In this document: piece by piece, positions 1 through 64,000 of the stretch
Layout of the letters: each line of letters opens with the position of its first letter
Numbering within the stretch: the first letter of the stretch is position 1
Assembly (NCBI RefSeq): GCF_000176155.1
Contig: NZ_ACZO01000006.1
Span: forward strand, 248,001-312,000
Length of the DNA stretch: 64,000 bases
Source of the DNA: Vibrio metschnikovii CIP 69.14
GTDB lineage: Bacteria; Pseudomonadota; Gammaproteobacteria; Enterobacterales; Vibrionaceae
Reading direction: 5' to 3'
Notes under the pieces: model-generated
Database searches by the model: none
Told to the model about the DNA's origin: nothing
The model's input: only the letters and a program-made list of their open reading frames with translations
Translations under genes and position numbers: made by a program

Positions 1-2
1 AG

Positions 3-1559
3 GCTGCCAGCAAAGACGGAGTGGCGGCGATCATTGTCACCTTGATGCTGGTGTCACAAAGTTTAGCTTATGCGATTGTGGCTGGTTTACCTCCAGTTTA
101 TGGCCTATATGCCAGTATTTTACCGCTGGTGGCTTACACCCTGTTGGGGACCAGCAAAACGTTGGCTGTTGGGCCGGTTGCGGTGATTTCGTTAATGACG
201 GCAGAAGCGATTGCGCCTTTACATGATGTTGGGACACACGCTTATGTAACGGCTGCGGCGACGCTAGCGTTTTTATCTGGGCTGATGCTGTTAATCATGG
301 CGGTGTTTCGTTTAGGGTTTTTAACGACGTTTTTAAGTCATTCGGTACTGTCCGGTTTTATGACTGCCTCTGGCGTTGTGATTATTTGGGGGCAATTACC
401 TAAGTTACTGGGCTTACCAGTAGCCGATGGCTCGCTCAATGAAGTGTTGGCTGCTGTACACTATCCGACCTTATGGCTGGGGCTGGGGAGTTTAGTACTA
501 TTGGTGCTTGGCCGACGTTATTTCTCCTGCTTATTACAAAACCTTGGCTGCTCTGCATCGTGGGCGGGCCATATCACCAAATTACTGCCGGTGATGGTCA
601 TGGTCGCGAGCATATTGATCATTGATTACTTTCCACACCATACTCAAGGGGTGAGTGTGGTTGGTGCTATTCCGACGGGGTTACCAAGTTTCGTGATGCC
701 GGTGTTGGAAACCAACTTAATGGTTCAATTGTTGCCTGCAGCGCTGCTGATCAGCGTGGTCGGGTTTGTTGAGTCAGCGTCGGTTGGCCAAACGTTAGCG
801 GCGAAAAGACGTCAACGGATTGAACCAAATCAAGAGTTGATTGCTTTAGGTGGGGCGAATATTGCCTCTGCGATACAGGGCGGGTTTCCGGTTACGGGGG
901 GACTTTCTCGTTCAGTGGTTAACTATGATGCGGGAGCGGAAACACCATTGGCGGGCATGTTGACCGCGATAGGGATCGGCATCACGGTACTGTATTTCAC
1001 CCCATTGTTTAGCTATCTTCCTCACGCGGTTTTGGCGGCGATTATTATTGTTGCAGTATCGGCTTTGATTGATATTAAAACCATTTTTACTACGTGGCGC
1101 GCCGCAAAAAGCGATGGTGTGGTGATGTTAAGTACTATTGTTGGAGTGCTCTTTATCAATATTGAGTGGGGGATCATCATTGGCGTGCTGCTCTCATTAG
1201 TGATTTTTTTATGGCGAACCAGTCAGCCGCACATCGCGGTGGTGGGATTAATCGAAGGTAGTGAACATTTTCGTAATGTGCAGCGTTTTCAAGTTAAGCA
1301 AAGCAAAACGGTATTAACTTTACGCATCGATGAAAGCTTATATTTTGCCAATGCCCGTTATTTAGAAGATAAAATTCCAGAGTATTTAGGTAGCTACCCT
1401 GAAACTCAGCATTTGGTGTTGATGCTGTCTGGCGTCAATCGTATCGATAGCAGTGCCTTAGAAAGTTTACATTTAATCGCAGAGCGTGTTGCTCAATCGG
1501 GTATTACTATGCATTTGTCTGAGGTCAAAGGCCCCGTGATGGATGAAATACAACGCTAA
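3..1559 (+). CDS. SulP-family anion transporter, 5' end outside window, 3' end cut by a stop
   Basis: Inner-membrane transporter of the SulP/SLC26 family, which moves sulfate, bicarbonate or related anions; the substrate cannot be read from sequence. The reading frame is open to the left window edge, and family-like sequence (AASKDG before VAAIIV) precedes the GTG at 21, so the true start lies upstream. Visible are the SulP signature near the start (QSLAYAIVAGLPPVYGLY), the GTSKTLAVGPVAV segment, about ten hydrophobic helices, and a C-terminal cytoplasmic STAS domain from about residue 425 (LVLMLSGVNRIDSSALESL). The frame stops at TAA 1557-1559 inside the STAS domain, although recognisable STAS sequence continues in the same frame to 1661. 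The encoded protein therefore lacks its last STAS strand and helix. Whether it works is unknown. Confidence 0.88.
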   Translation, partial: AASKDGVAAIIVTLMLVSQSLAYAIVAGLPPVYGLYASILPLVAYTLLGTSKTLAVGPVAVISLMTAEAIAPLHDVGTHAYVTAAATLAFLSGLMLLIMAVFRLGFLTTFLSHSVLSGFMTASGVVIIWGQLPKLLGLPVADGSLNEVLAAVHYPTLWLGLGSLVLLVLGRRYFSCLLQNLGCSASWAGHITKLLPVMVMVASILIIDYFPHHTQGVSVVGAIPTGLPSFVMPVLETNLMVQLLPAALLISVVGFVESASVGQTLAAKRRQRIEPNQELIALGGANIASAIQGGFPVTGGLSRSVVNYDAGAETPLAGMLTAIGIGITVLYFTPLFSYLPHAVLAAIIIVAVSALIDIKTIFTTWRAAKSDGVVMLSTIVGVLFINIEWGIIIGVLLSLVIFLWRTSQPHIAVVGLIEGSEHFRNVQRFQVKQSKTVLTLRIDESLYFANARYLEDKIPEYLGSYPETQHLVLMLSGVNRIDSSALESLHLIAERVAQSGITMHLSEVKGPVMDEIQR

Positions 1560-1661
1560 ACGTTTTTAGAGCATTTCACAGGGCAAATTTTTATCAGCCA
1601 ATTTCAAGCTTTTAGCTACTTAACTCAAGCCGAGCATCCCGATGAGGACTGGCGAATCTAA
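1560..1661 (+). pseudogene. Severed C-terminal tail of the SulP STAS domain
   Basis: Reading on in the SulP frame past the TAA at 1557-1559 gives 33 further codons and then a TAA at 1659-1661. The translation begins TFLEHFTGQIFISQFQAF, which resembles the usual SulP ending (LLEHLTG-x-VFLSQYEAF). One sense codon has apparently become TAA; no frameshift is needed. A ribosome could restore the full STAS domain only by readthrough. A sequencing error is the main alternative. Confidence 0.7.
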
Positions 1662-1718
1662 CGCTACACCATGGGAAGACTTCTGTGATTAATCTCTCAT
1701 ATCTATCATTTGTGTGAT

Positions 1719-1731
1719 AAACCTGTATAAT
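1719..1731 (+). promoter_or_regulatory. Possible extended -10 promoter before ybiT
   Basis: TG-TATAAT (1724-1731) is a near-consensus extended -10 element about 150 bases before the ybiT start. No good -35 is seen. The rest of 1662-1879 holds only small imperfect hairpins, for example around 1821-1843. Confidence 0.3.
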
Positions 1732-1879
1732 TCGCCGCCTATCTATACCCTGATGATGTTCACCGATGGCTAGTCCGATGTCGGGGCATCATTACGGTAT
1801 CAATACCTATTAATTGGTGTGTGACCGTTATCGGTTGTCACCCAGCGGCTCGTTCATATTCATACCTAGGAAGACTTCT

Positions 1880-3484
1880 TTGATCTCTACTGCCAACATC
1901 ACCATGCAATTTGGTGCAGAACCCTTATTTGAAAACATTTCTGCTAAATTCGGCAACGGTAACCGCTATGGGTTAATCGGTGCGAATGGATGTGGTAAGT
2001 CGACATTCATGAAGATCCTCAGTGGTGCGCTGACACCAAGCTCTGGTAACGTTTCGATGACGCCTGGTTTGAAGCTCGGCGTGTTGAGTCAAGATCAATT
2101 TGCCTTTGAGCAATTTAGCGTGATTGATACCGTGATCATGGGCGATCGTAAGCTGTGGGAAATTAAACAAGAACGTGAACGAATTTACGCATTACCTGAA
2201 ATGAGTGAAGCCGATGGCATGGCAGTCGCTGAGCTAGAAAGCGAATTTGCCGAGATGGATGGTTATACTGCGGAAAGTCGCGCGGGAGATATTCTACTGC
2301 AAGCAGGTATTGAAGAATCGTTGCATTTTGGTTTGATGCAGCAAGTCGCTCCTGGTTGGAAACTGCGTGTCTTATTAGCGCAAGCTCTGTTTGCTAACCC
2401 GGATATTTTATTGCTTGATGAGCCGACCAACAACTTGGACATTCATACCATTAACTGGTTAGCAGAAGAGTTGAAGCAGCGTAAATGTACCATGATCATC
2501 ATCTCTCACGATCGCCACTTCTTAAATGCCGTCTGTACCCATATGGCTGATATTGATTATGGTGAGCTGCGGATTTATCCGGGTAATTATGATTATTTCT
2601 TAGAGGCATCAAGCTTGATTCGTGAGCAACTGCTAGCGGGGAATGCCAAAAAAACCGCTGAGCTGAACGAGTTACAAGATTTCGTCAACCGTTTTGGTGC
2701 CAACGCTTCAAAAGCTAAGCAAGCCAGTTCACGTGCCAAGAAAATGGATAAAATTAAGCTTGATGAAGTGAAATCAAGTAGCCGAGTAAGTCCACATATT
2801 ACCTTTGGTGAAGGGAAAAAACTACATCGCCAAGCCCTTGAGCTACAAGAGTTAGCGCATGCCTTCGATGAAGGGCCATTATTTGAAAAAGGTAACTTGT
2901 TGCTAGAAGCGGGAACTCGATTGGCGGTAATTGGTGAAAATGGTGTCGGTAAAAGTACTTTATTGCGCTGTTTAGTCGGTGAATTGGCTCAAACGCAAGG
3001 CGTAGTCAAATGGTCAGAAAATGCCTCCATCGGTTATTGTCCTCAAGACAATACCGCCGATTTTGATAACGATTTAACCGTCTTTGAGTGGATTTCACAA
3101 TGGCGCACCGCAAAGCATGATGATCTGATTGTACGTGGTATTTTGGGGCGTCTGCTGTTTAGTGCCGATGATGCCAACAAAAAAGCCAAAAGCTGCTCCG
3201 GTGGAGAAAAAAACCGCTTAATGTTTGGTAAATTGATGATGTTAGACGTCAACGTTTTAGTCATGGATGAACCAACCAACCACATGGATATGGAAGCGAT
3301 TGAAGCGCTAAACACGGCGCTAAAAGGTTATAAAGGTACCTTGATTTTTGTTAGTCATGACCGAGAGTTCGTATCTTCTTTGGCGACGTCGATTATTGAA
3401 ATTAAAGATCAGCGCCTGCAAGTCTTTCAAGGCACTTATAACGAGTATCTTGCCCATCAAGAAAAACTACTCAGCGCCGCTTAG
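1880..3484 (+). CDS. ybiT: ABC-F ATPase YbiT
   Basis: Soluble ABC-F protein of the EttA/Uup/YbiT type, which binds the ribosome and adjusts translation rather than transporting anything. It has two ATP-binding cassettes in one chain and no membrane segment. The first has Walker [10 protein letters not shown] (about residues 34-42) and Walker [12 protein letters not shown]. An Arg/Lys-rich linker follows (around [16 protein letters not shown]). The second has GENGVGKST, signature SGGEKN and Walker [14 protein letters not shown] place the start at TTG 1880, giving [12 protein letters not shown] and 534 residues (E. coli YbiT is 530). AGGAAG lies six bases before it, and the 22 upstream in-frame codons from GTG 1814 have no family resemblance. 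It is convergent with the HD-GYP gene. Confidence 0.93.
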
Positions 3485-3499
3485 GTTTGTTATACCGAT

Positions 3500-3526
3500 C
3501 GCCACGATGGTTAGATAATCGTGGCG
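3500..3526. terminator. Stem-loop between convergent ybiT and HD-GYP genes
   Basis: Perfect 9-bp stem (CGCCACGAT / ATCGTGGCG) with a 9-base loop lies between the two converging stop codons. The T tract is weak on both strands, so it may act as a modest bidirectional terminator. Confidence 0.45.
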
Positions 3527-3545
3527 GTTCATCTTTATAGTCTTA

Positions 3546-4946
3546 TTAAAGATCGATTGATTGCCACTCAGGCAGTTTTTTAATCGCGATGGTTAATGCA
3601 TTAAAGCAATCCACATCAATCGCGGTGTGTAGGTTGTCTTGCATTATTGCTAGTGCCTGAGGGATAGGAATCGCACCGCGATATGGCCTTTCAGCGGTAA
3701 TCGCATCGAAGATGTCAGCGGTAGTGATGATCCGAGTCATTAGTGAAATCTCTTCGCCTGCTAATTGTCGCGGATAACCGGTCCCATCGAGTTTCTCGTG
3801 ATGAGCGGCTGAAATGGTTGCCAAAGAGCGGAAAGCTGAAATGTTGATTAAGATTTGTTCAGTAAGTGAGGCGTGAGCTTTAACGGCTTCCCATTCTTGA
3901 TCGTTGAGCTTATCGGGTTTATCCAAAATGGTATTACTGACCCCAAGTTTACCCAAGTCATGCAGCAAAGCCGCGCGTTTTAGCCAACGACGTTGGAGCG
4001 GGTCAATACCTAGCTGTTCGGCGATCAAATCAGCATATATCGCTACGCGTTGGCTGTGATCGGCGGTATAGGGACTTTTCGCGTCGACAATTTTGCCAAA
4101 GGCACTAACAATATCATCGAAATAATCATCATCGAGATAAATATTCGCTTGAGCCGGAGCCATTGCCATTATACGTTGGCGTATATCTTGCGCTTTGAGC
4201 CCATCAACAAACGATTCAGTTTTAGCAATAGAGACCAGAGTATCCACTAACGCTGGGTCAAACCATTGACCACTGCGTGATTGCACTTCTTGTAAAGCGG
4301 TTGAGAGATTGTGTTGATATTGAAATACGTCCACCACTTGAGAGAGTAGGGCGATACGAGAGTAAAGTGGAATTTGTTCTTGCTGCAATTGTTCGGGTCT
4401 GCCCTTGCCATCCCAATGTTCATCTAAACTGTGGATACCTAGCGCAACCGGTTCAGATAAGCGCAGCTCACGAGCAATGTCAGCGCCTCGCGTGCAGCGA
4501 GTTTGAATTAATTCTTGTGCGTAATCACCGCCATTTTTCAATATATCCAGCGTTGTGCTGATCCTTTCTATCCAACTTTGCCCAGCACCTGCATGTTTGA
4601 TGACAAAGTTTATCGCGCTGGATAAGCTGGTGCCGATGGTTTTGTAATTACGTTTAAATGTACGATCATCGGTCATGTATAACTCACAAATTCGCGCCGC
4701 GTTACTACTACAGCCCGCATCTTTGAGTAATAAGGTAAAAAACAGATCGTGGTGTTGTGTCTCATCTAGGCCAATCGCTTGGCCAATGTGCATGCCAATC
4801 CAGCAGCAACGAATACAATGCTCTGGCGGTTGCCCTTCCGTCATATCGAGTGCGGCAGTTAAGGCTAACATCAGTTCAGAGAGCGGCATGAGGGGCTTAG
4901 AATAAGGTTGCGGTATGTGGTTTTCTAATATCGAATTTTCATGCAT
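3546..4946 (-). CDS. Tandem HD / HD-GYP cyclic-di-GMP phosphodiesterase-like protein
   Basis: Predicted cytoplasmic c-di-GMP phosphodiesterase of 466 residues. The C-terminal half (about residues 275-450) holds an intact HD-GYP domain: DHSQRVA, HDLGK, KAHASLTEQIL, HHEKLDGTGYP, TTADIFDAITAERPY. The metal-binding His/Asp residues and the GYP triad are all present. The N-terminal half looks like a worn second copy: the HD pair is replaced (LLKDAG) and the GYP-equivalent reads DEHWDGKGRP, followed by a family-like SRIALLSQVVDVF. That copy is probably non-catalytic and may be structural or sensory. There is no membrane segment or receiver domain. The gene stands alone, convergent with ybiT. Activity is inferred from residues only. 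Confidence 0.88.
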   Translation of the reverse strand: MHENSILENHIPQPYSKPLMPLSELMLALTAALDMTEGQPPEHCIRCCWIGMHIGQAIGLDETQHHDLFFTLLLKDAGCSSNAARICELYMTDDRTFKRNYKTIGTSLSSAINFVIKHAGAGQSWIERISTTLDILKNGGDYAQELIQTRCTRGADIARELRLSEPVALGIHSLDEHWDGKGRPEQLQQEQIPLYSRIALLSQVVDVFQYQHNLSTALQEVQSRSGQWFDPALVDTLVSIAKTESFVDGLKAQDIRQRIMAMAPAQANIYLDDDYFDDIVSAFGKIVDAKSPYTADHSQRVAIYADLIAEQLGIDPLQRRWLKRAALLHDLGKLGVSNTILDKPDKLNDQEWEAVKAHASLTEQILINISAFRSLATISAAHHEKLDGTGYPRQLAGEEISLMTRIITTADIFDAITAERPYRGAIPIPQALAIMQDNLHTAIDVDCFNALTIAIKKLPEWQSIDL

Positions 4947-5083
4947 TAAGGACGGCTCTCAATAGCTTGTTACGGATATCCTTAGCTTAGTCGATTGTCG
5001 AGCGGATAGGCGAGAAATCAGCGAGTATCGATAAATCGCACCGCATTAATTTATGCCGTGCGATGTTGATGATTACCCTAAGA

Positions 5084-5698
5084 CTAAGCGTATTGCGCTT
5101 CGAGTTGATTGGCTTTTTGATAAGCGGGGTGTGTGGCCAACTGACGCAAATAACGCGCAATATTTGGATAGTGTTCGATGACACCATCTTTGACCAAGAT
5201 CTCTGCAATAAATGACATCATGATATCAGCCCCTGTGAGTTGCTCGGCGACCAAATAGGTTTTATCGACTAAAGATTGGTCAAAATAGCGCATTACTTGC
5301 GCTGCTTCGTGATCAGCATAGCCTTTTAAAAAGTTGGTTTGACAACCATCTTTTGCGACAAACATCTGTAATAATAACGGTAAAATTGCAGAACTTTCAG
5401 CAAAGTGCAGCCATTGTTGATAGTGAACGTAATCAACACTGCCACGTTGCGGAGCAAATTGTCGGCCGTATTTGTCAATTAAATAATCGGTGATCGCCCC
5501 CGATTCAGTAACGATCAGTCCATCATCTTCAAGGACAGGTGATTTACCGAGAGGGTGTACGGTTTTTAGTTCGGGCGGTGCGAGAAACGTCGCTTTATCC
5601 CGTTGATAAGCGACAATTTGATAGTCGAGGCCCAATTCTTCCAGTAACCAGATAATCCGCTTTGAGCGTGATTGATTAAGATGATGCAGGATGATCAT
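5084..5698 (-). CDS. Glutathione S-transferase family protein
   Basis: Cytosolic GST of 204 residues with the usual two-domain layout: a thioredoxin-like N-terminal domain (MIILHHLNQSRSKRIIWLLE at the start; the glutathione-binding cis-Pro segment GKSPVLEDDG and TESGAI at about residues 50-70) and an all-helical C-terminal domain. It probably conjugates glutathione to electrophiles. The start lies 12 bases after the stop of the curA-like gene, so the two form an operon behind a TetR-type operator at 6771-6787. Operon partner and regulator point to detoxification of reactive electrophiles. The substrate is unknown. Confidence 0.9.
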   Translation of the reverse strand: MIILHHLNQSRSKRIIWLLEELGLDYQIVAYQRDKATFLAPPELKTVHPLGKSPVLEDDGLIVTESGAITDYLIDKYGRQFAPQRGSVDYVHYQQWLHFAESSAILPLLLQMFVAKDGCQTNFLKGYADHEAAQVMRYFDQSLVDKTYLVAEQLTGADIMMSFIAEILVKDGVIEHYPNIARYLRQLATHPAYQKANQLEAQYA

Positions 5699-5710
5699 GA
5701 TTTTTTCCTT

Positions 5711-6748
5711 TTAGATTGAAAGTGGTTGATTGACTTCAATCACCACTTTGCCAAAGTTTTTACCTTCCAGTAAACCGATAAAGGTTTGTGGTGCATTGTC
5801 TAAACCGGAGATGACTTGCTCGCGGTAGTGGATTTTTCCTTGGCTAAGCCATTGACTCATTTCGCGGGCAAATTCGCTATAACGATCGCCGTAATCATCA
5901 AAGATGATAAAGCCTTGCATACGAATGCGCTTAGTGAGTAGAGTGCCCATCAGTAGTGGTAAGCGGTCGGGGCCAGTAGGTAGCGCGGTCGCGTTATATT
6001 GGGAAACTAAACCACAAACAGGAACGCGAGCTGAAGTATTCAGCAGCGGTAATACCGCATCAAAGACTTTGCCGCCAACATTCTCATAGTAAACATCGAT
6101 GCCTTGTGGGCAGGCTTGGGCGAGTTGCTGAGCAAAATCATCCGCTTTGTGATCAAGACACTCATCAAATCCCAGTACTTGTTTGGCATAACGGCATTTT
6201 TCTTCTCCGCCTGCAATACCGACTACGCGACAACCTTTGATTTTGCCAATCTGGCCGACGGTTGCGCCAACAGGGCCAGTTGCTGCGGCGACAACCAAGG
6301 TTTCCCCTGCTTTAGGCTGACCAATATCCAGTAGTCCCATGTAAGCGGTAAAACCGGGCATCCCCATCACGCCTAATGCATAGGAAGGGGTTATCGGATC
6401 TCGCCCCAGTTTCAATATGCCTTCACCATTGGAGATGGCGTAATCTTGCCAACCAGTATAAGCAAGCACCCACTCACCAACAGTAAAGTCTGGGTGATGC
6501 GAGGTTTCAACTTGGCATACAGTGCCGCCGACCATCACATCATCAATCGCAACAGGTTCAGCATAGGATTTAGCATCGCTCATGCGTCCACGCATATAAG
6601 GGTCGAGAGAAAGGTAAATGGTGCGCAGTAATACTTCACCTTGCGCAGGAGTTGGTTTGGCCACGTGTTGTAAACGAAAGTTACTGTCAGTCGGGGCACC
6701 ATGTGGCCGAGAAGCCAGTACGATTTGGCGGTTGATCGTTTGAGTCAT
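5711..6748 (-). CDS. curA: NADPH-dependent medium-chain reductase, CurA/YncB-like
   Basis: Zinc-free medium-chain dehydrogenase/reductase of 345 residues, strongly like E. coli CurA (YncB), an NADPH-dependent reductase of alpha,beta-unsaturated ketones. Seen: the family start (VLASRPHGAPT), YLSLDPYMRGRMSD at about 47-60, the Rossmann nucleotide-binding stretch AAATGPVGATVGQIGK at about 154-170, YYENVGGKVFDAVLP, and the C-terminal ENAPQTF-like segment (LDNAPQTFIGLLEGKNFGKVV). It is the first gene of a two-gene operon with the GST. The palindrome TTAGACCAGTCGTCTAA sits 23 bases upstream of the start and matches one beside the neighbouring tetR gene, so repression by that TetR protein is likely. 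The physiological substrate is inferred only from the family. Confidence 0.92.
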   Translation of the reverse strand: MTQTINRQIVLASRPHGAPTDSNFRLQHVAKPTPAQGEVLLRTIYLSLDPYMRGRMSDAKSYAEPVAIDDVMVGGTVCQVETSHHPDFTVGEWVLAYTGWQDYAISNGEGILKLGRDPITPSYALGVMGMPGFTAYMGLLDIGQPKAGETLVVAAATGPVGATVGQIGKIKGCRVVGIAGGEEKCRYAKQVLGFDECLDHKADDFAQQLAQACPQGIDVYYENVGGKVFDAVLPLLNTSARVPVCGLVSQYNATALPTGPDRLPLLMGTLLTKRIRMQGFIIFDDYGDRYSEFAREMSQWLSQGKIHYREQVISGLDNAPQTFIGLLEGKNFGKVVIEVNQPLSI

Positions 6749-6770
6749 ACATCAAATTCCAGTTATTAAA

Positions 6771-6787
6771 TTAGACCAGTCGTCTAA
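6771..6787. promoter_or_regulatory. TetR-type operator of the curA-gst operon
   Basis: TTAGACCAGTCGTCTAA has perfect 6-bp arms (TTAGAC/GTCTAA) around a 5-base centre. The same 15-base core occurs at 7465-7479 next to the tetR gene. The core resembles the TAGACC-N4-GGTCTA site of E. coli NemR. The position just upstream of the curA start fits repression. Confidence 0.78.
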
Positions 6788-6847
6788 TTTTCGTGGGTAA
6801 AAAACCGCTATCGAAATAGCGGTATTCTATATAGACAAGCCACTGGT

Positions 6848-7444
6848 TTAACTTACGGGTTTGCCTTGTAATATTTGCTCGGTGGTGATAAGTGCTTGAG
6901 CAAGCCCTTGATTATCTTGACGAAGTTTACTCAGCAGGCTCGCGCCAATCCACAAATTATATAACAGCTCAGCGGTTAGCTGGCTGTGCTGAACGTAAAT
7001 TGAGCCTTCATTGACCCCTTGCTCAATACATTGAGCAATCGCATGGATAATGGCATTCGCCCCATTCAATAGTGCGATGCGCATCGCATCAGAAAGATCA
7101 GCGACTTCAGCACTTAACTTCACCACTAAACAACGCTGCGCATGGCACTGACCTTCACTTTGCTCATGCCAGTATTGCCAATAGCGCATTAATCGCTGGT
7201 AAGCGGTGCCGTGTTGGTCGGCAAATAGGTCATGAATTCGCTGTGAGTAATCAGCAAAGTAATCATTGATTAATGCCTCGCCAAATTGCTCTTTCGATTT
7301 AAAGTAATGATAAAACGAGCCTTTTGGTACGTCAGCGGTTTTTAACAATTCAGATAGGCCAACATTGGTAAAGCCTTTACTCACCACCAGTTGGTAGCCG
7401 ACATCTAAAATATGTTGACGAGTATCATTGGTTTTCATGTTCAT
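6848..7444 (-). CDS. TetR-family repressor, NemR-like
   Basis: DNA-binding repressor of 198 residues. The N-terminal TetR helix-turn-helix is clear (ILDVGYQLVVSKGF, then LLKTADVPKGSFYHYFKSKE at about 33-52) and closely follows E. coli NemR, a sensor of electrophiles and reactive chlorine. A Cys in RCLVVKLSAEV (about residue 105) sits where NemR has its redox-active Cys. ATG 7438 (MKTND) is an alternative start; no strong ribosome site separates them. It probably represses itself and the curA-gst operon through the two matching operators. The ligand is inferred from resemblance. Confidence 0.88.
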   Translation of the reverse strand: MNMKTNDTRQHILDVGYQLVVSKGFTNVGLSELLKTADVPKGSFYHYFKSKEQFGEALINDYFADYSQRIHDLFADQHGTAYQRLMRYWQYWHEQSEGQCHAQRCLVVKLSAEVADLSDAMRIALLNGANAIIHAIAQCIEQGVNEGSIYVQHSQLTAELLYNLWIGASLLSKLRQDNQGLAQALITTEQILQGKPVS

Positions 7445-7458
7445 GACGACACTATAAA

Positions 7459-7485
7459 AATAACTAGACCAGTCGTCTAGTTATT
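7459..7485. promoter_or_regulatory. TetR operator upstream of tetR, overlapping the yajD 3' end
   Basis: A perfect 11-bp inverted repeat (AATAACTAGAC / GTCTAGTTATT, 5-base centre) contains the same TAGACCAGTCGTCTA core as 6772-6786. It overlaps the stop codon of yajD (7481-7483) and lies 14 bases before the tetR start. Read on the minus strand, the stem is followed by a T-rich run, so it could also end yajD transcription. Confidence 0.75.
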
Positions 7486-7825
7486 TTTTCATCATTTTAG
7501 CTAAATCGGCAAACGGGTTGTAAGTCGCGCTTTGGTGCTCATCAAGCTTAGCGGTTGACTCAACGCCGTAACGTTCATGTTCGAGATACTTTGAATGCTC
7601 ATGATCGTGACAATATAAGCATAGCAGCTCCCAATTGCTGCCATCTTCCGGATTATTGGTGTGATCATGATCTTTATGGTGCACGGTTAACTCGCGCAAG
7701 TTGGAGTACACAAATTCCCGAGCACATTTACCACATACCCATGGGTAAAGTTTGAGCGCTTTTTCTCGGTAACCACTTTCTTTACGTGCGTAATTGGCAC
7801 TCGAACCGTAAAAATCCGACGACAT
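7481..7825 (-). CDS. yajD: HNH nuclease-family protein YajD
   Basis: Small (114-residue) zinc-binding HNH protein, almost superimposable on E. coli YajD. Visible: the opening NYARKESGYREKALKLYPWV, CGKC at about 32-35, the HNH core VHHKDHDHTNNPEDGSNW, then CLYCHDHEHSKY, and the typical YNPFADL ending. The two CxxC pairs should bind zinc and the His/Asn residues could cut nucleic acid. The cellular role of the family is not established. The gene stands just upstream of tetR in the same orientation, and its last codon lies inside the tetR operator palindrome. Confidence 0.93.
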   Translation of the reverse strand: MSSDFYGSSANYARKESGYREKALKLYPWVCGKCAREFVYSNLRELTVHHKDHDHTNNPEDGSNWELLCLYCHDHEHSKYLEHERYGVESTAKLDEHQSATYNPFADLAKMMKK

Positions 7826-7960
7826 ATTGCATTCCTATCTTTAAATTTTCTTTGACGATATTAAAGACTAAAAGCCGCCGCAGAGCAAAGCTTGTATGAG
7901 GTTTTTGTCGGAGAGAAAGCGCTCAGGGCTAGGTTTTGCCTAATAGAGGGTGACTAACAG

Positions 7961-8917
7961 CTAAACTGTGATTGTCACCGCCACCAAAGCATGATCGGTA
8001 CTAAAACTATCATCAGCAAAACTTGGGTTAACTAAATGCTGATCCAAAACCGTATAGCCGCTGATATTGCCTTTAGGGGCTGTTGATAAGGGAGAAAAGT
8101 CGGCGGAAAGTAGAATGTAGTCGAGCACCGATCCCGTGGCCCCTGCATAATAAGTCGCTTGGCGCATTTGCCCGGTTGCTTCGCTATAGATATCCCAACT
8201 GTCGTAAAACACATAATCACTCAGAGGATCTTGCGTTTCTGGTTTACGATACAAAGCTTGAGACATCAAACCTTGAAACTCTTCATGATGCAAAGGCTTA
8301 TTAAAATCCCCCATTAGTACAAACGGGCGCTGAGTTTTTTGGCGAGTATGAATAATATATTGATGGGTTAAATTGACTTCAAAGCCACGCTGCACGGTAG
8401 ATAACCAACGGCCAAGAGTTTCTTGTTGCCATTCTTCCACCAGATTGTTCGGGGCTTGGGCGGCTTCCGTAGCGCGCTGAGATTTAAAGTGCACGACATA
8501 CACATCGATAGCCCCAAGTTTTGGGACTTCAATCGTCGCGTGCAGAGGAATACGATGAAAACTGAACGCTTGGTTTTGCTCAGGGAGAACAGCTTGTAAT
8601 GGGCTTACTTGGGTTAAAGGGTAACGAGAAGCCAGCGCGACCACTGGATGGCGATAAATGTAGTCATCTTCAATCATTGGACTATCGACACACACCACGT
8701 GCGGGTAACCCAGAGCATTCATTTGTTGGCGTAGCGCTGCAAAACTGAACACTTCTTGAAAACCAATCACATCCGCGTTCAACTGCTGGATTTTAGTTGC
8801 AAACCAAGCGTTTTTTTTCTGCCACTGTTCATTGGTGTATATATTATCAAATTGATAAAATGCGTTGGGCGGCTCTAAGTAGTTAAACAGGTTAATCGTG
8901 GCCAAGGTTATCGTCAT
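7961..8917 (-). CDS. Endonuclease/exonuclease/phosphatase-family protein
   Basis: Metal-dependent hydrolase of the EEP (DNase I/exonuclease III/sphingomyelinase) fold, 318 residues. Seen in order: N-terminal Asn (ATINLFNY), catalytic Glu in GFQEVF (about residue 53), YVVHFKS, GDFNKP (about residue 202), YILLS, and STDHALV near the C terminus. These are the usual metal and catalytic residues. No signal peptide is evident. The substrate could be nucleic acid, phosphoinositide-like phosphate or another phosphodiester; nothing nearby narrows it. The upstream side is occupied by the transposase element. Confidence 0.85.
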   Translation of the reverse strand: MTITLATINLFNYLEPPNAFYQFDNIYTNEQWQKKNAWFATKIQQLNADVIGFQEVFSFAALRQQMNALGYPHVVCVDSPMIEDDYIYRHPVVALASRYPLTQVSPLQAVLPEQNQAFSFHRIPLHATIEVPKLGAIDVYVVHFKSQRATEAAQAPNNLVEEWQQETLGRWLSTVQRGFEVNLTHQYIIHTRQKTQRPFVLMGDFNKPLHHEEFQGLMSQALYRKPETQDPLSDYVFYDSWDIYSEATGQMRQATYYAGATGSVLDYILLSADFSPLSTAPKGNISGYTVLDQHLVNPSFADDSFSTDHALVAVTITV

Positions 8918-8957
8918 AAGTATTCTCGTCAGTCGCGTTTAAATTGATCTTATACCT

Positions 8958-9002
8958 CCTTTAAAAGGACATATGAATCCTTTAAAAGAATCCTTTAAAA
9001 GG
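8958..9002. repeat. Three short near-palindromic repeats (CCTTTAAAAG)
   Basis: CCTTTAAAAG(G) occurs at 8958-8968, 8979-8988 and 8992-9002, and a fourth time at 9172-9182. The unit is nearly self-complementary and marks the outer left edge of the transposase element. Confidence 0.75.
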
Positions 9003-9168
9003 ACACACACCAAAAGTATGAAAAAAGAATGATTTTTAGTCTTTTGGTGATTTGATAGCACATTTAATCATCATTTATTGCTAAGGTTCCTTCACGTTTA
9101 ATGGAGGACACTACTTTGACCACCGCTCGACAACAACTGGTTTCTACGGATGTAACATCTTATTATCA
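8992..9168 (+). repeat. 177-bp direct repeat, copy 1
   Basis: Direct repeat of 9172-9348 with four mismatches by eye (two near 9053-9055, two near 9067-9068). It includes the AAGGACACACACC end, a hairpin (CACCAAAAG 9008-9016 / CTTTTGGTG 9041-9049), the ribosome site and the first codons of the transposase. Confidence 0.9.
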
Positions 9169-9178
9169 AGACCTTTAA
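9116..9178 (+). pseudogene. Truncated 5' stub of the transposase gene
   Basis: Copy 1 repeats the start of the transposase (TTG 9116, MTTARQQLVSTDVTSYY) but diverges after TATTATCA and meets TAA at 9176-9178, leaving a 20-residue stub. It is a by-product of the left-end duplication and not expected to function. Confidence 0.8.
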
Positions 9179-9348
9179 AAGGACACACACCAAAAGTATG
9201 AAAAAAGAATGATTTTTAGTCTTTTGGTGATTCGGTAGCACATTTATGCATCATTTATTGCTAAGGTTCCTTCACGTTTAATGGAGGACACTACTTTGAC
9301 CACCGCTCGACAACAACTGGTTTCTACGGATGTAACATCTTATTATCA
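9172..9348 (+). repeat. 177-bp direct repeat, copy 2
   Basis: Second copy, contiguous with the intact transposase gene. It has the same AAGGACACACACC end (9179-9191), hairpin (9188-9196 / 9221-9229) and GGAGG ribosome site (9284-9288). The two copies are spaced exactly 180 bases apart. Confidence 0.9.
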
Positions 9349-10255
9349 CTGCGTTTCTCGCTGCGTGAGGCGTAGCTTTTTATGCGGAAAAGATACGTTG
9401 ACCAATCGTTGTTATGAACATCGCAGAGAATGGATAGAACAAAAAATCTATTCGTTAACGAACGTCTATTGCATTGATATTTGTGCATACGCCATTATGA
9501 GTAATCATTATCATCTGGTTGTAAATATTAACCAAAATAGAGCATTAAAACTCACATTTCATGAAGTCGTTGAACGTTGGAGCCAAGTGCACAAGCTACC
9601 GTTTTTGATTCAACGTTGGCAAAGTAAACAACTCACTAGCCTAGCTGAACAAACGCGCTGCATTGAACTAATTGAAGTTTGGCGGGCAAGGTTATCGAGC
9701 TTGAGCTGGTTTATGAAAGAGCTTAATTACGACATTGCTTGTAAAGCGAACAGGGAAGACAATTGCACTGGACACTTTTGGGAGAGCCGTTTCAAAAGCC
9801 AAGCACTACTTGATGAAAAAGCATTGGTAGCGGCAATGGCTTATGTTGATTTAAATCCGATTCGAGCGGGGATCGCTGATACCCTAGAAACTGGTGAATT
9901 TACTTCGATAAAAGCCAGAATAGATGCACTAAATAAAAATTTAGCGACAGCGCCTTGTTTGCATCCCTTTATTGGTAACCCAACTAATGAGCCGCGAGAG
10001 GGGATCCCTTTTCGTCTGATGGATTATTTAGAGTTGGTTGACTGGACCGCTCGCCAATATCGAGACGGCAAAGCGTCGATGAGCGATAAAATGCCAAATA
10101 TCCTGTCACGGTTAAGTTTTAATTCAAGGGATTGGCTAAAAATCTGCACTAGTCTAGAGAAGTCGCGCGCGACAGCTATCGGTACTCGGCCTCAGGCGGT
10201 AATAGCGAAAGTGCTTCTGAAAAAACAAAGAGTACAGCTTTATCTCTTGGAATAA
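9296..10255 (+). CDS. Y1/HUH transposase, REP-associated (RAYT-like)
   Basis: Single-strand DNA transposase of the IS200-like/RAYT group, which nicks DNA with a Tyr and an HUH metal site. Visible: YYHCVSRCVRRSFLCG near the N terminus, the HUH motif in MSNHYHLVV (about residues 68-76) and the catalytic-Tyr context AYVDLNPIRAG (Tyr about 183). The start is set at TTG 9296 (MTTARQQL), because GGAGG at 9284-9288 has ideal spacing; ATG 9281 is in frame but has no ribosome site. The length of 319 residues is typical for the longer marine-gammaproteobacterial members, which have an extra C-terminal region. The frame is intact, so it may be active. The target is probably the flanking hairpins. Confidence 0.88.
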   Translation: MTTARQQLVSTDVTSYYHCVSRCVRRSFLCGKDTLTNRCYEHRREWIEQKIYSLTNVYCIDICAYAIMSNHYHLVVNINQNRALKLTFHEVVERWSQVHKLPFLIQRWQSKQLTSLAEQTRCIELIEVWRARLSSLSWFMKELNYDIACKANREDNCTGHFWESRFKSQALLDEKALVAAMAYVDLNPIRAGIADTLETGEFTSIKARIDALNKNLATAPCLHPFIGNPTNEPREGIPFRLMDYLELVDWTARQYRDGKASMSDKMPNILSRLSFNSRDWLKICTSLEKSRATAIGTRPQAVIAKVLLKKQRVQLYLLE

Positions 10256-10764
10256 GCAACCTAACAACTGCTAAAGTCTAGTAAAAACGAGCCAGTAATT
10301 GTGCTGGTGGTAGTCCCTTCTTTTGAAATCACCCAACTATTTGATGTTTTACTTTTATATCTAAGTAAGGCCGTTTCTGAATCGCACATCAAGGTTAGTT
10401 TTTAAATCGATCACAGCGTTATCGAATGGATTTATAAGTGTATGTCCTTTTAAGCGCTTTGCAAACTGGGTCATGGCCAGCAGCAACCTTGAAGTCCGGT
10501 AGTAACGAACACTAAACCCTTACAGGCAGCATTATGGCCAAGAGAAAAATGTAGGTGTGTGTCCTTGATAAAGGAACGAATTTTAGTTGACCACTACAGT
10601 GTCCTTGATAAAGATTGAGAGACGAATCTCTCTTGGATAACCAAGAGAAGTCTGTAGTGCAACAGGAGTGGAAATACGTGTATAAAACACGTTATTGCTC
10701 AATTTAATCAAATACATATGTATCACCTATTTGTATTAGGTGACATTTGATCATCTTAAAACGA
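10256..10764. other. Gene-free stretch at the right end of the element
   Basis: It contains the right inverted end (10554-10566), two copies of GTGTCCTTGATAAAG (10559-10573 and 10599-10613) and a compact structured segment at 10592-10659. No convincing open frame was found. This is probably the non-coding right end of the transposase element plus tRNA flank. Confidence 0.6.
10592..10659. repeat. Folded segment with a closing stem and two competing hairpins
   Basis: CACTACAG (10592-10599) pairs with CTGTAGTG (10652-10659). Inside, GAGAGA/TCTCTC (10617-10622 / 10627-10632) and TCTCTTGG/CCAAGAGA (10629-10636 / 10641-10648) are perfect stems that share bases, so only one can form fully. It may be a REP-like unit recognised by the neighbouring transposase. 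Confidence 0.6.
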
Positions 10765-10790
10765 GAAAAGCCCCTGATTACTCAGGGGCT
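10765..10790 (-). terminator. Intrinsic terminator of tRNA-Ser
   Basis: On the minus strand, AGCCCCTGA / TCAGGGGCT with a 4-base loop is followed by TTTTC. It lies just past the CCA end of the tRNA. Confidence 0.85.
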
Positions 10791-10797
10791 TAGAATG

Positions 10798-10888
10798 TGG
10801 CGGAGAGATAGGGATTTGAACCCTAGGATAGCTATTAACCATCGCCGGTTTTCAAGACCGGTGCTTTCAACCACTCAGCCATCTCTCC
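10798..10888 (-). tRNA. tRNA-Ser (anticodon UGA)
   Basis: A 91-base class II tRNA on the minus strand, reading GGAGAGATGGCTGAGTGG at the 5' end and TATCTCTCCGCCA at the 3' end, with encoded CCA. The anticodon arm CCGGT-CTTGAAA-ACCGG gives TGA. It has a long serine-type variable arm and a normal T arm (GGGTTCAAATCCC). Confidence 0.97.
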
Positions 10889-10899
10889 GTGTGGCGCGA

Positions 10900-10928
10900 A
10901 TAATATAAGGCTTCTTAGTGCTTGTAAA
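10900..10928 (-). promoter_or_regulatory. Promoter of tRNA-Ser
   Basis: On the minus strand, TTTACA (10923-10928) and TATTAT (10900-10905) are exactly 17 bases apart. A GC-rich discriminator (CGCGCC) follows, typical of growth-rate-controlled stable RNA promoters. Confidence 0.8.
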
Positions 10929-11045
10929 GTCCCTTCGATTTCAAGTGAATAAAATGCGAGCAAAAAAGGCATTTTTATTTCCTTAACTGGCTCAAACCAA
11001 CCAGTAAAGTGATATTTATGCTGGCTGGTTTGAGTTTTATCGCTG

Positions 11046-14000
11046 TTATTCAGTAACTTTTCCTCCGACTTCGGCATAGAGTGGCCAGTCGCCACTTTTA
11101 ACTAAGTTGCGAGTAAACTCGGCGCTGTGTGCTAAGTCATAATTGTGTTCAATACAGGGTGAGTATGCGATCACTAAAGATGGACCTTGGTGTTCACCCG
11201 CGGCTTTTAAGGTCTTAATGGTGTGATTCATATTAGCCGCGAGTGCAATTCTGGCCACATAAACACCGGGGACGTGGCGGTAAAGCTCAATCAAATCTTT
11301 CGCTGGATTTGGATTAGGCTCGCTGCATAATTTCGCCGTTTGGCCTTGTGGGGTTGATTTAGACTTTTGTCCCCCAGTATTGGCGTAGCATTGAGTATCA
11401 AGCACTAATATGTTGATATTTTCACCACTTCTTAGTACATGATCGAGTCCACCGAATCCAATATCGTAGGCCCAGCCATCACCACCGATTAGCCATACTT
11501 GTTTTTCGACTAAGTAATCCAAAAGAAGATGCAGCTCAGCATGTTGAGGTTGTGCTTCAATCTGATTTTGCAAAGCTTGAATTTGCTGGCGACGTTCAGG
11601 AATATTCAACGCTTGAATGTTATCCGAACCTCCTTGTTGGGCTAATACATGCTCTGCTCGTGATTGAAGGGCTTTGACAGCCAGTTTCATACCCAGACCA
11701 AACTCGGCATTATCTTCAAATAAGCTATTGGCCCATGCCGGCCCTCGTCGATCCGCATTTTGACTATAAGGTGTTGTCGGTAAGTTACCACCAAAGATAG
11801 AAGAGCATCCGGTTGCGTTAGCAATGTATAGTCTATCCCCAAACAGTTGAGTTAGGGTTCGAATATAAGCGGTTTCGCCACATCCAGCGCAGGCATTAGG
11901 GTATTCAAAGTAAGGCTCAACATGTTGAAGCGTTTTGACATCAATACGTTCTTGTTGATAAATATTTTGTGTTGGTAAGGCTTCAAAGCGTTCAAATTGA
12001 CCTACCTCCTGATCGTAACAATCGGGTTTGGCGACCATCATCAAGGATTTACGTTCAGGATTTTTCTTATCTTTACCCGGACAAACGTTCGCGCACAGCT
12101 GACAGCCAGTACAATCGTTGGGTGATACTTGCAAAGTATAGATAGCATCTGGTTGATGACGAGAGCGGTAAGGCATGGTTTTTAATGGTGATAAATCTTC
12201 GCCTTCTGTTGGTTCGACAATTCTCGCTCGAATGGCTGAGTGCGGACAAATCGCGACGCAGTAACCGCATTGAGTGCATAAATCTTCCGACCAGACAGGT
12301 AGCTGCTCGGAAATGTCTCTTTTTTCGAGATGCGATGTGTTGGTTAGCCAGCAGCCATCTGCGGGAAAGGCAGACACTGGCAAGCTATTTCCTTGTCTAG
12401 CGAGCAGTTGTTCAACTAACGATAAGGGCTCTGCAGAAGCACATGGCTTAGGGGCGATAAAGCTAGAGGCGACATGAGCAGCAAAAGGATTGTAATTAAT
12501 ATTCTCTGGTGTGGCTTCGATACACGCAATACTTCGTGTAATCAGCTCGGCCGATTTTCCTTGCAACTGTTGTTCACATAGGTTGCGCAGTTGGGTAAGC
12601 AGGGCTTGGTTATCTTGTTGATTGGTTAACAGTAGGGTGGTGGCGACCTGCATGACCACACTGGTTTTATTGTTAAGCTGATGTTTTGCCACCAGTTGAT
12701 CGGCATCAAGGGTGATCACGCGAATTTGTTTCGCTTGAATTACGGCTTGTAGTGACGTCGGAAGTTTATACCACAGCTCACTGCCTGTTTTATTGGTATT
12801 GATCAGTAAAATGGCACGATGAGCGAGGTGAATACTGATGTCTATATCCCGTAATAATCCTTCTTGGCTCAGTGAAATGAGCTGCGCTTGACGGATTGGA
12901 TAAGGCGTTCGAATCGGCTGTGATGAAAAACGTAAGTGAGTGGTGGTAATATTCCGTGATTTTTTTGAATCGTACTCAAATTGCGCATTGACGTTCGATT
13001 GATAATGTTGACCTAAAACCTTAAGCACATTTTTCCCAGCGGAAACGCTGCCATCTCCCCCATAACCATACATCAGCACTTGTTGTAAATGGTCGTCATT
13101 ATGAGTGAGTTGGGCGATAGGTAAGTTGAGATGTGTCTTGTCATCGGAAATACCGATCACAAATTCTCTTTTTTGTTGCGCTTGAGGAGCCGAAAGCATA
13201 TTAAAAATTTGCTCAGCATCTTCAGGATAAAAGGGCTTTCCGGCTAACCCGTATCGACCACGATATAAAGTAATCGAGCGAGGCAGGGTTTGTAATGCAT
13301 GTAATACATCAAGATATAACGGTTCTCCGCTCGATCCTGGCTCTTTGGTTCTGTCTAGCACTGCGATTTGTTGCACGGTATTTGGCAGGGCTTCTAATAG
13401 CGCTTCACTGGGGAAGGGGCGATAAAGATGTATGCTGATCACGCCAATTTTCTGGCCGAGATTGACCTGTTGATCAACATAGCTTTTCAGGGTTTCGGTG
13501 ACTGAACCAAGTGCCACAATAACCTGAGTCGCTTGTGGGTGACCAGTATAGCTGACTAAATGATATTGTCGTCCAGTATGCGCGGCAAAGTCATCCATGA
13601 TGCTTTGTACGATAGATGGCGTTTGTTGATGATAGCTATTTTGCGCTTCTCGGCATTGGAAATAGCTATCACTGTCTGCGGTTGCACCACGTAGGCTTGG
13701 CCTATCAGGGGTTAAGGCTCGCTGACGAAACGCAAGTAGATCATCACCGGAAAGTAATTGCTTAATGGTTTGCTCATCGAGAGGAATAAGATTGGTCAGA
13801 GCATGTGAAGTGATAAATCCATCAAAAAAATGAATAAACGGTAACCGACAACGCAAAGAAGAAAGCGTCGCAATCAACGCCATATCTTGCGCTTGCTGGC
13901 CATCCGTTGCACATAACATGGCAACACCGGTCTGTCTCACGCTCATCACATCTGAATGATCACAAAAAATTGATAAAGCATGAGTGGCTAAAGCACGCGC

Positions 14001-14327
14001 CGCAACATGAATCACACATGGCGTGAGTTCACCAACCAGTTTATATAAGGTTGGTATCATCAATAATAAACCTTGTGATGAGGTAAAGGTTGTTGCTAAC
14101 GCCCCACTCATTGCGCTGCCATGTACAACAGCAATGGTTCCTGCTTCCGATTGCATTTCAATCAGCTGAGGCACTTCCCCTAAAAGATTAGGCCGTTTTT
14201 GTGCTGCCCATGACTCACATTTTTCTGCCATAGTTGTGCTTGGGGTGATCGGGTAAACGGCGATCACTTCACTCAATTGGTAAGCAACTTGAGCTACCGC
14301 GGTATTAGCATCAGTAATCCAATTCAT
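11046..14327 (-). CDS. nifJ: Pyruvate:ferredoxin/flavodoxin oxidoreductase, short C terminus
   Basis: Homodimeric thiamine-diphosphate iron-sulfur enzyme that oxidises pyruvate to acetyl-CoA and reduces ferredoxin or flavodoxin. Domains in order: pyruvate-binding domain (AVYPITPSTTMAE near residue 27), the transketolase-like and gamma domains, two [4Fe-4S] motifs (CTQCGYCVAICP and CTGCQLCANVCP, around 690-760), the TPP half (CAGCGETAYIRTL, ATGCSSIFGGNLP, GGDGWAYDIGFGGLDHVL) and the proximal-cluster Cys in AYSPCIEHNYDL. The chain ends about 15 residues after SGDWPLY, roughly 70-80 residues short of E. coli YdbK (1174), so the small C-terminal domain is missing. Downstream DNA shows no remnant of it. 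ATG 14327 is chosen; GTG 14330 is equally possible. It is divergent from a two-component pair. Confidence 0.92.
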   Translation of the reverse strand: MNWITDANTAVAQVAYQLSEVIAVYPITPSTTMAEKCESWAAQKRPNLLGEVPQLIEMQSEAGTIAVVHGSAMSGALATTFTSSQGLLLMIPTLYKLVGELTPCVIHVAARALATHALSIFCDHSDVMSVRQTGVAMLCATDGQQAQDMALIATLSSLRCRLPFIHFFDGFITSHALTNLIPLDEQTIKQLLSGDDLLAFRQRALTPDRPSLRGATADSDSYFQCREAQNSYHQQTPSIVQSIMDDFAAHTGRQYHLVSYTGHPQATQVIVALGSVTETLKSYVDQQVNLGQKIGVISIHLYRPFPSEALLEALPNTVQQIAVLDRTKEPGSSGEPLYLDVLHALQTLPRSITLYRGRYGLAGKPFYPEDAEQIFNMLSAPQAQQKREFVIGISDDKTHLNLPIAQLTHNDDHLQQVLMYGYGGDGSVSAGKNVLKVLGQHYQSNVNAQFEYDSKKSRNITTTHLRFSSQPIRTPYPIRQAQLISLSQEGLLRDIDISIHLAHRAILLINTNKTGSELWYKLPTSLQAVIQAKQIRVITLDADQLVAKHQLNNKTSVVMQVATTLLLTNQQDNQALLTQLRNLCEQQLQGKSAELITRSIACIEATPENINYNPFAAHVASSFIAPKPCASAEPLSLVEQLLARQGNSLPVSAFPADGCWLTNTSHLEKRDISEQLPVWSEDLCTQCGYCVAICPHSAIRARIVEPTEGEDLSPLKTMPYRSRHQPDAIYTLQVSPNDCTGCQLCANVCPGKDKKNPERKSLMMVAKPDCYDQEVGQFERFEALPTQNIYQQERIDVKTLQHVEPYFEYPNACAGCGETAYIRTLTQLFGDRLYIANATGCSSIFGGNLPTTPYSQNADRRGPAWANSLFEDNAEFGLGMKLAVKALQSRAEHVLAQQGGSDNIQALNIPERRQQIQALQNQIEAQPQHAELHLLLDYLVEKQVWLIGGDGWAYDIGFGGLDHVLRSGENINILVLDTQCYANTGGQKSKSTPQGQTAKLCSEPNPNPAKDLIELYRHVPGVYVARIALAANMNHTIKTLKAAGEHQGPSLVIAYSPCIEHNYDLAHSAEFTRNLVKSGDWPLYAEVGGKVTE

Positions 14328-14348
14328 CACTCTGGAACCTCTGGTTAA

Positions 14349-14363
14349 TCACAATGGTTGTGA
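14349..14363. promoter_or_regulatory. Palindrome between nifJ and the kinase gene
   Basis: TCACAATGGTTGTGA has perfect 6-bp arms around TGG and lies in the 94-base divergent promoter region. It could be an operator for either gene. The protein that binds is unknown. Confidence 0.45.
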
Positions 14364-14421
14364 CTTAAGGCTAAACAAGTATGATTCCCTCACATAACGT
14401 GACGAAAACACGAGAAATAAA

Positions 14422-15873
14422 ATGGTTAAGATGCAGAACATGCTGAAAAAGTACGATGGATATAAAATCATCATACTAATATTGCTGTACGGTTTGATAA
14501 CCGTCATCGGGGTGATTTACCGTCAAGCTATGATAGAGACCGATATGGCGATGTTGTTCTTATTACTCAACATCTTAAGCGCATCGGTACTTCGGCCTAG
14601 CTATGCTTATATAATGACTTTAGCTGGGGTCATTATCTTTCATTACTTTCTGTTACCGGATTATCATTCGTTCCGATTTCAGAATGCACAGCACATCATT
14701 ACTTATGCGGTGATGGTCTTTAGTGGGATATTCGCGATCAATATAACACAGTCACAACGGAAGGAAATACAGAAAAATAAACGCTTGCAATATAAGCATA
14801 AAAAATATTACCAGTTAGCTTGCCATCTTTCGGCGCTGCGCACTAGTGAGCAAATCGCGCAAGCAACGGTACAGTTTTTGAGTAAAGAGTCAGCATTACG
14901 TGGCGCTGTGTTTTTGTCTTCCCCAGACTGGCGACTGGTCGCCCAGCATGACAAATGGACTTTGCCAGATATCGACAGTTGGCAGCCTAATCAGCCGTTA
15001 TCAGCGGCATCGGTATATTGGCTAAAAGATCGTGAGAGAGAGTTGGGAGCACTAGTGATACAAACCGATCAGCCGCCACAACGTGTTGAGCCTTGGGTTT
15101 TGTCTTTATTGAGTTTGTCGTTAGCGCGATCTCAGGCCAATCAAGCGTTAGCTCAAGTGGAGGCCGCCAATCAATTAGAATCGATGCGCAGTACCTTATT
15201 AGCGTCAGTTTCTCATGATCTTAAAACACCCTTAGGGACGATTATTGGCGCGGCAACGACCTTAGCAGATAACAGTGTTGTTTTATCTTCGGCGATTCGA
15301 GATGAGCTATTACAGTCCATTGCCGAGCAAGGGCGGAGGTTGAATCGTAGTTTAACTAAATTGCTCGACATTACCCGTTATACCACAGGTGCTTTGGTCC
15401 CTAAGCTTGATTGGGTTGAGCCAGAAGAGCTGATTGGCAGCGTATTAGCGAGTCTGAACTCGCGACTGACATTCCATCACATTCAGTTTACCAGTACGCC
15501 GATGTTGGTGGAATTGGACAGTTTGCTGATTGAGCAAGTTATTTTAAATTTACTTGAAAATGCCATTAAGTATACTCCGCGAGGCAGTCAAATTACGATC
15601 ACGACCGATTATACTAACGGACGGTTTATTTTAACGGTAGCGGATAATGGGCCGGGCGTGCCGGAGCCAGAATTAATACGTATTTTTGAACGATTTTATC
15701 GACTCAATGATCAGCAAAAAGATGGTACTGGGTTGGGCTTGGCAATTTGTCAGGTGATTGTTTTAGCTCACCGAGGTGAGATCAGCGCGCATAACCTTGC
15801 GGGCGGAGGCATCTGTTTTAATGTGAGTATTCCTTGTCGATTGTATGATTTAAAGGAACTGTATGAACAGTGA
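14422..15873 (+). CDS. KdpD-like sensor histidine kinase lacking the KdpD N-terminal domains
   Basis: Inner-membrane histidine kinase of 483 residues. It begins with about four closely spaced hydrophobic helices (residues 14-110) like the KdpD membrane domain. A charged linker and a GAF-like region follow (about 125-235), then the dimerisation/phosphoacceptor helix (LLASVSHDLKTPLGTIIG, His about 269) and the ATPase with N box ENAIKYTPRG, G1 DNGPGVP and G2 GTGLGLAI. Full KdpD is about 895 residues with cytoplasmic KdpD/USP domains; both are absent, and no kdpFABC genes are nearby. The signal is therefore unknown. The last 11 bases overlap the response-regulator gene, indicating coupled translation. 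The pair is divergent from nifJ. Confidence 0.88.
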   Translation: MVKMQNMLKKYDGYKIIILILLYGLITVIGVIYRQAMIETDMAMLFLLLNILSASVLRPSYAYIMTLAGVIIFHYFLLPDYHSFRFQNAQHIITYAVMVFSGIFAINITQSQRKEIQKNKRLQYKHKKYYQLACHLSALRTSEQIAQATVQFLSKESALRGAVFLSSPDWRLVAQHDKWTLPDIDSWQPNQPLSAASVYWLKDRERELGALVIQTDQPPQRVEPWVLSLLSLSLARSQANQALAQVEAANQLESMRSTLLASVSHDLKTPLGTIIGAATTLADNSVVLSSAIRDELLQSIAEQGRRLNRSLTKLLDITRYTTGALVPKLDWVEPEELIGSVLASLNSRLTFHHIQFTSTPMLVELDSLLIEQVILNLLENAIKYTPRGSQITITTDYTNGRFILTVADNGPGVPEPELIRIFERFYRLNDQQKDGTGLGLAICQVIVLAHRGEISAHNLAGGGICFNVSIPCRLYDLKELYEQ

Positions 15874-16558
15874 AATAAAAATCTTAATTATTGAAGATGA
15901 AGCACCTATTCAGCGTTTTTTAAATGTCCTGATCACGGGTTATCAATATCAGGTCAAAACCGCCTCATCGGCAGAGCAGGGGGTTGCGTTAATCGCCAAT
16001 TGGAATCCCCATCTTATTTTATTAGATTTAGGATTACCGGATAAAGATGGGATTGAGCTGACCAAAGAGCTGCGTAGCTGGACACAGACCCCCATCATTA
16101 TCATCTCAGCTCGAGAGCGAGAGACGGACAAAGTACTCGCCCTTGATGCTGGTGCTAACGATTACTTGACTAAGCCATTTGGGAGTGAGGAATTGCTGGC
16201 AAGAATTCGGGTTGCCTTGCGTTTATTTGAACAACCCGATCAGCAGGAGTTAGTGCAGTATCAATTTGGTCGAGTCGTGATTGATTTAGCTTTACAGCGT
16301 GTGACCAAAGATGGACAAGTGGTTAAGTTAACGAAAACCGAATACAACATTCTTAAATTACTGACCAAAAACATGGGTAAAGTTTTGACTCATAAACAAA
16401 TTTTAAAAGAAGTATGGGGCAGTAACTATATTGAGCATCACCATTATGTACGTATTCACGTCGCTCAATTGCGTCATAAAATCGAAGATATTCCTGCTCA
16501 ACCAAAGCACATTATTACTGAAACAGGGGTGGGTTATCGTTTAGTGGATGAGGTTTGA
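15863..16558 (+). CDS. KdpE-like OmpR-family response regulator
   Basis: DNA-binding regulator of 231 residues. The receiver domain has the acidic pair (IIEDEAP), phospho-acceptor Asp in LILLDLGLPD (about residue 54), IIISARE and the switch Lys in YLTKPFG (about 105). The C-terminal winged helix follows (LTKTEYNILKLLTKNMGKVLT to ETGVGYRLVDE). It is closest in feel to KdpE. It overlaps the kinase by 11 bases and should be its partner. The target is unknown; the divergent nifJ gene is the obvious candidate. No terminator follows immediately; the next plus-strand terminator is 457 bases on. Confidence 0.9.
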   Translation: MNSEIKILIIEDEAPIQRFLNVLITGYQYQVKTASSAEQGVALIANWNPHLILLDLGLPDKDGIELTKELRSWTQTPIIIISARERETDKVLALDAGANDYLTKPFGSEELLARIRVALRLFEQPDQQELVQYQFGRVVIDLALQRVTKDGQVVKLTKTEYNILKLLTKNMGKVLTHKQILKEVWGSNYIEHHHYVRIHVAQLRHKIEDIPAQPKHIITETGVGYRLVDEV

Positions 16559-16689
16559 TGGTTAAGCACTGACTCGCATCATCTTCGTATCGGATGGACT
16601 TGAATATATCATGCGTGATCTTCTTTCTTTATAAAAATTATATACGCCTACGCTTTATCTATACAACATGGATACATCGAATTACTTAT

Positions 16690-17039
16690 AGTAATCACAT
16701 GCCCACATTATGGTTCGATGGTGTGGGTTCGGGTTAAGTATTCAGACAGGTTGGGCGTGAATCTATAGTGGGATAGTTTGCGAAACACAACACAGAGTAA
16801 TAACCAGTACATTTTTGTCGACGGATCAACATAACATACAGGATGTAAGTCATACGCGGTATTGTAAGGGTTGTACTGCGTCAAGTGAAAGTTCAAACCT
16901 GTAGAGTTGGGAACTACAGCGTTTGAATGGCAGCAATGGTTCAGACCCAAAGAGCTTATAGCGCACCTGTAGCTCAAAAGTCCTTTCCCCCTTTGCTATC
17001 ACTTTTTTCGATTCAGGGCTCCTCGGAGCCCTTTTTTTT
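16690..17039 (+). ncRNA. Candidate structured non-coding RNA or long 3' UTR
   Basis: No convincing gene lies in 16559-17170, yet the stretch holds several strong hairpins. They are CCCACA/TGTGGG (16702-16727), a two-tier stem TTCAAAC-CTGTAG / CTACAG-C-GTTTGAA (16892-16927), and GAGCT-T-ATAG / CTGT-AGCTC (16952-16975). A strong plus-strand terminator ends it (17015-17039). A palindrome ATTACTTATAGTAAT (16681-16695) lies at its left edge. It could be an independent sRNA or the 3' UTR of the response-regulator mRNA. I could not place it in a known family, and promoter assignment is unsure. Confidence 0.4.
17015..17039 (+). terminator. Strong intrinsic terminator
   Basis: AGGGCTCC / GGAGCCCT with a 2-base TC centre (effectively a 4-base loop), followed by eight T residues. 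It is one-directional: the minus strand has only A residues after the stem. Confidence 0.9.
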
Positions 17040-17170
17040 ATCTAAATTCTGCCTATTGTTGCAGCCTTGCTGCAATAGGTTCGATTGACCATCATAGATT
17101 GATTATCGAGAGTGATTGTAATTGCTAAAAGTCAAAGAACGGTGGCGATAAGTGGGTCTATTCTGCTGCT

Positions 17171-17692
17171 TTACCACATTAAATCATCAGGGACGACAAA
17201 ATCAGCGTAAGGGTCTTCTTCATCATGGGCTTGTTTATCTTCTTCTGGTAGAGGAATAATACTGTTCTCATCACGTTGCCAAATTTTCTCAGCGACGATA
17301 TTAGGAATGATGGCGTAACTCTCTTCATAACGAGCAATCGCGAGATGACCTTTACTGAGTTGATCACGAGTAGGGTTATCAACGTAGAGTTTTTTGACCA
17401 AAGTTCCATCGGTAAAGTGATATTGAATATCGCCGTTATTGTGCGGCAGTTTATTCATTTCAATTAACTGTTTCACTTGAGCGCGAATTTCCTTGGTCAG
17501 CAATTGTTCTTTTTGCTGTTTATTTAACGCCTTATCACGTTCTATCTGCTCTTGTTTATTTGCCTCAACGGCGGCTTTTACCTCTCGCGCTTGTACGCGT
17601 GATTTCTTCGAACTTTTTTGGGCTTTTTTAAGTTTTTTTTCATTCACAAGGCCCGCTTTGAGCATTTGCTCTTGTAGAGATAGTCGTGTCAT
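17171..17692 (-). CDS. yaiL: DUF2058 family protein YaiL
   Basis: A 173-residue cytoplasmic protein matching E. coli YaiL (DUF2058, described as nucleoprotein- or polynucleotide-associated). The N-terminal half is a long, very charged helix rich in Lys/Glu/Gln (LSLQEQMLKAGLVNEKKLKK through about residue 90), likely coiled coil. A compact C-terminal domain follows (FTDGTLVKKLYVDNPTRDQL, LAIARYEESYAIIPNIVAEK), then the conserved acidic ending DPYADFVVPDDLMW. The molecular function is not established. It stands alone; a small hairpin downstream (about 17051-17077 plus coordinates) may end its transcript. Confidence 0.92.
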   Translation of the reverse strand: MTRLSLQEQMLKAGLVNEKKLKKAQKSSKKSRVQAREVKAAVEANKQEQIERDKALNKQQKEQLLTKEIRAQVKQLIEMNKLPHNNGDIQYHFTDGTLVKKLYVDNPTRDQLSKGHLAIARYEESYAIIPNIVAEKIWQRDENSIIPLPEEDKQAHDEEDPYADFVVPDDLMW

Positions 17693-17894
17693 GGTTAGTC
17701 CAATACAATCAGGTAGTGTTTCGATACGAATTGAAGGCGGCAGTTCAGTACTACATTATGCACTTTAAGCCGATAAGACTTTTCTTGACCAAGCGCTGTT
17801 TATTTGCGACTGCAGAGACTTTCAAGTCGTTACTATTAATCAACAACGGCTAAGTGTACCGACTCGTGTTGAGCAAATAAAGCCACAAATCTAT

Positions 17895-18257
17895 TCAAGC
17901 GAGTAGAAGTACAAGGCCGCCAATTTTTGCTGCTGCAGAAAGGTATTTTCCTGCGGTATAGGCTTTATTCGTAGGTTCTGTGGTTTGATCAGGATGTCCC
18001 ATTCCTAGCGCACCATAGGTAAAGGCTTTGGCTGTTCCTGATTTGGGTTGGGCTTCAGGTTCTTGCTCTTGATGCTCTGAGTCATTGAACTGTTGCAAAG
18101 CCGCAAGCAGCGCTTTGCCCTCTTCAGATAGGGTGACTTTATTCGGTTCTGCTTTGGCTGAAAGATCATGAGTATTATCGGCAGTCATCGGCGTGACAGA
18201 GGAAGCCGTCCCGTTGGCGGAATAGGTCTGTGGAGCACCAGAGGTAACAGGATTCAT
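17895..18257 (-). CDS. Small protein of unknown function with hydrophobic C terminus
   Basis: I do not recognise this 120-residue protein. It starts MNPVTSGAPQTYSANG, is rich in Thr/Ala/Ser and probably disordered in the first 45 residues. It has a short amphipathic helix (VTLSEEGKALLAALQQF) and an acidic Gln-rich linker, and ends with a Gly/Ala-rich segment closing on IGGLVLLLA, which could insert in or touch a membrane. The start is fixed at 18257 by AAGGAG six bases upstream; the longer frame to 18281 would begin before that site. It is monocistronic, and its upstream region holds the strong inverted repeats at 18311-18455. Confidence 0.7.
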   Translation of the reverse strand: MNPVTSGAPQTYSANGTASSVTPMTADNTHDLSAKAEPNKVTLSEEGKALLAALQQFNDSEHQEQEPEAQPKSGTAKAFTYGALGMGHPDQTTEPTNKAYTAGKYLSAAAKIGGLVLLLA

Positions 18258-18310
18258 TCTATTCTCCTTAATCAACAGCAATGCAGTTCGTCGATCTCCG
18301 ATTTTATATC

Positions 18311-18455
18311 GGTTAACTTATATCCTTACGACGTTAACCTTTAGTTATGGTACATAAGCAAGTGCAACTTATGTACCATGACACGCTGTCGATAGCGTGA
18401 AATCGTGTCGATAATACCCATATCGGCCAAGCGCAAGAAAACTTGTGCGTTTTTT
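18311..18455. other. Hairpin-dense stretch between chaN-like gene and the small protein
   Basis: Perfect stems GGTTAAC/GTTAACC (18311-18317 / 18333-18339), ATGGTACATAAG/CTTATGTACCAT (12 bp, 18347-18358 / 18368-18379) and CACGCT/AGCGTG (18382-18387 / 18394-18399) follow one another. They end with GCGCAAG-AAAA-CTTGTGC (18431-18448, one G-U pair) plus six T residues on the plus strand. It could be a plus-strand sRNA, or a minus-strand leader/operator of the 120-residue gene. Confidence 0.45.
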
Positions 18456-18519
18456 GCACATTTGGCGAATGTTGATTAATAAGCAAACAGTATGCCTGTT
18501 AAATTAATTGGTCGATATT

Positions 18520-19443
18520 TTAATCACAACTGAGATCTGTGTTGCGATTTTTGAGTCTTTCAATCGCTTGCCATTGGTGAGCCGGTTGTAGATAACGAAT
18601 CGGCATGGGCAGGACGAGTAACTGAAAATCGCTTGATTGTTCAGTAAGTTGACTGGTTGGGGTGATGATCGCGATGCTTAAATTCGGGTTACGTTGATGA
18701 ATCGCCGCCGCAGTACCTAACCCTTGCTGAATATGGAAAGCGCCGGCAATGTGTAGCACTTGTTGGTGTGGGTAAGCGGCAAGATAATCGACAATACTTT
18801 CCGCCATGGTCTCATCCCAAGTCATTTGGGCGGCAAATTGTTGTTCATGTTGAGCCGGTTTACCATGATGCATTGAGGCCATAAAACGAGCTTTGTAAGG
18901 AGAGTCATTGAGGTTAATTTCTTTTGCAACCCAATTACGTTGTTCTTTAGGTAGCCTATCTAAATATTCAATGCCTTGTTTGCCAATACAACGAACCATA
19001 TTTTTTGGCGCATTGGCGGCAATAATGGGTCTTTGATGATGTTTCGCTAACTCAACAAGTGGACGATAATCACTGGCATAGTTTGGCCAAGCGTTACTTT
19101 GCTCGATAAGGTATTGCTCACCAATCTCGCCTTGTAAATATTGATTCAGATAAGGTTGGCTATCTCGAGAAAATTGCTCCATAGAAAGGACGATGGAGCG
19201 ATGTTGCTCAATCAACGTTCGCAGTAAATCGGCTTGAAACTTATGGATAGCACTGTGGGTATGCCATTCTCCGACTAAGATCACGTCTGCTTGTTTCACT
19301 GCATCGGGAAGATTGGACAATGATAGCCATTCCCCTTGAGGCGAAGCCAGTTGATAGTCGTAAAAGTCACTGATTTGACGAGAGTTCGAAGCGCTACAGC
19401 CGATAAGCCATATTGATAATGCAAGGGTGATAAAAATACGCAT
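18520..19443 (-). CDS. ChaN-like haem-binding lipoprotein
   Basis: Outer- or periplasm-facing lipoprotein of 307 residues in the ChaN (DUF399) family. Family members such as Campylobacter ChaN bind haem and are iron-regulated. The signal peptide with lipobox LIGC-SA places the lipid-modified Cys at about residue 16. The family core is seen in VILVGEWHTHSAIHKFQADLL (His pair about 60-62), LSMEQFSRD, and HIAGAFHIQQGLGTAAAI near the C terminus. A strong Fur-type palindrome lies 44-72 bases upstream, inside the 73-base gap after rlmA, so the gene should have its own iron-repressed promoter. Haem binding is inferred from the family. Confidence 0.86.
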   Translation of the reverse strand: MRIFITLALSIWLIGCSASNSRQISDFYDYQLASPQGEWLSLSNLPDAVKQADVILVGEWHTHSAIHKFQADLLRTLIEQHRSIVLSMEQFSRDSQPYLNQYLQGEIGEQYLIEQSNAWPNYASDYRPLVELAKHHQRPIIAANAPKNMVRCIGKQGIEYLDRLPKEQRNWVAKEINLNDSPYKARFMASMHHGKPAQHEQQFAAQMTWDETMAESIVDYLAAYPHQQVLHIAGAFHIQQGLGTAAAIHQRNPNLSIAIITPTSQLTEQSSDFQLLVLPMPIRYLQPAHQWQAIERLKNRNTDLSCD

Positions 19444-19486
19444 AAAGCCTCCAATAATGAGTCAGCAGTCTACTGGAGGCCAAGTT

Positions 19487-19514
19487 AATTATCAATGTAG
19501 TGATAATTATTATC
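19487..19514. promoter_or_regulatory. Fur box upstream of the ChaN-like gene
   Basis: GATAATTATTATC (19502-19514) is a perfect palindrome. In its 19-base frame it matches 15 of 19 positions of the Fur consensus. It overlaps a second inverted repeat, AATTATCA-N6-TGATAATT (19487-19508), so two Fur dimers could bind. Confidence 0.75.
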
Positions 19515-19516
19515 AA

Positions 19517-20335
19517 TTAAACCTTTTGATAAACTCGAATCATAAAATCAGCCTCACACTCAAACTGGGGCGTTAATGGCAGATCGTGACGTAGTTGATC
19601 ACTTGCCCGCCAAGCAAAAGGCGTCATTTGTAGCAGATCAAACGCCTCTGGCCCTGAAAGGGACATAGTATAGTGCAGTTGCTGTTGATGTTTTAGCTCA
19701 AAACCATCGATGATTTCTGCTGTTTCGTCATGCAGTTGCACTTGCGGATAAATCAACGCTTTGAGCTGATAAAGGTGGCGAGCAGCAGGGGTGACGGTTA
19801 TGACTACGCCATTATCGTCAAGAACGCGTTGCAGCTCTTCTGTTTTACAAGGCGCGTAGATACGCACGATAGCATTTAAGGATTGATCGGCAAACGGTAA
19901 GCGATGGCTGGAGGCGACAACAAAGTCCACTTGTGGGTAACGTTTAGCAGCAAAACGAATCGCTGTTTTTGAGATATCTAGGCCATAGGCATTGGCTTGT
20001 GGATGTTGTTCAAGTAACGCACTAGCAATATATTGGGTGTAATAACCTTCACCACAGCCAATATCGAGTAATTGGTGGTTGGTATTGACTAAGTAACGAG
20101 TGCACAGAGTGCTCACTGCGCTGCGCATTGGGTGATAATGCGCTCCATCGAGAAAGCGTCGTCTTGCCTGCATCATTGCTTTGTTGTCACCAGGATCTTT
20201 GGAGCGTTTATGCTGCACTGGCATCAAATTGACATAGCCTTCTTTAGCTTGATCAAACTGATGATGATTCGCACAGTGATAGCTGCGTTGATGAAGAGTT
20301 AGCGAGTGGTGGCACAAGGGGCATTGATAAGTCAT
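19517..20335 (-). CDS. rlmA: 23S rRNA (guanine-745 N1)-methyltransferase
   Basis: SAM-dependent rRNA methyltransferase of 272 residues. An N-terminal zinc finger (CPLC at 5-8, then CANHH at about 21-25) precedes the family segment KEGYVNLMPVQHKRSKDPGDNK. The Rossmann methyltransferase core follows, with motif I LLDIGCGEGYYT (about 92-103), YGLDISKTAIRFA and VRIYAPCK. It modifies helix 35 of 23S rRNA near the tunnel. The gene lies downstream of yeaD behind that gene's terminator and upstream of the Fur-controlled chaN-like gene, so it is probably transcribed alone. Confidence 0.93.
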   Translation of the reverse strand: MTYQCPLCHHSLTLHQRSYHCANHHQFDQAKEGYVNLMPVQHKRSKDPGDNKAMMQARRRFLDGAHYHPMRSAVSTLCTRYLVNTNHQLLDIGCGEGYYTQYIASALLEQHPQANAYGLDISKTAIRFAAKRYPQVDFVVASSHRLPFADQSLNAIVRIYAPCKTEELQRVLDDNGVVITVTPAARHLYQLKALIYPQVQLHDETAEIIDGFELKHQQQLHYTMSLSGPEAFDLLQMTPFAWRASDQLRHDLPLTPQFECEADFMIRVYQKV

Positions 20336-20388
20336 AACGCTCTCGAAGAGAAAATCAAGTCGGCAAGTTTAGCGATATTTATTCGAAA

Positions 20389-20413
20389 TAAAAAGGGCGT
20401 TACTATCGCCCTA
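20389..20413 (-). terminator. Terminator of yeaD
   Basis: On the minus strand, AGGGCG / CGCCCT with a 7-base loop is followed by TTTTATTT. It sits just after the yeaD stop and before rlmA. Confidence 0.8.
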
Positions 20414-20420
20414 ATCAAGA

Positions 20421-21302
20421 TTAAGCGGTAATCCGTGTACTTAGACAGTGAGTTTCACCCGGTTGTAAGACCTTACCTGCAGTAAGACTCGGTGCATGCC
20501 AAGTTGATTCGACACAAAGCATGGTCAGATAACCATCGTCTTGCATATCTCCCATCGATTGAGCACCTTGTGCCCACGGATTCCAAAGCACAGCAGAGTT
20601 ATGCCCTTGATTGTCTACCACTAGAGTACGCTGACGTTGATGATCCTGCACTTGAATGTGAGATTGCGGCTTCGTATAAACCCGGTCAATGCTGTCGCGC
20701 AGGGTTAGTGTTTCCTCTCCTTGGCACCACTGATCGTTTTGCAGACTATCAATATAATCACTGCCCATTCCGGTAATGGTTGTCTCCCGTACATCAGCCA
20801 CATTTAAGTAACTGTGCAGAGCCCCTGAAAAGGCCCATGCCTTTTGGTCGGTATTCGTAATGGTTAAACGCACGGTTAAGCTATCAGAGATTTCGATAGA
20901 CAGACGAAGTTGGAATTCATGCGGCCATACTGAGCGAGTTTGCTGGTTACTGTCGAGACCAAGGACGACGATCACCCCTTGCTCGTTTTCCCGATGTTCG
21001 ATGAGTTGCCATTGACTTGAGCGAGCAAAGCCATGAGCTGGAGTCGCTAAGCGGCCAAACCACGGCCAGCAAATGGGTATTCCGCCACGTAGTGCCGTTT
21101 TGCCATCAAAAATTGCTTTTTTGCTCATCCAGAGTAGATCATCTTGACCGGTAGGTCGAAAAGACACGACATGACCACCGTGCAGCGCAATACCGGCTAC
21201 CGCTTTATCATGAATAACGCGGACGATTTTTACATTATCCTGTTCAACAATCGTGACGCAGTCAGAAAGTACCGTTAGGCTAGGAAGTGGTAGTAAATCC
21301 AT
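20421..21302 (-). CDS. yeaD: D-hexose-6-phosphate mutarotase (YeaD)
   Basis: Aldose-1-epimerase-like beta-sandwich enzyme that interconverts anomers of glucose-6-phosphate and related sugars. At 293 residues it matches E. coli YeaD. Seen: AGIALHGGHVVSFRPTGQDDLLW-like N-terminal core, RGGIPICWPWFG (about 72-83), the catalytic-His region HGFARSSQW, HSYLNVADV and a Glu-containing LCVESTWH near the C terminus. ATG 21302 is chosen because AGGAGC lies eight bases upstream; the longer frame to 21344 has no such site. It lies downstream of gapA, the same pairing as in E. coli, but a terminator separates them. Confidence 0.92.
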   Translation of the reverse strand: MDLLPLPSLTVLSDCVTIVEQDNVKIVRVIHDKAVAGIALHGGHVVSFRPTGQDDLLWMSKKAIFDGKTALRGGIPICWPWFGRLATPAHGFARSSQWQLIEHRENEQGVIVVLGLDSNQQTRSVWPHEFQLRLSIEISDSLTVRLTITNTDQKAWAFSGALHSYLNVADVRETTITGMGSDYIDSLQNDQWCQGEETLTLRDSIDRVYTKPQSHIQVQDHQRQRTLVVDNQGHNSAVLWNPWAQGAQSMGDMQDDGYLTMLCVESTWHAPSLTAGKVLQPGETHCLSTRITA

Positions 21303-21392
21303 AAAGATAAGCTCCTGATGTTTGGATATTAAGACATTCAGCACTTAATATCGATGGTAAAGGGCGAACAAGATCTCGTGAATAGAAAAGAC

Positions 21393-21420
21393 GAAAAAGG
21401 CGACACTGTGGCCGCCTTTT
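21393..21420 (-). terminator. Terminator of gapA
   Basis: On the minus strand, AAAAGGCG / CGCCTTTT with a 10-base loop is followed by T-containing sequence (TTTTTCG). It lies 44 bases past the gapA stop. Confidence 0.75.
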
Positions 21421-21463
21421 AGCTAATTTTGTTGCTCAACGAATGACTTCGCTAATCACGACA

Positions 21464-22792
<1,329 letters not shown>

Positions 22793-23209
22793 ATGGCGAT
22801 CAATGATTCCAGCAAAAAAAACATCAAGCCTGATGATTACTGGCGTGAAACCCTAAGTGAAGAGGCCTATTATGTCTGTCGTCAGCAGGGAACCGAAGCG
22901 CCTTTCAGTGGTCAGTTACTGCATAACAAACAAACGGGAATTTATCACTGCACTTGCTGTGAAGCACCACTATTTAGTTCTCAGAACAAGTATGATTCAG
23001 GTTGCGGCTGGCCTAGCTTTGATGCGCCATTAACCACAGAATCAATTCGCTATTTAGAGGATCGCAGTCACGGAATGACGCGTACTGAAATTCGTTGTGC
23101 GCAATGTGATAGTCATTTAGGGCATATTTTTCCCGATGGCCCACCGACGACGGGGGAGCGCTTCTGCGTTAATTCTGTGTCGTTAAATTTCACCAAAAAG
23201 CCGCAATAA
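22793..23209 (+). CDS. msrB: Peptide methionine (R)-S-oxide reductase
   Basis: Repair enzyme that reduces methionine-R-sulfoxide in proteins using thioredoxin; 138 residues. Seen: [15 protein letters not shown], zinc-binding CTCC (about 48-51) and CAQC (about 97-100), [28 protein letters not shown] with the catalytic Cys in RFCVNS. ATG 22793 is chosen, with AGAGGA upstream; GTG 22772 in frame is less likely. It is divergent from gapA, the same neighbourhood as in E. coli. Confidence 0.96.
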
Positions 23210-23249
23210 TGGGTAAAAATTCGTCATCGATGGTTGAAATATTACAATG

Positions 23250-24080
23250 TTAGCGTTCATTAAAAACCGGGACGTTATGACGAGAGAACTCACCCCGTCG
23301 AATCGTCCGTGCCAACTGATTGGCTTGATTATCTAATTGTCGAAATTGTTCTGCGTTAAAGGGATAAAGGAGAGCCATTTCGGCAGCAGAGGCGATGGGG
23401 ACATCGAATTGCTTGCCCACCATTGCCCATAAATAAGCGAGTTCTTGATGACCCAGCGCCTGATGGGTACTAGCCAGTGACTGAAAAATCTCAGAGTTGA
23501 TCGCTCTTGGTGAACTGAGTTCTAAAGCTCGAGTGAGCAGTTGAATGGTTTTTTCTCGATCGCGCGAAATATAGAAGGTTGCAAGCGCGTATTGCATCTC
23601 GGCTGTGTCTAATTCTGGTGAGCCTTCCATACGAAGAAATTCTCGGCGAGCAATATTATCACCCGTTTGACTCCATAAAAAATACAACGCATGAGGGGTG
23701 CGCATCTGTCGAAGATCTTTGGTTAATCTATCGAGTTCATCCCCTGAATGTACCAAAGCATTAAAGCGATTTTGCGTCAGTAGTGGGTCGTTAAGGACTT
23801 GAATTTGTGAGGCGAGTTCTAAACATTGACGATAAAGCCGAACGAGTCGATATTCTTCTAACTTATTATCGACGGTTGGGTTTTTGAGTACTTCAAAACG
23901 ATGCCAGATTAAATCAGTCCGCGGTAAGCGACATTGGCCATCGTTTAAATTGAGTTTTTCACATTGAAGGCCTGGGTTATCGTTACACAGTTTATCGGTA
24001 TTGTTACGATTTTCCAGGCAACCGTTCAGTAGTACGGTCATCAAAAGCAGTATGCTAATTTTTATCCCATTCATTATCAT
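23250..24080 (-). CDS. DUF2989-type lipoprotein
   Basis: Probable lipoprotein of 276 residues: signal peptide MIMNGIKISILLLMTVLLNGC, lipobox LLNGC. Several Cys follow soon after (LCNDNPGLQCEKL, QCRLPR), perhaps disulfide-bonded. The rest is helical and repeat-like, with TPR-like pairs (ALATFYISRDREKTIQLLTRALEL, LASTHQALGHQELAYLWAM). It matches the DUF2989 family known from Vibrio and Shewanella; no function is established. ATG 24080 is used; ATG 24074 and GTG 24083 are alternatives. It is convergent with msrB. Confidence 0.8.
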   Translation of the reverse strand: MIMNGIKISILLLMTVLLNGCLENRNNTDKLCNDNPGLQCEKLNLNDGQCRLPRTDLIWHRFEVLKNPTVDNKLEEYRLVRLYRQCLELASQIQVLNDPLLTQNRFNALVHSGDELDRLTKDLRQMRTPHALYFLWSQTGDNIARREFLRMEGSPELDTAEMQYALATFYISRDREKTIQLLTRALELSSPRAINSEIFQSLASTHQALGHQELAYLWAMVGKQFDVPIASAAEMALLYPFNAEQFRQLDNQANQLARTIRRGEFSRHNVPVFNER

Positions 24081-24191
24081 CACTTGTGATCCAATACGCT
24101 TATTTATTTGGCTGGTGTTGACTCGCTACGCTAGGTCGCTATTGTTGTGGTGCTAGTTATGCTCAGTCATTTCGTCATCAAGGAAAAAATA

Positions 24192-24476
24192 ATGGATACC
24201 CATCAGTTAGTTGATGCTATCACCCCGGAAGCCTACCAGCGTCTGCTGTTTGCCGTTGAAACCGGTAAGTGGCCAGAAGGTACACCACTTTCTCAATCGC
24301 AGCGAGATTCTTGTATGCAAGCTGTGATGTTGTATCAATCTCGGCATAATGTAGAAGCTGACCATATGAGTATAGGCGTTGGTGGTGAAATGGTCTTAAA
24401 ATCGAAACGAGAATTGAAAAAACGTTTCCAAGATGGGCAAGAAGATATTGTTCGCGTGAATCCAAACCAAGAATAA
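24192..24476 (+). CDS. yeaC: DUF1315 family protein YeaC
   Basis: A 94-residue cytoplasmic protein of the YeaC (DUF1315) family, no known function. Family features: ITPEAYQRLLFAVETGKWPEG, LSQSQRDSCMQAVMLYQSRHN and the HMSIGVGGEMVLKSKRELK segment, which parallel E. coli YeaC closely. The start is ATG 24192, with AAGGA upstream; the in-frame extension to 24147 is not family-like. In E. coli yeaC sits near msrB and gapA, which fits here. It is convergent with ansA. Confidence 0.9.
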   Translation: MDTHQLVDAITPEAYQRLLFAVETGKWPEGTPLSQSQRDSCMQAVMLYQSRHNVEADHMSIGVGGEMVLKSKRELKKRFQDGQEDIVRVNPNQE

Positions 24477-24520
24477 AGATTGTCTTTATTGTTTATTCCC
24501 TTGCTCGTTACGGGCATAGT

Positions 24521-24545
24521 ATTGGCCTCTTATTCGGAGGCCAAT
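24521..24545. terminator. Stem-loop between yeaC and ansA
   Basis: Perfect 9-bp stem ATTGGCCTC / GAGGCCAAT with a 7-base loop lies between converging genes. It lacks a T tract on either strand. Confidence 0.45.
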
Positions 24546-24577
24546 GACTGCTCATCATGATGGAGCATAAAATAAGT

Positions 24578-25591
24578 TTATAAACTCATCTCTCCACGGA
24601 GCACCTGCTGCATTTTGTGCTTAATTTCTTGATAAGATAAATTTTGACTGAGTAGATAATGCAGTTTGGCTAGGGCGGCTTCTGGGGTCATATCATAACC
24701 GCTGATCACTCCGGCTTCTGCGAGCGCACAGCCTGTAGCGTATCCTCCCATGTTCACCTTTCCGGCCAAACATTGGGTTAAGTTGACAACAATCACGCCT
24801 CGTTCCGAGGCCTCTTTTAAGTGCGCCAACAACTGTGGGTTTTGTGGTGCGTTACCGACGCCAAAGGTCAAAAGAATCATTGCATTGACAGGTTGCAGTA
24901 ACGTATTGCGGATCACTTCGTGTGAAATGCCCGGATACATAGTGATCACACCGATTGGTTGCGGTGTAATGTTATGTACACGAAATGCCCCTTCCGGTTT
25001 CTCGCCTACGGTAACCTCTTTACTAATTTGAATATTGATTCCAGCTTCCAGTAGGGGAGGTAAATTTGGGGAAGTAAAGGCGCTAAAACCATCGGCATGC
25101 GATTTGGTACTTCGGTTACCACGCATCAACTGATTGTTGAAAAATAGGGTGACTTCATTAATCGGATAATTGGCCGCAAGATGCAGCGAATTGAGTAAGT
25201 TGGCTTGACCGTCAGAGCGCAGTTCGGCAAGAGGGATTTGTGAACCGGTAACGATCACTGGTTTGCCTAAGTTCTCTAACATAAATGACAGTGCTGATGC
25301 GGTATAAGCCATGGTATCCGTACCATGCAAAATAACAAAGCCATCATAGTTGTCATAGTTATCACGAATATCATCGGCAATAAATTGCCAATCTTCAGGG
25401 GTCATATCGGAAGAATCAATCAGAGGATCATATTCATGAATAGTGAATTTTGGCATCTCATCACGATGGAACTCTGGCATGGCAGCTAGCTGCTTTTCCA
25501 TAAATCCAGCCACGGGAACATAGCCGTGATCCGACTTTTTCATACCAATGGTACCGCCTGTGTAGGCAATATAAATATGCTTTCTAGTCAT
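24578..25591 (-). CDS. ansA: Type I cytoplasmic L-asparaginase
   Basis: Hydrolyses asparagine to aspartate and ammonia. At 337 residues it is very close to E. coli AnsA. Seen: first catalytic Thr in AYTGGTIGM (about residue 14), DSSDMTPEDW, second Thr motif VILHGTDTMAYTASALSFML (about 85-104) and VTGSQIPLAELRSDG. ATG 25591 (MTRKHIYIAYTGG) is the start. A longer in-frame extension to TTG 25669 looks like a signal peptide, but it would begin inside the sppA terminator hairpin, so I reject it; the enzyme is cytoplasmic. It lies downstream of sppA, separated by that terminator. Confidence 0.94.
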   Translation of the reverse strand: MTRKHIYIAYTGGTIGMKKSDHGYVPVAGFMEKQLAAMPEFHRDEMPKFTIHEYDPLIDSSDMTPEDWQFIADDIRDNYDNYDGFVILHGTDTMAYTASALSFMLENLGKPVIVTGSQIPLAELRSDGQANLLNSLHLAANYPINEVTLFFNNQLMRGNRSTKSHADGFSAFTSPNLPPLLEAGINIQISKEVTVGEKPEGAFRVHNITPQPIGVITMYPGISHEVIRNTLLQPVNAMILLTFGVGNAPQNPQLLAHLKEASERGVIVVNLTQCLAGKVNMGGYATGCALAEAGVISGYDMTPEAALAKLHYLLSQNLSYQEIKHKMQQVLRGEMSL

Positions 25592-25644
25592 AGAGGCAAC
25601 GCTTATTGTAGGGAACAGAGCCAAAATTATAGCGAAAACCACTA

Positions 25645-25680
25645 CAATAAAAAGGGGCGCTTGTTGCAAAGCGCCCCTTA
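25645..25680 (-). terminator. Terminator of sppA
   Basis: On the minus strand, AAGGGGCGC / GCGCCCCTT with a 10-base loop is followed by TTTATTG. The position, 75 bases after the sppA stop, fits. Confidence 0.88.
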
Positions 25681-25753
25681 TTTTATGGTTTGATGTTTTT
25701 GCGCAAGAAAGAGACGGTTAACTCCTGTTCTCTTTCGCGTTTACAGGTACTAG

Positions 25754-27604
25754 CTATTCTATTTGGCAAGGCAAACAAAATGCATAATATCCTTTAGGAT
25801 CATTAAATTGATTTAATAAATTAGCATCTTGCAATAGTTGCTGAGTGGTTGGTTGTAACGCATTTGGAATAAGATCAGAAAGATTAACCCCCAACTGGGC
25901 ATGCGCTTCGCTAAACAGACCTTTGATAAAACGTTGTGCTGGTGTGAGTGGCTCTTGTATCCAATATAAGTTGTAGTGTTCTAATTGGGCGAGATTCGCC
26001 GCAATTTGCACCGCATCATCAAAGTCGCCCAAGGTATCGACTAAACCTGCTTGTTGAGCGTCTTTTGCCGTCCAGACGTGGCCTTGAGCTATTTTATCGA
26101 CCTCTTCTATTGATAAGCCACGTTGTTCACTGACTAAAGAGATAAACCTTTGATAGCCATTTTCGATGCCCATTTGAATGGCATCTTTGACTTTTTCATT
26201 CAATCCAGTCGTGACTCCTACACCAGAGAATGGTGATGTGCCGACACCATCAGTATAAATACCAAGATGGTTAAGCCCTTTTTCAAAGGTGGTAATGACA
26301 CTAAAAATGCCGATTGAGCCGGTTAAGGTGGTTGGCTGAGCAACAATATGGTCAGCGCTCATCGAAATCCAATAACCACCAGAAGCCGCCAGACTGGACA
26401 TGGATGCCACGACGGGTTTACCTGCGGCTTTAAGCGCTTCAATTTCGTTACGGATCACTTCTGAGGCAAACGCGCTGCCTCCAGGACTATCGACACGTAA
26501 TATTACCGCTTTGACTTGATCGTTATTGCGCGCTTGGCGCAGTAAGCTGGCCACGGTATCCCCACCGACATTACCGCGTGATTGTTTACCATCCATGATC
26601 GCGCCACTGGCGACGACAACGGCGATCTCTTTCGCTTGAGGTCGAGTTCGTGGTTTCACTGTTGGACGATATTGATCGTAGCTGATCGCGTTGTAGCTGT
26701 CTTCGCCATGACGACCAAAGACTTCGGCCAATTGCGCACGAACTTGTTGGCGGGTCGCTAATTCATCGACCAAGCCAATATTGAGTGATAAATCGGCAAG
26801 ATTTCCAGATGCCTGTTTCATGAGCGCTAAAAACTCGTCCATCGTTGGATTGAGAGTTTGCGCGTCAATATGGCGATTGGTCGCAACATCATCGATATAA
26901 GCCCCCCATAATTGGCTCAACCATTGAGAGGCAGATTCACGAGCTTGGTCTGACATATCATCACGAATGAAAGGTTCAACAGCCGATTTGTAAGTACCGA
27001 CTCGAAATACGTGCGTATTGACATTTAATTTATCTAACAAGCTTTTGTAGTAAAGGTTATAGCTACTGTAACCACGAAGTAACACTGCGCCATCGGGAGC
27101 AAGATAAATTTTGTCGGCGTAGCTGGCTAAATAGTATTGGCTTTGATTATAAAAATCACCGACCGCATAAACTGGCTTACCAGAAGCTTTAAATTCATTG
27201 ATAGCTTTCGCAATATAACGCAGCTTAGTGAGATTGGTTTCTGGCATGTCACGTAAAGCTAAGACTAAGCCAGTGATGTTGTCGTCGTTTTTAGCATGAC
27301 GCAGTGTTTCAACAATCTCAAATAGGACATTTTCTCGAGGTATTTCTCGTCCTAAAAGCGAGTCTGTTAAAGAGTCCATTGGATTAAGGGAGGTACTTTG
27401 CTCGACAATCGGGCCTGAAAAATTGACGATTAAGGCGGACGGTTGTTTGACCACTGGAGCGGATGAGTCGGCACTTAGGTATAGAAAGTAGATAACGGCA
27501 ATACTGAGTAGAAAGAAAAGGTTGGTTATGGCGAGACGAATAAACGTAATAACTTTCCAAATCCCTTTAAAAATCAGCCCAATAAGTCGAAATAGTGGTT
27601 TCAT
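25754..27604 (-). CDS. sppA: Protease IV, signal peptide peptidase
   Basis: Membrane-anchored Ser/Lys protease that degrades cleaved signal peptides; 616 residues, the long two-domain (67K) form. An N-terminal transmembrane helix (about 20-46) is followed by two ClpP-like domains. The general-base Lys is in GTYKSAVEPF (about residue 205). The nucleophile Ser is in SSLAASGGYW (about 405), preceded by VDSPGGSAFAS. Family sequence TTLTGSIGIF follows. The gene is divergent from fadH, with a separate terminator before ansA. Confidence 0.96.
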   Translation of the reverse strand: MKPLFRLIGLIFKGIWKVITFIRLAITNLFFLLSIAVIYFLYLSADSSAPVVKQPSALIVNFSGPIVEQSTSLNPMDSLTDSLLGREIPRENVLFEIVETLRHAKNDDNITGLVLALRDMPETNLTKLRYIAKAINEFKASGKPVYAVGDFYNQSQYYLASYADKIYLAPDGAVLLRGYSSYNLYYKSLLDKLNVNTHVFRVGTYKSAVEPFIRDDMSDQARESASQWLSQLWGAYIDDVATNRHIDAQTLNPTMDEFLALMKQASGNLADLSLNIGLVDELATRQQVRAQLAEVFGRHGEDSYNAISYDQYRPTVKPRTRPQAKEIAVVVASGAIMDGKQSRGNVGGDTVASLLRQARNNDQVKAVILRVDSPGGSAFASEVIRNEIEALKAAGKPVVASMSSLAASGGYWISMSADHIVAQPTTLTGSIGIFSVITTFEKGLNHLGIYTDGVGTSPFSGVGVTTGLNEKVKDAIQMGIENGYQRFISLVSEQRGLSIEEVDKIAQGHVWTAKDAQQAGLVDTLGDFDDAVQIAANLAQLEHYNLYWIQEPLTPAQRFIKGLFSEAHAQLGVNLSDLIPNALQPTTQQLLQDANLLNQFNDPKGYYAFCLPCQIE

Positions 27605-27693
27605 TGTATCTCCGATGCAACGCAGGACGGCGTGTCGATAATTATTCCTATCATCCTACGTGATCTCAGAAAGGCAAACAACTGCAAGATTGA

Positions 27694-29790
<2,097 letters not shown>

Positions 29791-29821
29791 GCGAACTGTC
29801 AATGACTTAAATATGAAAACA

Positions 29822-29844
29822 TAAGGGGCTGATAAGGCCCCTTA
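29822..29844. terminator. Stem-loop between convergent fadH and purU
   Basis: TAAGGGGC / GCCCCTTA with a 7-base loop. The minus side is followed by TGTTTTC, the plus side by little T. It probably serves mainly purU. Confidence 0.65.
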
Positions 29845-29884
29845 CTGTATCGATTGAAATCCAGCAGTGACTTAGGCTGGCGGA

Positions 29885-30718
29885 TTATAAAATGACGGTT
29901 TTATTGCCATAAACAAACACGTGATCATTAATCACTTTGTTGATGGCTTTGCTGAGCACATTTTTCTCCACATCACGTCCCGCTTGGGCCATGTCTTGCG
30001 CACTGAAGGTATGATCAACCGGAATCACATCTTGTTTAATGATGGGCCCTTCATCAAGATCGTTGGTGACAAAGTGCGCGGTTGCACCAATGATTTTAAC
30101 CCCACGCTCGTAAGCTTGTTGATAAGGTTTTGCGCCGATGAAAGCCGGTAAAAAACTATGGTGGATATTGATGATTTTATGATGAAATTTTTCGACAAAA
30201 CCGGGCGTGAGTACCCGCATATATTTAGCTAACACAACAAAATCTACGTGATAAGGTTCAATCACTTCGAGAATTTTCTGTTCATGCTCTTGACGATTAA
30301 GTCCTTCATGAGAGACATAATGATAAGGAATATCAAATTTTTCAGTTAGGCCTTGTAGAGTATCGTAATTGCCGACCACGGCAGCGATGTCTACTTCTAA
30401 GCTACCATCGTAAGTCTTCATTAAAATATCGCCAAGACAATGTGCCTCTTTGGTCACCATAATAATGATTCGTTTACGAGCAGAACCCATCAGTTTGCGT
30501 TTGGTACCAGACGGTAGAGCTTGATCAAGATCAGCGAGAAATGTGGTGTCATTAAAATACCCTTCTAACTCGGTACGCATAAAAAAATGACCGCTGGTAT
30601 TATCGACAAATTCATTGTTATGAATGATGTTAAGTTGATGTTTATAAAAAATATTAGTGATTTTTGAGATCAATCCTGGGGCATCACTGCAATGCGTCAG
30701 GAGGGTTTTTTTTTCCAT
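29885..30718 (-). CDS. purU: Formyltetrahydrofolate deformylase
   Basis: Hydrolyses 10-formyl-THF to formate and THF, supplying formate for PurT and balancing one-carbon pools; 277 residues. An N-terminal ACT domain (CSDAPGLISKITNIFYKHQLNI) precedes the formyltransferase-like catalytic domain with NIHHSFLPAFIGAKPYQQAYERGVK in two parts, the catalytic Asn/His (INIHHSFLP, about residue 225) and Asp (LDEGPIIKQDV). ATG 30718 is set by GGAAG seven bases upstream. It is convergent with fadH. Confidence 0.95.
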   Translation of the reverse strand: MEKKTLLTHCSDAPGLISKITNIFYKHQLNIIHNNEFVDNTSGHFFMRTELEGYFNDTTFLADLDQALPSGTKRKLMGSARKRIIIMVTKEAHCLGDILMKTYDGSLEVDIAAVVGNYDTLQGLTEKFDIPYHYVSHEGLNRQEHEQKILEVIEPYHVDFVVLAKYMRVLTPGFVEKFHHKIINIHHSFLPAFIGAKPYQQAYERGVKIIGATAHFVTNDLDEGPIIKQDVIPVDHTFSAQDMAQAGRDVEKNVLSKAINKVINDHVFVYGNKTVIL

Positions 30719-30903
30719 TGATAACTTCCGTGAGTATTTTTCTCGGTCTGTAAAATAAATCAAGGCTGCAAGAACGGTGATGCAGACCACACTGTAGCGA
30801 CTATAATTAATCTATTATCAATAAGGATTCAACAACTATCACGGCTAGACACTAACGGCTTCCTCTTTCAGTCTTTTGCTGAGTACCATTTAAGGTGGTG
30901 TGT

Positions 30904-31107
30904 ATGGACAAAGAACTACTTGCACGTAAATTATACGTAGAGCGTGTGCATGCTCTGATGGGTGAAAATCCAATTGATGAAGCGTTATTGGACGCGATGT
31001 GGGAAAGTAAAGCTTCCCCTGTGGATGCCGCAAAAGCCATGATGCCGACAGCCAGTAATGGTTACGACGCACCCCCTTGGTTAGCCCGTTATCTCAATCG
31101 CAAATAA
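30904..31107 (+). CDS. Small conserved-looking protein of unknown function
   Basis: I do not recognise this 67-residue protein. It begins MDKELLARKLYVERVHALMG and ends PPWLARYLNRK. It is charged, with no signal peptide or membrane helix; two or three helices are likely. AAGGTGG sits five bases before ATG 30904, which supports real translation. It is followed by a hairpin (31131-31157) and then yoaA, so it is probably its own small unit. Confidence 0.75.
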   Translation: MDKELLARKLYVERVHALMGENPIDEALLDAMWESKASPVDAAKAMMPTASNGYDAPPWLARYLNRK

Positions 31108-31130
31108 AACGTTTTTCTAGTGACACGATC

Positions 31131-31157
31131 AGCGCGAAGCGGATTTCGATTCGCGCT
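31131..31157. other. Hairpin between the 67-residue gene and yoaA
   Basis: AGCGCGAA / TTCGCGCT is a perfect 8-bp stem with an 11-base loop and no T tract. It could be a weak terminator or part of the yoaA leader. Confidence 0.35.
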
Positions 31158-31210
31158 GTCGCAACAAACCTGCCATAATCGCTGCATTCCTCATCGTCAT
31201 TATTGCTGTC

Positions 31211-33139
31211 ATGATCGCTAAAACCTTTTCTCAACATGGGGCTTTGGGCAAAGCCATTCCTGGTTTTCAAGGGCGTCAAGCTCAAGTGGATATGGCGTTA
31301 GCTGTTGCTAAAGCGATCGAGAATCAATCACAATTAGTAGTTGAAGCGGGCACGGGAACCGGTAAAACCTTTGCGTATTTAGTTCCTGCGTTATTGAGTG
31401 GCAAAAAGGTCATCATCAGTACGGGCTCGAAAAACTTACAAGAGCAACTATTTCATCGAGATTTACCTTTAATGGTCGAGGCTTTGGGCTTTTTTGGCCA
31501 AGTGGCGCTTCTGAAAGGGCGCGCTAACTACCTTTGCTTGGATAGGTTGAGCCGACAAATGGTTGAAAGCCATCACGCGCAAAGCGATCCAACGTTATTA
31601 ACCCAATTAGTTAAAGTACGCAGTTGGTCATCATCGACCAAAAGCGGCGATCTCGGTGAATGTGATGAGTTGGCGGAAGATAGCATGATCATCCCGACCA
31701 TTACTTCGACCAACGATAACTGTTTAGGCAAAGAGTGCTTAAGTTATCAAGATTGCTTTGTCTCAAAAGCGCGACGTAAGGCTATGGAAGCGGATATCGT
31801 GGTCGTTAACCATCATCTTTTCCTAGCGGATCTTGCCATCAAAGAGACCGGATTTGGTGAGCTTATCCCTGACGCCGAGGTGTTTATTTTTGACGAGGCG
31901 CACCAGTTACCTGATATTGCAAGCCAATATTTTGGTCAATCGGTTTCAAGCCGACAGATTCAAGATTTAGCCAAAGATATTGAAATTGGTTATCGCACCG
32001 AAGCGAAGGATATGCGCCAATTGCAAAAAGTTGGCGATAAACTCCAGCAAACGGCGATGGATTTGCGCGTATTATTAGGGGACTCTGGTTTTCGTGGCAA
32101 CTGGCGAGAGGCGCTGTCGGTGGCTAGCATTGCTCAGCAAGTGGAGCGATTGCAAGAGAGTTTAACTTTTGCTATCGACGTGTTAAAGCTTGCCCTTGGT
32201 CGAAGTCAGTTGCTTGATACCGCTTTTGAGCGCGCGAATACCTTAAAAGCACGTATTGTTCGGGTCTGTGATGTTTCGATTACTGGATACTCCTATTGGT
32301 TTGATACCACGCCACGGCATTTTAGTTTACACATTACGCCATTATCGATAGCCGACAAGTTTCAAGAGCAAATTAATCTTAAATCCGGTGCGTGGATTTT
32401 TACTTCGGCAACGTTAGCCGTGAATGAAGATTTTGCACACTTCACCCATCGTTTAGGGCTAAAACCCAGTGAGCAATTTTCCTTACCTAGTCCTTTTGAT
32501 TATCAGCAGCAAGCGAAACTGTGCGTGCCGCGTTACTTGCCAGAACCCAATAGCGCAGGGTTAGCGGATACGTTGGTCGAAATGCTCGCTCCGGTGATTG
32601 AACAAAACCAAGGACGCTGCTTTTTTTTGTGTACCTCCCATACTATGATGCGCGAGTTAGGTGAGCGATTTCGTGAGCATTTGAGCCTTCCGGTACTGTT
32701 ACAAGGGGAAACCAGTAAACAGAAAACCCTCGCACAATTTATGGAACTTGGTAATGCGCTTTTAGTCGCAACAGGAGCTTTTTGGGAGGGGATTGATGTT
32801 AGAGGCGATACCCTAAGCTGTGTTATTATTGATAAACTACCGTTTACTTCCCCGGATGATCCGCTGTTAAAAGCGCGTATCGAGGATTGTCGTTTGCGCG
32901 GTGGCGATCCTTTTGCTCAGGTTCAATTACCTGATGCTGTCATTACTCTTAAACAGGGAGTAGGACGACTCATTCGAGATCAGAAAGACAAAGGCGTATT
33001 GATTATCTGTGATAATCGTTTAGTTACCCGTGATTATGGCGGCGTATTTTTAGCCAGTTTGCCTCCGATACCACGAACACGTGATTTGGCGGTGGTAAAA
33101 GACTTTCTGCTATCTCTTTCTGTAACAGACACTAATTAG
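31211..33139 (+). CDS. yoaA: ATP-dependent DNA helicase YoaA (DinG/XPD family)
   Basis: Iron-sulfur superfamily 2 helicase that works with the replication/repair machinery; 642 residues, close to E. coli YoaA (636). Walker [20 protein letters not shown] (about 42-60) comes first. The Fe-S Cys set is present ([23 protein letters not shown]; about 105-185). DEAH follows in [18 protein letters not shown], then TSATL and the C-terminal motif [16 protein letters not shown]. It is followed nine bases later by tsaB, the order seen in E. coli. Confidence 0.95.
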
Positions 33140-33147
33140 AGACATTC

Positions 33148-33858
33148 ATGAGTGCAACCATTCTTGCTTTAGATACCGCAACCGAGGCGTGCTCGGTTGC
33201 TTTGATGGTCGGAGATAAACTTTACTCACGCAGTGAAGTGGCACCTCGAGATCACACCAAAAAAATTCTGCCGATGGTCGATGAAGTACTTAAAGAAGCG
33301 GGCATCACATTGCAAGAGTTAGATGCACTGGCTTTTGGCCGTGGCCCAGGGAGTTTCACCGGAGTGCGGATTGGCATCGGAATTGCACAAGGCTTAGCTT
33401 TTGGTGCTGACTTGCCGATGATTGGTATTTCGACCTTAGCCGCGATGGCTCAGGCTGCGTATCGAGAGCTGGGAGCCACTCACGTTGCTTGTGCGATTGA
33501 TGCGCGAATGAGTGAGGTCTATTGGGGGCGTTTTGTCCGCCAAGCTGACGGCAGTTGGTCTGAGCTTGACGCTGAGTGTGTCATTGCTCCGTCCCTGTTA
33601 TTGGAACACATGGCTGCTCGATCTGAGGATGAGCATTGCTGGGCGATGGCAGGAACCGGTTGGCAAGCCTATACAGAGACACTCACTGCTTTGCCGCTGC
33701 GTACGGAACAAAGCGAGGTGTTGTATCCTCAAGCGCAAGATATGGTGGTATTGGCACAACAAGCATGGAAAAAAGGCCAGTATGTCCCTGTAGAGCAAGC
33801 CACGCCTTGTTATTTAAGAGATACAGTCGCGTGGAAAAAACTGCCAGGACGAGAATAA
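33148..33858 (+). CDS. tsaB: tRNA threonylcarbamoyladenosine protein TsaB
   Basis: Non-catalytic partner of TsaD in making t6A at position 37 of ANN-decoding tRNAs; 236 residues, ASKHA fold. Seen: [15 protein letters not shown] at the start, [40 protein letters not shown] (about 64-87) and [10 protein letters not shown]. It lies eight bases after yoaA, so probably co-transcribed. It was formerly called YeaZ. Confidence 0.95.
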
Positions 33859-33948
33859 CCACTATGCTTTATTAAGATAAAGTCGGTTTAAGTGTCTCAG
33901 GAGAAGATCGGTTTCTTCTTTGGCCCGTACAGGTAGATAAGGAGTATT

Positions 33949-34257
33949 ATGGTCGCGATTAATGGTTCAATCAATGGCTTGCCGCCAGGACGAATTACCA
34001 ATACTCAACGGGCGTCAAAAGCGAAGAAAAACCAAGTCTCTCATTCTTCATCTTCGGCGGCCTCAACCAGCAAAGTCGCCGAGGCGGTTGCTCATTCAAT
34101 ACGCCAAATGGATTCGGCAGATATTCACCGCGCGCAACTGCATTATGATTTACCCGAAGGTCGAGCGCGTAAGGCAATGGAAGAATATTTAGATATTATG
34201 AATCATGCTAAGAAAGAGGAACTTACACAAATGCTCGGTGTCGATCTGTATATCTAA
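33949..34257 (+). CDS. Small protein of unknown function before yeaY
   Basis: I do not recognise this 102-residue protein. The N-terminal 45 residues are low-complexity and basic (GLPPGRITNT, KAKKNQVSHSSSSAAS). The C-terminal half is helical (VAEAVAHSIRQMDSADIHRA, YDLPEGRARKAMEEYLDIM) and ends LGVDLYI. A very strong ribosome site (AAGGAG, 33938-33943) precedes ATG 33949, and yeaY starts 14 bases after its stop. The layout, disordered N terminus then helices, resembles small anti-sigma or flagellar-type regulators such as FlgM, but that is a guess from shape only. Confidence 0.75.
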   Translation: MVAINGSINGLPPGRITNTQRASKAKKNQVSHSSSSAASTSKVAEAVAHSIRQMDSADIHRAQLHYDLPEGRARKAMEEYLDIMNHAKKEELTQMLGVDLYI

Positions 34258-34271
34258 TTAAGGGGCTTTTT

Positions 34272-34829
34272 ATGTTATCCAACCGTTGGTTATTCTTACC
34301 TGCTTGCGCTCTACTTAGTTTATTGACGGCTTGCTCGTCTCTACCACCGACCTTAGCGACGGACAACGATGCGCTGATTACTGATTACCAACAGTGGTTG
34401 ACTCAACCCAGCGATACCGTTAATGAGGTACGTTTAGGCGGCGTTATCGCTCAGGTAACAAATTTGGTCGATAGAACCCGTATTGAAGTGGTCAATTTAC
34501 CGATAGATAAGGCTGGTAAGCCGCTACTAACGGATGAGCCTCAAGGCCGTTTTATTGGTTATATTGATGGTTTTGTCGACCCGATTGCTTATGGTCAAGG
34601 TCGATTAGTGACTTTTATTGGTACCCCAGCTCAACCAGAAATGGGTACCGTAGGCGAATTTGAGTATACGTTCCCGGTGATGAAGGTACGTGGTTCACAT
34701 TTATGGCGAGTGGAAGAGCGAGTCATTATTGATGACATTACACCTTATGTTTTCCCATGTCGGAGTTTCTATTGCCGTCACGTTGAGGACTTTCCGCGTA
34801 GTGGCCGAGTGATCCAAGAAGTGAAGTGA
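34272..34829 (+). CDS. yeaY: Slp/YeaY-family outer-membrane lipoprotein
   Basis: Lipoprotein of 185 residues with signal peptide and lipobox LLTAC-SS (Cys about residue 21). Slp-family sequence follows: VRLGGVIAQVTNLVDRTRIE, GRFIGYIDGFVDPIAYGQGR, YTFPVMKVRGSHLW. Slp proteins are starvation/stationary-phase outer-membrane lipoproteins of unclear role. The position downstream of tsaB and upstream of fadD matches E. coli yeaY. The stop overlaps the next start (TGATG), so translation is coupled to the hydrolase. Confidence 0.9.
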   Translation: MLSNRWLFLPACALLSLLTACSSLPPTLATDNDALITDYQQWLTQPSDTVNEVRLGGVIAQVTNLVDRTRIEVVNLPIDKAGKPLLTDEPQGRFIGYIDGFVDPIAYGQGRLVTFIGTPAQPEMGTVGEFEYTFPVMKVRGSHLWRVEERVIIDDITPYVFPCRSFYCRHVEDFPRSGRVIQEVK

Positions 34830-35686
34830 TGCTCGGCAGCGAAACTTTGACTATTGCTCATGGTGAGATTGCTGGGTTAACGGTAGGTGATGTACGGCAA
34901 TCTGACTACAGTGTACTTTTTTTACATGGCTGGTTAGACAATGCCGCCAGCTTTATTCCGGTTATTTCATTGCTCCAGCAGCTTGCCCCTGAAGGGCATT
35001 TTTGTGCTATTGATTTGCCCGGGCATGGTTTATCGAGCCATAAATCTGCGGCGAATTATTACTCCTTTCATGATTATATCGATGATGTTTATCAAGTATT
35101 GCACAATCTTTCGCCAAACAGACTGGTGCTAGTAGGGCATTCGCTTGGTGCTTTAATCGCAAGTTGCTATAGTGCCGCCTTTCCTGAACAAGTCGCAGGA
35201 TTAGTGCAAATTGAAGGTTTTTTACCCTTAGCGGAAGATCCGATGGATAGCGTCCAACGATTACGTCAAGGGGTGTTGAGTCGGCAACGAGTGAGGCGCA
35301 AGCCCATCCGCTATTACCATAGCGTCGAGGAAGCGATTGAGCATCGTGCTCGGGTGAATCAACTGCCTGCTGAATTGATTGAACCAGTGGTGAGACGAGG
35401 TCTTCATCAAGTGGGAGCTCAGTGGCGGTGGCGTCATGATAATAAGTTATTGTGCGATTCATTGTATCGCCAAACTCCGCAGCACGCTCAAGCGGTGATG
35501 AACAATATTGTCTGTCCACATCATGTTATTTTAGGAGATCAAGGATTTGCTTCATTGCAAACGGATCTGACTCATTATATTGGGCAGAATGGTCAATCAT
35601 CGATCATTGCTGGTGGACATCATTGTCATCTTCAACAACCTTTACAGGTCGCAGAACTAATTCTTGGCTTAGTTAACAAAATTTAA
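34829..35686 (+). CDS. Alpha/beta hydrolase
   Basis: Cytoplasmic alpha/beta-hydrolase of 285 residues. Seen: oxyanion-loop region LFLHGWLDNAASFIPV, AIDLPGHGLSS, nucleophile Ser in VGHSLGALIAS (about residue 104), and candidate catalytic His in AGGHHCHLQQP near residue 270. It probably cleaves an ester or thioester; the substrate is unknown. ATG 34829 shares one base with the yeaY stop; GTG 34826 is an alternative. Its position directly upstream of fadD, in the same direction, hints at a lipid substrate, but fadD has its own ribosome site and a 110-base gap. Confidence 0.88.
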   Translation: MLGSETLTIAHGEIAGLTVGDVRQSDYSVLFLHGWLDNAASFIPVISLLQQLAPEGHFCAIDLPGHGLSSHKSAANYYSFHDYIDDVYQVLHNLSPNRLVLVGHSLGALIASCYSAAFPEQVAGLVQIEGFLPLAEDPMDSVQRLRQGVLSRQRVRRKPIRYYHSVEEAIEHRARVNQLPAELIEPVVRRGLHQVGAQWRWRHDNKLLCDSLYRQTPQHAQAVMNNIVCPHHVILGDQGFASLQTDLTHYIGQNGQSSIIAGGHHCHLQQPLQVAELILGLVNKI

Positions 35687-35796
35687 ACAAGTGTTTGAGT
35701 CTTTCGTGCTCAAGCGCTCTGGCTGTGCTGTAATAGTGATCATTTTTATAACAAAGATAATCTTGATTATGCCAGCCTATTACGAGGAGTATTACT

Positions 35797-37494
35797 GTGG
35801 ATAAACCTTGGCTCTCACGTTATCCCACTGACGTACCAGAAATGATTAATCCCGATCAATATTTATCATTGGTCGAAATGTTCGAACAATCTGTCCATAA
35901 ATATGCTGACCAACCCGCATTCATGAATATGGGGTCGGTAATGACTTTTCGTAAGTTGGAAGAGCGCAGTCGAGCATTTGCTGCTTATTTACAAAATGAG
36001 TTAAAGCTGAAAAAGGGCGATAGAGTAGCGCTGATGATGCCGAATCTATTGCAATATCCCGTAGCTTTATTTGGCGTATTACGAGCAGGAATGATCGCGG
36101 TTAACGTCAACCCTCTATACACCCCACGTGAATTAGAACATCAATTAAATGATGCCGATGCTCGTGCGATCGTGATTGTCTCCAATTTTGCGAATACTTT
36201 AGAGCAAATTGTCGCGAACACTCAAGTTAAGCATGTCATATTGACCAGTCTTGGGCAAATGTTACCTCGCGCTAAAGGGACCTTGGTTGATTTTGTGGTC
36301 AAGTATGTCAAAGGTATGGTTCCTAAATATGATTTGCCGGGCGCCATATCAATGCGTAAAGCGCTGCATAAGGGCCGTCGTTTACAATACGTTAAGCCTT
36401 TTATGTCTGGTGAAGACATTGCCTTTCTACAGTATACCGGTGGGACAACGGGGGTAGCGAAAGGCGCGATTTTGACTCACCGAAACATGGTCGCTAACGT
36501 ATTGCAAGCCAAGGGTGCATATGGTCCGGTTTTACGTGAAGGACGTGAGTTAGTGGTAACGGCATTGCCGCTTTATCACGTGTTTGCACTCACGGTAAAC
36601 TGTCTACTGTTTATCGAAATGGGGGGGCGTAATCTACTGATCACCAATCCTCGCGACATCCCCGGCTTTATCAAAGAGCTACAAAAATACCCATTCACGG
36701 CGATTACTGGTGTGAACACGCTGTTTAATGCGTTAGTGAATAATGAAGATTTTCATGAACTGGATTTTAGTCATCTCCAATTGTCGGTTGGCGGTGGTAT
36801 GGCCGTACAACGCGCAGTGGCTGAAAAATGGAAAAAGATCACCGGTATCCATTTACTCGAAGGTTATGGTTTAACGGAATGTTCACCTTTGGTCACTGGT
36901 AACCCTTATGACTTGTCCGATTACTCTGGCGCGATTGGTTTACCCGTGCCTTCGACTGAAGTTCGTATGGTTGATGATGAAGGGAACGTCGTTGCCAATG
37001 ATCAAACCGGCGAACTTCAAGTGCGTGGCCCACAGGTGATGCAAGGCTATTGGCAGCGACCTGAAGCCACCAAAGAAGTGATTAATGAAGATGGCTGGTT
37101 GTCGACAGGGGATATTGTGCGCTTTGATGAAGAGGGTATGATCTACATCGTTGACCGTAAAAAAGATATGATTCTTGTGTCTGGATTTAACGTCTACCCG
37201 AATGAAATAGAAGATGTTGTTGCACTGCATGGCAAAGTACTAGAAGTGGCGGCGATTGGTCAAGCGCATGAAGTGTCTGGTGAAGTCGTTAAAATTTATG
37301 TGGTTAAACGCGACCCAAGTTTAACGAAAGAAGAAATTATTACTCACTGTCGTAAGCACTTGACGGGTTATAAAATTCCTAAACTGATTGAGTTCAGAGA
37401 AGAGCTGCCTAAGACTAACGTCGGTAAGATTTTACGTCGCGTACTACGCGAAGAAAACGATGCGCAATTGGCAGAAAAGTCGAAATGTGCTTAA
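35797..37494 (+). CDS. fadD: Long-chain fatty acid-CoA ligase
   Basis: Activates imported fatty acids to acyl-CoA with ATP at the inner membrane; 565 residues, standard FadD length. AMP-binding motifs: [16 protein letters not shown] (about 213-228), [11 protein letters not shown] (about 358-368), [12 protein letters not shown], the Arg/Lys hinge [20 protein letters not shown] and the C-terminal lid Lys in [12 protein letters not shown] 35797 is the start, with GAGGAG seven bases upstream. No clear FadR palindrome is visible in the 110-base upstream gap. It is followed by a terminator, then rnd. Confidence 0.96.
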
Positions 37495-37519
37495 GTGCGC
37501 AATAGCGTTTTAATGTTAC

Positions 37520-37549
37520 AATGCCGACCATTCTCGTCGGCATTTTTTT
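37520..37549 (+). terminator. Terminator of fadD
   Basis: AATGCCGAC / GTCGGCATT with a 7-base loop and seven T residues. Confidence 0.92.
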
Positions 37550-37591
37550 GTCTTAGCGCCCCCAAATCAACACAGGCAGAGTGAGCCATTT

Positions 37592-38710
37592 GTGAATTAT
37601 ACAATCATTAATCAACAGCATGAATTACAGCGAGTGTGTGCACTTGCCCGTCAAGCAGACGTTGTCATGCTCGACACTGAATTCGTCCGTACTCGGACTT
37701 TCTTTCCGCAATTAGGCTTAATCCAATTATTTGATGGGGAGACGCTGTCGCTGATCGATCCGTTGGCGATGGAGGATATGACGCCATTTATTGAGCTGCT
37801 GCAAGATGTTTCCGTTTTAAAAGTGTTGCATGCCTGCGGAGAAGATCTGGAAGTGTTCCACAACAGTTTGGGTTGTGTGCCATTTCCGATGGTGGATACT
37901 CAATTGATGGCGGCCTTTATTGGTTATGGCTTATCAACTGGCTTTGCTGCTTTGGCGAATGATTTACTCAATGTTGAGCTAGATAAAAGCGAGTCTCGCA
38001 CCGATTGGCTTGCTCGGCCTTTGTCTGAGAAACAACTAGAGTATGCCGCCGCGGATGTTTTTTATTTACTGCCGATGTTTGAACAGCTACTCGATAAAGT
38101 CACGCAAGCTGGCTGGTGGGATGCCGTTTTACAAGAGTCACAACTGCAAGTTGAAAAACGAACTCGAGTTTTTGATGCACAATTCGCTTACCTTGAGATC
38201 AAAGGTGCTTGGCAATTAAAGCCTAAAGAGTTAGCCATTTTAAAACCGCTGGCCACTTGGCGTTATCAACAGGCGGTTAAACGTGATTTAGCTTTGAATT
38301 TTGTGATCCGTGAACATGATTTACTGACTATTGCCCGTTTAGCGCTGAGTTCGCCAAAGCGAATGGAAGAAGAGGGGATCGATCCACATGTGATTCGTCG
38401 TCACAGTGATGCGATAGCAACGATCGTTAAACAAGCTAAACAGACGCCTGTAGAGAATTACCCTGCGGCGATCGTGCCGTTAATGGATTACCCTGGCTAT
38501 AAGCAGCTATTCAAAAAACTCAAAGATGAAGTCAAAGTGGTATCGCAAACTTCGGGTTTAGCCAGTGAGTTTTTGGCATCAAAAAAGCAGTTAAATCAGT
38601 TAGTGAGCTGGGTTTGGAACCAGCAGCGTGAACCGGATCACCTGCCAGACTTAATGCAAAATTGGCGTTTACCTTTACTCGGTGAGCGACTCAATAAGTT
38701 GATCGGATAA
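37592..38710 (+). CDS. rnd: Ribonuclease D
   Basis: 3'-5' exoribonuclease that trims tRNA and other stable RNAs; 372 residues. The DEDDy exonuclease domain comes first: DTEFVRTRTFFPQLGLIQLF (about 27-46), HACGEDLEVF (about 80-89), MVDTQLMAAF, and YAAADVFYLLPMF with the catalytic Tyr. An HRDC domain follows (about 215-290: LKPLATWRYQQAVKRDLALN). GTG 37592 is the start. It is convergent with minE. Confidence 0.95.
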   Translation: MNYTIINQQHELQRVCALARQADVVMLDTEFVRTRTFFPQLGLIQLFDGETLSLIDPLAMEDMTPFIELLQDVSVLKVLHACGEDLEVFHNSLGCVPFPMVDTQLMAAFIGYGLSTGFAALANDLLNVELDKSESRTDWLARPLSEKQLEYAAADVFYLLPMFEQLLDKVTQAGWWDAVLQESQLQVEKRTRVFDAQFAYLEIKGAWQLKPKELAILKPLATWRYQQAVKRDLALNFVIREHDLLTIARLALSSPKRMEEEGIDPHVIRRHSDAIATIVKQAKQTPVENYPAAIVPLMDYPGYKQLFKKLKDEVKVVSQTSGLASEFLASKKQLNQLVSWVWNQQREPDHLPDLMQNWRLPLLGERLNKLIG

Positions 38711-38718
38711 CGTTTATC

Positions 38719-38772
38719 AGCCACTAAGTGGCAGTCGACAGTAGTCATCCCAACCTTTGCTCTGTTGGGATG
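38719..38772. terminator. Two hairpins between convergent rnd and minE
   Basis: GCCAC-TAA-GTGGC (38720-38732) is followed by CATCCCAAC / GTTGGGATG (38746-38754 / 38764-38772). Neither has a good T tract, so termination is plausible but weak. Confidence 0.4.
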
Positions 38773-38810
38773 GCCTATCTATAAAGCGGTGTCAGTATTG
38801 ATGCGCTGGC

Positions 38811-39074
38811 TTACTTCTCTTCATCAGGGAGTTTTACGTTTAACTCCAAGACAGAAATGTCGTCATCTTTATGTTCAAAAGAAAGCTCAACCATCGATGG
38901 ATCAATCGCAACGTATTTAGCAATCACTTTCAGAATGTCTTCTTTCAATTGTGGTAAATAGGTTGGCGCAGGATCGCTTTGGCTACGGCGCTCGGCAACA
39001 ATAATTTGTAAGCGCTCTTTAGCCAAACTGGCCGAGTTTTTTTTCTGTGGGCGGAAAAACTCAAGTAAAGACAT
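38811..39074 (-). CDS. minE: Cell-division topological specificity factor MinE
   Basis: Stimulates MinD ATPase and restricts MinCD to the poles; 87 residues. Seen: [20 protein letters not shown] with the membrane-binding and anti-MinCD segment, then the dimerisation domain ([17 protein letters not shown]). The last gene of minCDE, six bases after minD, with GGAGG upstream. Confidence 0.97.
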
Positions 39075-39080
39075 ACTAAT

Positions 39081-39893
39081 TTAGCCTCCAAAAAGTCGTT
39101 TAAAGATGCCTTTTTTCGGCTCAGTAAGAAAACGAAACTCTACTTGCTGGCCAAGCAGTCTTTCGACGGTATCATCGTAGGCTTGGCCGGCATCTGATTG
39201 TTCATCAAAAATCACTGGTACGCCTTTATTTGAGGCGTTCAATACGGCTTGGCTCTCAGGGATAACCCCCAGCAGTGGAATATGCAAAATTTCTTCAACG
39301 TCTTCAACACTGAGCATCTCGCCTTGGTTAACCCGTGTTGGATTATAACGAGTTAACAGTAAATGCTGTTTCACTGGCGGAAGGCCTTGTTCGGCGCGCA
39401 GTGATTTTGAATCTAAAATACCGAGGATACGGTCTGAGTCACGCACAGAAGAGACTTCAGGGTTGGTAGTGACAATCGCTTCATCCGCATAATAGAGCGC
39501 CATTAGCGCCCCTTGCTCAATGCCTGCTGGAGAGTCACAAATAATAAATTCAAACTCCATCTCATTCAGTTCATTGAGAATACGCTGTACCCCTTCTTTG
39601 GTCAGGGCATCTTTATCTCGCGTTTGTGAAGCCGGTAAAATAAATAAGTTTTCATTACGTTTATCTTTGATTAGCGCTTGATTCAGTGTCGCTTCCCCAT
39701 TGAGGACGTTGACAAAGTCATACACTACCCGTCGTTCACAACCCATAATTAAGTCGAGATTACGTAACCCGATGTCAAAATCAATCACCGCGGTTTTTTT
39801 ACCTTTCAACGCCAGCCCTGAGGCAATGGCTGCGCTGGAGGTGGTTTTACCCACTCCGCCTTTTCCTGACGTTACAACAATAATGCGTGCCAT
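39081..39893 (-). CDS. minD: Septum-site determining ATPase MinD
   Basis: Membrane-cycling ATPase of 270 residues (same as E. coli) that recruits MinC and oscillates with MinE. Deviant Walker A SGKGGVGKTT (about 8-17), switch I DFDIGLRNLDLIMG, Walker B IICDSPAGIEQGAL. The C-terminal amphipathic membrane helix KKGIFKRLFGG is present. Confidence 0.98.
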   Translation of the reverse strand: MARIIVVTSGKGGVGKTTSSAAIASGLALKGKKTAVIDFDIGLRNLDLIMGCERRVVYDFVNVLNGEATLNQALIKDKRNENLFILPASQTRDKDALTKEGVQRILNELNEMEFEFIICDSPAGIEQGALMALYYADEAIVTTNPEVSSVRDSDRILGILDSKSLRAEQGLPPVKQHLLLTRYNPTRVNQGEMLSVEDVEEILHIPLLGVIPESQAVLNASNKGVPVIFDEQSDAGQAYDDTVERLLGQQVEFRFLTEPKKGIFKRLFGG

Positions 39894-39914
39894 TTAATTA
39901 ATTTCCTTTCGAAT

Positions 39915-40577
39915 CTAAATTGTCAATTTTTCAAAATGCAGTGATTCATCGTTTAAGCTTAGCATCACTTTATTTTGCCAAAACTGACTGTCAATTTGAT
40001 CGCTTAGCCAGTAGTTTCCTGCAATAGACACCAGCTCAGCTTGTAAATCATTACAAATTATTTTTGCTTCTCTTTGACCACTCGCCCCAGCAATCGCTCG
40101 ACCACGTAACGTACCATGAATATGGATTGAACCATCGGCGATGACTTCTGCGCCCGGACTGACATGACAAAGAATCACTAAGTCGCCATCTTTGGCATAA
40201 ACTTGCTGGCCAGAGCGCACTGGCGTATGAATCACTTTTGTCGGGGCCATCGCTGCCGGAGCGTTAGCTGGCGTATTGCTGGCTGTCATGACGGCAAAGC
40301 CAGCTTCGAATGCTTGACGTTGACAACGTTTATCTTTACAGCCAGTAATGCCAACCGGGACAAAACCCGCTTCACGAATGCCCTGTTTCAAAGCATGAAA
40401 ATCCAGTTCACCGCCGACTTTATTAATATTAAGTACAATTGGTGCATTAGCAAAAAAAGCGGGGGCTTGATCGGCTTTTTGTTTGAGAAAATCGATCGCA
40501 TTGGCAACATGATGATCTGCAAGGTGCAATACAGACAAAGTGAAGCTGCTGCCTTTTAGGTCAGGTGTATGAGACAT
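39915..40577 (-). CDS. minC: Septum-site determining protein MinC
   Basis: FtsZ-assembly inhibitor of 220 residues. The N-terminal FtsZ-binding domain comes first ([11 protein letters not shown] to GITGCKD). A variable Ala/Pro linker (about 105-115) leads to the C-terminal beta-helix that binds MinD ([46 protein letters not shown] in two parts). First gene of minCDE; 21 bases before minD. Confidence 0.96.
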
Positions 40578-40616
40578 GATAACGTTGACCTCAATAAACG
40601 TTGGTAACGCTGGTTA

Positions 40617-40683
40617 TATACCCAAATCAGCTCACAACACTCGAAAAAGAGGAACATACTTATTTTGAGGTTACTTGGGTATA
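40617..40683. repeat. 67-bp element with perfect 9-bp inverted ends
   Basis: TATACCCAA (40617-40625) and TTGGGTATA (40675-40683) bracket an AT-rich centre in the minC/ycgL gap. The layout is that of a small non-autonomous palindromic repeat (MITE-like). No second copy is in the window. Confidence 0.5.
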
Positions 40684-40876
40684 GAATAATTAGCGTTGTC
40701 GAAGACGATGGCTGTCATGTTATATTCAGCGCTCAGTGACAGCAAGTTATCTTGCGGTCAAATGCGTGATTTACTCGCAATTTTCACTGTGGTTATTCAA
40801 AATATATCCAAGTCATTTGGGTGTATACTCTCTCTGGCTGCACATAACGCAGATAACACAATACAAAAGGGTTGGC

Positions 40877-41167
40877 ATGCTTTGTTCTATTTATAAAAGT
40901 TCGAAAAAAGAAGGAACTTATCTGTATCTTCCGAAAAGAGATGACTTTTCACAAGTTCCTGACACTTTGCTCGAGACCTTTGGTAAACCTATCTTTGTCA
41001 TGTTAGTCAACTTGACCAATCGTCAGCTAGCTCGAGTGGATGTGGATAAGGTAAAAACAGCGTTGCAAGTAACGGGATTCTTTTTACAGCTTCCCCCGCC
41101 AACAGAAAATTTATTAGATATACATAAACAGCAGAAAGCACAAAGTAGACAAGCCACTGCTGATTAG
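40877..41167 (+). CDS. ycgL: YcgL domain protein
   Basis: A 96-residue protein of the YcgL family, function unknown. It follows the family pattern closely: [56 protein letters not shown] 40877 (MLCSIYKSS) is the start, with AAGGG upstream; the longer frame to 40736 is not family-like. The position beside minC (divergent) matches other gammaproteobacteria. The transglycosylase follows 20 bases on. Confidence 0.92.
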
Positions 41168-41187
41168 GATCGCTTGAGGAGGGCATC

Positions 41188-42159
41188 TTGAGAAAATTAC
41201 TGTCAGTTATTTTAGGGTTAACGCTATCGGCTCCTTTGCTGGCCAATACGGTGAGTTTTGAGCAATATCTTGAAGGGTTAAAGCAACAGGCGCGTCAAGA
41301 AGGCATTTCTGAGCAAATATTGGCAGAAGCGTTTGCTAATGTGGAGTATCGTCCTCGAGCGGTCACCGCAGATCGTAATCAACCGGAAAGACGCTTAACT
41401 TTAGATGAATACATCCCTCGTGCGGTACCGGACTGGAAAGTCAAACAAGCTCAAGCATTGTATGAAAAACACTATGATGAGCTACAGCGTATTGGTAAGC
41501 AGTATGGTGTTCAGCCGCGTTTTATCGTTGCGCTTTGGGGTGTCGAAAGTAACTTCGGTAGCTTTACTGGCAACTTTCCAGTTATCGATGCTTTATCAAC
41601 GATGGCTTATGATGGTCGGCGTGAAGAGTTTTTCCGTAAGGAAACTATGGCTGCGTTACAAATTTTGCAACAAGGGCATATTACGGTTGATGAAATGAAA
41701 GGCTCATGGGCAGGGGCGATGGGACAATGTCAGTTTATGCCTAGCTCCTTTTTAGCGTTTGCCGCAGACGGTGATGGTGACGGTAAAAAAGATATTTGGG
41801 GCACCAAGGCGGATGTTTTCGCGTCAACGGCTAATTATCTAAGTAAATCCGGTTGGGATGATCGTTATACTTGGGGGCGTCAGGTAAAAATTCCGGCTAA
41901 TTTTGATAAAGCTTTGGAAGGCCGTCAGGCTGAAAAAGGCAAGTTACTACGCGAGTGGAGTGAGCTTGGTATCACTCGTTATGATGGTCAACCGCTACCA
42001 CAGTTGAAAGAGGACATCAAAGCTTGGCTTATTATGCCAGATGATGAAAGTGGGCGGATTTACTTGGTTTATAACAATTATAATGTGCTGATGAAATGGA
42101 ACCGCTCGCACTACTTTGCGGTTGCGGTCAGTCATTTAGCCGATAGAATCAAATTTTAA
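41188..42159 (+). CDS. Lytic murein transglycosylase, MltB/SltB family
   Basis: Periplasmic enzyme of 323 residues that cleaves peptidoglycan glycan chains with anhydro-sugar formation. A Sec signal peptide (about 1-20, LLSVILGLTLSAPLLA-N) is followed by the MltB-type catalytic domain with Glu in ALWGVESNFGSFTGNFP (about residue 121), RREEFFRKE, and AGAMGQCQFMPSSFLAFA with FADGDGDGKKDIW-like calcium loop (AADGDGDGKKDIWGT). No lipobox, so soluble rather than membrane-anchored. The start is TTG 41188, with GAGGAGGG just upstream. It probably shares transcription with ycgL. Confidence 0.92.
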   Translation: MRKLLSVILGLTLSAPLLANTVSFEQYLEGLKQQARQEGISEQILAEAFANVEYRPRAVTADRNQPERRLTLDEYIPRAVPDWKVKQAQALYEKHYDELQRIGKQYGVQPRFIVALWGVESNFGSFTGNFPVIDALSTMAYDGRREEFFRKETMAALQILQQGHITVDEMKGSWAGAMGQCQFMPSSFLAFAADGDGDGKKDIWGTKADVFASTANYLSKSGWDDRYTWGRQVKIPANFDKALEGRQAEKGKLLREWSELGITRYDGQPLPQLKEDIKAWLIMPDDESGRIYLVYNNYNVLMKWNRSHYFAVAVSHLADRIKF

Positions 42160-42192
42160 CCATGAGTGACCAAAGTGGTTAGTTTCTTCGAT

Positions 42193-42219
42193 AAGGGCTG
42201 TTCTGTGACAGCCCTTTTT
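42193..42219 (+). terminator. Terminator after the transglycosylase gene
   Basis: AAGGGCTGT / ACAGCCCTT with a 6-base loop and five T residues; it lies between convergent genes. Confidence 0.85.
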
Positions 42220-42269
42220 ATTCTCGTACCTTGGTGATTGATGAAATTGATGAAAGTGGATTATCGCTT

Positions 42270-43160
42270 TCAGCTGATCAATTGTTCTTCAATTGCGTTG
42301 CGTAACTTGACGCGATCATGCCGCCAATCACGATTGGGAGAAGCGAGATCGCGAGTGACACAATTCCATTGATGGTTGAGTTCTGGATGCTCAATGGCAC
42401 CAATCACTACGTCAATATGGCGAGCGCTACAAGCACGTTCACACCATTCTAGTTTCTGCTGCAAACTCATGCGCCCCGCAGGGCCATATTCTGGGGAAAG
42501 GTTCTCAACAAAAATCAATTTGGCGCGGGTATTCTCTGCGATCGCTTGGCCGATTTCAGGTAATAATAGCGGTGGCATAATGCTGGTGAGAAAGCTGCCC
42601 GGACCGAGAATAATCGCATCTGCTTGAGAGATAGCATGGACGCCTTCCTTAGTGGCGGGGACTTCTGGATCAAGATCCAGCCTCAGTAGATCTTGGGCCA
42701 TTTCATCAACACTGGTTTCCCCTGTGACCCATTTCCCCTCTACCGATAGGGCGGTTAAGTCAGCTGGATGCTCTGACATTGGTACAATATTGACATCGAC
42801 TTTGAGCATGTTACGGATCAAGTTAATCGCTTCTAGCGGGCGTACCGAAAGGTGGTCTAAGGCGGTTAACATTAAATTGCCAAGATTATGCCCGTTCAGT
42901 TCACCAGCGCCTTTGAAACGGTACTCAAACATCATCGAACTTATGGATGGCTCTGTGATTAACTGATTAATGCAGTTGCGCGTATCTCCCCAAGCGATAC
43001 CCCCTTGGCAGTGGCGAATACGCCCAGTAGAACCACCATTATCAGTAGTAGTAACAATGCCTGTCGCATTAGAACCAAAGACTTTTAATGCAGCGAGTAT
43101 TCTGCCTAATCCGTGGCCGCCGCCAATCGCAACCACTTTTTTATCATCATAGAGTGACAT
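42270..43160 (-). CDS. ybhK: YvcK/YbhK-family (CofD-like) protein
   Basis: A 296-residue cytoplasmic protein of the gluconeogenesis-factor YvcK/CofD-like family. It starts KKVVAIGGGHGLGRILAALK with a Rossmann-type glycine loop and has TTTDNGGSTGRIR (about 38-50), GAGELNGHNLGNLMLTAL and ILGPGSFLTSIMPPLL, all family features. YvcK affects cell-wall and gluconeogenic growth in Bacillus; the activity of YbhK is not settled. It is divergent from moaA, the same neighbourhood as E. coli ybhK. Confidence 0.93.
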   Translation of the reverse strand: MSLYDDKKVVAIGGGHGLGRILAALKVFGSNATGIVTTTDNGGSTGRIRHCQGGIAWGDTRNCINQLITEPSISSMMFEYRFKGAGELNGHNLGNLMLTALDHLSVRPLEAINLIRNMLKVDVNIVPMSEHPADLTALSVEGKWVTGETSVDEMAQDLLRLDLDPEVPATKEGVHAISQADAIILGPGSFLTSIMPPLLLPEIGQAIAENTRAKLIFVENLSPEYGPAGRMSLQQKLEWCERACSARHIDVVIGAIEHPELNHQWNCVTRDLASPNRDWRHDRVKLRNAIEEQLIS

Positions 43161-43318
43161 GTTTTATATTTCGAGTTGTTCTTTGATGGCCTACAATTTA
43201 GAGTAATGCTCAAGCGGATGGTACTCATTTTGTGGTAATTTATGCATCAAAACGGTTTTTTTTCAGTAGAAGCTGGAAACACACACAATATTTAAGTATT
43301 TTATCCGTTCGCTGCAAC

Positions 43319-43345
43319 CAATAAGCATCGAGCGTACGCTTATTG
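43319..43345. other. Strong hairpin in the moaA leader
   Basis: CAATAAGC / GCTTATTG is a perfect 8-bp stem with an 11-base loop, and flanking GCAA/TTGC can extend it. It lies directly upstream of the Moco motif and is not part of the conserved riboswitch as I know it. Confidence 0.5.
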
Positions 43346-43349
43346 TTGC

Positions 43350-43482
43350 CATAACTCCGAGCTTATCTGCACTAAGTTTTCTTAAGCGCAACGTTTTTGA
43401 AGATAAGTCATTTAAGCCAGTGGCATTGATCCACAAGGGCAAAGTGGGAAACCTTTTTGCCTCCCGTATTTGGAAAGGTGTT
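43350..43482 (+). promoter_or_regulatory. Moco (molybdenum cofactor) riboswitch
   Basis: The leader carries the conserved Moco RNA landmarks in order: ACTCCGAGC (43354-43362), the stem CTTATCT/AGATAAG (43362-43368 / 43401-43407), AAGCCAGTGGCATT, CCACAAGGGCAAAG, TGGGAAACC, GCCTCCCG and TTGGAAAGG. The last of these is also the moaA ribosome site, so the aptamer can control translation. The E. coli moaA leader has the same arrangement. Confidence 0.85.
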
Positions 43483-43484
43483 CC

Positions 43485-44474
43485 GTGGCGCAACCATTCG
43501 AAGATAAATATCAGCGTAAATTTTACTATTTACGTCTGTCTGTGACTGATGTCTGCAATTTTAAGTGTACCTACTGTTTACCAGGGGGGTACCGACCCTC
43601 GGGAACCAAAAATTCTGCTTTTCTAACTCTGCCTGAAATTCAACGCGTGGTGAAGGCGTTTGCGTGTTGTGGAACTTCTAAAGTGAGAATTACTGGCGGT
43701 GAACCGAGTTTACGCAAAGATTTCACCGACATTATTCAGACGGTCGCTGGGCAGCCTGGGATAGAGAAAGTTGCCACCACCACCAATGGTTACCGGATGG
43801 CTGATCATGTCATGGCTTGGAAGCAGGCGGGATTGACCGATATTAATGTGAGTGTCGATAGTTTAGACCCGAGGATGTTTCAGCAGATCACCGGTGAAAA
43901 CCGTTTTTATCAAGTCATGCAGGGAATCGAGCGAGCTTTTGAGGCTGGCTTTGCGCAAGTTAAAGTTAATGTCGTATTGATGAAGGATCTTAATGCGCAC
44001 ACCATGCCTCAATTTTTGGCGTGGATTAAACATCGACCGATCCAACTGCGTTTTATTGAACTGATGCAGACAGGGGAGATGGATGATTTATTTGCTCGCC
44101 ATCACCTTTCTGGTGTCGCCCTGCGCAATCAACTGATAGCCGATGGCTGGTTACTAAAAGCACGATCACACCATGATGGGCCGGCTCAAGTTTATTGGCA
44201 TCCTGATTATCAAGGCGAAGTAGGGTTAATCATGCCTTACGAGAAAGACTTTTGCCACAGTTGTAATCGGTTACGCATCTCTGCGTTAGGTAAGCTACAT
44301 CTTTGTCTGTTTGGTGAGCAAGGTCTCTCATTACGTGATCTATTACAAGAAGATAGCCAGCAATCAGCATTAATTGAACGTATTCAAACCCAGTTACAAC
44401 ATAAGTCTGTTAGTCATTTTTTACATGACGGTAATACAGGTATAACTCCCCATTTGGCATCCATTGGTGGCTAG
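43485..44474 (+). CDS. moaA: GTP 3',8-cyclase MoaA
   Basis: Radical-SAM enzyme for the first step of molybdopterin synthesis, GTP to 3',8-cyclo-GTP; 329 residues, the E. coli length. SAM cluster CNFKCTYC (about 22-29), [13 protein letters not shown], the second C-terminal Fe-S Cys set ([21 protein letters not shown]) and the essential C-terminal Gly-Gly (SIGG). GTG 43485 is the start: GGAAAGG lies six bases upstream and [18 protein letters not shown] matches the family. The in-frame TTG 43470 is part of the riboswitch ribosome site. Confidence 0.96.
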
Positions 44475-44513
44475 ACCTTTGGGGACAGATAATGAAAAAG
44501 ATAAGGTGATGAC

Positions 44514-45026
44514 ATGGGTCATGCAGAAAGTAAATTTCAACCCGCTAACATTGCGGTACTAACGGTATCCGATACACGTACGCAAGAAAACGATACCTCT
44601 GGTGGCTATTTAGCTGAGCAATTGCAAGCCGCGGGACATCTATTGGCCGATAAGCAAATTGTGATCGATGATAAATATAAAATTCGTGCCATCGTGTCAC
44701 AGTGGATTGCTGATGAGGCGATTCAAGCCATCTTGATTACTGGTGGCACCGGCTTTACGGCTCGCGATAGTACTCCTGAAGCATTGAAACCACTTTTTGA
44801 TAAAGAGGTCGAGGGCTTTGGTGAGCTGTTTAGAATGGTGTCGTATGAAGAGATTGGTACTTCAACGATTCAGTCACGAGCTTTAGCGGGATTTGCCAAT
44901 CACACGGTGATATTCGCTATGCCGGGTTCGACGGGGGCTTGCCGTACCGGATGGACGAAAATTATCCAGCAGCAATTAGATGCGAGCCATCGTCCATGTA
45001 ACTTTATGCCTCATCTCGCTGGGTAA
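44514..45026 (+). CDS. moaB: Molybdenum cofactor protein MoaB
   Basis: MogA/MoaB-fold protein of 170 residues that binds molybdopterin and may adenylate it. Seen: [21 protein letters not shown], the conserved [19 protein letters not shown] (about 73-91), [20 protein letters not shown] and [24 protein letters not shown] precedes ATG 44514. Second gene of the moa operon. Confidence 0.94.
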
Positions 45027-45035
45027 CAGAAAAAC

Positions 45036-45515
45036 ATGACTGAATTTAGCCATATTAATGCCAACGGTGAAGCGAATATGGTCGATGTATCGGCCAAACT
45101 CGATAGTGTGCGTGAAGCGCGTGCAGAAGCTTATATTCGTATGGCACCAGAAACACTCCAGTTGATTATTTCTGGGCAGCATCACAAAGGCGATGTGTTT
45201 GCTACCGCACGGATTGCTGGAATTCAAGCCGCTAAAAAAACGTGGGATTTAATTCCGCTTTGCCACCCGTTGTTGCTTTCTAAAGTTGAAGTTCATTTAC
45301 AAGCTCTCGAAGCTGAAAGCTGTGTACGAATTGAATCTGTGTGTAAGCTAGCAGGGAAAACCGGTGTTGAGATGGAAGCGTTAACGGCAGCATCTGTTGC
45401 CGCTTTGACTATTTATGATATGTGTAAAGCGGTACAAAAAGACATGGTCATTGAACAGGTGCGTTTACTAGAAAAAACCGGAGGTAAGTCCGGGCATTTT
45501 AAGGCTACGCGATGA
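45036..45515 (+). CDS. moaC: Cyclic pyranopterin monophosphate synthase MoaC
   Basis: Acts after MoaA to form cyclic pyranopterin monophosphate; 159 residues. Seen: [52 protein letters not shown] (catalytic His), [20 protein letters not shown] in parts and KTGGKSGHF. Its stop overlaps the moaD start by four bases. Confidence 0.97.
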
Positions 45516-45757
45516 TTAACGTTGTTTTTTTTGCACAGACTCGTGAGTTGGTTGGCTGTGATCGGGTTGAGATGCCAGCCAATTTTGCAACCGTTGAGGC
45601 TCTTAGGCAGCATCTTGTGCTGCAAGGCGATAAGTGGTCACTAGCGTTAGATGCGGATAAGTTACTGGTTGCTGTTAATCACACCATTGTGGCAATGACT
45701 CATCCTTTGCAGTCGGGTGATGAAGTGGCCTTTTTTCCACCAGTTACTGGCGGGTGA
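45512..45757 (+). CDS. moaD: Molybdopterin synthase sulfur carrier subunit MoaD
   Basis: Ubiquitin-like sulfur carrier of 81 residues with the required C-terminal Gly-Gly (FFPPVTGG), which becomes a thiocarboxylate. [12 protein letters not shown] and [12 protein letters not shown] are family-like. It overlaps moaC by four bases. Confidence 0.95.
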
Positions 45758-45762
45758 GACCG

Positions 45763-46212
45763 ATGGATAGCAGAGTTTCTGTACAAACGGCTGATTTTTC
45801 ATTGGCCGATGAGTATGCGGTGTTAGCGCAAGACAGTGCTGCTGGCGCAGTTGTCACATTTGTCGGTAAAGTTCGTGATCTCAACCTCGGTGATGATGTG
45901 ATCGGCTTACGTCTTGAACATTACCCAGGAATGACTGAAAAAGCGCTCAGTCATCTGTGTGATCAAGCCCAACAGCGCTGGCCCTTACAACAAGTACGTA
46001 TCATTCATCGGGTTGGTGATTTGGATGTTGGTGCGCAAATTGTGTTTGTTGGCGTTGCGAGTGCCCATCGCGGTGCGAGTTTTGCTGCTTGTGAATTCAT
46101 TATGGATAGCTTAAAAACTCAAGCCCCGTTTTGGAAGAAAGAACGCACCACACACTCTGAACGCTGGATAGAATCGCGCGAATCCGATCACCAGGCGGCT
46201 AAACGTTGGTAA
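45763..46212 (+). CDS. moaE: Molybdopterin synthase catalytic subunit MoaE
   Basis: Inserts two sulfurs, supplied by MoaD, into cyclic pyranopterin monophosphate; 149 residues. Seen: GAVVTFVGKVRDLNLGDDV, LEHYPGMTEKAL, IHRVGDLDVG, VASAHRGASFAACEFIMD and the Lys-containing PFWKKER. ATG 45763 is chosen; GTG 45754 overlapping the moaD stop is an alternative. Last gene of the operon, followed by a GC-rich stem-loop. Confidence 0.95.
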   Translation: MDSRVSVQTADFSLADEYAVLAQDSAAGAVVTFVGKVRDLNLGDDVIGLRLEHYPGMTEKALSHLCDQAQQRWPLQQVRIIHRVGDLDVGAQIVFVGVASAHRGASFAACEFIMDSLKTQAPFWKKERTTHSERWIESRESDHQAAKRW

Positions 46213-46219
46213 ATCAAAA

Positions 46220-46253
46220 CCCCGAGCCAGCTTTTTGTTTGGCTGACTCGGGG
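46220..46253 (+). terminator. Stem-loop after moaE
   Basis: CCCCGAG-C-CAGC pairs with GCTG-A-CTCGGGG across a T-rich loop. There is no T tract after the stem, so it is a weak or Rho-assisted terminator. Confidence 0.5.
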
Positions 46254-46371
46254 CGTTCCCTCTCTAAAACGGCTCGGCCTTAATATCTCGCTTAAAACGT
46301 TCGCTTTGTTACAAAAAAATCGTCTTCCTCTCTAGTAAAATCAAGAAATTAGTCAACACTTACTATAGGCA

Positions 46372-46399
46372 CCTTAATTGACTCGGAGTGTCATTAAGG
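46372..46399. other. Hairpin upstream of the CBS gene
   Basis: CCTTAATTGAC / GTCATTAAGG forms a 10-bp stem with one bulged T and a TCGGAGT loop. It sits about 100 bases before the CBS gene in an otherwise featureless gap; it is either an operator or a leader structure. Confidence 0.4.
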
Positions 46400-46495
46400 A
46401 CTTGTTTGTCTGTTTAATCATTATGGGATAGCCATCACTAAGCTCAGAGAAGTGCTCATGGCATAGCGATGGTTAAGAACGCCAAGGAGATAGTA

Positions 46496-46912
46496 ATGGA
46501 TTCACTCAAAGTAAGAGATTACATGACCGTCAAAGCGGTGACCTTTAGTCCTGAGATGTCACTCAGTGCGGCTTTAGAGCGCGTAAGTGGTTCTGAACAT
46601 CTTGGTGGACCAGTGATTGATGATCAAAAGAGAGTGATCGGCTTTCTTTCTGAACAAGATTTGCTCGATAAATTAGTTAAAGCCAGTTACTTCTGCCATG
46701 ACTCTCATACGGTGAGTGACTGCATGCATCAAGAAGTGCTGTCGGTTTCTCCGGAGACGTCAATCATCGAACTGGCTGATATGATGAAAGTCGGTAAGCC
46801 GAAAGTCTATCCGGTGATAGAGCAAGGAAAGTTAGTGGGTATCATTACCCGTCGTAATGTACTGTTAGCGATCGGTAAAAACCTCGCCACCAGTTTTAAA
46901 CATCCAGTTTAA
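46496..46912 (+). CDS. Twin CBS-domain protein
   Basis: A 138-residue cytoplasmic protein made only of two CBS domains (about 7-60: VRDYMTVKAVTFSPEMSLSA to GFLSEQDLLDKLV; about 75-130: VSDCMHQEVLSVSPETSIIE to LVGIITRRNVLLAIG). CBS pairs bind adenine nucleotides and act as energy or ligand sensors. The partner is unknown. ATG 46496 has AAGGAG six bases upstream; ATG 46469 is in frame but has no site. Monocistronic. Confidence 0.9.
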   Translation: MDSLKVRDYMTVKAVTFSPEMSLSAALERVSGSEHLGGPVIDDQKRVIGFLSEQDLLDKLVKASYFCHDSHTVSDCMHQEVLSVSPETSIIELADMMKVGKPKVYPVIEQGKLVGIITRRNVLLAIGKNLATSFKHPV

Positions 46913-47030
46913 TCGCTAAACAACTAAAGTGAGAACATTGGCTTATAGGGTGGGATTAAAGTTTTGTAGAGACTCGCTCTCTCTTTTTGAACTTAGCTCA
47001 AGAGCCTGTAGTTAAATGCGCAAAAAACAC

Positions 47031-47062
47031 TTGACCTTGGAGTTAGCTCCAAGGTGTAAGCT
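47031..47062 (+). promoter_or_regulatory. ZntR-type MerR-family promoter of zntA
   Basis: TTGACC (47031-47036) and TAAGCT (47057-47062) are separated by 20 bases, the overlong spacing typical of MerR-family promoters. The spacer carries ACCTTGGAG / CTCCAAGGT (47034-47042 / 47047-47055), closely resembling the E. coli zntA operator. The ZntR gene is not in this window. Confidence 0.88.
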
Positions 47063-47092
47063 CAACACATCATCAAATTAGGAGATTGATTG

Positions 47093-49381
47093 ATGTCTGT
47101 TAAGCATTCAGGGTGCGGTGTCACTCATGGTTCTCATGCCACTCATAGTCAGGCGTCTTGTTGTTCTGCAGCGTCAACCACCCATCAAGTGCAACCTGAG
47201 GTTGCTTGCTGTGCTCAACCAGCAGAAGATAAAAACACGCGCAGTGCCGCGGACAATGTGCATGACTCGGTTGCTAAGTTCCAACGCAGTTGGCAAGTGG
47301 TGGGGATGGATTGCCCATCGTGTGCGCGGAAAATAGAAACGGCGTTACAGAAAATTCCAGATATTGTCACTGCCCAGGTTCTGTTTGTGACAGAAAAGTT
47401 GGTGGTGCAGTTTAATCAGCAAGCAACGGTTGCGGCGGTTGAACAAGCCGTTAGTCGTGCTGGTTTTCAGATTCAGCACTCGACCTCTAAAGTCGCATCT
47501 CCTCACTCTTCCCCCCGAACATGGTTAACACAAGCGGACAATCGGCGTCTGGTTTTGATCAGTTCAGCGATGCTAGTCGCCGCTCTAATGACTCAGTGGT
47601 CGAGCGAGTTAGCGCAGTGGATGTTTACACTAACCTGTTTGTTAGGCTTGGTTCCGATTGCGCGTAAAGCTTGGCAATTGGCAAAGTCAGGTACGCCGTT
47701 TGCGATTGAAACCTTAATGACTGTCGCCGCACTGGGCGCTTTATATCTTGGTGAAACGGCAGAAGCGGCGATGGTGTTATTACTGTTTTTGGTTGGCGAG
47801 CGCTTAGAAGGCATTGCGGCTGCACGAGCGCGTTCTGGTGTACAGGCGCTGATGGCGCTGGTGCCTGATCAAGCGACGAAAATAGAACACGGCCAGCGAG
47901 TGTTAGTTGATGTGCAAGATCTGCGACCCGGTGATCACGTTGAGGTTGCTCCTGGAGGGCGTTTACCTGCTGATGGGCAGTTGATGGATCAAGCGGCGAG
48001 CATTGATGAAAGTGCATTAACCGGAGAATCGATTCCGGTTGAAAAGCAAGTCTGTGACACGCTCGCTGCAGGCTCTGTAGTGGTTGACCGTTTGATCCAA
48101 GTGCAGATCACTTCATTACCGGGACAAAATGCCATTGACCGTATTTTACACCTCATTGAGCAAGCTGAATCTCGTAAAGCGCCCTTAGAGCGGTTTTTAG
48201 ATCGATTTAGCCGTTGGTATACCCCGCTGATGATGCTGATTGCTTTATTGGTTGTGCTCATTCCACCATTAATGTTTGCTCAGCCATGGGAAACCTGGAC
48301 CTATCGTGGACTGGCGTTATTACTCATTGCTTGTCCTTGCGCGTTAGTGATTTCAACCCCAGCGGCGATTACCTCTGGTTTAGCCGCGGCAGCAAGACGC
48401 GGTGCTTTAATCAAAGGGGGAGCGGCACTTGAGCAGCTTGGCCGAGTGACCATGATGGCGTTTGATAAAACCGGAACACTAACACAAGGAAAGCCACAGG
48501 TAACGGACATGATAAGCTTAACGGATCTGCCGTCATCTCAATGGTTAGCGGCAGTAGCGGCCATTGAGCAAGGGTCTAGTCATCCTTTAGCCACTTCGTT
48601 AGTGGATAAAGTGCAAGCCCAAGGCTATACAATCCATCAAGCTTCTGAGCAACAAGCGTTACCGGGCCGCGGTATTACAGGCTTAGTTGCTGGTCAACGC
48701 TATTCACTGTTGTCGCCAACTCAGCTCGATGTGGTGGTTAGTGCCGCTGTCACTGAATCGATTGAGCAACTCGAAGCGCAAGGGAAAACGGTCGCGGTTG
48801 CTTTGCAAAATAAGCAACCGATAGGCGTTATTGCTTGGCAAGATACATTACGTGATGAGGCGCAAGTCGCGATTGCACAACTGAAAAAAATCGGCATTAA
48901 CAGCATCATGTTGACCGGGGATAACCCACGCAGTGCCGCAGCTATCGCCGATAAGCTCGGCATGGATTTTCAAGCCAGTTTATTGCCTGAGGATAAAGTG
49001 CAAGTGGTCGAGCAATTATCACAGCTTCAACCGGTTGCAATGGTGGGGGATGGCATTAATGATGCTCCTGCGATGAAGCAGGCCAGTATCGGTATTGCGA
49101 TGGGCAGCGGTACCGATGTCGCGTTAGAGACGGCGGACGCAGCATTAACCCATAATCGACTCATTGAGTTGGCAGGAATGATCGAATTATCTCGCGCTAC
49201 GCTGAATAATATTCGACAAAATGTGACATTAGCTTTGGGCTTAAAGGCCATTTTATTGGTGACCAGTTTACTCGGTATCACAGGCTTATGGATGGCAGTA
49301 TTGGCTGATAGTGGTGCGACGGCGTTGGTCACTCTGAATGCTTTGCGTTTACTACGCTTTAAGCCATCAGTAGCGGATTAG
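47093..49381 (+). CDS. zntA: Zn/Cd/Pb-exporting P1B-type ATPase
   Basis: Inner-membrane ATPase of 762 residues that pumps Zn2+, Cd2+ and Pb2+ out. N terminus (1-45) is rich in His and paired Cys (SCCSAAS, VACCAQP), then an HMA domain with MDCPSCARKIE (about 74-84). The membrane motif CPC lies in LLIACPCALVIS. DKTGTLTQGKP carries the phosphorylated Asp, SSHPLATSL the HP motif, and VGDGINDAPAMKQA follows. ATG 47093 follows AGGAG; TTG 47090 is less likely. The MerR-type promoter 30 bases upstream supports metal induction. Confidence 0.95.
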   Translation: MSVKHSGCGVTHGSHATHSQASCCSAASTTHQVQPEVACCAQPAEDKNTRSAADNVHDSVAKFQRSWQVVGMDCPSCARKIETALQKIPDIVTAQVLFVTEKLVVQFNQQATVAAVEQAVSRAGFQIQHSTSKVASPHSSPRTWLTQADNRRLVLISSAMLVAALMTQWSSELAQWMFTLTCLLGLVPIARKAWQLAKSGTPFAIETLMTVAALGALYLGETAEAAMVLLLFLVGERLEGIAAARARSGVQALMALVPDQATKIEHGQRVLVDVQDLRPGDHVEVAPGGRLPADGQLMDQAASIDESALTGESIPVEKQVCDTLAAGSVVVDRLIQVQITSLPGQNAIDRILHLIEQAESRKAPLERFLDRFSRWYTPLMMLIALLVVLIPPLMFAQPWETWTYRGLALLLIACPCALVISTPAAITSGLAAAARRGALIKGGAALEQLGRVTMMAFDKTGTLTQGKPQVTDMISLTDLPSSQWLAAVAAIEQGSSHPLATSLVDKVQAQGYTIHQASEQQALPGRGITGLVAGQRYSLLSPTQLDVVVSAAVTESIEQLEAQGKTVAVALQNKQPIGVIAWQDTLRDEAQVAIAQLKKIGINSIMLTGDNPRSAAAIADKLGMDFQASLLPEDKVQVVEQLSQLQPVAMVGDGINDAPAMKQASIGIAMGSGTDVALETADAALTHNRLIELAGMIELSRATLNNIRQNVTLALGLKAILLVTSLLGITGLWMAVLADSGATALVTLNALRLLRFKPSVAD

Positions 49382-49511
49382 AGTGAGCCATAGGGATTAA
49401 AACCATTTGAGTTGAATCACGAGCGAATAGTGTTGAGTTGCATTTGAATTGCTCATTTTTGTGATGCAAACCGTTTTTCTTTGAAATGCTGGATTTTATT
49501 GCTGACGTAGT

Positions 49512-49527
49512 TGTGATGTTTGTCACT
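49512..49527. promoter_or_regulatory. CRP-like site upstream of udp
   Basis: TGTGATGTTTGTCACT matches TGTGA-N6-TCACA in nine of ten arm positions and lies 84 bases before udp. A half-site (TGTGATGCAAACCG) lies about 55 bases further upstream. The paired layout resembles the CRP/CytR control of E. coli udp. Confidence 0.7.
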
Positions 49528-49610
49528 AAATATTGTTGGTTACTGGGATAGAGTCACTAGGTACCCGAAATTAATGATGAGCTGAACAAGCCGCAATCAA
49601 GGAGTAACTT

Positions 49611-50372
49611 ATGTCTCAAGCTGTCTTTCACCTAGGAGTGACCCAAGCCGATCTAAATGGTGCAACGTTGGCGATTATCCCTGGTGATCCTGCCCGTGTG
49701 CAAAAAATCGCTGAATTAATGGAAAACCCGGTTTTTCTAGCTAGTCACCGTGAGTACACGCTTTATCGCGCTGAGTTAGATGGTCAATCCGTTGTGGTTT
49801 GTTCAACGGGTATTGGTGGTCCATCAACGTCCATTGCGGTAGAAGAGCTCGCTCAATTAGGTGTGCGCTCTTTCTTACGTGTTGGTACCACTGGTGCAAT
49901 TCAACCACACGTCAACGTCGGCGACATGATTGTTACCACTGGCTCAGTACGTCTTGATGGCGCTAGCTTACACTTTGCACCGATGGAATTCCCTGCGGTA
50001 CCGGATTTTGCAGTAGCAACCGCGATGAAAGAAGCCGCAGAAGAGAGCGGCGCTACCGTTCACATGGGGGTAACGGCATCAAGCGATACGTTCTACCCGG
50101 GTCAAGAGCGTTATGACACATTCACCGGTCGTGTTGTTAGCCGTTTCCAAGGATCAATGAAAGAATGGCAAGAGATGGGCGTGCTGAACTTTGAGATGGA
50201 ATCTGCGACGCTATTAACCATGTGTGCTAGCTCTGGTTTAAAAGCAGGCTGTGTAGCGGGTGTTATTATTAACCGTACTCAAAAAGAGATCCCAGATCAC
50301 GCCACCTTAAAAGAGACCGAAGCTCGTTCAATTAAAGTGGTGGTTGAAGCAGCGCGTAAGATGCTTAAATAA
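49611..50372 (+). CDS. udp: Uridine phosphorylase
   Basis: Salvage enzyme splitting uridine with phosphate to uracil and ribose-1-phosphate; hexameric, 253 residues as in E. coli. Seen: [16 protein letters not shown] with the phosphate-binding loop (about 24-39), [26 protein letters not shown] and the nucleoside-binding [14 protein letters not shown] (about 193-206). AAGGAG precedes the ATG. Two CRP-like motifs lie upstream, a strong terminator follows. Confidence 0.97.
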
Positions 50373-50397
50373 TCGCTATCATTGATTGAGTTAGTAT

Positions 50398-50426
50398 TAA
50401 AAAGCGCCACAATCGTGGCGCTTTTG
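50398..50426 (+). terminator. Terminator of udp
   Basis: AAAGCGCCAC / GTGGCGCTTT with an AATC loop, followed by T. The preceding A run makes it usable on both strands, ending the convergent gene too. Confidence 0.88.
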
Positions 50427-50457
50427 CTATTTGAATCTTAACGCCTAGTGAGGTTAT

Positions 50458-51264
50458 TTAAGCCAGTGCGAGTTGAGGTAACGGTAAATATAAGCTTTCA
50501 GTCACTTCGGACAGCATTTGGTCGTACACTTGAGCGATCGTCAGCGATAATTCAGAAGTCAGTTGATAAAACTGCTTCGCATCGAGCTCTAAATGCGGAT
50601 TGTCATGGAGCTCACTGAGTTGGTGCATGGCTTCGGAGCAAGTCGGTGAGGCGATTGATAAAGGACTTATTAGTGCTAGCTGGCTCAGTTTTCGTCGCAT
50701 GAGCTCACTGTAATGACTGAGACGAAGCCGCCCCTCTTGACTCCCCATCTCTTCAATACATAAACGTAACTGGGTCAGTGAATCCATACTATCGATGACT
50801 TGTTGCCAATTCATATGATATTCATCACTCAGATCGTCTCGATGTGATTCAGCTAACCAAGCGAGAACAATTTCGTCAATTAAAAATAGACAATGACGAA
50901 TCGCTTTACCGTGAGCGACTTGGTTCCTGGCTACGCTATAATCCGGCCATTCATGGCGAATGGCGGTTAATTTAGCTTGGAAAATACGATACAGAGGTTT
51001 GTTATCAAAGTGAGCATGGGCAATCAAATGAGATAAAGTCTGATCGATAGCAGATTGAAGATGATTAATTTCTTGCTGACGATCTTGGCCAAACATCAAC
51101 TCGTGATGGGTTGCTTGACGATGTTGACGACAAAGATAAAGTAACTCGCGTAAATCAACTAAGAGTTGATATTTACGTTGTAGGCTGGATTCTTTCTGTT
51201 TAGCAAAGAAAAATAATCCGCCAAGAATCGCGATAGAGATAAGCATGGAAATAAAGACAAACAT
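50458..51264 (-). CDS. Membrane-anchored helical protein of unknown function
   Basis: I do not recognise this 268-residue protein by name. It has one N-terminal transmembrane helix (MFVFISMLISIAILGGLFFFA). A long, almost all-helical domain follows, starting LRELLYLCRQHRQATHHELMFGQDRQQE. Arrangement and the RQ-x-THHE-type motif recall nitrate/nitrite-sensing (NIT) four-helix domains, but without HAMP, kinase or methyl-accepting parts. That comparison is a weak inference. The gene lies between udp and metG and appears monocistronic. Confidence 0.7.
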   Translation of the reverse strand: MFVFISMLISIAILGGLFFFAKQKESSLQRKYQLLVDLRELLYLCRQHRQATHHELMFGQDRQQEINHLQSAIDQTLSHLIAHAHFDNKPLYRIFQAKLTAIRHEWPDYSVARNQVAHGKAIRHCLFLIDEIVLAWLAESHRDDLSDEYHMNWQQVIDSMDSLTQLRLCIEEMGSQEGRLRLSHYSELMRRKLSQLALISPLSIASPTCSEAMHQLSELHDNPHLELDAKQFYQLTSELSLTIAQVYDQMLSEVTESLYLPLPQLALA

Positions 51265-51521
51265 AATCCACTCCTTGTGTATGTGGCTTGCTCAGAACAG
51301 AGATTCCTTTCTCAATGTAGGTTGCTGTACGCGTTAACCGAATGGCCATCACTATTGATGAGCAGATATCACGACGTCACCTAGGTTGAGTATTCCCCTG
51401 AGTTGGATATTGCATGCTTAATGCCAAGTTTTTATGTATTAAAAATCAATTGGTTATGTTTTCTTTGCTGGTGTTTGTGCACTAAAAAGGTGCGATTTGC
51501 GCTAAAAGTGTGAACACAAGC
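51265..51521. other. Gap upstream of the helical protein gene
   Basis: AT-rich sequence with no gene, no strong hairpin and no clear promoter boxes apart from the metG terminator that follows. Confidence 0.4.
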
Positions 51522-51552
51522 GAAAAAAAAAGCCCTCTCGAGGAGAGGGCTA
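51522..51552 (-). terminator. Terminator of metG
   Basis: On the minus strand, AGCCCTCTC / GAGAGGGCT with a 3-base loop is followed by eight or nine T residues. Confidence 0.92.
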
Positions 51553-51582
51553 ATCATCTTTCACGTAGTTAAAATCGACAGA

Positions 51583-53649
51583 CTACATGACGCGCATGCC
51601 GGCTTGTGCACCTTCATGAGGCTCAAGAATCCACAACTGGTCACCGCCAGGGCCTGCAGCGAGGATCATGCCTTCTGACATACCAAACTTCATCTTGCGT
51701 GGTTTAAGGTTAGCCACCATCACGGTGTATTTACCGACCAGCTCTTCAGGTGAGTAAGCGGCTTTTATTCCAGAGAACACTTGGCGTGTTTCACCACCAA
51801 TATCCAACTGGAATTTTAGTAACTTATCGGCCTTTGGCACCGCTTCACAAGAGAGGATTTTGGCAATCCGTAAATCAACTTTAGCAAAATCGTCAAATTC
51901 GATTTCTGCGGCGATGGGATCTTTGCTTAACTCTGTTGCTTGACTAACCGGCTGAGCATTTTCTATCGCGGCTTTTTCCAGTGCTGCTTCTTGTTTTGAG
52001 GTTTCAATCATCGCTTCAACATGCTGAGAGTCAATACGATTAAACAGCGCTTTAAATGGGGTCAACTCATGACGAGTCAGTGGCGTTTGAATACCATCCC
52101 AAGTCAGTTCTTGATTAAGGAAAGCTTCCGTCCGCTCAGCTAACGCTGGCATTACAGGCTTGAGGTAAGTCATCAATACGCGGAATAGGTTAATGCCCAC
52201 GGTACAAATATCTTGCAGCGCTTGCTCTTGGCCTTCTTGCTTGGCGATAACCCAAGGCGCTTTTTCATCCACATATTGGTTGGCTTTATCTGCTAATGCG
52301 GTGATTTCACGAATCGCACGACCAAATTCACGAGTTTCATAAAGTTCAGCAATACGTTCAGCGGCCGCGGCAAATTCGGCGTACAATTCAGGCTCTGCAA
52401 AGGTTGCCGATAACTGATTATCAAAACGTTTACTGATAAAGCCCGCATTACGTGAAGCTAGGTTAACAATCTTGTTGACCACATCAGCATTGACGCGCTG
52501 CGTGAAGTCTTCAAGGTTTAGATCGAGATCATCAATACGGTTGTTCAGTTTTGCCGCGTAGTAGTAACGTAAGCACTCAGGATCTAAATGTTTTAAGTAC
52601 GTACTCGCTTTGACAAACGTCCCTTTTGACTTCGACATTTTCGCGCCATTAACCGTAACATAACCATGCACAAAAACATTGGTTGGTTTACGGAAACCAC
52701 TGCCTTCAAGCATTGCTGGCCAAAATAGGCTGTGGAAGTAAACAATGTCTTTACCAATAAAGTGGTACAGCTCGGTTTGACTGTCTTTGCGCCAGTATTC
52801 GTCAAAGTCTAAATCATTGCGCTTGCTGCAAAGATTTTTGAATGACCCCATGTAACCAATGGGTGCATCGAGCCACACATAAAAGAATTTATTGGTTTCA
52901 CCGGGGATTTCAAACCCAAAATAGGGCGCATCTCGGGATATATCCCATTGCTGCAAGCCACCTTCAAACCACTCTTGCATTTTATTAGCGGTTTCGGTTT
53001 GCAGCGAGCCAGAACGAGTCCACTCTTTGAGCATGCTTTCAAACTGTGGCAAGTCAAAAAAGAAGTGTTCAGAATCTTTCATCACAGGAGTTGCACCTGA
53101 GACCGCAGATTTAGGATTGATCAGTTCCGTTGGGCTGTAAGTTTCGCCGCAAGCATCGCAGTTATCACCATATTGATCTTCTGACTTACATTTTGGGCAG
53201 GTGCCTTTGACGAAGCGATCCGGTAAGAACATCTGTTTTTCAGGATCGAATAACTGAGAAATGGTGCGACTAGAAATAAAGCCATTTTTTTTCAGTTCAA
53301 GATAAATATGCGAAGCCAACTCACGGTTTTCTTCACTGTGGGTGCTGTGATAGTTATCAAAACTAATATCAAACCCAGCGAAATCTTGCTGATGTTCTTC
53401 GCTAACCGCGGCAATCATTTCTTCAGGCGTAATACCCATCTGCTGCGCTTTAAGCATGATTGGTGTGCCATGAGCGTCGTCAGCACAGATGAAATTTACA
53501 ATATTGCCGCGTAGGCGTTGGTAGCGCACCCAAATATCCGCTTGGATATGCTCAAGCATATGACCTAAGTGGATGGAACCGTTAGCGTACGGAAGGGCAC
53601 AAGTTACCAGCAGTTTCCTTGGAGAAAGGTTTCTTGGTTCAGTTGCCAT
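51583..53649 (-). CDS. metG: Methionyl-tRNA synthetase
   Basis: Charges tRNA-Met; 688 residues. Class I motif HLGH in [19 protein letters not shown] (about 25), zinc knuckle CPKC and CDACG (about 145-165), KMSKSKGTF (about 333-341), anticodon-binding helices, and a C-terminal tRNA-binding OB domain ([20 protein letters not shown] to end) that dimerises the enzyme. It is divergent from mrp, the standard Vibrio arrangement. Confidence 0.98.
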
Positions 53650-53807
53650 ACTTAATTATTCGCTATGTTTGATAGGTATTGAAAATAGCCTTCAATACTA
53701 CCTGATGAAGCTACTCACGCCAAGGCGTCAGTCATGATAAGGCCTTAACTTTTTTTGGGTTCAGTGTGGGCAGATTGAGTGGTAGCATGAACAAAAAAGG
53801 AGGGCTT

Positions 53808-54887
53808 ATGCTCACATTTATGTCCAAACACGATTTTTGTTCTTGGCTTAATCAGTTTTCTCACCCCAATTTAATTAGTGATTGGGCGCATTCACCGGGC
53901 GTGGTTCAAGTCACGGCATCTGGGCAATTTGTAATTCATATCCCATTTGCTGCTCACGCTTTGCGCCAAGAGCTGCAAGCTTGGATAACTAATCAGCAGC
54001 AAACGAAAGCCGTTGCCGCTTTTGATTATTCAGTCAATGTTACTCCTAAGGCCTTGATCACCAAAGTTCCGCATGGTGTTAAAGGCGTGAAAAATATTAT
54101 TGCCGTCACGTCGGCGAAAGGCGGGGTGGGTAAATCAACCACAGCCGCTAACTTGGCGCTCGCGATAGCGGGCAGTGGTGCCAAAGTTGGTTTATTGGAT
54201 GCGGACATTTATGGCCCTTCGGTGCCGATGATGTTTGGCACTCAAGATGCCAAGCCAAGTGTGCGTGATAATAAATGGATGCAGCCAGTGAAAGCGCACG
54301 GTATCTATACCCATTCGATAGGTTATTTAGTCGATAAAGCGGATGCAGCGATCTGGCGTGGTCCGATGGCATCAAAAGCATTAGCTCAACTTGTTAATGA
54401 AACTGAGTGGCCTGAGTTGGACTATTTGGTGGTGGATATGCCTCCGGGTACCGGCGATATTCAATTAACGTTATCTCAGCAAATTCCGGTGACAGGCGCG
54501 GTCATTGTCACCACACCACAAGATCTCGCATTGGCTGATGCACGAAAAGGGGCGGCAATGTTTGCTAAAGTTGACGTGCCCGTGGTGGGATTAATTGAGA
54601 ATATGAGTTATCACATTTGTCGTCATTGCGGTGAAAAAGAAGCGATTTTTGGTGTTGGTGGTGCGCAAACGTTAGCCACTGAATATGGTTTATCATTGCT
54701 GGCGCAAATTCCGTTGCATGTCACACTCAGGGAAGATATTGACGCTGGCAAACCGACAGTGATTGCTCGTCCTGACAGTGAACATAGTCAACAATATTAT
54801 GCGCTCGCCGAGCGGATTTGTGCCAGCTTGTATTGGCAGGGCAAAGCGAAGCCGCAAACCATCGATCTGACTTTCGTGAGTGAATAG
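53808..54887 (+). CDS. apbC: Iron-sulfur cluster carrier ATPase Mrp/ApbC
   Basis: P-loop scaffold protein that loads Fe-S clusters onto target enzymes; 359 residues. A MIP18-like N-terminal region is followed by deviant Walker A SAKGGVGKST (about 105-114), LDADIYGPSVPMMFG, VVDMPPGTGD and the cluster-binding CRHCG (CxxC, about 271). ATG 53808 has AGGAGGG just upstream; the frame above to 53766 is not family-like. It is divergent from metG; udk follows. Confidence 0.94.
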   Translation: MLTFMSKHDFCSWLNQFSHPNLISDWAHSPGVVQVTASGQFVIHIPFAAHALRQELQAWITNQQQTKAVAAFDYSVNVTPKALITKVPHGVKGVKNIIAVTSAKGGVGKSTTAANLALAIAGSGAKVGLLDADIYGPSVPMMFGTQDAKPSVRDNKWMQPVKAHGIYTHSIGYLVDKADAAIWRGPMASKALAQLVNETEWPELDYLVVDMPPGTGDIQLTLSQQIPVTGAVIVTTPQDLALADARKGAAMFAKVDVPVVGLIENMSYHICRHCGEKEAIFGVGGAQTLATEYGLSLLAQIPLHVTLREDIDAGKPTVIARPDSEHSQQYYALAERICASLYWQGKAKPQTIDLTFVSE

Positions 54888-55142
54888 CAAAATTGAGTTT
54901 AGCGACTGAGCGCGTTGAGTTTATTCGGCGTTCAGTTGCCAGTTCAGCCAACACGTTAAGCAACCAATGTCACTGCCTTTATTTTTGCCCAGAGAAGTAA
55001 TCGTTTGCTTTGGGTTAATTTTATTCACTGTCAGAAAATACGGATATTTACCGTTGAGTGAACTGGTATCTAACCGACGAACTCCCTATAATCAGGCGGT
55101 TTATCTTATCTCCTCACATACACGTATCGGGTACACTGAACC

Positions 55143-55784
55143 ATGTCTGATAATAATCAATGCGTCATCGTCGGTATTGCTGGCGCTTCTGCTTCTGGGA
55201 AAAGCCTTATTGCCAGTACCATTTATAATGAACTGCGCGCGAAAGTAGGCGACCATCAAATCGGTGTGATCACGGAAGATTGCTATTACAAAGACCAAAG
55301 CCATCTGAGCATGGACGAACGTGTCAAAACCAATTATGACCATCCTAATGCCCTAGATCACGATCTACTCTGCGATCATCTGCAAGCTTTAGTTCGCGGC
55401 GAAGCGGTTGAAGTCCCTGAATACAGTTACAGTGAACATACGCGCACCGCTAAAACCAGCACTATGACGCCGAAAAAAGTGATCATTTTGGAGGGGATTT
55501 TACTTCTGACCGATCCTCGTCTGCGTGATTTAATGCATGCAACCATTTTTATGGATACACCGCTCGATATCTGTTTATTACGTCGAGTCAAGCGTGACGT
55601 TGAAGAGCGTGGACGTACTATGGAATCAGTCTTGAAACAGTACCAAAAAACCGTTCGTCCGATGTTTATGCAGTTTATTGAACCGTCTAAACAGTACGCC
55701 GATATTATTGTTCCACGTGGTGGTAAAAACCGCATTGCGATTGATGTCTTGAAAGCCCATATCGCAAAATTGCTTAAATCATAA
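55143..55784 (+). CDS. udk: Uridine/cytidine kinase
   Basis: Phosphorylates uridine and cytidine in pyrimidine salvage; 213 residues. P-loop [16 protein letters not shown] (about 12-27), [29 protein letters not shown], and the LID region [18 protein letters not shown]. It is preceded by mrp and followed by a strong terminator. With udp in the same neighbourhood, two uridine-salvage genes are present. Confidence 0.96.
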
Positions 55785-55816
55785 AATTTACCGATCGTTG
55801 ACTTTATCTTTTCCGA

Positions 55817-55847
55817 TTAAAGTGGCACCTTAGATGCCACTTTTTTT
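55817..55847 (+). terminator. Terminator of udk
   Basis: AAAGTGGCA / TGCCACTTT with a 7-base loop and a long T tract. Confidence 0.9.
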
Positions 55848-55873
55848 ATTTTCGTCAAGCAAGGAAAAAGCAG

Positions 55874-57973
55874 ATGAAAAAACTGTCCCTATTCATTGCG
55901 GCGCTGCTGGTGATGGTTATCGCGGCAGTGGTCGCGTTAGTGGTTTTCGTCAATCCAAATCAATTTAAACCTCTGATCATTGAGCAAACCAGACAACAAA
56001 CGGGCCTTGAGTTAGTCATTGAAGGCGATATCAGCTGGCAGTTCTTTCCGGCGATTGGTTTCGAACTTGGTAAAACCGAGTTAAGAAATCCTGACGGATT
56101 TACTCAAAATAACCTATTTAAGGTCGATCGTGTTGGGATTGATATCGCGGTCATGCCACTTTTTCGTCATCAACTGCATATTGGTAATGTTCGCCTTGAA
56201 GGGGCCGAATTTTATCTAGAAACGTTACCAAATGGTCGTTCTAACTTAGATAGCTTGACTCAAGCACAAAACCAAAAACCATCCACACAGGTGGAGGCGG
56301 TGCTGACCGACTCACCATCTAGCCAGCCAGAAGAGACAACCGCCGATCAACCTTGGACTTTGAGTCTTGCTGGCGTGACTGTTAGTCAGGCACGATTAGA
56401 AATGCTTGATCAGCAAACGGGCACACACAGTACCTTATATGACGTTGATCTTACGGTGTCAGAATTTGCTGCCGATCGTTGGACCAGCGTGGATTTTTCG
56501 GCCAAAGGAAGTGCGAACCAACAACAGTTTAGTGTGCACGGGAAGGCGGAGATAAAACTGTCTGCAGACTTTAAACAGTATGCTCTACGCAATATTACGC
56601 TTAATAGTACGTTCGAAGACCCATCGGTACGGATAGACGCTTTACAACTTAAGCTCGCGACCTTTGAATTTGATCAAGACAATGCGCTGACTTTTGCTGT
56701 GAAAGGTAACGCAGCCGACATGACATTTGACGTTAGCGGCCAAGCGCAGTTGCAGGTTGATGCGGCGATCAGTACTGTTTCGTTGGATAAGTTACTTCTG
56801 AATTCGACATTACAAGGTGCGGCTTTACCACAATCACCGCTGCAGGTAGAAATGGCGTCTCGTATCGTGTTTGATGTGACCAACAGTACGCTGGATGTAG
56901 CGTTAGATAGGTTGATGGCCAACGCAATAGCGTTATCTGGACAAGCGAACATTCATTTGGCGGATATACCTAAAATCCGTTTTCAATTGCATAGCCCTGC
57001 GATTGATCTCGATGAATTTTTAGGGCTCGATCAAGTGGCGTCAAACTCTGCTGCCCAGCCATCGGTGAATGCACCCACTTCGCCACCGGTAGAGGTTGAA
57101 CCAGATTTATCGGCTTTACGAGACTTAGATGTGGTTGGAGAGATAACCATTGATCGGTTTAAAGCAGGCAATGCCAAGCTTGAGCGTGTACATACTCGTT
57201 TTGCTGTTAACCGAGGTGTGATCGATCTTAATACGCTAACGGCTGAGCTTTATCAGGGTAAGATCCAAGCGAGCGCCAAGGTTGATGCACGAAAAACACC
57301 CGCAACCTATCAGGTTAAGAAGACCATTACTGGTGTTCAAGTTCAGCCATTATTGATTGATGTGGCGGACAATGACTTACTACAGGGAACGGGTAACATT
57401 ACGGTAGATGTGCAAGGTCGTAGCCTAACCCCAAGCGGTATTCAGAAAAACTTGCTGGGAACGGTCACAATTAACTTCGCTGATGGTGCTGTCAATGGCA
57501 TTAACATCGCTCAGTTAATTCGCACCAATCATGCGCGTTTGAGAGGGCAAACGTTAGACGAATCTGAGGCCATTAAGCAAACTGACTTTAGTGCGCTGAC
57601 GGCGACGCTGCAACTGAATAAGGGTGAAGTGTCGACCAATAATTTAGCGATGCAATCGCCGTTATTACGAATTCGTGGTGAAGGTAAAGCCAATTACTTA
57701 AACGAAACGGTTGATTTTGTGGTTCGCACATCCATTGTTGGGACGCTGAAAGGGCAAGGCGGTAAAGATATCAACGAGTTGCGAGACGTGACTATCCCGA
57801 TTCATATTTCTGGCCAATGGACTGAACCGAGATACCGATTGGTGTTTGATGATCTGCTTAAGCAAAGAGCGCAACAGGAGATTGACCGCGGTATTGAGAA
57901 GCTCGGTGATAAAGTGAAAGGTGAAGAAGCGAAACAAGCGGTGGAGGCCTTGAGAGGGTTATTGCGACGCTAA
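55874..57973 (+). CDS. asmA: AsmA-family inner-membrane/periplasmic protein
   Basis: AsmA-like protein of 699 residues, anchored by one N-terminal helix (about 5-27) with a large periplasmic beta-rich domain. The family start is clear: VFVNPNQFKPLIIEQTRQQTG, GDISWQFFPAIGFELG. The conserved C-terminal region follows (LLGTVTINFADGAVNGINIA, LRIRGEGKANYLNE, VPIHISGQW-type ending ISGQWTEPRYRLVFDDLL). A Gln/Pro/Ser-rich loop lies at about 130-155. AsmA-like proteins are linked to outer-membrane assembly and lipid transfer. AGGAAA precedes the ATG. Confidence 0.92.
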   Translation: MKKLSLFIAALLVMVIAAVVALVVFVNPNQFKPLIIEQTRQQTGLELVIEGDISWQFFPAIGFELGKTELRNPDGFTQNNLFKVDRVGIDIAVMPLFRHQLHIGNVRLEGAEFYLETLPNGRSNLDSLTQAQNQKPSTQVEAVLTDSPSSQPEETTADQPWTLSLAGVTVSQARLEMLDQQTGTHSTLYDVDLTVSEFAADRWTSVDFSAKGSANQQQFSVHGKAEIKLSADFKQYALRNITLNSTFEDPSVRIDALQLKLATFEFDQDNALTFAVKGNAADMTFDVSGQAQLQVDAAISTVSLDKLLLNSTLQGAALPQSPLQVEMASRIVFDVTNSTLDVALDRLMANAIALSGQANIHLADIPKIRFQLHSPAIDLDEFLGLDQVASNSAAQPSVNAPTSPPVEVEPDLSALRDLDVVGEITIDRFKAGNAKLERVHTRFAVNRGVIDLNTLTAELYQGKIQASAKVDARKTPATYQVKKTITGVQVQPLLIDVADNDLLQGTGNITVDVQGRSLTPSGIQKNLLGTVTINFADGAVNGINIAQLIRTNHARLRGQTLDESEAIKQTDFSALTATLQLNKGEVSTNNLAMQSPLLRIRGEGKANYLNETVDFVVRTSIVGTLKGQGGKDINELRDVTIPIHISGQWTEPRYRLVFDDLLKQRAQQEIDRGIEKLGDKVKGEEAKQAVEALRGLLRR

Positions 57974-58010
57974 GCGTAGTAACCTTGAGTTAAAGGCTCA
58001 TTGATGTCTA

Positions 58011-58038
58011 AAAAAGCTGGATAACTCCAGCTTTTTTA
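58011..58038. terminator. Bidirectional terminator of asmA and btuR
   Basis: AAAAGCTGGA / TCCAGCTTTT with a TAAC loop; T tracts follow the stem on both strands. Confidence 0.9.
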
Positions 58039-58053
58039 TTGGGCGATCCACGA

Positions 58054-58659
58054 CTACCAATCGACGCCTTTTAGGGCTTTGACGCCTGAATCAAAAGCAT
58101 GTTTGATGTTTTTGACTTCAGAGACGGTATCTGCGAGTTCGATAAGTGTTCGATGAGCACCACGTCCCGTGATGATCACGGATTGCATAGGGGGGCGTTG
58201 TTGTAACGCTTCAACCACTTCATCAAGATCAAGATAGCCATAGCTCACCATATAAGTCAGCTCATCAAACAGTAAGACATCTAAGGATTCATCGTTAAGC
58301 ATGCGTCGACACTCTTGCCATACTTGTTGAGCGGCTTCGGTATCGGTTTGTTTATTTTGCGTATCCCAGGTAAAGCCTGTCGCCATGACTTGAAACTCGA
58401 CACCGAGTTTTTCAAGTAAATTACGTTCCCCATTTTCCCACGTGCCTTTGATAAATTGTGCAACAGCACACTGTTTACCGTGGCCGACGGCGCGTGCAAT
58501 GGTGCCAAAGCCTGATGTGCTTTTGCCTTTACCATTGCCAGTGATCACCAGCAATAAGCCTTTTTCTTGCTGAGCATTGGCAATACGCGCATCAACTTGT
58601 TCTTTTACTTTTTGTTGGCGTTGTTGATGACGCTGTTGCTTGATGTTTTCACTAGACAT
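58054..58659 (-). CDS. btuR: Corrinoid adenosyltransferase
   Basis: Adenosylates cobalamin/cobinamide to the coenzyme form (CobA/BtuR/CobO family); 201 residues. P-loop ITGNGKGKSTSGFGTIARAV (about 39-58), VAQFIKGTWENGERNLLE, DVLLFDELTYMVSYGYLDL and VIITGRGAHRTLIELAD. The charged N-terminal helix is usual. No cobalamin riboswitch is seen upstream, and no other B12 genes are nearby. Confidence 0.95.
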   Translation of the reverse strand: MSSENIKQQRHQQRQQKVKEQVDARIANAQQEKGLLLVITGNGKGKSTSGFGTIARAVGHGKQCAVAQFIKGTWENGERNLLEKLGVEFQVMATGFTWDTQNKQTDTEAAQQVWQECRRMLNDESLDVLLFDELTYMVSYGYLDLDEVVEALQQRPPMQSVIITGRGAHRTLIELADTVSEVKNIKHAFDSGVKALKGVDW

Positions 58660-58947
58660 TATGTTGAGCTCTTTTTAGAAAAATAATGAACCACATCATA
58701 GCGTAAGTCTTTTATCGCTTTCTACTGAAAGCATTCATCCTGCTCGTTACCGTAATGGTTGCTAATACAAAGCATTTTGAAATCGCTGGATGCTTTTGTA
58801 ATTAACAAATTCATCGTTTTCATAAATAGTTGAGGAATTACAGAGTTTAAGAAGATTTTTTAAAATCAGTGGCAGAACGGGCTGAGGAGCACTATGGTAA
58901 AAAAGTAACAACAATAACGATTCAATGAACTCCTTTGCTTGCCAATC
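58660..58947. other. Gap between btuR and the first fadL
   Basis: AT-rich, with no gene I can support and no recognised regulatory site. It ends at the stem-loop of the fadL transcript. Confidence 0.4.
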
Positions 58948-58975
58948 AAAGACTGAGGCTTTTGCCTCAGTCTTT
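58948..58975. terminator. Stem-loop downstream of the first fadL
   Basis: Perfect 11-bp stem AAAGACTGAGG / CCTCAGTCTTT with a 6-base loop. T residues follow on the plus side (TCTCTTTG) and only weakly on the minus side, where fadL ends. Confidence 0.65.
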
Positions 58976-59027
58976 CTCTTTGTGCTTAAACAGCATCGCT
59001 ATACTAACGGTTTAATATTACTTAAGT

Positions 59028-60326
59028 TTAGAAAGCGTAGCTGGCTTGCACACCGACTAACCATACGTGTCCGGTCACTTCTCCAGCAAACGCGCCGCCA
59101 ATCGCTGCGGCTTGGTCGTCGGATCCATCGCGAGGCTCATACAACGAAGCTTTTTTAGCAAAAATATAGGTAAAGCCAGCATCAAGAGTCAGTTGTTTCG
59201 TGGCTCGATAGCCCGCACCAATACTTAACCAAGTACGATCGGTTTCTGGAATGGTCGCTGTGCGATATTTTGTACTTACTGCGGATAAGTCATAGGCAAT
59301 GCCTGCACGTAGGGTCAAATCTTGATCCCAAGCGTAGCTAGTCCCTAACGCAAAACGGTAGTTATCTTTCCAGTTTTCTAATTTAATCAAGTCATTAGGA
59401 GTGCCATCATGAAAGTTAGCCACCAATTGATCAAAGCTACTCCAATCTGTCCAATTAATACTACTGTGCAATGCCCATTGTTCGGTTAATTGGTGAAAGC
59501 TAGCTAGCTCTGCCGTCGCTGGTAAAGTCACAGCGAGTTGCCCCGGTTTGTGTTTTCCGTATGGGATCCCTTCAGCATGACCATCAAAGTCCATCACGAC
59601 TTGTGATTTATAGGTAAAAGCCACTCGATGATTTGGGTTGATTTGCCAAGCGGTACCAGCCTGCCAGCCCCAACTGGTATCGTCCCCTTCCATATATTTT
59701 AAAATAGTTCCTTGAGGTGCCTTTATTGGGTTTGTTCCATCCATTCCAACGATATTTTTTTCCGGCACACTGGCCCCAAAGTGACCTTCACCGATCACAT
59801 AGCGTACACCAGCCCCGACACTGACTGCGTCGGTCAGTTGATAGCCGAGGTTAACGTTCGCTTCGGCGGTGATGATTTTCGCCTGATCGCCAAAATGGCT
59901 GGCAGCAAAGTTAGGTAGCTCGGTTTCCATGCCATAATTGGTGCCGAAAGCTAAACCTAAAAAGGTCCGGTCATTCAATTGATGAGAGAAATAGGCATTT
60001 GGAACGATAGCGTCATGGGCGAAATCTTTTGCCGTCGCGCTAGTTTGCCCAAGATTCGGGTGGGTTACTGTGCCGTTGATATCAATGTTGGGATTGACGT
60101 AAATCGCCCCAGCAGAAAATTGCGTGCCAGTCAGGTAGGTTAACATCGCAGGGTTACGCCATTGTGAGCCAGCATTGTCAGCCATGGCTGCTTCACCCGC
60201 GTACGCTCGACCAAGGCCCGTCGCTGAGTATTCTGCTAGTTGAAATCCCGCTGCTTGAGCGTAGGTTGGTAGTCCCATTAAGCCGAACGCAACGGCTATC
60301 GATAACGTTTTTTGATTATTGTTCAT
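59028..60326 (-). CDS. fadL: FadL-family outer-membrane fatty acid transporter (paralog A)
   Basis: Outer-membrane beta-barrel that passes long-chain fatty acids; 432 residues. Signal peptide (about 1-25, LPTYAQA-AGF), then the FadL start AGFQLAEYSATGLGRAYAGE with the N-terminal plug and its RNPAM motif (about 57-61). Barrel strands with aromatic girdles follow, ending in the C-terminal Phe (VGVQASYAF) needed for barrel assembly. It lies 300 bases downstream of a second fadL in the same direction but behind that gene's own terminator. Substrate range cannot be read. Confidence 0.92.
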   Translation of the reverse strand: MNNNQKTLSIAVAFGLMGLPTYAQAAGFQLAEYSATGLGRAYAGEAAMADNAGSQWRNPAMLTYLTGTQFSAGAIYVNPNIDINGTVTHPNLGQTSATAKDFAHDAIVPNAYFSHQLNDRTFLGLAFGTNYGMETELPNFAASHFGDQAKIITAEANVNLGYQLTDAVSVGAGVRYVIGEGHFGASVPEKNIVGMDGTNPIKAPQGTILKYMEGDDTSWGWQAGTAWQINPNHRVAFTYKSQVVMDFDGHAEGIPYGKHKPGQLAVTLPATAELASFHQLTEQWALHSSINWTDWSSFDQLVANFHDGTPNDLIKLENWKDNYRFALGTSYAWDQDLTLRAGIAYDLSAVSTKYRTATIPETDRTWLSIGAGYRATKQLTLDAGFTYIFAKKASLYEPRDGSDDQAAAIGGAFAGEVTGHVWLVGVQASYAF

Positions 60327-60519
60327 GGTTATGTTCGCTGAAATGGTTAGTCAATAGTGGCGAAAAGTGTAAAGAGAGCGAGTTGCCTTAACAAATAAAA
60401 ACAATAAATTATCAATATTTAGAGTTTTATATCGATTTTATATTATTAACTTACCTATTAATCTGGATTGCGTTCTGGTGAGGTGAAAGTTCAGCGAACA
60501 GATGTAGGATGTAACTGCC

Positions 60520-60549
60520 CTTTTTAAGCACAGTTGTAAGCTTAAAAAG
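60520..60549. other. Perfect hairpin between the two fadL genes
   Basis: CTTTTTAAGC / GCTTAAAAAG, a 10-bp stem with a 10-base loop, lies between the terminator of paralog B and the promoter region of paralog A. Its role is unknown. Confidence 0.45.
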
Positions 60550-60569
60550 AGCGCCTGTGAGGTGAATAA

Positions 60570-60596
60570 ATAAAAAAAGGGCTGATGATTCAGCCC
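60570..60596 (-). terminator. Terminator of the second fadL
   Basis: On the minus strand, GGGCTGA / TCAGCCC with a 4-base loop is followed by seven T residues. Confidence 0.9.
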
Positions 60597-60626
60597 ATTA
60601 AGATACGTATTTGAATTAAGCTAAAC

Positions 60627-61913
60627 TTAGAAACTACGGCTATATTGTAAGCCCATTAGTATTGCATCAGCTTTAGTTGTTGCGGTTAAAGATGAGCCAG
60701 CGTCATCTTCAACTACGCTAACATTTTTACCCATCAGATAAGTAAAACCAAAATCGAAATTAGATTTGTCATCAATTTGGTATGTAAAACCAGCAGATAG
60801 CCATTGGCGGTCTGAATCTGGTACTGATATGGAAGTTTTAGAATCTTGCGCACTGGTGTCATACATATAACCAGCACGAAGAGTCCAGTCATTATTCAGA
60901 TAGTATGTACCACCAAGAGAGTAGTGCCAGCCATCTTGCCATTGATATTGTTTATCATAGCTTCCATTTGTTGTGGCACCAACGGCAGAGCGAGAAGCAT
61001 CAAGGTTTCTAAACTTAATTTTATCGAAGCTACTCCAGCCTATCCATTGAACACTATAATGCACTGCAAATGATGTATCTTGAATTTTATGGAAACCAGA
61101 GAACTCTGCTATATCAGGAAGTGGTAGGGTAATCTCCTGACCGTGCTTATCTTTAGCTTTAAATTCAGGGCTGTAACGATAGGATAAACCGAAACGATTA
61201 TTTTCATCGAGTTCATAGACAGTACCTAGGTTAAAGCCTACTGCCCATCCATCAGCTTTATCAACATCAAGCAATGAAGTACCTTTAGCTGGGATCACTG
61301 TTGATGGAGGAATTATAATAGTATTAGCAGGGAATCCATCACCCGTCTTACGCTTCATTGTACCTTGGCCGTAAATTAAATCTAAACCTGCGCCAATACT
61401 CCACGATTTATCAATACGATACGAACCAGCTAAACCTAGATTAAAGCTCTTAACATCAGTCAAGCCGCCGTATTCTGAAGCTGGGTAATCATTTGCAAAT
61501 TCCGTTTTTGTGCCAAAATTTGAATAAGCATTTACACCCCAAGCAAATTGATCATTTACTGGAACGATAAGATGAATATTTGGTGCAACAGACGTACTAC
61601 CTATATCATCTGCATCTTTCACTGGCACTGAGTTCCCTAAAACTCCAGTATAGTTAACGTCTTTAACTTTAATATTCGTGGTAATTGTCTCAAAACCGAG
61701 TGAGAGCTCCATTTTATCAAAGAGAGCCATCGCGGCAGGGTTACGTGACATTACGGCGGCATTATCGGCAATCACGGCATCACCGGCAAACGCACGGCCA
61801 AGGCCTGTTGCTGATTGAGCGTTAAGCTGAAAGCCGGCTGCCATAGCTTGTTGAGTAGCGAGAGAGATGGTCACAGCAAGCAGTGACTTTTTAAACAGAC
61901 GCGTCTTGTTCAT
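60627..61913 (-). CDS. fadL: FadL-family outer-membrane fatty acid transporter (paralog B)
   Basis: Outer-membrane barrel of 428 residues with signal peptide (about 1-25, ATQQAMA-AGF), start AGFQLNAQSATGLGRAFAGD, RNPAAM (about 57-62), and C-terminal Phe (LMGLQYSRSF). It is clearly related to paralog A but distinct along its length. It looks more AT-rich than its neighbours, so separate origin or weaker codon selection is possible. It is divergent from fadI across 620 bases, the same fadL/fadIJ pairing as in E. coli. A partial FadR-like site lies about 100 bases upstream. Confidence 0.93.
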   Translation of the reverse strand: MNKTRLFKKSLLAVTISLATQQAMAAGFQLNAQSATGLGRAFAGDAVIADNAAVMSRNPAAMALFDKMELSLGFETITTNIKVKDVNYTGVLGNSVPVKDADDIGSTSVAPNIHLIVPVNDQFAWGVNAYSNFGTKTEFANDYPASEYGGLTDVKSFNLGLAGSYRIDKSWSIGAGLDLIYGQGTMKRKTGDGFPANTIIIPPSTVIPAKGTSLLDVDKADGWAVGFNLGTVYELDENNRFGLSYRYSPEFKAKDKHGQEITLPLPDIAEFSGFHKIQDTSFAVHYSVQWIGWSSFDKIKFRNLDASRSAVGATTNGSYDKQYQWQDGWHYSLGGTYYLNNDWTLRAGYMYDTSAQDSKTSISVPDSDRQWLSAGFTYQIDDKSNFDFGFTYLMGKNVSVVEDDAGSSLTATTKADAILMGLQYSRSF

Positions 61914-62007
61914 GGTGCTTTTTCCTTGTTATATCGCCTCTAATGGGCGTTGTGTTGAGCAAAAGCTCAGTGGCTGGCTGATACTAGTCGCAAGTATAGG
62001 AGATAGA

Positions 62008-62020
62008 AATCCGACCATTG
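62008..62020. promoter_or_regulatory. Partial FadR-like site upstream of fadL paralog B
   Basis: On the minus strand, CAATGGTCGGATT keeps the left half of the FadR core (TGGTCGGA) but not the right half. Suggestive only. Confidence 0.4.
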
Positions 62021-62129
62021 TCTAAGACGCGATTAAATCTTTAAAATTGCTAGCAATTTGGCATTAAATTGTGAATAAAAAGTTAAAAGTAGAGTTTTGG
62101 CTCTATTAAAAGGGTGCTTATTTGGCTGT

Positions 62130-62428
62130 TGCTGCCTTGTGTTGCACAAGGTGATAACTCGAAAAAACTGATCTAGAACAATTTTTAGCCGGTATTACTG
62201 GGCTAAACCGGCATAAACTTGATCTAATGCAAACTATGCTTTGTTTAAGTCGCTATATTACCTCTTGTCATCTCGTTAGCTCTAGTAGCTAACATGTTGA
62301 GCAAGATGACACTTCCTTTTGAAGGCTGACTTTACTTTCTCCTAATCAGGAAACTGATTATTTCAATTGGCTTAGGTTAATTGCTTTGTATAACATTCCA
62401 ACCACACAGCTTTGTGTGGTTTTTTTTT
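62130..62428 (+). ncRNA. Candidate small RNA between fadL and fadI
   Basis: This stretch has no convincing gene but a chain of perfect hairpins. In order: CCTTGTG-TTG-CACAAGG (62135-62151), GCCGGT/ACCGGC (62188-62193 / 62207-62212) competing with TTTAGCC/GGCTAAA, and an outer stem TGTCATCT/AGATGACA (62266-62273 / 62304-62311) enclosing GTTAGCT/AGCTAAC (62275-62281 / 62287-62293). Then come AATCAG-GAAA-CTGATT (62344-62359) and a strong one-way terminator (62401-62428). No plus-strand gene precedes it, since fadL is on the other strand. An sRNA is the simplest reading; an attenuating leader of fadI is the alternative. I match it to no known family. Confidence 0.5.
62401..62428 (+). terminator. 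Orphan plus-strand intrinsic terminator before fadI
   Basis: ACCACACA / TGTGTGGT with a GCTT loop and nine T residues. The minus strand has no T tract, so it acts only on plus-strand transcripts. Confidence 0.93.
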
Positions 62429-62470
62429 GCTTGCTTTCGCTGCCGCAATCACGTTTATTTAAACAGTTGT

Positions 62471-62498
62471 TTGATTGATGTAACAATTTGATTACAAT
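62471..62498 (+). promoter_or_regulatory. Probable fadI promoter
   Basis: TTGATT (62471-62476) and TACAAT (62493-62498) are 16 bases apart. The expected start of transcription falls at or beside the FadR-like palindrome that follows. Confidence 0.55.
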
Positions 62499-62503
62499 GC
62501 TTC

Positions 62504-62518
62504 TCAGGTCAGACCTCT
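62504..62518. promoter_or_regulatory. FadR-like operator of fadIJ
   Basis: TCAGGTCAGACCTCT contains the perfect palindrome AGGTC-A-GACCT, matching the GGTCNGACC core of FadR sites. It lies between the predicted -10 and the fadI ribosome site, well placed for repression. Confidence 0.7.
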
Positions 62519-62535
62519 TATTCTAAGGAGAAATA

Positions 62536-63843
62536 ATGGGCAAGCAGGAAGTCAGAACACGCTCAGGAGAGCGTGTCGCTATTGTTGCAGGTATTCGTAC
62601 CCCTTTTGCACGTCAAAGTACGGAGTTTGCGCAAGTACCCGCGATAGATTTAGGCAAGATGGTGGTCAATGAACTGCTCACTCGAACCGACATTGATCCA
62701 CAACTCATCGAACAGTTGGTTTTTGGCCAAGTCGTGCAAATGCCAGAAGCGCCCAATATTGCTCGGGAAATTGTACTCGGTACGGGGATGAATATTCATA
62801 CGGACGCTTACAGTGTGACTCGTGCCTGTGCAACCAGTTTTCAATCCGCGGTTAACGTCGCTGAAAGTATCATGGCTGGCACCATTGATATTGGCATCGC
62901 TGGTGGCGCGGATTCCTCTTCCGTTTTACCGATTGGCGTTTCTAAAAAACTGGCAGCGAGCTTATTAGCGCTCAGTAAAACGAAAACACTCAGCCAAAAA
63001 TTCAACGTATTAAAGTCATTATCAGTTAAAGACTTAATGCCAGTTCCACCTGCCGTTGCCGAATATTCTACAGGGTTATCGATGGGACAGACTGCCGAAC
63101 AAATGGCGAAGTCGCACGGTATCTCACGCGCTGATCAAGATGCTTTAGCGCATCGTTCTCACACCTTAGCTGCCCAAGCATGGAATGAAGGCAAGATAGC
63201 CGGTGAGGTGATGACCGCTTTCCCTGAGCCGTATAAGAAGTGGCTCGATAAAGACAATAATGTGCGTTTTGATTCTACTTTAGAGGGGTACGCTAAGCTG
63301 CGTCCTGCGTTTGATCGCCAATATGGTAGTGTGACTGCGGCTAACAGTACGCCGCTCACTGATGGTGCGGCAGCCATTCTTTTGATGCGCGAAGGGCGAG
63401 CTAAAGAGTTGGGTTTGGAGATTCTTGGCTACATTCGTTCTTATGCTTTTTCGGCGATAGGCGTTGAAAAAGATATGTTGATGGGGCCTTCTTTCGCGAC
63501 GCCATTAGCGCTAGAGCGAGCTGGGATCGAACTGAAAGATTTAACATTAATCGATATGCACGAAGCGTTTGCGGCGCAGACCTTAGCCAATGTGAAAATG
63601 TTCGCTAGCGATAGCTTTGCTCAGCAATACTTGGGCCGCAGTAAAGCGATTGGTGAAATTGATATGGATAAATTCAATGTGCTTGGTGGTTCGATTGCTT
63701 ATGGTCACCCTTTTGCGGCGACGGGAGCGCGAATGATCACGCAAACCTTGCGTGAATTACAACGTCGTGGTGGTGGGCTAGCATTGAATACTGCTTGTGC
63801 CGCTGGTGGCTTAGGTGCGGCAATGATTTTGGAGGTTGAATAA
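62536..63843 (+). CDS. fadI: 3-ketoacyl-CoA thiolase FadI
   Basis: Last step of beta-oxidation, splitting 3-ketoacyl-CoA to acetyl-CoA; 435 residues, alpha... beta partner of FadJ. Thiolase motifs: nucleophile Cys in [12 protein letters not shown] (about residue 97), [23 protein letters not shown], catalytic His in [11 protein letters not shown] (about 393) and second Cys in [13 protein letters not shown] (about 422). AAGGAG precedes the ATG. Its stop overlaps the fadJ start (TAATG), so the pair is translationally coupled. Confidence 0.97.
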
Positions 63844-64000
63844 TGAGCGAGGCAAAAGCATTTCACTTAACGATTGATGAGCAGCACATTGCTTGGCTCG
63901 CGATTGATGTTCCCGGTGAAAAAATGAACACTCTTCAGGCCGCATTTGCCGATGAGATGTTGGCGGTATTTAAGCAGCTTAATGAACAGAAAAAACAGCT
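63843..64000 (+). CDS. fadJ: Fatty acid oxidation complex subunit FadJ (5' end only)
   Basis: The first 52 codons before the window ends. The N terminus shows the enoyl-CoA hydratase/isomerase start with the family signature [20 protein letters not shown]. The full protein (about 700 residues) would add hydratase and 3-hydroxyacyl-CoA dehydrogenase activity. It overlaps fadI by one base. Confidence 0.93.

What the first reader, a model, noticed from the sequence alone, without database searches (positions are those of the whole stretch)
62130..62428. Hairpin-rich, terminator-ended candidate sRNA in the fadL/fadI divergent gap
The sequence shows at least five perfect short stems in 300 bases, one nested inside another, and a strong plus-only terminator with no upstream plus-strand gene. 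It sits exactly between fatty-acid uptake and oxidation genes, just before a FadR-like site. Inference: an independent small RNA, perhaps tied to fatty acid metabolism, or a leader that attenuates fadI. Two alternative pairings around 62186-62212 (GCCGGT/ACCGGC versus TTTAGCC/GGCTAAA) would allow switching. I recall no described Vibrio RNA at this spot.
Basis: partly seen in the sequence, partly recalled or inferred. Interest (0 to 1): 0.68.

Follow-up and report, generated by a model that had tools for sequence, protein, structure and literature searches.

The report
Oxygen-linked small RNA beside fadI
The hairpin-rich stretch beside a fat-burning gene in this Vibrio is a real small regulatory RNA shared by much of the Vibrio family and already seen in the cholera bacterium (Vcr043); its fixed promoter design suggests that the oxygen sensor FNR switches it on when oxygen runs out, much as in the E. 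coli RNA FnrS.

Summary
Real feature, shorter than stated, and not new as an RNA. The transcribed unit is predicted at 62267-62428 (162 nt), not 62130-62428. It is the counterpart of V. cholerae Vcr043 (~160 nt, between VC1045 and VC1046; in print it activates rpoS and has grxA, vc0036 and sdhC as validated Hfq-linked targets): same place before fadI, full-length covariance-model match in V. mimicus and V. metoecus. The fold covaries (69 double-change cells against 15.4 in shuffles). The 'switching' pairings at 62186-62212 lie upstream of the promoter and are broken in the nearest relative.

New here: in 82 of 82 loci (69 distinct upstream sequences), and as an exact composite pattern in 276 of 329 Vibrionaceae genomes against 0 for the reversed control, an FNR-type dyad stands at one fixed distance from the -10, centred at about -41.5: a class II FNR promoter. 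The near-invariant core shares ACUUCC-U(n)-GAA with the targeting region of E. coli FnrS, but no covariance-model or synteny link to FnrS was found. Best reading: an FNR-activated sRNA that works like FnrS. The searches made found no paper saying so. No expression data; Vcr043 levels in LB were reported steady.

The parts
62219..62232 (+). FNR-like dyad TTGATCTAATGCAA, centred at -41.5 from the predicted start
   Evidence: Fixed distance to the -10 in 82 of 82 loci, 69 distinct; exact composite in 276 of 329 genomes. This copy matches 8 of 10 consensus positions; such a match alone is common.
62254..62259 (+). -10 box TATATT (TATAGT in most relatives)
62267..62428 (+). sRNA, counterpart of V. 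cholerae Vcr043; 162 nt predicted
   Evidence: Start predicted from the promoter by analogy with E. coli fnrS; end from the terminator; conserved; covarying
62267..62310 (+). 5' hairpin: helix 62267-62273/62304-62310 enclosing helix 62275-62281/62287-62293; unpaired GUUGAGCA kept between them
   Evidence: 7 pairs with changes on both sides in the two helices
62311..62342 (+). near-invariant core ACUUCCUUUUGAAGGCUGACUUUACUUUCUCC, taken as the pairing region
   Evidence: shares ACTTCCTTTT with FnrS nt 50-59
62343..62360 (+). hairpin 62343-62349/62354-62360
   Evidence: helix 3 (96.5% of cells paired)
62364..62383 (+). hairpin 62364-62371/62376-62383
   Evidence: helix 4: invariant, so no covariation test
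62400..62428 (+). intrinsic terminator with nine T
62504..62517 (.). FadR-like site (motif recalled) before fadI
   Evidence: GGTCNGACC after the core in 78 of 82 loci
62536..63843 (+). fadI
   Evidence: NCBIfam TIGR02446 FadI, 873 bits
60627..61913 (-). FadL-family porin gene, divergent
   Evidence: Pfam PF03349, 464 bits; below the NCBIfam FadL equivalog cut-off

Best explanation
62267-62428 is the counterpart of the Hfq-associated sRNA Vcr043 of V. cholerae. FNR activates it from a class II promoter (dyad centred at about -41.5, -10 TATA[GT]T) when oxygen is scarce, and it ends at its own terminator before fadI. Its 32-nt, mostly unpaired, near-invariant core then pairs with mRNAs: near the ribosome site of respiratory or aerobic genes such as sdhC (repression inferred) and in the rpoS leader (activation). 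In control and seed it works like E. coli FnrS, without being shown to be its homologue. Shown here: conservation, fold, synteny, fixed promoter design. Shown in print for V. cholerae (passages read): size, Hfq RIL-seq targets, RNase E intermediates, rpoS activation on overexpression. Inferred: FNR control, the exact start, pairing sites, direction of sdhC control.
For: Synteny with VC1045/Vcr043/VC1046: V. metoecus and V. mimicus have ECF sigma gene, this RNA, fadI in that order with full-length model matches; Vcr043 position and ~160 nt size in PMC8545128. Fold. Promoter: 82 of 82 loci, 69 distinct; 276 of 329 genomes, control 0; dyad and -10 conserved while most of the spacer is near random; promoter kept even in five Vibrio genomes whose RNA body has diverged. 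FNR gene in 14 of 14 genomes searched, with the E. coli recognition helix in the four proteins read. FnrS likeness: same promoter layout, shared decamer inside the FnrS targeting region, joint pattern search finding 26 of these RNAs and 16 FnrS among 52 hits in 394 genomes, reversed control 2. V. cholerae targets in electron transport: PMC9732341. FNR sites predicted before fadIJ in four Vibrio species: PMC1805755.
Against: No expression data. [quoted passage not shown] The window copy of the dyad has GCAA in its right half (8 of 10), and such matches are common by chance (107 in the window, 50.7 expected). CRP or another FNR-family protein could use the site. Own sdhC pairing (-19.6 kcal/mol) is not significant: 194 of 1000 shuffled seeds do as well. 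rpoS site beats shuffles clearly in only 8 of 14 genomes. No model match to FnrS. No V. cholerae record by name was in reach.
Confidence: 0.75

Rival explanations
1. The same Vcr043 counterpart, but controlled by CRP or another FNR-family regulator (carbon or nitric-oxide signal), not by oxygen through FNR.
For: FNR-family proteins share related dyads (recalled); steady levels in LB fit a non-oxygen signal.
Against: The dyad has TTGAT, not the GTGA of CRP, in 82 of 82 loci (specificity recalled); FNR is present in 14 of 14 genomes. NO-sensing relatives of FNR with the same consensus were not searched for.
Confidence: 0.15
2. A 5' leader of fadI: transcription is attenuated at 62428 and sometimes reads through into fadI; the short form is a by-product that may also act in trans.
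For: RNA and fadI are on one strand, and a fadI reading frame follows in 14 of 15 loci checked, also where the RNA body diverged. PMC5089854 (passage) says Vcr043 was among 14 V. cholerae sRNAs that might serve as 5' UTRs.
Against: Same passage: Vcr043 has Hfq-dependent stability. Strong conserved terminator; core-to-fadI distance 228-498 nt; FadR-like site after the RNA in 78 of 82 loci; promoter-like match 62471-62498 before fadI (no better than chance in number); proposed switch pairings are upstream of the promoter.
Confidence: 0.07
3. An sRNA tied to fatty acids: controlled by FadR or acting mainly on fad genes.
For: Place between fadL and fadI. The core pairs with the fadI start region at -17.9 kcal/mol or better in 38 of 42 distinct Vibrio loci; in the window fadI is second of 48 genes.
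Against: The FadR-like site lies after the terminator, not at the sRNA promoter. In the 23 other-genus loci fadI pairing is -10.9 to -19.1 in 22 and -20.4 in one although the core is conserved. fadI pairing was not tested against shuffles.
Confidence: 0.05

Closest known systems
Vcr043 of Vibrio cholerae (Papenfort 2015, not read, cited through PMC8545128, PMC9732341, PMC7398697)
   Same: Place (before fadI, divergent from the upstream gene), size, Hfq-type sRNA; full-length model match in the close relatives V. metoecus and V. mimicus.
   Different: In the window the ECF sigma and DUF3379 genes are not between fadL and the RNA. FNR control has not been reported for Vcr043 in the papers searched.
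FnrS of E. coli (Rfam RF01796, frnS)
   Same: Dyad TTGA-N6-TCAA at -42.5 against -41.5; ACUUCCUUUU followed by GAA in the targeting region; intrinsic terminator; targets in respiration (sdhA for FnrS, sdhC for Vcr043, in print).
   Different: No covariance-model match either way; other neighbours; different 5' hairpin; 122 against 162 nt; Vcr043 activates rpoS.
AniS, the FNR-controlled Hfq sRNA of Neisseria meningitidis (name recalled; reference title seen)
   Same: Hfq sRNA under FNR made in low oxygen, by its title.
   Different: Not compared in sequence here.

Membership tests
Vcr043 orthologue | Lies directly before fadI (VC1046), divergent from the upstream gene | tested here: met
   Window order; V. 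metoecus and V. mimicus order
Vcr043 orthologue | Sequence and structure match to the V. cholerae RNA itself | tested here: inconclusive
   Full-length match in V. metoecus, V. mimicus and unnamed cholerae-like G092; no V. cholerae record by name was reached
Vcr043 orthologue | Length about 160 nt | tested here: met
   162 nt predicted; ~160 nt in print
Vcr043 orthologue | Hfq-dependent stability | not testable with these tools
   In print for V. cholerae (passage)
FnrS (RF01796) | Match to the Rfam covariance model over its gathering score | tested here: not met
   No hit at the locus; 0 of 21 genomes over the cut-off, 1 of 14 control genomes over it
FnrS (RF01796) | FNR-dependent promoter | tested here: inconclusive
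   Sequence layout met; FNR dependence itself not testable
FnrS (RF01796) | Targeting region with nt 47-49 and 57-59 | tested here: inconclusive
   Decamer nt 50-59 shared (40 of 2000 shuffles); nt 47-49 not shared
FnrS (RF01796) | Same neighbours (zntB and ynaL/dbpA in E. coli) | tested here: not met
fadI leader/attenuator | Conserved mutually exclusive folds inside the transcript | tested here: not met
fadI leader/attenuator | Read-through transcript into fadI | not testable with these tools
   No transcript data

The most novel reading that the evidence does not exclude
Vibrionaceae have their own FnrS: an FNR-activated sRNA of separate or unrecognisably distant descent, with the same promoter layout and the same ACUUCC-U(n)-GAA seed, that turns down succinate dehydrogenase and other aerobic genes and couples low oxygen to rpoS; the FNR site assigned to fadIJ in Vibrio genomes since 2007 is this RNA's promoter.
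Probability: 0.55. Interest if true: 0.62.

Novelty: new member of a known kind. Interest (0 to 1): 0.5.

Why it matters
Vcr043 is an Hfq-linked sRNA without an assigned signal. A class II FNR promoter kept at one spacing across 8 genera gives it a signal (oxygen) and a theme (respiration), makes a direct test easy, suggests the true owner of a previously predicted FNR site, and offers a possible case of FnrS-like control reached by a different RNA.

Tried and rejected
Rfam at this locus, at gathering and at loose thresholds: nothing of note. Rfam frnS in 21 genomes: sub-threshold scattered hits only. The order-wide model search gave three weak hits outside Vibrionaceae (E 0.004-0.006); read in sequence they are plain terminators and were rejected. 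A small peptide in the RNA (MLSKMTLPFEG) was rejected: the U-run inside it changes length by 1 or 3 in other loci. FadR control of the sRNA: no site at its promoter. Target energies for sdhC, fadI and rpoS are suggestive only; one search missed 5 of 14 rpoS loci through a narrow residue motif and was repeated. grxA loci were fetched but their pairing was not computed; vc0036 was not located. The ECF sigma protein gave no match in this genome, a call without a positive control. The first alignment of loci was not strand-corrected and was discarded.

Rows dropped: one search used 47 of the 65 distinct RNAs (15 of genus g17 left out because the 5' part differs in length, 3 of g10 left out as near-identical). 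The match lists were capped; their per-genome rows were complete for 36 and 82, while one search left 10 genomes without a match unlisted.

Full report
WHAT IS THERE. The window lies in a Vibrionaceae genome whose relatives are Vibrio (G000:C6:248001-312000). The 299 bases are more stable than shuffles on both strands, which decides nothing about strand; 62267-62428 alone has z -3.70 (0 of 200) and 62130-62260 only -1.32 (18 of 200).

HOW FAR IT REACHES. As DNA, 62130-62430 matches 197 of 227 genomes of the genus at E 0.001 or better. The 32-nt core (62311-62342), up to 3 mismatches, is in 255 of 329 Vibrionaceae genomes and 6 of 13 genera, against 0 for the reversed pattern. The covariance model built here finds 33 of 394 genomes of the order at E 0.01 or better under strict filters; 30 are Vibrionaceae and three weak ones are plain terminators.

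THE RNA. Aligned from the predicted start, 22 distinct Vibrio sequences have an invariant core. On 47 sequences of three genera a structure of 38 pairs holds in 98.7% of cells, with 69 double-change cells against 15.4 in shuffles (0 of 500) and 1 to 6 when slid by one to three columns. The minimum-energy fold of the window copy alone does not form the outer 5' helix. The pairings at 62186-62212, proposed as a switch, lie before the promoter and are broken in the nearest relative.

IDENTITY. In V. metoecus and V. mimicus, the two named loci found, an FadL-like gene, a DUF3379 gene and an ECF sigma gene on one strand are followed by this RNA on the other strand and then fadI, and the model matches end to end (E 6e-39 and 8e-39). 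PMC8545128 (passages) places the V. cholerae sRNA Vcr043, ~160 nt, between VC1045, a sigma factor gene read the other way, and VC1046. The window RNA is therefore the Vcr043 counterpart; no V. cholerae record by name was in reach, so the last link rests on synteny. In print (passages only): overexpressed Vcr043 raises RpoS; Hfq RIL-seq and reporters give grxA, vc0036 and sdhC as three of four validated targets, with a suggested role in electron transport (direction of control not seen); RNase E processing leaves stable intermediates; it was among 14 possible 5'-UTR sRNAs and the only one with Hfq-dependent stability shown.

THE PROMOTER. Upstream of the -10 stands TTGATCT-NN-T[T/G]CAA. In 82 of 82 loci fetched for the core, 69 distinct upstream sequences from Vibrio, g10, g14 and g17, its distance to TATA[GT]T is the same; of the 69, 64 match 9 of 10 positions of TTGATNNNNATCAA and 5 match 8, the window copy among these. 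With +1 set seven bases after the hexamer, as at annotated E. coli fnrS, the centre is -41.5, the class II position (recalled); fnrS has its dyad at -42.5. By column the dyad and -10 are near fixed and most of the spacer is near random. The exact composite TTGATCTNNTKCAA-N21-TATAKT is in 276 of 329 Vibrionaceae genomes and 8 of 13 genera, 0 for the reversed control. Of 15 loci then read, the six of g12 and g16 carry a recognisable RNA with a longer U-run (ACTTCC-T5 or T7-GAA), five Vibrio have a diverged RNA body behind the same promoter, and a FadI-like frame follows in 14 of 15. FNR is present in 14 of 14 genomes searched, this one included, with the E. coli recognition helix in the four proteins read. 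FNR control is thus the best reading. By itself the window's 8-of-10 match is nothing special (107 in 64 kb, 50.7 expected).

LINK TO FnrS. FnrS is made without oxygen under FNR and ArcA and acts mainly on energy metabolism (PMC5364647, passages). Terminators aside, the longest word shared with this RNA is ACTTCCTTTT (40 of 2000 shuffles as long); in FnrS it is nt 50-59, directly after the seed mutated at 47-49 and including that at 57-59 (PMC8595263 and PMC7311995, passages). A pattern of FNR half-sites, a gap and that decamer, chosen after seeing both RNAs, hit 52 of 394 genomes of the order: 26 this RNA, 16 with the FnrS 5' sequence, 10 other; reversed control 2. The window genome was missed there because of GCAA. 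There is no model match, no shared neighbour and a different 5' end, so common descent is not shown.

TARGETS. The core pairs with the start region of sdhC at -14.9 to -22.2 kcal/mol in 14 of 14 genomes; in this species at -19.6, reached by 194 of 1000 shuffled seeds and 101 of 1000 shuffled targets, in the cholerae-like G092 at -21.9, reached by 32 of 500 and 4 of 500. The fadI start scores -21.2, second of 48 window genes, and -17.9 or better in 38 of 42 distinct Vibrio loci, mostly weaker in 23 others. Before rpoS a site within -470 to -380 is reached by 12 or fewer of 300 shuffles in 8 of 14 genomes and not in 6, the cholerae-like G092 among the six (46 of 300); its place there overlaps the reported -414 to -402. 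These agree with print but prove nothing alone.

AN OLDER PREDICTION. PMC1805755 (passages and table) predicts FNR sites before fadIJ in V. vulnificus, V. parahaemolyticus, V. cholerae and V. fischeri. In ten loci scanned here from 250 before to 650 after the core, the sRNA dyad is the only match common to the ten, so that site probably belongs to the sRNA; the supplement with positions was not read.

NOVELTY. Six papers in the library hold 'Vcr043'. Word look-ups for FNR in the six ('oxygen' not looked up in PMC7398697, PMC9438474, PMC5089854) gave no link to Vcr043, and the listings showed none by title or abstract start. PMC11980369 (passages) says FNR-controlled sRNAs are known elsewhere and that V. 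cholerae FNR targets were not further explored. Subscription papers, Papenfort 2015 among them, were not readable. Against the oxygen reading stands the report of similar Vcr043 levels in all LB growth phases.

Noticed in passing
G000:C6:1687852-1688559 and flanks (L123): The window genome's rpoS reading frame changes near its 3' end: the open frame is 303 aa and the usual C-terminal residues lie in another frame. Real mutation or assembly error is not known.
   Followed up: partly
window 61914-62218; L070-L073, L087, L090, L091: An ECF sigma plus DUF3379 gene pair stands between fadL and the sRNA in cholerae-like and some other Vibrio loci but not in the window or in L089; no match of the sigma protein in this genome (no positive control).
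   Followed up: partly
window 62294-62303: Unpaired GUUGAGCA in the 5' hairpin is kept in Vibrio, g10, g14, g17 and g12 loci although the stems around it change; role unknown.
   Followed up: no
window 1-64000: Dyads like TTGATNNNNATCAA with up to 2 mismatches are about twice as common as in shuffles (107 against 50.7); reason unknown.
   Followed up: no
L161-L165: Five Vibrio genomes keep promoter, terminator and fadI but have a diverged RNA body (TTTCC[TA]TTTAGA[CT]TGA or near it), so the promoter is more conserved than the RNA; one of the five, L162, reads TTTCCTTTTAGGCTGA.
   Followed up: partly
window 62168-62181: A second FNR-like dyad, CTGATCTAGAACAA, lies 51 bp upstream of the conserved one in this species.
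   Followed up: no
window 43343-43496: Molybdenum/tungsten cofactor riboswitch (RF01055, 84.7 bits).
   Followed up: no
window 59028-60326 and 60627-61913: Two FadL-family genes in tandem on the minus strand.
   Followed up: no
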